From positions 1 to 35,887 of the forward strand of contig CANFNE010000002.1 of the NCBI GenBank assembly GCA_947448105.1: DNA of 35,887 nt, read 5' to 3'. Positions 1 through 35,887 of the stretch are shown piece by piece. Both the position numbers and the translations under genes were made by a program. The notes below the pieces were generated by a model. The model was not told the DNA's origin and did no database searches. It saw only the letters and a program-made list of their open reading frames with translations. The DNA comes from Burkholderiales bacterium. GTDB lineage: Bacteria > Pseudomonadota > Gammaproteobacteria > Burkholderiales > Burkholderiaceae_C. The first letter of the stretch is position 1; the number at the start of each line of letters is the position of its first letter.

Positions 1-420
1 ATCAACCTGCCGTTTTACGTGTTTGGCTGGCGCAGGCTGGGGCGGGTGTTCACGCTCAAGACCTTCGCGGCCGTGGCCTTGCTGTCGGTGTACGTGGAGG
101 TGCTGCCGCACTGGATCGGCTTTAGCCACCTGAACGCCGCTTTTGGCGCTGTCATGGCCGGTCTGCTGGCAGGCACGGGTATTCTGATTTTGATCCGCCA
201 TGGCGCCAGCCTGGGCGGCGTCACGATCACCGCCATCTATTTGCAAAAGACGCGCGGCTGGCGCGCCGGTAATGTGCAAATGGCCGTGGACTTGGTCATC
301 TTGCTGGCCGCCTTTGCCGCCACCGACCCACGCACAGCGCTGCTCTCGCTCTTGGGCGCGGTGGCGGTGAACCTGGTGATTGGTGTGAACCACCGGACGG
401 ACCGGTATTACGGGGTTTAA
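1..420 (+). CDS. YitT family membrane protein, 5' truncated by window edge
   Basis: Frame 1 is open from base 1 (INLPFYVFGWRRLGRVFTLKT...). Hydrophobic segments and a GVTITAIYLQKT-type motif resemble YitT/DUF161 proteins. Stop TAA at 418-420. Confidence 0.75.
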   Translation: MNLPFYVFGWRRLGRVFTLKTFAAVALLSVYVEVLPHWIGFSHLNAAFGAVMAGLLAGTGILILIRHGASLGGVTITAIYLQKTRGWRAGNVQMAVDLVILLAAFAATDPRTALLSLLGAVAVNLVIGVNHRTDRYYGV

Positions 421-449
421 GCCTCAGGTAGGCGAATGAAGCCCAACAA

Positions 450-1166
450 TTACACCCCGTAGCGCTCCCGGTACGCCTGCACCCGCGCCCGATGTTCGCC
501 CATGGCGTTGTCGGTTTGGGCACCCAAGTAGCCCAGCAAGTCCGAGAGTTCGGCGATGGCGCATACCTGCAGGCCTTCAACGCTACGCACGTATTGCACG
601 GCGCTGTAGGGCACGTCTTTGGTCGAGCCGTCGGCCTGTTTTTCGGTGGCCATTTCCTGGCGGTCCAGGGCGATGGCTACCGCGTGGGGTGTGGCGCCCG
701 CCGCCTTGATCAGCGCAATCGACTCGCGCGCAGCGGTGCCTGCGCTCATCACGTCGTCGATGATCAGCACCCGTCCCTGGAGCGGCGCGCCCACCAGGCT
801 GCCGCCTTCGCCGTGGTCTTTGGCTTCCTTGCGGTTGTAGGCAAACGGCACGTTGCGGCCCAGGCGCGCGAGCTCAATGGCCACGGCCGCGCCCAGCGGA
901 ATGCCCTTGTAGGCGGGGCCAAAAATCATGTCAAATTCAATGCCGCTTGCCAGCAGGCGCTGGGCATAAAATTGCGCGAGCCGCCCGAGTTTGGCGCCGT
1001 CGTCAAACAGGCCGGCGTTGAAAAAATACGGGCTTTGGCGACCGGCCTTGGTGGTGAATTCACCAAAGCGCAACACGCCACACGCTACCGCAAACGCCAC
1101 AAACTCTTGTGCCAGATTGGGGGTCGCACTTGCTGCGTTCAGGGCGTTCGGGCCACTATCAACCAT
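450..1166 (-). CDS. pyrE: Orotate phosphoribosyltransferase
   Basis: FGEFTTKAGRQSPYFFNAGLFDDG, FDMIFGPAYKGIPLGAAVA and the PRPP-binding motif VLIIDDVMSAGTA are typical of PyrE. Start chosen at MVDSGPNA (ATG at 1166) with upstream AAGGA. Confidence 0.95.
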   Translation of the reverse strand: MVDSGPNALNAASATPNLAQEFVAFAVACGVLRFGEFTTKAGRQSPYFFNAGLFDDGAKLGRLAQFYAQRLLASGIEFDMIFGPAYKGIPLGAAVAIELARLGRNVPFAYNRKEAKDHGEGGSLVGAPLQGRVLIIDDVMSAGTAARESIALIKAAGATPHAVAIALDRQEMATEKQADGSTKDVPYSAVQYVRSVEGLQVCAIAELSDLLGYLGAQTDNAMGEHRARVQAYRERYGV

Positions 1167-1176
1167 GGGGAATTCC

Positions 1177-1968
1177 TTGTTCAAATTAAGCAGCCTTAAC
1201 CTCAACGGCATCCGTTCGGCCACCAGCAAAGGGCTGGAGCCCTGGCTGGCGCAACTGCAGCCGGATTGTATTTGTGTGCAAGAAGTCAAAGCCCAGGCCG
1301 ACGACGTGGCGGGCAAGTTCGAGAACCTGGCCGACCTGAACGGCTACTTTCACTTTGCCGAGAAAAAGGGCTACTCAGGCGTGGGCGTGTACACCCGCCA
1401 CGCGCCCAGCGACGTGGTGGTGGGCTACGGCTCGGGCGAGTTTGACGCCGAGGGCCGCTACGTGGAACTGCGCTTTGACACGCCCGCGCGCAAGCGCTCC
1501 ATCATCAGCGCCTATTTTCCGAGTGGCTCGTCGGGCGAAGAGCGCCAGCTGGCCAAATACCGCTTTCTGGCCGAGTTCTACCCGCACCTCACCGCGCTCA
1601 AAGGCCAGCGCGAATTTGTGCTGTGCGGCGACATCAATATCGCGCACCAGGAAATCGACCTGAAAAACTTCAAGGGCAACAAAAAGAACTCCGGCTTTTT
1701 GCCCGAGGAGCGCGCCTGGATGACGCAGTTGCTAAACGAGGCCGGCCTGGTGGACGTCTACCGCCAGTTAGAGCCCACCGCCACCGACGCCGCCTACACC
1801 TGGTGGAGCAACCGCGGCCAGGCCTATGCCAAGAACGTGGGCTGGCGCCTGGACTACCACCTGGCCACGCCACTGCTTGCGGCTGGCGCGCGCCAACACG
1901 CCATTTACAAGGACGTGAAGTTCTCGGACCACGCGCCCATCACCATTGACTACGACTGGGCGGCCTGA
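1177..1968 (+). CDS. xth: Exodeoxyribonuclease III (AP endonuclease, EEP superfamily)
   Basis: FKLSSLNLNGIRSA..., CVQEVKAQ, CGDINIAHQEIDLKN, WRLDYHLAT and SDHAPITIDY are ExoIII motifs. Probable TTG start at 1177 preceded by GGGGA; alternative in-frame ATG at 1165. Confidence 0.93.
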   Translation: MFKLSSLNLNGIRSATSKGLEPWLAQLQPDCICVQEVKAQADDVAGKFENLADLNGYFHFAEKKGYSGVGVYTRHAPSDVVVGYGSGEFDAEGRYVELRFDTPARKRSIISAYFPSGSSGEERQLAKYRFLAEFYPHLTALKGQREFVLCGDINIAHQEIDLKNFKGNKKNSGFLPEERAWMTQLLNEAGLVDVYRQLEPTATDAAYTWWSNRGQAYAKNVGWRLDYHLATPLLAAGARQHAIYKDVKFSDHAPITIDYDWAA

Positions 1969-1982
1969 ATCGGGTATAAACC

Positions 1983-1998
1983 GTACAGACAGTACAGA
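1983..1998. repeat. Tandem GTACAGA repeats (9-nt period), candidate operator of the downstream antitoxin
   Basis: GTACAGA at 1983-1989 and again at 1992-1998, just upstream of the SD AGGAGG (2002-2007) and ATG 2013. Confidence 0.45.
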
Positions 1999-2012
1999 TA
2001 TAGGAGGTTTTC

Positions 2013-2279
2013 ATGGCAATCCCTGAGAGCTACGGCCTGGAGCAAGCGCGCATCCAGCTGCCCCACCTCGTGGCCGAAGCCCATGCGGGATTCAGCAGCG
2101 TAATTACCAAGCACGGCAAGCCTTATGCGGCCATCGTGCCGGTGCAAGGCCTGGCGGCGCTCGCTCCGGCCGAGGCTGGCGCCGATCTGCTGTCCTTGCG
2201 CGGTACGGGACGTGGCCTGTGGGGCGCGGATGTGGGCCAAACCGTGGCCGACTTGCGCAACGAGTGGAACGGGGCCTGA
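2013..2279 (+). CDS. Type II antitoxin, Phd/YefM-like
   Basis: YGLEQARIQLPHLVAEAHAGFSSVITKHGKPYAAIVP matches the Phd/YefM N-terminal pattern. Strong SD. Abuts a PIN-domain gene. Confidence 0.85.
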   Translation: MAIPESYGLEQARIQLPHLVAEAHAGFSSVITKHGKPYAAIVPVQGLAALAPAEAGADLLSLRGTGRGLWGADVGQTVADLRNEWNGA

Positions 2280-2747
2280 ATGGCCGCTACCCCACCGCGT
2301 CTGTGGGCGGGGCTGCCCCAGGGTGCCACGGTGCTGGTGGACACGGCGCCATTTGTCTATTTGCTCGAATCGCATCCGCAGTTTGCCGACCGCTTTGTCG
2401 GCCTGTTTGAAGCGGCGGCCCGGGGGCACTTGGCGATTGCGCTGTCCACCATCACGCTGGCCGAGGTGTTGACCGGCCCCTTCAAAGCGGGTCAAACCGC
2501 GCTGGCCAAACGCTACGAGAAAGCGCTTTTGCAATACCGGGTGGTGGACGCATCCGCGCCGATTGCCGCACTGGCGGCACAGTTGCGCGCCCAGTACCGG
2601 CTCAAACTACCCGACGCCTTGCAACTGGCCACGGCGCTGGACATTGGCGCGGCGGCCCTGGTCAGCCACGACCGTGATTTTTCGCAGGTCACGGGCCTGG
2701 ACATCTTGACCGGCGACGCTATGGCGCCCCAGCAAGGCGGACTTTGA
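2280..2747 (+). CDS. PIN-domain toxin (VapC-like ribonuclease)
   Basis: PIN acidic motifs VLVDTAPFVYLLE, STITLAEVL, LPDALQLATALDIGAAALVSHDRDF. ATG directly follows the antitoxin TGA. Confidence 0.88.
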   Translation: MAATPPRLWAGLPQGATVLVDTAPFVYLLESHPQFADRFVGLFEAAARGHLAIALSTITLAEVLTGPFKAGQTALAKRYEKALLQYRVVDASAPIAALAAQLRAQYRLKLPDALQLATALDIGAAALVSHDRDFSQVTGLDILTGDAMAPQQGGL

Positions 2748-4138
2748 CCTTAACCCCACCGATTACCAAGGCCAGCGACGCAGTCGCCTGGCTCCACGCC
2801 CAAGGCATTGCCCGGGTGGAAGTGGTGTTTGCCGACCTGACCAGCGTGGCGCGAGGCAAGCTGATGGACACAGAGAGCTTCGTCCAGGCCCTGGGCGCCA
2901 AGCTGCCCACGCTGCTGCTCGGGCTCACGGTCACGGGCGGCGAGCCGCCCGACGTGTTCAAACGCCTGTTTCCGCCCAGCTTTCCGGACATGGCGCTGCG
3001 GCCGGACTGGCGCACCCTGGTGCGCTGCCCCCTCTCACGCGTGCCCACGGCCACGGTGGTTTGCGATTTGGACGCGCGCTTTCGCGCCGCCGACGGCCAC
3101 GCCGACTACGCGGTGGCCGATCTGTCGCCCCGGCAACTGCTGGCGCGCACCTTGGCACGCCTTCAAGATGCGGGCTACCGGGCACTGGTGGCGCCCGAGC
3201 TGGAGTTCTTTTTGGTGCACCCCGCGCGCGACGCCCAAGGCGGCTTGCAGGTGGCGCACGGCATGTCGGGCACCGTGCCGCACATCGAGAGTTCGCACGA
3301 CCTGGCGTCCGCCGAAACAGCGCAGACCTTTGCGCCCTTTTTTGACGCACTGTGGGCGGCCTGCGAAGCGCAAGGCGTTCCCATCGCGGGCTACGGCCAC
3401 GAGTCGGCGACCGGGCAGTATGAAGTCAACTTCCGTCCAGGGGAGCCGCTGGCGCAGGCCGACGCGGTGTTTCGCTTCAAGCGCCTGGCGCGCGAAATAG
3501 CGAGGCGCCACGGCTGCCAGGCGACCTTTATGGCCAAGCCCTACCTGAACGAGCCTGGCACCGGCATGCACTGGCATATCAGCCTGAGCGACGCGAACGG
3601 CCACAACGCATTCACCGCCCCAGACGGCAGCGCACACCCGCGCCTGGCGCACTTTATTGGCGGCTGGCAGGCGTCGGCCTCCGGCGCCATGGCGATGCTG
3701 GCGCCCTATGCGCATTCCTACTTGCGCATTGCCCGCCCCGACGCGTCTCCGGCAAGTGCCGACTGGGGCTTTGATGACCGCAGGGTGGCATTTCGCATTC
3801 CCCCGTCTGACCCGGCCAACCGCCGCCTGGAACACCGCCTGCCCGGCGGCGACGCCAATCCCTATCTGGCGCTGGCGCTGATGGTGGGCACCGGCCTGAT
3901 TGGCATGCAGCAGCAACTCAAGCCCAGCGCTGCGCATGGCAGCGGTACACCGCCACCCACTGCGCCCTTGCCTCCAAACCTGGACGAGGCGCTGGTGGCC
4001 TTAGAAAACTGCCCACTTTTGGGCGAGGTGTTTGGAGCCGGTTTTATCGGCCTGTACGCCATGGTCAAGCGCCACGAGTTGACCGAGCAGGCGGCAGACG
4101 CGGACTTTGCGCTGCGGCATTTGCTGGCGCGCAGTTAA
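2744..4138 (+). CDS. Glutamine synthetase family protein (gamma-glutamyl-amine ligase-like)
   Basis: VEVVFADLTSVARGKLM, APELEFFLV, GQYEVNFRPGEPLAQAD, CQATFMAKPYLNEPGTGMHWHISL, NRRLEHRLPGGDANPYLALAL. TTG start at 2744 overlaps the PIN toxin stop. Confidence 0.88.
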   Translation: MTLTPPITKASDAVAWLHAQGIARVEVVFADLTSVARGKLMDTESFVQALGAKLPTLLLGLTVTGGEPPDVFKRLFPPSFPDMALRPDWRTLVRCPLSRVPTATVVCDLDARFRAADGHADYAVADLSPRQLLARTLARLQDAGYRALVAPELEFFLVHPARDAQGGLQVAHGMSGTVPHIESSHDLASAETAQTFAPFFDALWAACEAQGVPIAGYGHESATGQYEVNFRPGEPLAQADAVFRFKRLAREIARRHGCQATFMAKPYLNEPGTGMHWHISLSDANGHNAFTAPDGSAHPRLAHFIGGWQASASGAMAMLAPYAHSYLRIARPDASPASADWGFDDRRVAFRIPPSDPANRRLEHRLPGGDANPYLALALMVGTGLIGMQQQLKPSAAHGSGTPPPTAPLPPNLDEALVALENCPLLGEVFGAGFIGLYAMVKRHELTEQAADADFALRHLLARS

Positions 4139-4141
4139 GCG

Positions 4142-5485
4142 CTATCGATCCAGGCCGCTTTGGGCCTGCAAAAGCGCCGCCTCCATTTCCGCAAACAAGG
4201 GGCGTGCGGCGGGCAAGTCGCCCAGGCAGCACGCTTGCAGCGTTTTCAGTTGGGCCAGCAGTGGCTGCAGCGCAGCGGGCGCGTCAACACGCTCCAGCAG
4301 CTCTTCGAGCAAACAGCCAAAAGCGCGGGCTTCGAGCTGCTGCAGCTTTTCCCCTAAGGCCACGTCCTCAAACGGGTACAAGGACGCCGCGCCAAAGTCC
4401 CCCAACGTGGCCTGGCCGTGTGGGGAGGTCAGCGTGTTGTGCGCATACAAGTCACCGTGTATCACGCCCTGGCCGTGCAGGTGGCGCGCCGCAGACGCCA
4501 TGCCCGTGGCAATGCGCAGGGCGGTGGCCAGGTCAAAGCGGCGCTCTGCGGCATAGATGTCGCGGGTGCAGCTGTCCAGGCTGGGCGGGCCGGCCAGGTT
4601 TGTGCATGCGGCGTCCATCAAGTCCATCACCAGGCCGTCGATGCCCTGCGGGTGGGCACTGACGCGGCCACGCACGGGAATCAGGTGCGCGTGGCGCCCG
4701 CCGCGCAGGCAGGCCGCCATTTCCGAGCGCGGCAGACCGTCGCTGGTCATCGCGCCCTTGAACAACTTGACCGCCGTGGCTTGGGCTGCGCCGTCTGCGA
4801 AATGCGTGGCACGGTAGATCACGCCCGAAGCGCCCTCGCCCAGCAACTCGTGCAAATGCAGTGCTGACCAGGCAATGTCGGGCAGCGCCGCGCCGCCTTG
4901 CGCCAAGGCCTGCTCTTCCAGCGCCGCACAAAAAGGGTTGCCCGCAAAAGCCAGCCAGGCCAGGCGCGGCATGTCCAAGAGCCACGCCGGCAGGACCGTC
5001 AGCCCATTGGCGGCAATGCGCAGCAGCTCCAGCCGCTGGCAAGCGGCCAAGGATGGCGGCAAGGCGCGCAAGCGGTTGCCTGCGAGCATGAGCTTTTGCA
5101 AGTGCGCGCATTGACCAATGGACTCGGGAAGCTCGGTAATCTGGTTGTCGGTGAGGGTCAGCCAGCGCAGCAACGGGGGCAGCGACTGCGCGCTCACGCT
5201 GCGGATTTGGTTGGCCTTGAAACCGACCATGCGCAAGCTCTGGCACTGCCCCAGCACCGGTGGCAATTCGGTGAACTGGTTGTCCGAGCAAAACAGGATG
5301 CGCAGCTTGTGCAGGCGCGGCAAATCGTCTGGCAGCGCGCGCAGGGCGTTGCCCGACAGATCCAAGACCTCAAGGTGGTCTGCGAGCTGGTAAAGCGCAG
5401 TAGGGAATTCGGTGAGTGCCGCGTTGATCGCCACCCGCGGGAGGCCGGCCAGTGCGCCAGCGCGCAGTTGTTCAAGCGTGTGCAT
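4142..5485 (-). CDS. Leucine-rich-repeat protein with C-terminal protein-kinase-like domain
   Basis: About seven ~23-aa LRRs (LEVLDLSGNALRALPDDL, LRILFCSDNQFTELPPVL, LRWLTLTDNQITELPESI, LQKLMLAGNRLRALPPSL, LELLRIAANGLTVLPAWL...), followed by kinase motifs GEGASGVIYRA, AVKLFKG, VIHGDLYAHNTL, LGDFGAAS. Confidence 0.92.
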   Translation of the reverse strand: MHTLEQLRAGALAGLPRVAINAALTEFPTALYQLADHLEVLDLSGNALRALPDDLPRLHKLRILFCSDNQFTELPPVLGQCQSLRMVGFKANQIRSVSAQSLPPLLRWLTLTDNQITELPESIGQCAHLQKLMLAGNRLRALPPSLAACQRLELLRIAANGLTVLPAWLLDMPRLAWLAFAGNPFCAALEEQALAQGGAALPDIAWSALHLHELLGEGASGVIYRATHFADGAAQATAVKLFKGAMTSDGLPRSEMAACLRGGRHAHLIPVRGRVSAHPQGIDGLVMDLMDAACTNLAGPPSLDSCTRDIYAAERRFDLATALRIATGMASAARHLHGQGVIHGDLYAHNTLTSPHGQATLGDFGAASLYPFEDVALGEKLQQLEARAFGCLLEELLERVDAPAALQPLLAQLKTLQACCLGDLPAARPLFAEMEAALLQAQSGLDR

Positions 5486-5531
5486 CAGCCTAGCTTAACC
5501 CGGGCGCCCGGCGCGGCACGCGAGCGGCGTT

Positions 5532-5777
5532 TCAGGTGATTTTGAAGACGGTGCGCACCGTGGCCGCGCCGCGCTTTTCTTCAAACACCGTCCATTGTTT
5601 GATGCCTTTGACCAGCACCTGGGTGCTGATGTCTTTGAGGACGGCTTTGGTCTTGCGCTTTTCGGTGAGCCAGTCTTGGACGTGCGCGTAGGTGTGGCCG
5701 GGCGCACCCGTGGGCACGAGCAGGGTTTTGCCAGCCACGCTGCCCATCGACTGCACGGTGATTTCGGTGGCAGGCAT
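5532..5777 (-). CDS. Small conserved-looking hypothetical protein (81 aa)
   Basis: Open 81-codon frame starting MPATEITVQSMGSVAGKTLLVPTGAPGHTYAHVQDWL. No competing better ORF on the other strand. No family recognised. Confidence 0.55.
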   Translation of the reverse strand: MPATEITVQSMGSVAGKTLLVPTGAPGHTYAHVQDWLTEKRKTKAVLKDISTQVLVKGIKQWTVFEEKRGAATVRTVFKIT

Positions 5778-5861
5778 CAGCGCAGCGCTGCGCGCAGGCA
5801 GTAGGTTTGGGGGTTGTGGGGCACGGCGGTTCCTGAAAGCGCGGCCAAGCCAGCCGCGCCC

Positions 5862-6539
5862 CTATTGTGGTGCGCTGCTGGGCTGCGCCCCATCCTGCGC
5901 CTGCACCTCTGGCTGCGGCGCGTCACGCCACTGCAGGTACCAAAAAGCGGCCACTGCCAGGGCCAGGGCCAGCGCAACCGACCACCAGGCCCGCGCAATG
6001 CCCTGAGAAGGTTTGCCCTGCTTGAACCCCGTGACCATGGCGCGCGGCAGGTTTTCGCGGTGCAGCACGCTGGCCACGGCCACACCGGCAAGGTGCACAC
6101 CCACCAATACCAGCATGGCGTTACCCACAACTTCATGCACCTCTTCCAGCCAGTCGCCACCGAGTTCGTTGTAGACCGCGTAACCGCTGGCCACGATGGC
6201 GGCGCCCACGAGCAGCATCAGCACAATCGCCACGGCGCCTGCGGGGTTGTGGCCGATGTAGTGCGCCGGGCGCCCCGCCACCATGCCTTTGACGTAGCTG
6301 CGCACCGCAGACGGAGAGCGCACAAAGCTGCCAAAGCGCGCGTAGCGCGTGCCCAGCACGCCCCAGACCAACCGAAAGGCGATCAGCCCGCCCATGGTGT
6401 AGCCCAGGGTGACGTGCAGCAGGCGCCAGCTTTCGCTCTCGGCGCTGAGGTAGGCGCCGGCAAAACACAGCGCCAGCAGCCAGTGGAAGGTGCGCACGGG
6501 GGCGTCCCAGACGAGGATTTTGGAATCAGAAGGAGTCAT
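5862..6539 (-). CDS. Cytochrome b561/b6-type membrane cytochrome b
   Basis: KILVWDAPVRTFHWLLALCFAGAYLS..., LLHVTLGYTMGGLIAFRLVWGVLGTRYARF and EEVHEVVGNAMLVLVGVHLAGV carry the heme-ligand His-containing TM helices of this family. Confidence 0.92.
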   Translation of the reverse strand: MTPSDSKILVWDAPVRTFHWLLALCFAGAYLSAESESWRLLHVTLGYTMGGLIAFRLVWGVLGTRYARFGSFVRSPSAVRSYVKGMVAGRPAHYIGHNPAGAVAIVLMLLVGAAIVASGYAVYNELGGDWLEEVHEVVGNAMLVLVGVHLAGVAVASVLHRENLPRAMVTGFKQGKPSQGIARAWWSVALALALAVAAFWYLQWRDAPQPEVQAQDGAQPSSAPQ

Positions 6540-6569
6540 GTATTTCCTGTTATTTCGCCCGCAAGCGGC

Positions 6570-7055
6570 TTATTTGGGGATGCGCACTTCGTGCTCGTTG
6601 AAATTGCCCTCGGCAGCGTGGCCATGGCATGCGCCGCAGTTGGCCGCGCCGCCCACCGAGGCGCGCTTGAACACGCTGGCGCTCACCTCGTCGTGCTGGC
6701 GCACGAACCAACTTGACTTGCTGATGCGGTTGTCAGGCGGCGCCTCGCTCATGCGCCGACCGGTGCCCGCATTGGCCTGAAGCCAGGCGCTGATTTGCTT
6801 GGCTGTGGCAGCGTCGAGCGAGGCGTCGGTGCCAAAGTGCTTGGGCAGATTGGACATGAGCTGCTGCCACGACTGGGCTGGCAGCATGGCCGCCGGGTAC
6901 GCGATGTGGCATGCGGCGCACTCGGTTTTATAAAGGGGCAAAGGGGCCGGGTTGGACCGGCCGAAGTCGGCATGGGCGGCGCTGGCAAAGCCCAAGGCGG
7001 CCAAGGCTGTCAGCAAGGCGGCGCGCAGGCGTACAGGGCTGGTGTGTTTTGTCAT
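6570..7055 (-). CDS. Diheme cytochrome c (DHC-like)
   Basis: Signal peptide (LLTALAALGFASAAHA) and two CxxCH sites (CAACH, CGACH). Lies between the cytochrome b and DUF1924 genes. Start ATG at 7055. Confidence 0.9.
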   Translation of the reverse strand: MTKHTSPVRLRAALLTALAALGFASAAHADFGRSNPAPLPLYKTECAACHIAYPAAMLPAQSWQQLMSNLPKHFGTDASLDAATAKQISAWLQANAGTGRRMSEAPPDNRISKSSWFVRQHDEVSASVFKRASVGGAANCGACHGHAAEGNFNEHEVRIPK

Positions 7056-7072
7056 GGGTATCTTTCTTGAAC

Positions 7073-7528
7073 TTAGGGTTTGAGCGTGAGGAGCCAGGCG
7101 ATCACATCGGCTTTTTCGCTCGCGCTGCATTCGCGGCCGACCACGTCGTTGCAGTTGCGGCGGAACCACTTCTCGGTTTTTGCGGCGTCGGTAAAGCGTT
7201 CGGGGTTGGCGGCGGGCGCCATGGGCCGGATGGTTTTGCCGGTGCTGGCATGCTTGCCGTCCACCGTGGGTTTGGCCGTGTGGCAAGAGGAACAAGACCA
7301 GTCGTGCCCGAGCTTGGAGGTGAAGAACTCTTGGCCGCGCGCGGGCTGCGGCGTTTGACCCGACTGCACGGCGTAGCTTGCGAGTTGCTCGGTAGCGTTG
7401 AGCGCATGCGCGGGCAGCGCGACGGCGCCTGCGGCCAAGGCCAAAGCGGCAGCGCCCCGCGCAACAAGCCCACGACGCCCTGGTGGCCAAGAGGCGGTCA
7501 AAGAAAACGCAAAGGGGAAAAGTGGCAT
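7073..7528 (-). CDS. DUF1924 / sphaeroides heme protein (SHP)-like monoheme cytochrome c
   Basis: Signal peptide, CSSCH heme site, KHASTGKTIRPMAPAANPERFTDAAKTEKWFRRNCNDVVGRECSASEKADVIAWLLTL. Start ATG at 7528. Confidence 0.88.
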   Translation of the reverse strand: MPLFPFAFSLTASWPPGRRGLVARGAAALALAAGAVALPAHALNATEQLASYAVQSGQTPQPARGQEFFTSKLGHDWSCSSCHTAKPTVDGKHASTGKTIRPMAPAANPERFTDAAKTEKWFRRNCNDVVGRECSASEKADVIAWLLTLKP

Positions 7529-7601
7529 AGAGGCTCCTTGGTGTGCATGGTGGCATACGCAGATTAAGGACATGTAAAGCCCTTCGCCACCCCAAAAAGC
7601 A

Positions 7602-7643
7602 AACAAGGGTGCGAAATGCACGCATGCACTTCGCACCCTTGTT
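7602..7643 (-). terminator. Rho-independent terminator of the liv operon
   Basis: 19-nt arms AACAAGGGTGCGAAATGCA / TGCACTTCGCACCCTTGTT (one mismatch) around a CGCA loop. On the minus strand it is followed by TTGCTTTTTGG, downstream of livF. Confidence 0.75.
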
Positions 7644-7680
7644 GGGCCAAAACACCGCCTTTGGGCGGCGCTGGTCGGGC

Positions 7681-8403
7681 TTAGTGGCCGCCGCCCAAGT
7701 AAGCCGCCTTGACCGCCGGGTCGTCTTGCAACTTGGACGCTTCGCCATGCACCGAGATGCGGCCGTTTTCCAGCACGTAGCCGTAGTCCGCCACTTTCAG
7801 GGCGGCGGCGGCAAATTGCTCCACCAGCAGCATGGTCACACCGCGCGACTTGAGGTCGCTGATGATGCGAAACACTTCTTCCACCAGGATAGGCGCCAGA
7901 CCCATGGAGGGCTCGTCAAGCAAGACGATCTCGGGGTTGAGCATCACCGCTCGGGCCATGGCCAGCATTTGCTGCTCGCCACCGGACAAGGTGCCTGCGA
8001 GCTGGTTGCGGCGCTCTTTGAGGCGGGGGAAGAGCTCCATGGCGCGTTCCAGATCGCCCTGCACGTCGCCTTTGGGGCGGCTGCCGGTCAGGCGCGGAAA
8101 AGCGCCCAAGATCAGGTTGTCGGTCACGGACATGGTGGCAAACACGCGCCGGCCTTCGGGCGAATGCGCCAGGCCCAGCTTGGCGATGGTGTACGACTCC
8201 ATGCCGTCGGTGCGTGTGCCGTTCAGCGTGATCTGGCCTGCGGTGGGCGCGATCATGCCGGAGATGGCGCGCATGGTAGTGGTTTTGCCAGCGCCATTGG
8301 AGCCGATCAGTGTGACCACTTTGCCCTTGGGCACTTCCATGGAAATGCCGTGCAAGACTTGCACTTTGCCGTAACCGGCTTCTAGGTTTTTAATACTCAA
8401 CAT
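7681..8403 (-). CDS. livF: Branched-chain amino acid ABC transporter ATP-binding protein
   Basis: MLSIKNLEAGYGKVQVLHGISMEVPKGKVVTLIGSNGAGKTTTMRAISG, LSGGEQQMLAMARAVMLNPEIVLLDEPSMGLAP. Confidence 0.95.
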   Translation of the reverse strand: MLSIKNLEAGYGKVQVLHGISMEVPKGKVVTLIGSNGAGKTTTMRAISGMIAPTAGQITLNGTRTDGMESYTIAKLGLAHSPEGRRVFATMSVTDNLILGAFPRLTGSRPKGDVQGDLERAMELFPRLKERRNQLAGTLSGGEQQMLAMARAVMLNPEIVLLDEPSMGLAPILVEEVFRIISDLKSRGVTMLLVEQFAAAALKVADYGYVLENGRISVHGEASKLQDDPAVKAAYLGGGH

Positions 8404-8422
8404 ATGCGGTTGTCCTGTACGT

Positions 8423-10354
8423 TCAAGCGGCTGGAGCGCCCAGATAGGCCTCAATCACTTTTTCATCGGCCTGTACGTCGGCGGGCTTGCCCTCGGCAAT
8501 CTTTTGTCCGAAGTCGAGCACCGACACGTTGTCGCAAATGCTCATCACCACGTCCATGTGGTGCTCGATCAGGATCACGGTGATGCCGTGGTCGCGGATC
8601 TTGCGGATGATGGTAATTAGCTCTTTGATGTCGGGCGCGGTCAGGCCAGCGGCGGGCTCGTCGAGCAGCAAGAGTTGCGGATCGAGCGCCAGGGCGCGGG
8701 CAATTTCAAGCAGACGCTGTTTACCGTATGGCAGATTGCGCGCTTCTTCACCGGCCAGGTCGCCCAGACCCACAAAGTGCAGCAAGCCCATGCCGCGCTC
8801 AATGCCCGCCTGGTCTTCGCGCTTGTAGCGTGGCGTGTGCAAGGCCACGTCGATGAGATTGCTCTCAAACGTGTGGTGCAAACCGACCTGCACGTTTTGC
8901 AGCGCGGTCATCTCGCCAAAGAGCTGCACGTTCTGGAAGGTGCGCGCAATGCCGGACAAAGCGATGTCAGAAGAGGTACGTCCTACCACAGCGCTTCCGG
9001 CGAATTGGATGTCGCCAGCCGTGGGCACGTAAATGCCGGTCAGCACGTTCATCATCGTGCTCTTGCCTGAGCCATTGGGGCCGATCAGGCCGTGGATGGT
9101 GCCGCGCTGGATGCGCAGGTCGACGTTGTTGAGCGCCTTCAAGCCACCAAACTGCATCAGCACGCCCTTGGCCACCAGCAGGTCGCTGCCAGCGGCGCTG
9201 TGCGCTGCGTTGGAGGCCACGGTGATCGCGTCCTTGCCCAAGTCCAGGCCCTGGTAGTCGCCACCGAGCGCGGCGCGGCGGAAGAACAGCTTGCGGAAAA
9301 ATCCGACGATGCCGTCCTGCAAGTAATACACCACGAACAAAATCATCAAACCGAAGATGGACAAACGCCAGTCGGTGATGGACTGCAACCAGAACGAAAA
9401 CGCCGCCAGTGCGATCGTGCCCAGCACCGGAATAGCCATGGCGCGCGGTGTGGTCGTCTTTTTGACCACGCCAATCGCAGCGCCCACCAGCATCAGCACC
9501 GCCAATGTGGAAGACACCTGGCGGAACATCTCGAGGTCGTCGAGCAGCTTGGGCAAGATCACGATGATGGCTGCGCCCAGCAAGGAGCCCGTGCGCGATT
9601 TGCGTCCCCCCATGATCACGGCCAACAGGAACAAGACCGTCAACTCAAAGTTGTAGGTATTGGGCGAGATATATTGCTCGGAATACGCGTACAAGCAACC
9701 CGCCAGTCCGGCAAAACCGGCGCTGATCACGAAGGCATAGACCTTGTAGCGGTACACCGACACGCCCATGCAATCCGACGCCACGGGGCTGCCGCGCAGC
9801 GCTTCAAACGCCCGTCCAAGTTGCGATTTCAAGACGCGGTCCACCACCACCAGGGACAGCACCATCAGAGCAAACACCATCCAGTAAAAGCCGTGCTCGT
9901 CGAGCTTGGCGCCAAACAAGTCGGGCTTGGGCACTTTGATGCCCAAGGGGCCTTCGGTCAGGAAATCCATCTCGTTGATCAGAATCTGGATGATGGTGCC
10001 AAAGGCCAAAGTCACCATCGCCAGATAAGGGCCCGTCACGCGCAGTGCGGGCAGCGCCAACAGCGCGCCAAAGCCAGCGGTCACGCCAATGCTGGCGGGG
10101 ATGATGAGCCACAGGGGCGCGCCCAACTTGAAGAACATGACACCGGCGGTATACGAGCCCACGCCAAACAAGCCAGCATGGCCAAGCGACACCTGGCCGG
10201 TGTAACCCACCACGATGTCCAGACCGAACAGCAGGATGGCGTAAATCATGATCGTGCCGATCATGTGGATGTAATACGGATTGCTGAGGTACAGCGGCGC
10301 CGCACCCAAGAGCGCGAGAGCGACCAGGGCTACGGAAAAAGACTTGCGGTTCAT
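8423..10354 (-). CDS. Fused branched-chain amino acid ABC permease/ATP-binding protein (LivM-LivG)
   Basis: N-terminal LivM-type permease (GYTGQVSLGHAGLFGVGSYTAG, LRGSPVASDCMGVSVYRYKV) is continuous with a LivG-type ATPase (LIGPNGSGKSTMMNVLTG, LLLLDEPAAGLTAPDI). ATG at 10354. Confidence 0.95.
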   Translation of the reverse strand: MNRKSFSVALVALALLGAAPLYLSNPYYIHMIGTIMIYAILLFGLDIVVGYTGQVSLGHAGLFGVGSYTAGVMFFKLGAPLWLIIPASIGVTAGFGALLALPALRVTGPYLAMVTLAFGTIIQILINEMDFLTEGPLGIKVPKPDLFGAKLDEHGFYWMVFALMVLSLVVVDRVLKSQLGRAFEALRGSPVASDCMGVSVYRYKVYAFVISAGFAGLAGCLYAYSEQYISPNTYNFELTVLFLLAVIMGGRKSRTGSLLGAAIIVILPKLLDDLEMFRQVSSTLAVLMLVGAAIGVVKKTTTPRAMAIPVLGTIALAAFSFWLQSITDWRLSIFGLMILFVVYYLQDGIVGFFRKLFFRRAALGGDYQGLDLGKDAITVASNAAHSAAGSDLLVAKGVLMQFGGLKALNNVDLRIQRGTIHGLIGPNGSGKSTMMNVLTGIYVPTAGDIQFAGSAVVGRTSSDIALSGIARTFQNVQLFGEMTALQNVQVGLHHTFESNLIDVALHTPRYKREDQAGIERGMGLLHFVGLGDLAGEEARNLPYGKQRLLEIARALALDPQLLLLDEPAAGLTAPDIKELITIIRKIRDHGITVILIEHHMDVVMSICDNVSVLDFGQKIAEGKPADVQADEKVIEAYLGAPAA

Positions 10355-10356
10355 CT

Positions 10357-11232
10357 TCAAACTTTCTTGATGGCGGTTTTGCCAAACAGACCGGCGGGCT
10401 TGAATGCCAGCACCAGCAACAACAGCACCAGACCGGGTACATCTTTGTAGCCGGTGGACAAATAAAAGCCTGTGGTCGTCTCAGCCACGCCCAAAATAAT
10501 GCCGCCCACAATAATGCCCAAACCGCTTGTCAGGCCGCCAATAATGGCCACGGCAAAGGCTTTGAGGCCCAGTACAGCGCCCATGGTGGCGCCGGTGAGC
10601 GTGAGCGGCGCAATCAGTGCGCCAGCAAAGGCGGCCGTCGCCGAGGACAATGCGTAGGAAAACGTAATCACCAGGCCGGTGTTAATGCCCATCAGCTTGG
10701 CCGCGTCGCGGTCGTTGAAAGTGGCCACCACGGCCTTGCCGTAAATCGTCTTGCGGTTGAAAAACTCCACCGCCAGCATCATGGCCACCGCGCCGAACAC
10801 CACCAGAATTTCCATCGGAAGCACATTGGCGCCCAGCACTTTCATGGGTGCTTCGGGCAAGGGCGAGGGAAACTTCAGGTCGTCGCGGCCCCAGATGTTC
10901 TCTGCCACGTTCTTGAAAATGATGCCCAGCGCAATGGTGGACATGATCCAACCAAACTCGCTTTTGATCTTGATGGCCGGTTGCACACCAATGCGCTCCA
11001 CCACCGAACCTTGCACCATGCCAAACACAATCACCAGGGGCAGCATGACCCAGTAGTTGACGCCCTTATTGACCAGAGTCAGACCGACCATGGCGCCCAG
11101 CATCAGCGCGTCGCCCTGGCCAAAGTTCAGCGTGTCCGAGGTCTGGAACGTGAGCTGGTAACCAAACGCGATCACCGCGTAAATCATGCCCAGCGCAATT
11201 CCGCTGTAGACCAGTTGAAGCAGGATATCCAT
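10357..11232 (-). CDS. livH: Branched-chain amino acid ABC transporter permease
   Basis: MDILLQLVYSGIALGMIYAVIAFGYQLTFQTSDTLNFGQGDALMLGAMV..., a LivH-type N-terminus. The downstream gene starts a few bases after the stop. Confidence 0.95.
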   Translation of the reverse strand: MDILLQLVYSGIALGMIYAVIAFGYQLTFQTSDTLNFGQGDALMLGAMVGLTLVNKGVNYWVMLPLVIVFGMVQGSVVERIGVQPAIKIKSEFGWIMSTIALGIIFKNVAENIWGRDDLKFPSPLPEAPMKVLGANVLPMEILVVFGAVAMMLAVEFFNRKTIYGKAVVATFNDRDAAKLMGINTGLVITFSYALSSATAAFAGALIAPLTLTGATMGAVLGLKAFAVAIIGGLTSGLGIIVGGIILGVAETTTGFYLSTGYKDVPGLVLLLLVLAFKPAGLFGKTAIKKV

Positions 11233-11308
11233 AAATTAATTCCACCCAAAAATCGAAGCATTCACCCCTCGCACCAGAGGCCCGTGGCGACGACTGCCGC
11301 CTATGAAA

Positions 11309-11342
11309 GAAACTCGCCAGCCCAAACAGGCTGGCGAGTTTC
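11309..11342 (-). promoter_or_regulatory. Intercistronic stem-loop between the substrate-binding protein gene and livH
   Basis: Perfect 14-nt arms GAAACTCGCCAGCC / GGCTGGCGAGTTTC around a 6-nt loop (CAAACA). Confidence 0.75.
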
Positions 11343-11371
11343 AGTGCGCTAACTCAGGGCGCAAGGCCCAT

Positions 11372-12619
11372 TTATTTTTTGACAGCCAGGGCGCCCTTGG
11401 CGTTGACGTCTTTCACGCGAATTTCAGAAGCTTTTTTCTGGTCTTCTTCGTAGGCGTAAACCACTTTTTCGCCCTTGACTTCACCAAACACCGGGATGTT
11501 GGCTGTAATTGCATCGTGGTCCTTGGCGGTGAAGGGCTTGTTGTAAGTCGTCACCACGCCGTCCACAGGTGTCTTCAGATCTTCCAAAGCGGCCTTGATC
11601 TTGGGGCCGTCGGTCGAGTTGGCCTGCTTGATGGCCGCGGCCAGCAAGTAGATGGAGTCGTAACCTTGCGCGGCAGACACAGGCGAATCAATACGTGCGT
11701 TCTTCGGGTTGAAAGTGCGCAGGTAGTTGATGATGAAGGACTGGCGCTTGGGCGTAGTGGGCTGCTGAATAAAGGTTTGCGGCATGCGCGCGCCTTCGCC
11801 GCCAGGGCCGGCGTTGTCAATGAAGTTGGCCATGGACAGGGTCCAGCTACCGATCATGGGGACTTTCCAGCCCAGCTTGGTCATGCCGTTGGCGATTTGC
11901 GCCAGCTCAGGTCCAATCGCGTAGGTCAGCACCACTTCGGCGCCGGCTTCCTTGGCCTTGAGCAGCTGCGCGGTCATGTCCACGTCCTTGATGTTGAACT
12001 TCTCAACGGCCACGGCCTTGATGCCTTTGAGTTCCAGGGCTTTTTCCAGGTCGGAACGACCGAGCTGGCCGTAGTTGGTGGAGTCCGCAAGGATGGCGAC
12101 TTTCTTGAACTTGCGGCGGGTAATCGCCTCTTCCACGATCATGGGCGCCTGGATGCTGTCGTGCGCTGCATTGCGGAAGATGTAGTTCTCGGGTTGGTCG
12201 TCAAACTGGTGCGTGATGATGGAGCCGGTCGCCACGTTGTTCATGACCGGGATCTTGGCTTCTTGGTAGAAGCGTTGCGAAGCGAGGGCCACGCCGGTGT
12301 TGATGAAGCCCACGGTGGCGGTAACTTTTTCTTTGTTGATCAGCTCTTGGGCGATTTGCACGCCGCGCTCGTTTTTGGCCTCGTCATCGCGCTCGATGAT
12401 TTGCAGCTGGCGCCCGATCACGCCGCCAGCCTTGTTGATTTCATCGACGGCCAATTTGACGCCGTCACGCATGCTCACACCCATGGAAGAAGAGCCGCCA
12501 GTGAACGGGCCCGACACGCCAATCTTGATGGCTTCGGCTGCAGAAGCCAGGCCGGAATAGGCCACTACGGCAGCGGCAATGGCCACTTGTGAGGCCAGTT
12601 TTGCAAAACGAATTGTCAT
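11372..12619 (-). CDS. Branched-chain amino acid ABC transporter substrate-binding protein
   Basis: Signal peptide, IKIGVSGPFTGGSSSMGVSMRDGVKLAVDEINKAGGVIGRQLQIIERDDEAKNERGVQIAQELI; Leu/Ile/Val-binding family. Confidence 0.95.
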   Translation of the reverse strand: MTIRFAKLASQVAIAAAVVAYSGLASAAEAIKIGVSGPFTGGSSSMGVSMRDGVKLAVDEINKAGGVIGRQLQIIERDDEAKNERGVQIAQELINKEKVTATVGFINTGVALASQRFYQEAKIPVMNNVATGSIITHQFDDQPENYIFRNAAHDSIQAPMIVEEAITRRKFKKVAILADSTNYGQLGRSDLEKALELKGIKAVAVEKFNIKDVDMTAQLLKAKEAGAEVVLTYAIGPELAQIANGMTKLGWKVPMIGSWTLSMANFIDNAGPGGEGARMPQTFIQQPTTPKRQSFIINYLRTFNPKNARIDSPVSAAQGYDSIYLLAAAIKQANSTDGPKIKAALEDLKTPVDGVVTTYNKPFTAKDHDAITANIPVFGEVKGEKVVYAYEEDQKKASEIRVKDVNAKGALAVKK

Positions 12620-12841
12620 GGTGTCTCCAGTTAAAAATGTGGGGGTCTGTCGCGACGCTTTACGGCGCAGCGGGATCAGCCAATAAAGAAGTCCTCGGCG
12701 CTCCCTTAGGTGGGCTAATCTAATCGAAAGTCACTTACACAGACTTACGGACAAACCCGTGGGTGGCGCATTATCGGGGTCTCGCCCTGATGAATTTTCA
12801 TTGTCCAGATCAAAAATTTTCAATGGCACCGAAATAGCGCG

Positions 12842-12869
12842 AAAACCAAGGGTTAACCCTTGGTTTTTT
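12842..12869. terminator. Rho-independent terminator downstream of radA
   Basis: Perfect palindrome AAAACCAAGGGTTAACCCTTGGTTTT with flanking T run. Lies 10-37 nt past the radA stop (minus strand) and is potentially bidirectional. Confidence 0.8.
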
Positions 12870-12878
12870 GCCGATGTG

Positions 12879-14249
12879 TCAACCCAAGCCGCGCACGATC
12901 CCCATCGCTTCCTCGACCCGCTCCACTGCGTGGATGGTCATGCCTTCGATCGGCTTTTTGGGTGCGTTGGCCTTGGGCACCACGGCCACGGTAAAGCCGA
13001 GTTTGGCCGCTTCTTTGAGCCGCTCCTGACCGCGCGGCGCCGGGCGCACCTCACCCGCCAGCCCCACTTCGCCAAAGGCCAGAAACCCTTTGGGCAGCGG
13101 TTTGCCACGCAGCGAGGAAGTAATGGCCAGCATCACCGCCAAATCGGCGGCAGGTTCGCCAATGCGCACGCCACCCACCGCGTTGATAAACACGTCCTGG
13201 TCCATGCAGGCCACACCGGCATGGCGGTGCAATACCGCCAGCAACATGGCCAGCCGGTCTTTGTCCAGGCCTACGCTCAGGCGCCGCGGGCTGGGGCCAC
13301 CGCTGTCTACCAGCGCCTGTATTTCTACCAAGAGCGGGCGCGTGCCTTCGAGCGTCACCATCACACAGCTGCCGGGCACCGGCTCGGCGTGCTGGCTCAG
13401 AAAAATGGCGCTGGGGTTGGAGACGCCCTTCAAACCCTTCTCGGTCATAGCAAACACGCCAATTTCGTTGACAGCGCCAAAACGGTTCTTGATAGCGCGC
13501 ACCAGGCGGAACTGGCTGTGCGTGTCGCCCTCAAAGTAGAGCACCGTGTCCACCATGTGCTCCAGCACGCGCGGTCCGGCCAGCGCGCCTTCTTTGGTCA
13601 CGTGGCCGACGAGCACGATGCACACGCCGCTGGCCTTGGCCGCGCGCGTGAGGTGCGCCGCGCATTCGCGCACCTGTGCCACCGACCCCGGCGCGCTGGT
13701 GAGTTGGTCCGAATACACGGTCTGGATGGAATCAATCACCGCCACGTCGGGCTGCTGATCGGCCAGCGTGGCCAGGATTTTCTCCAGTCCAATCTCAGGC
13801 AGCACCCGCACTTGCGAGCCGTCGAGCCCCAAGCGGCGCGCGCGCAGCGCAACTTGGGCGCCGCTTTCTTCGCCGGTGACGTACAGGGTTTTTTTGCCGC
13901 TGCGTTGCAGCGAATCAAGCGCCTGCAGCAGCAAAGTCGATTTACCAATGCCCGGGTCGCCACCAATGAGCACCACCCCGCCTTCAACGATGCCGCCACC
14001 CAGCACCCGGTCGAGTTCGGCGTGGCCCGTGGCCGTGCGTTCAAAGTCGCTGGCCTCGATATCGGACAGCACCGCCACCTCCGCCGTTTTAGCGAGCGAT
14101 GCAAAGCGGTTTTTGACCGCGCTCTCAGCGGCCTGGGGCAAGGACTCGATCAGGGTATTCCAGGCATTGCAGCTCGGGCACTTGCCCAGCCACTTGGGGC
14201 TGGAGCCTCCGCAATCGGAACAGGTAAAAACAGTTTTTTCTTTGGCCAT
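12879..14249 (-). CDS. radA: DNA repair protein RadA
   Basis: N-terminal zinc finger CSDCGGSSPKWLGKCPSC, Walker A GGDPGIGKSTLLLQ, KNRFGAVNEIGVFAM (KNRFG motif), Lon-like C-terminal domain. Confidence 0.97.
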   Translation of the reverse strand: MAKEKTVFTCSDCGGSSPKWLGKCPSCNAWNTLIESLPQAAESAVKNRFASLAKTAEVAVLSDIEASDFERTATGHAELDRVLGGGIVEGGVVLIGGDPGIGKSTLLLQALDSLQRSGKKTLYVTGEESGAQVALRARRLGLDGSQVRVLPEIGLEKILATLADQQPDVAVIDSIQTVYSDQLTSAPGSVAQVRECAAHLTRAAKASGVCIVLVGHVTKEGALAGPRVLEHMVDTVLYFEGDTHSQFRLVRAIKNRFGAVNEIGVFAMTEKGLKGVSNPSAIFLSQHAEPVPGSCVMVTLEGTRPLLVEIQALVDSGGPSPRRLSVGLDKDRLAMLLAVLHRHAGVACMDQDVFINAVGGVRIGEPAADLAVMLAITSSLRGKPLPKGFLAFGEVGLAGEVRPAPRGQERLKEAAKLGFTVAVVPKANAPKKPIEGMTIHAVERVEEAMGIVRGLG

Positions 14250-14441
14250 ACCGAATATTACTGTATGAAATCACAGATATGTGCGCGCCGGAAGACGAGC
14301 GGCTGATGGCGCTGCGGCATGCGGAAGCTATTGCTTAAAAAACCAAAAGTTGTAAATTATTCATTTCATTGGACTTTTATGTCCTTCAATTGCGGGAATT
14401 GGTGAATACGGTTGTCACATCGCGCCCCTAAGCTCGCGGCC

Positions 14442-15224
14442 ATGTCTGTTCGCACTCCCCAGAGCTCGCCGTGCGCATGGCGGCTGTTGCTCGCGTTTGC
14501 GGGCCTGGTCGCCACACTACTGGCGGGCTGCGCCGCGCCGCAGGCCCCAGTGACCGCCACGCGGGCGCCAAGCCAAGGCGCTATGCGCTGGAGCACGCCC
14601 CAGCAGGCCGCCTGGCAAGAGATTCAGCTGCCCGGCAAAACGCCCACCGTGTACCGCCTTGACGACCATGCGCCCAGCGGCGCACGGGGCCAGCAGCTCG
14701 CGCTCAAGGCCGACGCCCAGTCGTCGGCCAGCATGCTGCGCGCGCCGGTGCGTATTGAACCCGAGGCGCTTGGGCAGGTCGACTTTTCCTGGTTGGTACC
14801 CCAGCTCATCGCCAACGCCGACATGGCCCAGCGCGATCTGGACGACTCGCCAGTGCGCCTGATCCTGGCTTTTGAGGGCGACCGCAGCAAGTTTTCCGCC
14901 AAAGACGCCATGGTCAACGAACTCGCGCGGCTGCTCACCGGCGAGGAAATGCCCTACGCCACCCTGATGTACGTTTGGTGCAACCAGCGTCCCGTGGGCA
15001 GCGTCATCCACAGCCCGCGCACCGACCGCATCCGCAAAATCGTGGTGGAGTCGGGGGCCCAGGGTCTCAAGCAGTGGCGCAACTACGAGCGCGACATCCG
15101 GGCCGACTACCTGCGCGCCTTTGGCGAGGCGCCCGGCGCGCTGGTGGCCATTGGCCTGATGAGCGACAGCGACAACACCCACAGCAATGCTGTGGCTTGG
15201 TACGGCCCGATCGCCCTGCGCTGA
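14442..15224 (+). CDS. DUF3047-like lipoprotein
   Basis: Lipobox LLAGC after a hydrophobic leader. Core [35 protein letters not shown]...[34 protein letters not shown] resembles DUF3047. Confidence 0.8.
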
Positions 15225-15313
15225 GCCGCGTGCACGGGAATCTGCCCCGGGATGCGAGCCGCCCGGGCCCAAGGGCTACCATTGGGGTTTACTGCAATCT
15301 GGAGACCCGCCCC

Positions 15314-16510
15314 ATGGCCCACGCCGCATTCAACTGGCAAGACCCGTTCTTGCTCGACGCCCAACTCACCGACGAGGAACGCATGGTGCGCGACGCCGCT
15401 GCCGCCTATTGCCAAGACAAACTGCTGCCGCGCGTGACGCTGGCTTTTCGTGACGGCACCACCGACCCGGCGATTTTTCGCGAGATGGGCGAACTCGGCC
15501 TCTTGGGCCCCACCATCCCCGAAGCCTACGGCGGCCCGGCGCTCAACTATGTGAGCTATGGCCTGATCGCCCGGGAGGTGGAACGCGTAGACAGCGGCTA
15601 CCGCTCCATGATGAGCGTGCAAAGCAGCCTGGTGATGGTGCCAATTTTTGAGTTCGGCACCGAAAGCCAGCGCCAGAAGTTCCTACCCAAGCTGGCCAGC
15701 GGCGAGTGGATCGGCTGCTTCGGCCTGACCGAGCCCGACCACGGCTCCGACCCCGCCTCCATGGCCACGCGTGCCCAGAAAGTGCCCGGCGGCTACAAAT
15801 TGAGCGGCTCCAAGATGTGGATCAGCAACAGCCCGATTGCCGACGTGTTCGTGGTCTGGGCCAAGGAAGTGTCCGAGAGCGGCGCGGTGGGCCCGATTCG
15901 CGGCTTTATTCTGGAAAAAGCCATGGCCGGTTTGAGCGCCCCGGCCATCCACAGCAAGGTGGGCCTGCGCGCCAGCATTACCGGCGAAATCGTGATGGAC
16001 GGCGTGTTTTGCCCGGAAGAAAACGCGTTTCCTGAAGTGCAAGGCCTCAAAGGCCCGTTCACGTGTCTGAACAGCGCGCGCTACGGCATCGCCTGGGGCG
16101 CATTGGGTGCTGCCGAAGACTGCTGGATGCGCGCGCGCCAGTACACGCTGGACCGCAAACAGTTTGGCCGCCCCCTGGCCGCCAACCAGCTGATCCAGAA
16201 AAAACTGGCCGACATGCAAACCGAAATCGCGCTGGGCCTGCAAGGCTGCCTGCGCCTGGGCCGCATGAAGGACGAAGGCACGGCGTCGGTCGAGATCACC
16301 TCCATCCTCAAGCGTAATTCCTGCGGCAAGTCGCTCGACATCGCCCGCATGGCGCGCGACATGATGGGCGGCAACGGCATCAGCGACGAGTTTGGCGTGG
16401 CGCGCCACCTGGTGAACCTGGAAGTGGTCAACACCTACGAAGGCACGCACGACATCCACGCGCTGATTTTGGGCCGGGCCATGACGGGTATTGCGGCGTT
16501 TGCCAACTAG
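15314..16510 (+). CDS. gcdH: Glutaryl-CoA dehydrogenase (acyl-CoA dehydrogenase family)
   Basis: [108 protein letters not shown]. Confidence 0.93.
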
Positions 16511-16516
16511 GCGCAC

Positions 16517-16939
16517 ATGCGGCGCGCATTGACCGGCTTGGCCAAACCGCTACTGGGTCGGATGGCCATGGGCCTGTCCATCGGACTGCTCGCCCACCCC
16601 GGCGTGGCCCAACTTGCGGAGTCACCCGACTCGGGGCTGTGCCGCAGCCTGTGCGCCAGCGAAAAACAGCAATGCCGTGCCAGCGGGGGCGCAGCAGATG
16701 CCGCATCCACCGCCGGGGCAGTGGGGCTGTTGGGCTTGATGATCGGTCAGCCCAAAGCCTTTGCAGGCACCGAGGCCACCGACGCCAAGCGGGACATGCG
16801 CGAATTGCTCGACTCCAAGCAGCGTGCGGCAGACGACGCCAAACGCGTCCGGGGCGAATCCGACGACAAATGCAACAGCGCCTACATGCAGTGCCTGGGC
16901 GCCTGTTTGCCCGACGCACCGAACACCACGAACCCATAA
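16517..16939 (+). CDS. Small exported cysteine-patterned hypothetical protein (140 aa)
   Basis: ORF fits exactly between gcdH and the CoA-transferase. Signal-like N-terminus. Cysteines spaced CX3CX6C ... CX6CX3C. Confidence 0.75.
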   Translation: MRRALTGLAKPLLGRMAMGLSIGLLAHPGVAQLAESPDSGLCRSLCASEKQQCRASGGAADAASTAGAVGLLGLMIGQPKAFAGTEATDAKRDMRELLDSKQRAADDAKRVRGESDDKCNSAYMQCLGACLPDAPNTTNP

Positions 16940-16946
16940 GCAAACC

Positions 16947-18200
16947 ATGACCACGCCCCAAGCCGCCTTGCCCCACCTTAAAGTGCTCGATCTCTCCCGC
17001 GTGCTGGCGGGGCCGTGGTGCACGCAGATGCTGGCGGATCTGGGCGCAGATGTGGTCAAGGTCGAACGCCCGGGCGCCGGTGACGACACCCGCCACTGGG
17101 GCCCGCCCTTTCTTCGAGACGCCCAGGGCCACGACACCACACACGCCAGCTACTACGCCGCCTGCAACCGCAACAAACGCTCCATCGCCATTGACATCGC
17201 CCATCCTGAAGGCCAGGCGCTGATCCGGCAGATGGCGCTGGGCAGCGACATCTTGGTGGAAAACTTCAAAGTCGGCGGGCTGGCAAATTACGGGCTGGAC
17301 TACGCCAGCCTGCATGCGCTGAACCCGCGCCTGATTTACTGCTCGGTGACCGGCTTTGGGCAAGACGGGCCGTATGCCGAACGCGCCGGCTATGACCTCA
17401 TGGTCCAGGCCATGAGCGGCATGATGAGCATCACCGGAAAAACCGAGGGCACACCCGGGGGCACGCCGCAGCGCGTGGGCGTGGCGCTGACCGATGTGTT
17501 TACCGGGGTCTACGCCTGCAGCGCGATCTTGGCCGCGGTGGAGGTGCGCCACCGTACCGGCGTGGGCCAGCACATTGACATGAGCCTGCTCGACGTGGGC
17601 ATGGCAATTTTGGCCAACCAGGCCGCTGGTTTTTTGAACACCGGTGCCAACCCCGTGCGCCAGGGTAACAGCCACCCCAGCCTGGTGCCCTACCAGGACT
17701 TTGCCACCGCCGACGGCGCCATGCTGCTGGCCGTGGGCAACGACGGCCAGTTCGCCCGCTTTGCCCAGGCCGCCGAGCAGCCCCACTGGAGCGCCGACCT
17801 GCGCTTTGCCACCAACACCGACCGCGTGCGCCACCGTGACGCCCTGATTCCACTGATCGAGGCTGAAACCCGCAAGCGCACCACGGCGCAATGGGTGGCC
17901 CTGCTAGAGCACCGCGCCGTGCCCTGCGGCCCTATCAATACCGTGGCCCAGGCGTTTGACGACGCCCAGGTGCAAGCGCGCCATTTGGTGGTGCACCAGC
18001 CGGTAGCGAGCGCCGTGGCGGCACAAACCGGCGTGGCGTCCATCGCTTCGGTGGCCAGTCCGCTGCGCCTGCAAGACACGCCCCCGGTGCTGCACCGCGC
18101 CCCGCCCGCGCTGGGCGAGCACACCGATGAAGTGCTGGCAGAGCTGGGATTGGACCCAGCAGCGCTGCAGCGCTTGCGCGCCACGGGTATTGTTGGGTAA
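16947..18200 (+). CDS. CaiB/BaiF family CoA-transferase, likely acting with glutaryl-CoA dehydrogenase
   Basis: LKVLDLSRVLAGPWCTQMLADLGADVVKVERPGAGDDTRHWGPPF, RNKRSIAIDIAHPEGQ, GYDLMVQAMSGMMSITG. Located in the gcdH operon. Confidence 0.93.
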   Translation: MTTPQAALPHLKVLDLSRVLAGPWCTQMLADLGADVVKVERPGAGDDTRHWGPPFLRDAQGHDTTHASYYAACNRNKRSIAIDIAHPEGQALIRQMALGSDILVENFKVGGLANYGLDYASLHALNPRLIYCSVTGFGQDGPYAERAGYDLMVQAMSGMMSITGKTEGTPGGTPQRVGVALTDVFTGVYACSAILAAVEVRHRTGVGQHIDMSLLDVGMAILANQAAGFLNTGANPVRQGNSHPSLVPYQDFATADGAMLLAVGNDGQFARFAQAAEQPHWSADLRFATNTDRVRHRDALIPLIEAETRKRTTAQWVALLEHRAVPCGPINTVAQAFDDAQVQARHLVVHQPVASAVAAQTGVASIASVASPLRLQDTPPVLHRAPPALGEHTDEVLAELGLDPAALQRLRATGIVG

Positions 18201-18227
18201 GATTCTTACTGCACACAGTAAGGATTC
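18197..18227. promoter_or_regulatory. Overlapping inverted repeats forming a putative VapB operator
   Basis: GTAAGA-T-TCTTAC (18197-18209) overlaps TTACTG-CACA-CAGTAA (18206-18221), with another GTAAGGATTC at 18218-18227, immediately before ATG 18230. Confidence 0.7.
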
Positions 18228-18229
18228 CC

Positions 18230-18469
18230 ATGAAAATCACCAGCAAAGGCCAGGTCACCATTCCGCAGTCGGTGCGCGAACAAGCCGGTTTGCACCCGCA
18301 CAGCGAGGTGGAGTTTGAGGTGCGCGACAACGGCGACGTGGTGATCCGCGCCGTGACAGCCCCGGCCACCAGCGCGCGCAGCGCCTTTGAGCGCGTGCGC
18401 GGCAGCGCCAACGCAGCGCAGTTCAAGGGCATGGGCACCGACGAGTTCATGGCTTTTTTGCGCAGCTAG
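18230..18469 (+). CDS. vapB: AbrB/SpoVT-type antitoxin (VapB)
   Basis: MKITSKGQVTIPQSVREQAGLHPHSEVEFEVRDNGDVVIR is a swapped-hairpin AbrB domain. Abuts a PIN gene. Confidence 0.9.
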   Translation: MKITSKGQVTIPQSVREQAGLHPHSEVEFEVRDNGDVVIRAVTAPATSARSAFERVRGSANAAQFKGMGTDEFMAFLRS

Positions 18470-18958
18470 ATGGCCACGCTCCCCGCATCGGCAGTTTCCA
18501 TGGCGCCTGGGGTGCGCGAGCCGGACGCGCGCTATCTTGTGGGCGCGTTGCCGCGCGGCACCCTGGTGGACAGCTGCGTGCTGATCGACGTGCTGGCCGA
18601 TGATCCCGCCTGGGCCGAGTGGTCGCTCGACCAGTTAGAACGCTGCGCAGCACTTGGCCCCCTGCTGATCAACCCGCTGGTACTGGCTGAGGTCAGCCCG
18701 CGCTTTGAACGGGCGAGCGACTTGGAGGTGGCGCTCGCCAGTCTGCCGCTGGTCAAAGCCGCCCTGCCCTGGGACGCGGCGTTTTTGGCCGGCCAGGCTT
18801 TCAAGGTTTACCGCCAGTCCTCTGGACTGAAAACCTCACCCATGCCGGATTTTTATATTGGCGCCCATGCGCTGGTGGCGCAGTTGCAGCTGCTTACGCG
18901 CGACGCGGCGCGCTACCGCAGCTACTTTCCTACGCTGGCGCTGGTAGCGCCGGTCTGA
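18470..18958 (+). CDS. vapC: PIN-domain toxin (VapC)
   Basis: TLVDSCVLIDVLADD, INPLVLAEVSPRF, MPDFYIGAHALVAQLQLLTRDAARYRSYFP. ATG directly follows the vapB stop. Confidence 0.9.
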   Translation: MATLPASAVSMAPGVREPDARYLVGALPRGTLVDSCVLIDVLADDPAWAEWSLDQLERCAALGPLLINPLVLAEVSPRFERASDLEVALASLPLVKAALPWDAAFLAGQAFKVYRQSSGLKTSPMPDFYIGAHALVAQLQLLTRDAARYRSYFPTLALVAPV

Positions 18959-18973
18959 GCCTAAGCCCCGGCC

Positions 18974-20932
<1,959 letters not shown>

Positions 20933-20942
20933 GTGGCGCGGA

Positions 20943-21488
20943 TTATCCCCCGCGCAGGCGTGCGTCCAATGACAACAGGGCTTTGGACGCGTACAAAACC
21001 AAGATGGCACCCAACATGTCGCCACTGAACATCACCAAGACGCTACTCAGTGGATGGTCGCTTGCGCCCTGCCAGGCGTACCAGCTCTGGTGCAAGCCCG
21101 CGCTCAGGGCGGAAAAAATCAGGGTAATGCGCAGCAAACCAAGGCCAGTTAGCGCGTGCAGGTTGACATCGAGATCAGTCAGCCGAAGACACATCTGGCG
21201 CGCCAGCAAGGGCGCCAGTCCGGAAATGCAAGCCGCTACGCCCACGGTGACCGGGTCGGTGAGCCGCGTGTCGTGGAAGGCCAGCATCAAAGAGCCCAGC
21301 ACAATGCCCAGTGCGCCCCACTTGTCAAACAGCAGCACAGCCACCAAGCGCAAGCCGCTGGGCAAAAATACCCAAGCGACCCCGGCGGAGAAATCCAATA
21401 CGGAGAAGAGGAAGTCGTTGAGAAGAAACAGCGCCACATAAAAAAGCGCTGTCACCCCCACAACCAGAGTTGCACTCTGAACATGCAT
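20943..21488 (-). CDS. Orphan MASE1-like integral membrane protein
   Basis: Hydrophobic multi-TM protein with FSAGVAWVFLPSGLRLVAVLLFDKWGALGIVLGSL, resembling MASE1 sensor domains. No output domain follows. Confidence 0.7.
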   Translation of the reverse strand: MHVQSATLVVGVTALFYVALFLLNDFLFSVLDFSAGVAWVFLPSGLRLVAVLLFDKWGALGIVLGSLMLAFHDTRLTDPVTVGVAACISGLAPLLARQMCLRLTDLDVNLHALTGLGLLRITLIFSALSAGLHQSWYAWQGASDHPLSSVLVMFSGDMLGAILVLYASKALLSLDARLRGG

Positions 21489-21577
21489 ACGCGGCCCACT
21501 TTAAAAAAATTCAAACGCCTATCGCACAGTGACAAGCGCTTGAACGGCCCGCGCAGCCGCCCAGAGTCGCAAACGAC

Positions 21578-21943
21578 TCAGGCGCCTTGGTGGGCCTTTT
21601 CCATACACTGGCCCAGTTGCGCAAAGTACTGCTGTGTTGCTTTGGTAGGCACAACGTACTTTACCCGGTTGTCATGGGCATCAAGGTTCAGGTCGATCAT
21701 GCCTTTTTTGCGCAGCATCTTGAGACGGCGGTGCGCCGTAGTGGTGGAGATTTCAGGCAGCATCACCATGGCTTCGAGCACGGTGATTTGCTTGTCCTCG
21801 TGCCACGCAGCGGCGAACGTATTGAGCATGCGCGACTCCACCGCGTCCAGACTGGGAAAACTCGGCAAGCTACGTACCGCCTGAACCAGGTTCAGGTACT
21901 TGGTGTACATCTGCGAGAAGTTTGCAACTTTGGTCTTAGTCAT
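21578..21943 (-). CDS. MarR-like winged-helix transcriptional regulator
   Basis: ITVLEAMVMLPEISTTTAHRRLKMLRKKGMIDLNLDAHDNRVKYVVPT is a winged-helix DNA-binding segment. ATG at 21943; N-terminal GTG extension to 22003 possible. Confidence 0.75.
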   Translation of the reverse strand: MTKTKVANFSQMYTKYLNLVQAVRSLPSFPSLDAVESRMLNTFAAAWHEDKQITVLEAMVMLPEISTTTAHRRLKMLRKKGMIDLNLDAHDNRVKYVVPTKATQQYFAQLGQCMEKAHQGA

Positions 21944-22119
21944 AATTTTTTCCAACGAATTTAAGTGTTTATTTGATTTTTCAGGTCTTTTGCCTGTTGA
22001 CACTATTTTCTACTCTTTTTATCAGTTTTGTCTACCCTTTTCGTATTTTTTACGTTTTTCGTTATAAAAATGTTGCAGTTAACTTAATCCACAACTGTTA
22101 GTGATTGTTAGGGTTGTCT
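21944..22119 (-). promoter_or_regulatory. AT-rich promoter/leader island upstream of the MarR-like regulator
   Basis: Bases 21961-22080 contain 34 G/C of 120 (28%) in a GC-rich window. Contains iterated CGTA-T5-TACG-T5-CGT at 22042-22062. Confidence 0.6.
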
Positions 22120-23625
22120 TTACTTGCTGCTAGGGAAGCTGAACATGGTGCCTTCACGCACCCCGGCCGAGGGCCAGCGTTGGGTGATGGTCTTGCGTTT
22201 GGTGTAAAAACGCGCCGCGTCCGGGCCATAGGCGTGCAGGTCGCCAAACAGGCTGCGCTTCCAGCCGCCAAACGAGTGGTAGGCCACGGGCACGGGCAGG
22301 GGCACATTCACACCCACCATGCCAACCAGAATGTTGTCGGTGAAGTAACGCGCGGCTTCGCCGTCACGGGTGAAGATGCAGGTGCCGTTGCCATATTCGT
22401 GGGCATCGATCAAGTCCATGGCTTCTTGCAGCGTCTTGACACGTACCACGCCCAGCACGGGGCCAAAAATCTCTTCTTGGTAAATCGCCATGCCGGGTTT
22501 GACGTTGTCAAACAGGCAGGGGCCCAAAAAGTAGCCTTCTTCATGGCCGGCCACCACCACGTTGCGCCCGTCCACCAGCAGCGTTGCGCCTTCCGCCACG
22601 CCCTGGTCCACATAGCCACGCACTTTTTCGAAATGCGGCTTGGTGACCAGCGGGCCCATGTCGCTCTGGGCGTCCGTACCGGGGCCCACTTTCATCTTGG
22701 CAATTTCGATCTTCAGGCCGGCAATCACGGCGTCGGCAGTGTCATCGCCCACCGCCACCACCAGCGGAATCGCCATGCAGCGCTCGCCGCAGGAGCCGTA
22801 GGCCGCACCCATCAGGGCGTTGACCGCGTTGGCCACATCGGCGTCGGGCATGACCACAGCGTGGTTCTTGGCGCCGCCCAGGGCTTGCACGCGCTTGCCG
22901 TGGGCGCAGCCGGTGGAGTAGATGTATTCGGCAATGGGCGTAGAGCCCACAAAGCTGATCGCCTTGACCAGCGGGTGCGTCAGCAGCGTGTCCACCGCTT
23001 CCTTGTCGCCGTTGACCACGTTGAGCACGCCCGGTGGCAGACCGGCTTCGAGCGCCAGTTCGGCAATGCGCAGGGTGCTCGACGGGTCGCGCTCCGAGGG
23101 CTTCAAGATGAAGCAGTTGCCGCAGGCCACCGCCATGGGCCACATCCACAAGGGCACCATGGCGGGGAAGTTGAAAGGCGTAATGCCGGCGGTCACGCCC
23201 AGGGCCTGGAATTCGCTCCACGAGTCGATGGCGGGGCCGACGTTTTTGCTGTGCTCACCCTTGAGCAGCTCGGGGGCATAACTGGCGTATTCCACGTTTT
23301 CAATGCCGCGCTGCAGCTCGCCCATGGCGTCGCTCATGACCTTGCCGTGTTCGGCAGTGATCATGGCGCAGATCTCATCGGCGTGCGCCTCGAGCAGAAC
23401 CTTGAGGTTGCCCATGACACGTGCGCGCTTGAGCGGCGGGGTATTGCGCCAGGCGGGGAAAGCAGCTTGCGCGTTGGCAATGGCCTGCTCCACCGTGGCC
23501 TGGTCGGCCAGCAGCACGCGCTTTTCGGCTTTGCCAGTGGCGGGGTTGAAAACGTCGGCCTGGCGGCTGCCGCCTTGGGTCAATTTGCCGCCAATGAGGT
23601 GGCCGATGGTGGGAAGTGTGGACAT
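22120..23625 (-). CDS. mmsA: CoA-acylating methylmalonate-semialdehyde dehydrogenase
   Basis: IGHLIGGKLTQGGSRQADVFNPATGKAEKRV, ITPFNFPAMVPLWMWPMAVACGNCFILKPSERDPS, GSCGERCMAIPLVVAVGD. Confidence 0.94.
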   Translation of the reverse strand: MSTLPTIGHLIGGKLTQGGSRQADVFNPATGKAEKRVLLADQATVEQAIANAQAAFPAWRNTPPLKRARVMGNLKVLLEAHADEICAMITAEHGKVMSDAMGELQRGIENVEYASYAPELLKGEHSKNVGPAIDSWSEFQALGVTAGITPFNFPAMVPLWMWPMAVACGNCFILKPSERDPSSTLRIAELALEAGLPPGVLNVVNGDKEAVDTLLTHPLVKAISFVGSTPIAEYIYSTGCAHGKRVQALGGAKNHAVVMPDADVANAVNALMGAAYGSCGERCMAIPLVVAVGDDTADAVIAGLKIEIAKMKVGPGTDAQSDMGPLVTKPHFEKVRGYVDQGVAEGATLLVDGRNVVVAGHEEGYFLGPCLFDNVKPGMAIYQEEIFGPVLGVVRVKTLQEAMDLIDAHEYGNGTCIFTRDGEAARYFTDNILVGMVGVNVPLPVPVAYHSFGGWKRSLFGDLHAYGPDAARFYTKRKTITQRWPSAGVREGTMFSFPSSK

Positions 23626-23839
23626 GGGTGGCTTGTTTAGGTTAGAAAAAATGGTTAATTTGACGAATTTACCAGGATGACCCGGCGCAGGGCGCAAGCG
23701 CTGAGCTTAGCTTTGCGGGCACGCCAGGCTCGTGCTGGGGCACCGTGAAAAAAATTCACGTGCCGCCCGCAATCTTCGATCCGCGCTGCGTCCGGCTCCA
23801 TGCGCCGCCCCGGCGCACAGCGCAGCCGCAGCAACAGCG

Positions 23840-25216
23840 TCAGTCGGTTTCGCTCAGCGCCTCGCCCAAGGCGTTGATCAGGCGGTCGATCTCGGATTTT
23901 TCAATGATGAAAGGCGGCGCCAGCTGAATGGTGTCACCGCCGTAGCGCACGTAAAAACCTTTTTCCAGGCAGCGCATGGCGACCTGGAAAGGCCGCTTGG
24001 CCGGTTCACCAGGCACGGCGGCCAGGGTCAGGCCCGCAGCCAGGCCGTAGTTGCGGATGTCGGTGACGTGCTTGGCGCCTTTGAGGCTGTGCACCGCGTT
24101 CTCAAAGTACGGCGCCAGACCGGCCACCCGCTCAATCATGTTCTCGTTCACCAAGACGTCGAGCGCGGCAATACCGGCGGCGCAGGCCACCGGGTGCGCC
24201 GAGTAGGTGTAGCCGTGCGCAAATTCGAGCATGTAGTCCGGGCCGCCTGCGGCCAGGAAGGTGTCGTAGATTTCCTTCTTGGCAATCACTGCACCCAGAG
24301 GCTGGGCGCCGTTGGTCACTTGCTTGGCGACGTTCATGATGTCCGGGGTGACGCCAAAAGCGGCGGCGCCGGTGTAGGCGCCCATGCGGCCAAAGCCGGT
24401 GATCACTTCGTCAAAAATCAGCAAGATGTTGTTGGCGGTGCAAATCTCGCGCAGGCGCTGCAAATAGCCCACCGGCGGCACCACCACGCCGCCCGAACCC
24501 GACATGGGCTCGACGATCACAGCAGCAATATTGGAGGCGTCATGCAGGGCGATCAGGCGCAGCAGCTCATCGGCCAGTTCTACGCCATTGGCGGGCATGC
24601 CACGCGAGTAGAAGTTGCTGGGCAACTGGGTGTGGGGCAGGTGATCGGCCTCAATGCCCTGGCCAAACATCTTGCGGTTGGCGCCAATGCCGCCGACCGA
24701 AATGCCGGCAAAGTTGACGCCGTGGTAGCCCTTTTCACGCCCGATCAGGCGGGTTTTGGTGCCCTGGCCTTTGGAGCGCCAGTAAGCGCGTGCCATTTTG
24801 AGCGCGGTGTCCGCGCAGTCCGAGCCGGAGCCGGTAAAGAACACATGGTCCAGGCCTTCAGGCATGAGCGCGGTGATTTTGTTGGCCAGCTCAAAGGACA
24901 GCGGGTGGCCAAATTGAAAGGCAGGGGAATAGTCCAGCGTGGCGACCTGGCGGCTGACCGCCTCGGTGATCTCGGGGCGGGCGTGGCCCAGGCCGCAGGT
25001 CCACAGACCCGAGAGACCGTCCATGATTTTGCGACCCGTGCTGTCGGTGTAGTACGCGCCCTGGGCGCTGACCATCATGCGCGGATTGGCTTTGAAGTTG
25101 CGGTTGCCGGTGTAAGGCATCCAGTGCGCCTCCATCCAGGCGGCGTCCATGGGAAAGCGGGAGGTGGTGGTGACAGCGCCCTGGCTTTGGTGGGCGGCGG
25201 TTTCATGGGGTTTCAT
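23840..25216 (-). CDS. Class III omega-aminotransferase (beta-alanine:pyruvate transaminase-like)
   Basis: HWMPYTGNRNFKANPRMMVSAQGAYYTDSTGRKIMDGLSGLWTCGLGH, LIFDEVITGFGRMG, PDIMNVAKQVTNGAQPLGAVI (PLP lysine region). Confidence 0.93.
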   Translation of the reverse strand: MKPHETAAHQSQGAVTTTSRFPMDAAWMEAHWMPYTGNRNFKANPRMMVSAQGAYYTDSTGRKIMDGLSGLWTCGLGHARPEITEAVSRQVATLDYSPAFQFGHPLSFELANKITALMPEGLDHVFFTGSGSDCADTALKMARAYWRSKGQGTKTRLIGREKGYHGVNFAGISVGGIGANRKMFGQGIEADHLPHTQLPSNFYSRGMPANGVELADELLRLIALHDASNIAAVIVEPMSGSGGVVVPPVGYLQRLREICTANNILLIFDEVITGFGRMGAYTGAAAFGVTPDIMNVAKQVTNGAQPLGAVIAKKEIYDTFLAAGGPDYMLEFAHGYTYSAHPVACAAGIAALDVLVNENMIERVAGLAPYFENAVHSLKGAKHVTDIRNYGLAAGLTLAAVPGEPAKRPFQVAMRCLEKGFYVRYGGDTIQLAPPFIIEKSEIDRLINALGEALSETD

Positions 25217-25291
25217 GGCAGTCTCCGGTTGATGGCGGTCAAAGAAGGCAGCGCACGGGCCGCCAAAAGGCCGATTGTGGGCGCTTCTGTT

Positions 25292-25310
25292 ACTCTTACA
25301 AAGTGAGAGT
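25292..25310. promoter_or_regulatory. LysR-type dyad in the divergent aminotransferase/LysR promoter
   Basis: ACTCTTAC-AAA-GTGAGAGT: 8-nt arms with one mismatch, in the 117-bp divergent intergenic region. Confidence 0.6.
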
Positions 25311-25333
25311 TATCACTATTTAGTTGTGTGTTT

Positions 25334-26308
25334 ATGAAACCTAAAGCCCCTTCTCCGCCGCGCCAGACCGTGGCCGCCCCTGCAGTGCCCACCCGCTCGG
25401 CGCTGGGCCAGCTCAGCGACATGGATTTGCGCCTCTTGCGCGTGTTTCGCGCCGTGGCCGATTGCGGCGGTATGGCAGCAGCCGAACTCGAACTCAATAT
25501 CGGCACCTCCACCGTGAGCCGCCACATCAAAGACCTGGAAACCCGCCTCGGGCTGGTGCTGTGCCGGCGGGGCCGCGCGGGCTTTGCGCTCACGCCGGAG
25601 GGGCAAAAAATCTACGCCCAGACCACCCAGTTGCTAGCGGCCACCGACGCTTTTCGCAGCAGCGTGGACGAGATCCACCAGCGCATGGGCGGGCAACTCC
25701 AGGTGGCGGTGTTTGACAAGACGGTGAGCAACCCGCAAGCCCACATTGCGCAGGCGATTGCGCTGTTCACCCAGCGCGCAAGCGACGTGGGCCTGAACCT
25801 GCACGTGGCTACGCTCAACGGCATTGAGCGCGGTGTGCTCGACGGGCAGTTTCACATCGGCATCATTCCGGGCCACCGCAACTCGGACACGCTGCAGTAT
25901 TCGCGCTTGTTTGGCGAGAACATGCGCCTGTACTGCGGCGCGGGCCACGCCCTGTTTGGCGCCGACCACAGCCCCCTGGACTGGGACGCGGTGCGCGCCC
26001 TGCCCTTTGCCGGTCTGGGCTACCACTCGCCCAATCTGCAGGTTAGTCAGCGCCTGCAGCTCACGCGCATGGCCACCGGTTTTGACCAGGAATCGATTGC
26101 CACGCTGATTTTGTCGGGCTGCTTTTTGGGCTTTTTGCCCGACCACTACGCCGACAGCTTTGTGCGGGGCGGGCAGATGCAGGCGGTCAAGCCCGATTTG
26201 TTCCAGTACGACTGCGAGTTTTTTGCGATCACCCGGCGTTCACCGGTGGCCTCGCGTGCCACGCGGGCGTTTTTGGCTTGCCTGGAGGAGGCGCACCAAG
26301 CGCCCTAA
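25334..26308 (+). CDS. LysR family transcriptional regulator
   Basis: MDLRLLRVFRAVADCGGMAAAELELNIGTSTVSRHIKDLETRLGLVLCRRGRAGFALTPEGQ is a LysR HTH. Divergent from the aminotransferase. Confidence 0.93.
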   Translation: MKPKAPSPPRQTVAAPAVPTRSALGQLSDMDLRLLRVFRAVADCGGMAAAELELNIGTSTVSRHIKDLETRLGLVLCRRGRAGFALTPEGQKIYAQTTQLLAATDAFRSSVDEIHQRMGGQLQVAVFDKTVSNPQAHIAQAIALFTQRASDVGLNLHVATLNGIERGVLDGQFHIGIIPGHRNSDTLQYSRLFGENMRLYCGAGHALFGADHSPLDWDAVRALPFAGLGYHSPNLQVSQRLQLTRMATGFDQESIATLILSGCFLGFLPDHYADSFVRGGQMQAVKPDLFQYDCEFFAITRRSPVASRATRAFLACLEEAHQAP

Positions 26309-27624
26309 CCCTGGTACATGGCAAACGCCATGTCGGGCGCGCGCCCGTCCATGGCTTCGGCCAGCGCCTTGCCCGAGCCTGCGCCGTGCGTCCAACCCAG
26401 GGTGCCGTGGCCGGCGTTGACCCACAGACCGCGCACCTTGGTTTGGCCAATCAGGGGAATATTCGTGGGCGTGGCCGGGCGCAAACCGGCCCAGAACTGC
26501 GGCGTGCCGCCTTCTTCGGCGCTGCGGGTGTCGCACATGCCGGGCCAGACTTCTTCGACCCGGCGCGCCAGCATGCGGCAGCGCGCCCGCGCCAGGGGGC
26601 TTGTCAGCGTCAGGTCATAGCCGCCCACTTCAATCGTGCCGGCCACGCGAATCCGGTCGCCTAAGCGGGTGATGGCGATTTTTTTGGCGTCGTCGATGGT
26701 CGAAACCGTGGGCGCAGCGTCCGGATTCAAAATCTTGAAAGTGGCGCTATAGCCTTTGCCTGGGTAAATCGGCACGTCCACACCCACGCTGCGCAAGAGC
26801 GGCGCGCTGAACGAGCCACAGGCCACCACCACCTGGTCGGCGCGCAGCACCTGCGCGGCCGGCGCCAGCGTGTCGCCAGCCTGCGCCAGCGCGCGCGCCA
26901 CCACCGACTGCACCACGCCATTGGCGACGTTGAGGCGCTCCACACTATGTCCGTACAAAAACTGCACGCCGCGCTGTGCGCAGCGTGCGGCCAGCGCCTG
27001 GGTAAAGGCGCAGGCGTCGCCCGACTCGTCACTGGCGGTGTAGGTGCCCCCGGCTATGTGCGCTGCGTAATGCTGGAGCGAAGGCTCAATGCGCAGCAAT
27101 TCCTCGCGGCTGACCACCTTGCGGTCTACGCCATAGCGCGCCATCAGTGCGGCCGATTGGGCTGCGGATTCAAAAGAGTGCTGGTCGCTGAAATAGTGAG
27201 CGATGCCTTTTTGCAATCGCTGGTATTCGATGCCTGTGGCTGCCACCACGTCTTTCAGGGCGGCGTGGCTGTAGGCGCCTAAGGCCACGAGCTGCTGCAC
27301 GTTGCGCGCAAAGGCGGCATCATTGCAATTGGCCAAAAACTGCAGGCCCCACGCGTATTGGCGCCAGCCGGAGCCCAGCGGGTTTTGCGGGCGAAACAAC
27401 AGCGGCGCTTCTTTGCTGAGCATCCACTTGAGCGCCTTGAGTGGCGCCTCGCGGTTGGCCCAGGGTTCGCAATAACTCACCGAGATTTGCCCGGCGTTGG
27501 CGAAACTGGTTTCCAGTGCGGCACCGCTTTGGCGCTCGACCACGGTCACCTGGTGGCCACGTTCGGCCAAATGCCAGGCGGTGCTGATGCCGATGATGCC
27601 GGCGCCCAAGACGATGATGTTCAT
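26305..27624 (-). CDS. dadA: D-amino acid dehydrogenase (FAD-dependent)
   Basis: MNIIVLGAGIIGISTAWHLAERGHQVTVVERQSGAALETSFANAGQISVSYCEPWA, PIYPGKGYSATF, FWAGLRPATPTNIPLIG, NAGHGTLGWTHGAGSGKALA. Confidence 0.96.
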   Translation of the reverse strand: MNIIVLGAGIIGISTAWHLAERGHQVTVVERQSGAALETSFANAGQISVSYCEPWANREAPLKALKWMLSKEAPLLFRPQNPLGSGWRQYAWGLQFLANCNDAAFARNVQQLVALGAYSHAALKDVVAATGIEYQRLQKGIAHYFSDQHSFESAAQSAALMARYGVDRKVVSREELLRIEPSLQHYAAHIAGGTYTASDESGDACAFTQALAARCAQRGVQFLYGHSVERLNVANGVVQSVVARALAQAGDTLAPAAQVLRADQVVVACGSFSAPLLRSVGVDVPIYPGKGYSATFKILNPDAAPTVSTIDDAKKIAITRLGDRIRVAGTIEVGGYDLTLTSPLARARCRMLARRVEEVWPGMCDTRSAEEGGTPQFWAGLRPATPTNIPLIGQTKVRGLWVNAGHGTLGWTHGAGSGKALAEAMDGRAPDMAFAMYQG

Positions 27625-27711
27625 GGGGCGTGAGTGTGCGCGATTGCGCGGTCCAGTAACAGTAAAATTATTGCTTAAGAGTGAACATTAGCACGCCTAA
27701 TAAAAAAGCCC

Positions 27712-28629
27712 ATGCGAATTTTTGATTCCGCCGCGCTGGAATGTCTGGCCGCCATCGTGGAAGAAGGCGGTTTTGAGCGCGCCGCCGTGCGCCTGTCGAT
27801 TACCCAGTCCGCCGTGTCGCAGCGTCTGCGCGCACTCGAAGCACAGGTGGGCACTGTGCTGCTGGTGCGCACCCGCCCCGTGCGCCCCACGGCCGCCGGG
27901 CGATTGCTGCTCAAGCACGCCATGCAAATGCGCTTGCTGCGCGCCGATCTGGAAGGGGATTTGCAAGAACTCGCCCCGGGCGCCAGCCGCGAGGAAGACC
28001 GGGTGTCGATCGCCATCAACGCCGACAGCATTGCGACCTGGGCGTTGGACGCGCTGGATCCGCTGATTGCCGCCGGACTGCCGCTGGAAATCATCACCGA
28101 CGACCAGGACTTTACCCACGAGTGGCTGCGCGAAGGCCAGGTGCTGGGTTGCGTCACGACCTTGCAACCCGCGCTGCGGGGTTGCAAGGTCTTGGAGCTT
28201 GGCGCCATGCACTACGTGGCCGTGGCCAGCGCCGCCTACGCCCAGGCGCATTGCCCGCAGGGGCTTAACGCCCACAACTTTCGCGACATTCCCTTTATCG
28301 CCTTCAACCGCAAAGACGACAGTCCCGCCGAATTTGTGGCCAGCGCCTGGGGCCTGCGCCGGGTGGCACTCAACCAGCGCTTTGTGCCCAGTTCGGAGGG
28401 CCAGGTGCACGCCGCGCTGGCCGGCTGGGGCGCCGCAGTGCTGCCGCGCTTGCGGGTGCAAAGCCAGTTGGACAGCGGCGCACTGGTGAATCTGGCGACA
28501 GCGCACAGCCTGCCGGTCAACCTGTACTGGCACTGCTGGAACCTGGACTCCGTGGTCATCGACCGCCTGACCGCTGCGCTCTCGCAAGCCGCGCGACGCG
28601 TGCTGTCCAAAAATACCGCACAGTCATAA
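27712..28629 (+). CDS. LysR family regulator, ArgP-like
   Basis: FDSAALECLAAIVEEGGFERAAVRLSITQSAVSQRLRALEAQVGTVLLVRTRPVRPTAAGRLLLKHAMQM is typical of ArgP/IciA/LysG N-termini. Confidence 0.9.
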   Translation: MRIFDSAALECLAAIVEEGGFERAAVRLSITQSAVSQRLRALEAQVGTVLLVRTRPVRPTAAGRLLLKHAMQMRLLRADLEGDLQELAPGASREEDRVSIAINADSIATWALDALDPLIAAGLPLEIITDDQDFTHEWLREGQVLGCVTTLQPALRGCKVLELGAMHYVAVASAAYAQAHCPQGLNAHNFRDIPFIAFNRKDDSPAEFVASAWGLRRVALNQRFVPSSEGQVHAALAGWGAAVLPRLRVQSQLDSGALVNLATAHSLPVNLYWHCWNLDSVVIDRLTAALSQAARRVLSKNTAQS

Positions 28630-28676
28630 ATCAGCCACACCCTTTGCCGCAAGACGCAGGCGGCTAAACTGTGGCC

Positions 28677-29291
28677 ATGAACTCCACCGCGCCCGCCAAA
28701 GTTTCTTTCAAGACCCAAATGCTGCAGGCGCGCGAGGACGCCATCATCCAGACCGCCAGCCGCCTGTTGGCCGACAAAGGCTTTGAGGCCATGACGGTGG
28801 ACGAGGTGGCCGCCAGCGTAGGCATTGCCAAAGCCAGCTTGTACAAGCATTTCTCGAGCAAGGAAGACCTGGCCGCTGCGGCCATGGTGCGGGTCATGCA
28901 GCGCGCCCAAAACTACCTGCGCGACTTGCCGCCGGCCGCGCCCTTGGAGCAGTTGCGCACCGTGGCACGCTGGACCATGGAACTCAAGCTGCGTGGCGAA
29001 ATGCCTTCGCTGCCCAGCCAAAACTCCACCTTGCGCGCCAAACTGATCGCCGACGCGACCTACATGGACGGCCTGATTGAGGTCAGCGACTGCCTGGGCA
29101 CCTGGATTGAAGCGGCCCAGGCCCAGGGCTTGCTCAACCCGGCGCTGCCCGCCATTGCGGTGCTCTACACGCTGTACGCCCGCGCCTGCGACCCCGTGCT
29201 TGAGTTTTTGCGCATGGGCGGCCAGCACAACGACGCGCAAATCATCGACATGGTGATGGCCAGCTGTTTTGAAGGCCTGAGCGCACGCTGA
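28677..29291 (+). CDS. TetR family transcriptional regulator
   Basis: REDAIIQTASRLLADKGFEAMTVDEVAASVGIAKASLYKHFSSKEDLAAAAM is a TetR HTH. Confidence 0.93.
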   Translation: MNSTAPAKVSFKTQMLQAREDAIIQTASRLLADKGFEAMTVDEVAASVGIAKASLYKHFSSKEDLAAAAMVRVMQRAQNYLRDLPPAAPLEQLRTVARWTMELKLRGEMPSLPSQNSTLRAKLIADATYMDGLIEVSDCLGTWIEAAQAQGLLNPALPAIAVLYTLYARACDPVLEFLRMGGQHNDAQIIDMVMASCFEGLSAR

Positions 29292-29308
29292 TCGGGCGCC
29301 TGCCTGCG

Positions 29309-30190
29309 TCAAATTTCGATGCAGTCGCTGGGCCGAAAAAAAGCCTGTTCGTTCTTGCGCGCATAGCCCAGCGGATTGGCCACCACGCGGCAGCCTTGGT
29401 GCTCATAGTCTTGCGGGGCATGCAGGTGGCCGTGCAACCAGAGCCGGGCCTGGGGCAGCAAATCGTCCAGCGCGCTGCAAAAACCCGCGGTGCCCGGCAC
29501 CAGGCCGTAGCGCGGGTCGGCGCTGCGCAGGCTGGGCGCAAAGTGCGTCACCACCACGGTGCTGCCTTCAAACGGCGTGTCCAGCGCCTGGCGCAGCCAG
29601 TCTTGGCACGCCAGCGCCTGCTCGCGCATCTCTGCGGCCAAAAAGGGCGCGCCGTGGCGTGTAGTGCGGGCTTTTTTCAAATAGAAGTTGGCAGCGCGAA
29701 AGGCCTTGTCGCGCGCTTTGAGCTGCTGCGCCAACAAGTTTTCACCTGCGCTGGGCCCGCCGGTGCGCGCTTTGGGCGCGGCGTCTGCCTGCGGCCCCAG
29801 GGCGTCAAAGTCGGTCCATAGCGTGGTGCCGAGCAGGCGCACCGGGCGGCCCGCGCGGTCGGTCCAGGGCCCGAGCATCGCCTCGCGCTCCAGCCAGCCG
29901 ATCTGCAAGCGCGCACAGGTCGCGCGCAAGCGTTCGTGGGTGGCGTCAAAGTCCAGGCCGTCGTATTCGTGGTTGCCAGGTACAAACACCACCGGCGTCG
30001 GCCAGCCGTGCAGGGGCGAAAACGGAGCCAGGCCAAAGTCGGTGTCGCTGAGCTTGGAGCCGCTTTGGTAAGAGCCAATGTCGCCAGCGAGCACCAGCAG
30101 GTCGGCGCCCCCGGCCGGAAGCGGCGCTTGCCCGGGCAAAAACTGCGGCTGGCTTTCCAGATGCAAATCCGAGAGCAGTTGAATTTTCAC
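29309..30190 (-). CDS. Metallophosphoesterase (calcineurin-like)
   Basis: MKIQLLSDLHLESQ, LVLAGDIGS, VFVPGNHEYDG, TVVVTHFAPS, LWLHGHLHAPQDY motifs. GTG start at 30190. Confidence 0.93.
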   Translation of the reverse strand: MKIQLLSDLHLESQPQFLPGQAPLPAGGADLLVLAGDIGSYQSGSKLSDTDFGLAPFSPLHGWPTPVVFVPGNHEYDGLDFDATHERLRATCARLQIGWLEREAMLGPWTDRAGRPVRLLGTTLWTDFDALGPQADAAPKARTGGPSAGENLLAQQLKARDKAFRAANFYLKKARTTRHGAPFLAAEMREQALACQDWLRQALDTPFEGSTVVVTHFAPSLRSADPRYGLVPGTAGFCSALDDLLPQARLWLHGHLHAPQDYEHQGCRVVANPLGYARKNEQAFFRPSDCIEI

Positions 30191-31170
30191 AAGTGCTCCA
30201 GCAAATCACGGGGCGCAAAGGCCTGCACGGCGGCGGCGTGCACCTGCGCGCGCAGCCAGGCGTGGGCGCCGTCCTGGTCGTGGCGACGGTGCCAGAGCGA
30301 ATCGACGTGGATGGGTGCCACCTCAAACGGCAGTTCGCGCACCAGCAATTCAGACTCGAAGCCGGTGACGTTCAAAAAATGGCGCGGCAACACAGTCAGC
30401 AAATCCGAATGCGCCACCACCTTGCCGGTGGTGAAAAACTGGTTGACGGTCAGCACCACGCGCCGGCTGCGGTTCAGACCCGCCAGCGCCTCGTCAATCA
30501 GACCAAAAGCACGGCCCGAAAAGCTCACCAACATGTGCTGCGCCTGGCAGTAGGCGTCGAGCGTGAGCGCGCCTTCGGCCAGCGGATGGCCCCGGCGCAT
30601 GACGCACACATAGTCACTGGCAAACAGGCGCTGGTGGAAAAACTGCGCCGCGTCGCCCGCCTGGGCCTGGGCCGCCAGGTCGGACAGCACGGCCGGGAAA
30701 TGTCCGATGGCCAAGTCCACCAGGCCCTCTTCAAGCAGGCGGCGCGGGTCGCGCGTGGTCAGAGGCACGGTGCGCAGGGACACGCCGGGCGCCTGCTGGC
30801 TCAGGGCGGTGACCAGGCCGACCATCAGCTCAGAAGCCGTAGCGTCGGCCATGGTCAGCACAAAGCTGTGCTGGGCGCTGGCGGGGGTAAAAACCCGCGG
30901 CGCCAGCGTGGTTTGCAGGCGCTCAAGCGTGGCGCGGATCTCGGGCCACAGCTCCAGCGCCTTGGGCGTGGGTTGCAGGCTGCGGCCCTGGCGGACCAAT
31001 ATCTCGTCGTCCAGAGCCTCGCGCAGGCGGCGCAAAGCGTTGCTCACGGCGGGCTGGGTGAGCGCCAGCACCTGCGCGGCACGCGTCAGGTTGCGCTCGG
31101 CCATCACCACGTCAAAGACCTTGAGCAGGTTCAGATCAAAGGTGCGCAAATGCAAGGTGGGTGCGGGCAT
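30187..31170 (-). CDS. LysR family transcriptional regulator
   Basis: LRTFDLNLLKVFDVVMAERNLTRAAQVLALTQPAVSNALRRLREALDDEILVRQGRSLQPTPKA. Start ATG at 31170; 4-nt stop/start overlap with the metallophosphoesterase. Confidence 0.93.
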   Translation of the reverse strand: MPAPTLHLRTFDLNLLKVFDVVMAERNLTRAAQVLALTQPAVSNALRRLREALDDEILVRQGRSLQPTPKALELWPEIRATLERLQTTLAPRVFTPASAQHSFVLTMADATASELMVGLVTALSQQAPGVSLRTVPLTTRDPRRLLEEGLVDLAIGHFPAVLSDLAAQAQAGDAAQFFHQRLFASDYVCVMRRGHPLAEGALTLDAYCQAQHMLVSFSGRAFGLIDEALAGLNRSRRVVLTVNQFFTTGKVVAHSDLLTVLPRHFLNVTGFESELLVRELPFEVAPIHVDSLWHRRHDQDGAHAWLRAQVHAAAVQAFAPRDLLEHL

Positions 31171-31179
31171 ATATAAATT

Positions 31180-31198
31180 TGATGAATGCCAATCATCA
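31180..31198. promoter_or_regulatory. Dyad upstream of LysR gene (candidate autoregulatory site)
   Basis: TGATGA-ATGCCAA-TCATCA, perfect 6-nt arms, 7-nt spacer, 10-28 nt upstream of the LysR start codon. Confidence 0.55.
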
Positions 31199-31294
31199 CA
31201 AATCAAAAGTAGACCGGCATTGGTATTAACCCTAGTATCCACCCCATTGTGAAAAGAAACCCGTTCTTTTTCGTCTGTTTTTCAGGAGTACACC

Positions 31295-31672
31295 ATGCGT
31301 CGTTTTGCTGGATTTGATTTTCCCCGTGCCGCCAAAGCCTCCGCCAAACCCGGCGAAGCCTCTCAAACTTTGGCTGGAGTTTTGTTGTCGGCCGTGCTGG
31401 CCTCGCTCTTGGTGGTGGCCGATCAGGTCATTGAAAACTGGGCCGATGGCCATTTGTTGCTGGGCTGGGTGGCCTTGTGGAGCTTGGTATTTGCCGGTCT
31501 GGCCTTTTTTGCGCGCCCTTTGCGTCGCGCCAGCATGGCGATGGCCCAAGCCGTAGACGCTTGGTTCGCGTCGGCCCAGCAAGCCCGTGAAGAAGCCCGC
31601 CTGTGGGAATGCGCCCGCATGGACGCCCGCGTGATGGACGAATTGCGCGCCGCCATCGCCCGCGCCGACTAG
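31295..31672 (+). CDS. Small hypothetical membrane protein (125 aa)
   Basis: Two predicted TM segments (LLSAVLASLLVVADQVI; LLGWVALWSLVFAGLAFFA) and a helical C-terminus; SD CAGGAG upstream. Confidence 0.7.
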   Translation: MRRFAGFDFPRAAKASAKPGEASQTLAGVLLSAVLASLLVVADQVIENWADGHLLLGWVALWSLVFAGLAFFARPLRRASMAMAQAVDAWFASAQQAREEARLWECARMDARVMDELRAAIARAD

Positions 31673-31739
31673 AGGGCGCTGACCGCGCCAGGCCCGACAC
31701 GCCCATCGCAATGCCGCGCTGGCACTTGGCAGCTCCCTG

Positions 31740-33068
31740 TTATTTCCCCAAATTGGAGGTCAGGCGCACCGCCATCCACATGGCCAGGGCGCCAAACACG
31801 GCGGTGCCTAGTGCCTGCCCCGCCAACACGCCCACGGGACCATAACGCGCGCCCCACCAGGCCAGCGGAATCGTGCCCAAGGTGGCGCGCGCCCAGTTAA
31901 AACCGGTGGACCACAGCGGGCGCCCGAGGTTGTTAAAGGCCGCGTTTGCCACAAACAAGGCGCCGGCAAAAAAGAAACCTGCCGCCAGCCAGCTGCAAAA
32001 GGCCTGCAACAGCAGCGCGGCCTCGCCATCCAGCGAAAAAGCCCGCGTCAACGGCCCTTGCAACACCGCCAGCAAGAGCCAGGCGCCTGCCACTGCCGCC
32101 ACCATAAAACCCAGGCTTGCGCGCAGGGTTTGCTGCACGCGGTCGTAGCGCTTGGCACCCAGGTTTTGCGCCAGGATGGGGCCCACCGCACCGCTGAGCG
32201 CATAAATCAGCCCAAACGCCACCGGCGTCAAACGGTCCACCGTGGCCTGCCCGGCCACCGCCGAGGCGCCGAACTGCGCCACGCTGTGGGTCACAAAAGC
32301 GGCACCCACAGGCGTGGCCAGGTTGGTCATGACCGCAGGCCCCGCCACCGCCGACAAGACCCGCGCATCCGCCCAAAAATGCGCGCGCTCCAGGGGCCCG
32401 AGCATGCGGTGCACGCGCGCCACCCCATGCAAGCCGATGGCCAGCAGCACGCTGCGCGAAATCACCGACACCACGGCTGCGCCTTCCAGGCCCATGCCGA
32501 AATAAAAGATAAACAGCGGGTCGAGCACGGCGGTGACCGCCGCCGCACCCAAAGTGACCACCATGGCGCGGCGCGCGGCGCCCACCGAGCGCAACAGTGC
32601 CGAACTCGCCATGCCCACGGCCAGCATTGGCACCGAAGGCATGGTCACCGTCAGGTAGCGCTGGGCCAGCACCGCCACTTCGCCGCGCGCACCCAAGGCC
32701 CACAGCAAGGGCTCCAAAAAGACGAGCGTAGCCAGCGCCAGCACCGCAGCAATGCCCGCCATCAGCAGCAGGCTGTGACTGGCCATGCGCTGGGCCTGCG
32801 CCGCGTGGCCCGCGCCAATCTTGCGCGAGACGGTCGCGGTAATACCAATCATCAAACCGATGCAAACCGAGGTGTGAAAAAACCCCACCACACCGGCAAA
32901 ACCCACGGCCGCAGCAATGGCCTGCTCACCCAGGCGCGAAATATAAAAAAGGTTGATCAGGTCCACCACAAACACCGCCACCAGGCCAATGGCGCCGGTG
33001 CTGGCCATGACCACCACGTGGCGCAAAGGGGAGCCAGTGACAAAGCGCGGCGGGGGAACAAGCGTCAT
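31740..33068 (-). CDS. MATE family efflux transporter
   Basis: VVVMASTGAIGLVAVFVVDLINLFYISRLGEQAIAAAVGFAG, ILAQNLGAKRYDRVQQTL, 12-TM-like hydrophobicity. Confidence 0.92.
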   Translation of the reverse strand: MTLVPPPRFVTGSPLRHVVVMASTGAIGLVAVFVVDLINLFYISRLGEQAIAAAVGFAGVVGFFHTSVCIGLMIGITATVSRKIGAGHAAQAQRMASHSLLLMAGIAAVLALATLVFLEPLLWALGARGEVAVLAQRYLTVTMPSVPMLAVGMASSALLRSVGAARRAMVVTLGAAAVTAVLDPLFIFYFGMGLEGAAVVSVISRSVLLAIGLHGVARVHRMLGPLERAHFWADARVLSAVAGPAVMTNLATPVGAAFVTHSVAQFGASAVAGQATVDRLTPVAFGLIYALSGAVGPILAQNLGAKRYDRVQQTLRASLGFMVAAVAGAWLLLAVLQGPLTRAFSLDGEAALLLQAFCSWLAAGFFFAGALFVANAAFNNLGRPLWSTGFNWARATLGTIPLAWWGARYGPVGVLAGQALGTAVFGALAMWMAVRLTSNLGK

Positions 33069-33287
33069 GGGTGCAACACAAAAAGTAGCCTGTGGAATCC
33101 TGCCGCCAAACGGCGCCAAGCACGGTGGCCCGGCCTTAAAACATGCCACTGTGGAAAGCAATCATTATCTCTGGCAGGCACGGCGGCCTGCCCTTGCTGC
33201 ATGCGTGCAGGTTTACACAATCTAAATAAAAGCAGCATACGGGCGCACTACAGTCGGGCCCTGCTTGTTCCACCACCGAGAAAGCCC

Positions 33288-34211
33288 ATGCAATCCACTG
33301 TCACCCCCTTGATGCGCCGCGCCACCCGCTGGCTGGGCGCTGCTGCGCTGATGGGCGCCTGCGCCCTGGCGCTGGCCTTGCCCGCGCCCAAAGACATTGA
33401 GGCCGCCGTCAACGCCGGGCACCTGACCCAGGCCGAAACCATGCTGCGCGAAGTGCTGCAAGACAAACCCGGCAGCGCCCGCGCCCACTACGAACTCGGC
33501 CAGGTGCTGGCCCGCGAAGCCAAGTACGACGAAGCCCTGGCCGAAGTGCAGCGCGCCAGAGCCATTGACAGCAGCCTGAAATTTGCCGCCAGCCCCGAGA
33601 AGTTCCAGCAGACCCTGGACAAAATCAGCGCGGCCGCCAGCGCGGCCAAGCTGCCGTCCGTTGCGGCGGCCGCCCATGTCGCCGAGCCGCTGAGCGCCGC
33701 CCCGGCCCCGGCCAGCCCGGCACTGAACTTGAACTACGTGCTCCTGGGCATTGGCGTGCTGGTGCTGGTGGCCTTTGTGATCCGGCGCAGCCAGGCCCAG
33801 GCCGCGCCCGCAAACAGGGCTTATGCGCCCACAGCCCCGGCGGCACCGGGCGGCTTTGGCGCCCAGTTCACGCCCAACGCCCCGGCCTACCCCGGCGGAC
33901 CCGCCGCAGGCTATGCACCCGGCTATGGCCCTGGCTATGGCGCGCCTATGCAAGGCGGTGTCGGCTCCGGCGTGGGCGGCGCGGTGCTCGGCGGCGTGGC
34001 CGGACTCGCTGCGGGTTACGCGCTGACCAAGGCCTTTGAAGGCGACCACCACAGCGGCGCCAACCAAGGCGCGCAAGCCTCGGGCAGCAACGGTGCGGGC
34101 TACGTGCCCTTTGACGCCCCAGCGCCGCCCGACATGGGCAGCTTTGACGCCGGCGCGGGTGACAGCTGGGACGCTCCCGACAGCGGTGGCAGCAGCGACG
34201 ACAACTGGTGA
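33288..34211 (+). CDS. TPR-containing membrane protein with Pro/Gly/Tyr-rich linker and glycine-zipper segment
   Basis: TPR-like AHYELGQVLAREAKYDEALAEVQRARAI; TM LNYVLLGIGVLVLVAFVI; GYAPGYGPGYGAP; GGVGSGVGGAVLGGVAGLAAGYAL. ATG at 33288. Confidence 0.8.
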   Translation: MQSTVTPLMRRATRWLGAAALMGACALALALPAPKDIEAAVNAGHLTQAETMLREVLQDKPGSARAHYELGQVLAREAKYDEALAEVQRARAIDSSLKFAASPEKFQQTLDKISAAASAAKLPSVAAAAHVAEPLSAAPAPASPALNLNYVLLGIGVLVLVAFVIRRSQAQAAPANRAYAPTAPAAPGGFGAQFTPNAPAYPGGPAAGYAPGYGPGYGAPMQGGVGSGVGGAVLGGVAGLAAGYALTKAFEGDHHSGANQGAQASGSNGAGYVPFDAPAPPDMGSFDAGAGDSWDAPDSGGSSDDNW

Positions 34212-34296
34212 CAAAACCGGGCTCGTGCGCCCGCTTGGGGCGGCAACCATCAGTTAAGCTTGTCTGGCTTCGTACCAACCACCACAGGAGACCGAC

Positions 34297-35019
34297 ATGA
34301 GCAGCACTGACACCTCGGGTTTTGGCAAATTTGTCCCCGGTTTTGACTTTCTGCAAAACCTGGCCAAGGGCGCGGGCGGCGGCGCGGGCGCGGGCGCTAC
34401 CGCCCTGCCCAACCTGTCGCAGTGGCTGGTGCCCAGCCTGAACATGGAAGACTTGGAGAAACGCATCGAAGAACTCAAGCACGTGCAGTTCTGGCTGGAA
34501 CAAAATTCACGCGCCCTGAGCGCCACCATCCAGGCGCTTGAAGTACAAAAAATGACCATGGCCACCTTGAAGGGCATGAACTTCACCATGGGAATGCCTG
34601 GCGCCAGCGCTGCACCTGCGGCGTCGCCCAGCACCTCGGGCTGGCCCATGCCACCGGCTGCGGCCAAGGCAGAACCCGCACCCGCTGCGGCTCCAGAACC
34701 CGCCGCTCGCGCCACGGATGCCAAACCCACCGCAGGTGTGGTGGACCCGCTGCAACTGTGGGGGTCGCTGACGCAGCAGTTCCAGAGCATTGCCGCCAAC
34801 GCCTTCAAGGAAGTGAGCGACAAGGTCGCCGCTGCGCCAGGCGTGGTCAAGGAAGCAGCCAAAAAAGCCGCAGCTGCAGGCAAGGCCGCCGCCGGCAAGG
34901 CTGCAGCCACCAAAGCCCCGGCCAAAAAGGCAGCAACTCCAAAGGCTGCCGCCAAAAAAGCGCCTGCAAAAAAACTCCCAGCACGCAAAGCCGCCCCTGC
35001 GCGCCGCCGCAGCACCTAA
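34297..35019 (+). CDS. phaM: PhaM-like PHB granule-associated regulatory protein
   Basis: GKFVPGFDFLQNLAKG...WLVPSLNMEDLEKRIEELKHVQFWLEQNSRALSATIQALEVQKMTMATLKGMN, then an Ala/Lys/Pro-rich histone-H1-like tail (KAPAKKAATPKAAAKKAPAKK). Confidence 0.85.
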   Translation: MSSTDTSGFGKFVPGFDFLQNLAKGAGGGAGAGATALPNLSQWLVPSLNMEDLEKRIEELKHVQFWLEQNSRALSATIQALEVQKMTMATLKGMNFTMGMPGASAAPAASPSTSGWPMPPAAAKAEPAPAAAPEPAARATDAKPTAGVVDPLQLWGSLTQQFQSIAANAFKEVSDKVAAAPGVVKEAAKKAAAAGKAAAGKAAATKAPAKKAATPKAAAKKAPAKKLPARKAAPARRRST

Positions 35020-35046
35020 GGCAGCGCGCCCCTGCATGAAGCTTGC

Positions 35047-35887
35047 ATGAAGGTTTTTTCTTACGCCCACGCCACCCACCCGCAGTGGCAGATGGCGGCT
35101 GGCTTGGTGCTGGCGCAATTGCGCGCGCAGTTGGCCGACGCAGCCCACGCCCCGGCACCCACGCTGGCGCTGCTCTACATCACCGACCACTATGCGCACG
35201 AGGCCAAAGACCTGCTCGATTTCCTGAGCGGTGAATTGCCCATGGTCACCGACTGGTCAGGCACGGTGGGCATTGGAATTGCCACCAACAATGCCGAATA
35301 CTTTGATGAGCCAGCGCTGGCCGTAATGCTGCTGGATCTGCCCAGCGACCAGTACCGCGTGTTCTCGGGCGTGGCGCCGCTGGGCCTGGGCTTTGAGGCC
35401 CACACCGCGCTGGTGCACGCCGACCCCAGCACCGCCGATCTGGGCGAACTGCTCAGCGAGATGGCCGCGCGTACCGACTCAGGCTATTTGTTTGGTGGCC
35501 TGGCCAGCAGCCGCAGCACCAGCGTGCAGTTTGCGCTGGCCGCCGACGGCAATGTGCGCGGCCAGGGACACGCCGGGGGCGTATTCAGCGGGGGCTTAAG
35601 CGGCGTGGCCTTTGGCCCAGAAGTCGATCTGGTGTCGCGCGTCACCCAAGGCTGCAAGCCGGTCTCCAAAACCCGGGTCGTGACCGACTGCCAGGACAAC
35701 GTGGTGCTGACCCTGGACGGTGAGCCCGCACTTGAAGTGCTGCTGCACGATCTGGCAGTGTCTTTGGACGAGCCCCAGACCGCGCTGCAAGCGGTGCGCG
35801 CCACGCTGGTGGGCCTGGCGCAGCCGCCCACCGGCAGCGACAGCGCGGCGGTGCGCAAAACCGGCAACTTTGGCAGCGACGTGCTGG
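35047..35887 (+). CDS. FIST-domain sensory protein, 3' truncated by window edge
   Basis: Translated directly: MKVFSYAHATHPQWQMAAGLVLAQLRAQL...TLALLYITDHYAHEAKDLLDFLSGELPMVTDWSGTVGIGIATNNAEYFDEPALAVMLLDLP. Open to the window end, so absent from the ORF track. Confidence 0.85.
   Translation, partial: MKVFSYAHATHPQWQMAAGLVLAQLRAQLADAAHAPAPTLALLYITDHYAHEAKDLLDFLSGELPMVTDWSGTVGIGIATNNAEYFDEPALAVMLLDLPSDQYRVFSGVAPLGLGFEAHTALVHADPSTADLGELLSEMAARTDSGYLFGGLASSRSTSVQFALAADGNVRGQGHAGGVFSGGLSGVAFGPEVDLVSRVTQGCKPVSKTRVVTDCQDNVVLTLDGEPALEVLLHDLAVSLDEPQTALQAVRATLVGLAQPPTGSDSAAVRKTGNFGSDVL

Follow-up and report, generated by a model that had tools for sequence, protein, structure and literature searches.

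The window, that is, the whole stretch of DNA analysed here, comprises 35,887 nucleotides from a Burkholderiales bacterium. On its minus strand, an open reading frame at 4142-5485 translates into 447 amino acids, starting with the ATG at 5485 and ending with the stop codon at 4142-4144; frame 1 of the plus strand over the same interval is interrupted by stops. The product, referred to below as the LRR-kinase, joins leucine-rich repeats (LRRs) to a kinase domain, and its features are the following:

4142..5485, minus strand: LRR-kinase gene, 447 aa plus stop (reading frame and translation; 100% self match in its own genome)
4925..5374, minus strand: seven leucine-rich repeats, aa 38-187 (Pfam LRR_8/LRR_4, repeat register, entropy, AlphaFold2 model)
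4148..4861, minus strand: kinase domain, aa 209-446 (Pfam, AlphaFold2 models, Foldseek against the PDB)
4721..4747, minus strand: TSDGxPxxE motif, aa 247-255, in the loop between beta3 and helix C (invariant in both entropy sets, A1 and A2)
4559..4588, minus strand: PPSxxSCTRD motif, aa 300-309, between hinge and helix E, replacing helix D (alignments and model)
4436..4459, minus strand: catalytic loop HGDLYAHN, aa 343-350, equivalent to HRDxKxxN (homologue scan)
4331..4399, minus strand: DFG-to-helix-F segment, aa 363-385, shortened and without APE (homologue spacing and model)

Given that orthologues of the LRR-kinase are 48-72% identical and that dN/dS is approximately 0.2 (range 0.11-0.24) across both the LRR and kinase parts, the reading frame is beyond chance, and these values indicate that the gene is under purifying selection. 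It is present as a single copy in its own genome (2.3 Mb assembly, 76% complete), where recent foreign origin was rejected, as its GC content (66.1%) and GC3 (0.81) match those of its neighbours. The original prediction of a gene at this position, encoding an intracellular LRR-kinase with seven LPx-type repeats at about aa 38-187, is thus borne out in its main parts: the strand is now fixed as minus, the repeats are recovered by Pfam and by their register, and, with no signal peptide or transmembrane segment visible in the protein, a cytosolic location is likely.

Upstream of the kinase gene by 47 bases lies an 81-aa reading frame (5532-5777, minus strand) with no Pfam match. Copies with 80% identity are found just upstream of the kinase gene only in the two closest relatives (L051 and L053), so that a genuine small gene specific to this lineage is probable. 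A cytochrome gene set follows at 5862-7636 on the minus strand (cytochrome b561, dihaem cytochrome c (DHC) and DUF1924), and at L051 and L053, too, the kinase gene has cytochrome genes upstream of it. On the plus strand, a Phd/YefM-type antitoxin (just under cut-off) and a PIN-domain toxin are encoded at 2013-2747, a pair that overlaps with the beginning of a glutamine-synthetase-like gene (2744-4138).

An all-against-all comparison of neighbours at 105 loci revealed no consistent neighbour gene, operon or partner. Neighbours are shared only through synteny at the level of the genus (Paraburkholderia, Duganella, and the window together with L051 and L053) or as members of common families, for which reason an operon or partner-gene reading was rejected. 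LysR regulators, MFS transporters and short-chain dehydrogenases head the Pfam families found among 124 neighbouring genes at 37 loci, each with at most five members. At one locus, on plasmid pVF1 of Vitreoscilla filiformis, the LRR-kinase gene lies divergent to a cluster of genes for a sigma-54 regulator, a DEAD/DEAH helicase and a DNA methyltransferase; neighbours of this kind were seen at no other locus. Plasmid carriage as a general property was rejected: the 15 records labelled as plasmids are mostly very large non-mobilizable replicons, with 5 of the 15 lacking table annotation.

Relatives occur at a minimum of 587 loci in GTDB species genomes, within Pseudomonadota and Hymenobacter; the best 80 of these at least 587 include members of Burkholderiales, Rhodocyclales, Gallionellaceae, Methylococcales, Shewanella and Pseudomonas, as well as eight Hymenobacteraceae. 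The gene is carried by 22 of the 151 genomes of the window genome's own family and by 52 of 399 genomes sampled across Pseudomonadota, with a maximum of one copy each. In 132 of 133 homologues, with bimodal scores, the LRR is fused to the kinase; the sole unfused one (L110) has its frame split between the two parts, by sequencing error or as a pseudogene. In the tree, the nearest relatives of the window protein are from Comamonadaceae, whose members are scattered over several distinct groups, a pattern suggestive of transfer or differential loss. The Hymenobacteraceae form a single group inside the Pseudomonadota part of the tree, which is unrooted, and the LRR-kinase has likely moved between phyla.

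That bacterial LRR-kinases already stand in databases had been anticipated correctly. NCBI uses the product name 'leucine-rich repeat-containing protein kinase family protein', and annotated members such as WP_089418300.1 (Vitreoscilla filiformis) and BEI72309.1 (Paraburkholderia) are 53-62% identical to the window protein over 87-98% of its length. With an N-terminal LRR and a kinase in one reading frame and full-length homology, the window protein belongs to this family; the known members share both domains and the motifs with it, and no difference of substance separates them. A Pseudomonas aeruginosa Ser/Thr/Tyr kinase with LRRs (gi 9948555) was reported as early as 2005 (PMC1262709); compared by description, it is likewise an LRR and kinase in a bacterium, and is likely orthologous. 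Our literature search, with subscription journals and preprints outside its scope, found no functional study of the family, which is thus catalogued, functionally undescribed and apparently never studied.

The kinase part matches Pfam models above curated cut-offs at aa 209-370 (PK_Tyr_Ser-Thr, 2.6e-12; Pkinase, 2.8e-11). AlphaFold2, run with an input alignment of 63 homologues, predicts a bilobal kinase fold, both at full length (mean pLDDT 96.6, pTM 0.93) and for the kinase part alone (mean pLDDT 94.6, pTM 0.91). The modelled N-lobe consists of beta1-5 and helix C (252-262), followed by helix E (319-338), helix F (375-398) and two C-terminal helices (404-420 and 431-446). Foldseek searches of the PDB return at the top only tyrosine-kinase-type and related ePK domains (FGFR, Ack1, EphA3, RET, Abl, Src-type), with E values down to 4e-14 and TM-scores of 0.65-0.72 by query length, and a sequence profile search agrees (FGFR1, 7.8e-18). 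These FGFR-type domains share approximately 20% identity with the LRR-kinase, a match rather than membership, since the LRR-kinase lacks their activation loop, APE, G helix and HRD Arg. The absence of a predicted bilobal fold had been named as the result that would overturn the kinase assignment, which therefore survives. The protein falls in the protein-kinase-like superfamily by this fold and by alignment with nine of the ten key residues of Kannan et al. 2007 (PMC1821047): G52 corresponds to G218, K72 to K240, E91 to E255, P104 to the HP motif (a column that is not fully conserved, with Ala in the window protein), H158 to H337, H164 to H343, D166 to D345, N171 to N350 and D184 to D363, with Glu385 standing in place of the helix-F Asp, D220.

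Conservation was assessed as entropy over a close set of 64 sequences (A2) and a wider set of 25 (A1). The ATP-site and catalytic residues G216, G218, K240, E255, H343, D345, N350, D363 and G365 are invariant in both. The GEGASG loop (216-221), K240, HGDLYAHN (343-350) and DFG (363-365) are present as had been predicted, and the catalytic loop is indeed of the non-RD type, with the HRD Arg replaced by Gly. The Lys position of this loop is replaced as well, by Tyr347; the resulting HGDxYxHN is present in 133 of 133 homologues, in a scan whose pattern itself already demanded related letters. Two further motifs defined here, together with HGDxYxHN, characterize the family, and the window protein carries all three. 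TSDGxPxxE, found in 132 of 133 homologues, ends in E255, which is likely the helix-C Glu; in PPSxxSCTRD, where the model has no helix, P300, P301, C306, R308 and D309 are invariant in A1 and A2. To our knowledge, neither TSDGxPxxE nor PPSxxSCTRD occurs in any described kinase.

Beyond DFG the domain is strongly compressed. Helix F begins at 375 in the model, with only about 11 residues between DFG and helix F, and the distance from the DFG Asp to the helix-F acidic residue (E385) is 20-22 residues in 63 of 64 homologues; in PKA, the distance between the DFG Asp and the helix-F Asp is 36. Neither an APE motif nor a G helix is visible in the sequence or the AlphaFold2 model, and the helix-F equivalent of W-[SA]-x-G reads R-A-F-G, its Arg (R387) being invariant. 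The earlier remark that no recognisable activation loop or APE follows DFGAAS is confirmed by this spacing. The LRR-kinase is thus not a canonical ePK of the PknB/Hanks type, whether judged by the segment (APE, W-[SA]-x-G and G helix absent) or by the loop (HRD Arg and catalytic-loop Lys absent, HGDxYxHN throughout). A minority of homologues terminate 34-53 residues past DFGAA, soon after helix F, and hence the last kinase helices appear dispensable. Five such proteins (L044, L046, L042, L036 and L047) are missing the last one or two helices; another short homologue, L158, may be clipped by a contig end.

The HRD Arg has been tied to activation-loop phosphorylation, and the network of APE, W-[SA]-x-G and R280 has been linked to substrate coupling (Kannan et al. 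2007, PMC1821047). Activation loop, APE and HRD Arg are lost together in the LRR-kinase, and the Trp position is held by the invariant R387; given the published links, these losses form one package.

The LRR part is matched by Pfam LRR_8 (1.8e-17) and LRR_4 (4.9e-17), both above cut-off, with repeats starting at aa 38, 61, 84, 106, 129, 152 and 175. With the register LxxLxLxxN, the concave face was defined as the exposed beta-strand positions 3, 5, 7 and 8. Mean entropy at these positions is 0.40 bits in A2 (n=64) and 0.50 bits in A1 (n=25), against 0.34 and 0.51 bits for the structural core and 2.02 and 2.10 bits for the other exposed LRR positions; the difference between concave and other exposed positions has a P of about 1e-9 in each set. 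Among the positions that do not vary even in the wider set are F65, S67, G88, K90, W108, K131, R156, W177 and A179. By these entropies, the concave face is nearly frozen, about as conserved as the structural core, a result that forms the chief new evidence presented here. In immune-type LRR receptors, the concave face is the variable part, and a receptor engaged in an arms race should show the reverse pattern. Low concave entropy speaks for one conserved contact, not for the nature of that contact. With a binding face that has hardly changed over two phyla, the LRR-kinase is probably devoted to a single conserved partner, and not to the sensing of enemies that keep changing.

Our preferred reading, held with about even confidence, is that the protein acts as a kinase of proteins in the cytosol, that no activation loop switches it, and that its LRR is the dock for a single conserved protein partner, either substrate or activator. 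The kinase would be an ePK-fold enzyme, predicted to be active, that has lost the activation segment, the P+1 loop and the G helix; given these losses, it could not switch or hold a substrate through the activation loop in the usual manner. The LRR solenoid would instead bind one conserved intracellular protein through its frozen concave face, and this contact may either deliver the substrate to the kinase cleft or set the N-lobe, with the TSDG loop beside helix C, into an active position. In the models, the N-lobe stretch at about aa 246-255 has a block pLDDT of 81 without the LRR versus 89-95 at full length, a weak hint that the LRR touches the N-lobe at the TSDG stretch. Judged from sequence, Y347 in place of the catalytic-loop Lys weighs against certainty about the type of phosphoacceptor, and even about transfer itself; nor does any conserved neighbour point to a partner.

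A frozen face could also be explained if the concave surface clamps the protein's own kinase domain, giving a self-docked, constitutive enzyme with no external ligand. The full-length pTM implies a well-defined domain arrangement, and conservation of the concave face goes along with that of the kinase loops; however, the kinase alone folds confidently without the LRR, and LRRs generally bind other proteins, which makes self-docking unlikely in our view. The HGD loop and the absent activation loop, along with a weak Kdo/WaaP match, recall the small-molecule members of the superfamily, such as aminoglycoside and choline kinases, in which case the substrate would be a metabolite and the LRR would only localise the enzyme. 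Sequence and fold searches nevertheless group the LRR-kinase with protein kinases, its glycine loop retains the ePK-type G216/G218/G221, and the candidate was rejected on fold since the top Foldseek matches are protein kinases; we consider it improbable. That the fold is retained purely for binding, as in a pseudokinase scaffold, would fit the substitutions of the HRD Arg, the catalytic-loop Lys and the helix-F Asp. Yet the ATP-binding, metal-binding and catalytic-base residues are all invariant over two phyla, so that we give this reading hardly any weight.

A role in sensing stress, predation or phage had been raised in the original prediction, together with a search for defence-island association. 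An anti-phage or stress sensor, whose LRR would read a phage or damage signal for the kinase to trigger defence, draws on the patchy distribution (22/151 family genomes) and on matches of the kinase domain to the defence kinases MAD6 and PD-T4-6. These matches, however, amount to generic similarity of the kinase core (<=51 bits), and the concave face is frozen. Few of the 124 neighbours at 37 loci match defence models and none recurs beyond two helicases, so the defence-island candidate was rejected. Phage or viral carriage was rejected too, as IMG/VR holds no relatives and matches in phage records are confined to the LRR. The suggested role is thus unsupported, and we regard such a sensor as highly improbable. 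Only a very slight chance is left to an injected effector acting on eukaryotic cells, in the manner of the LPX-type LRR proteins XopAC, XopL and SspH2. The LRR part does resemble the models of XopAC, XopL and SlrP, with scores far under cut-offs, and the enzymatic part of these proteins and of SspH2 is a Fic domain or E3 ligase, not a kinase. Neither T3SS (5/22 carriers vs 13/129 others, P 0.14) nor T6SS (8/22 vs 34/129, P 0.44) is associated with the gene, which also occurs in Hymenobacter; 13 of the 22 carriers, including the one-contig genomes G081, G122 and G129, have neither system, and effector membership was rejected for that reason.

Plant LRR receptor kinases and LRRK2 likewise hold LRR and kinase in one protein, a likeness of architecture only: the former are membrane receptors with full activation segments, and LRRK2 has ROC-COR domains. 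OspG and NleH, like the LRR-kinase, have an ePK fold without an activation loop, and OspG is activated by a partner protein, being stimulated by ubiquitin binding (PMC3585378). Both are T3SS effectors with no LRR and without subdomains VIII-XI; the LRR-kinase, unlike them, keeps helix F and usually two later helices, and shows no link to the secretion systems above. By analogy, OspG may be the nearest functional precedent for a partner-driven kinase without an activation loop. It is conceivable, if doubtful, that the family forms a distinct kinase class, in which the LRR replaces the activation segment and G helix for docking and switching on one conserved intracellular protein throughout Pseudomonadota and Hymenobacteraceae, with a Tyr-based loop, HGDxYxHN, that is not known from described protein kinases.

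Taken together, the near-frozen concave face, the two near-invariant motifs and the package of losses are new here, none being found described in the searchable literature, and they concern a single-copy family, apparently unstudied, in 52 of 399 sampled Pseudomonadota genomes. They also correct the tempting view that an LRR-kinase of bacteria is a receptor of the immune-like kind. From the frozen recognition face, a single conserved ligand or substrate is predicted. If the enzyme is active without an activation loop, the family would provide a test of how such a switch can be replaced by a partner or a docking domain.
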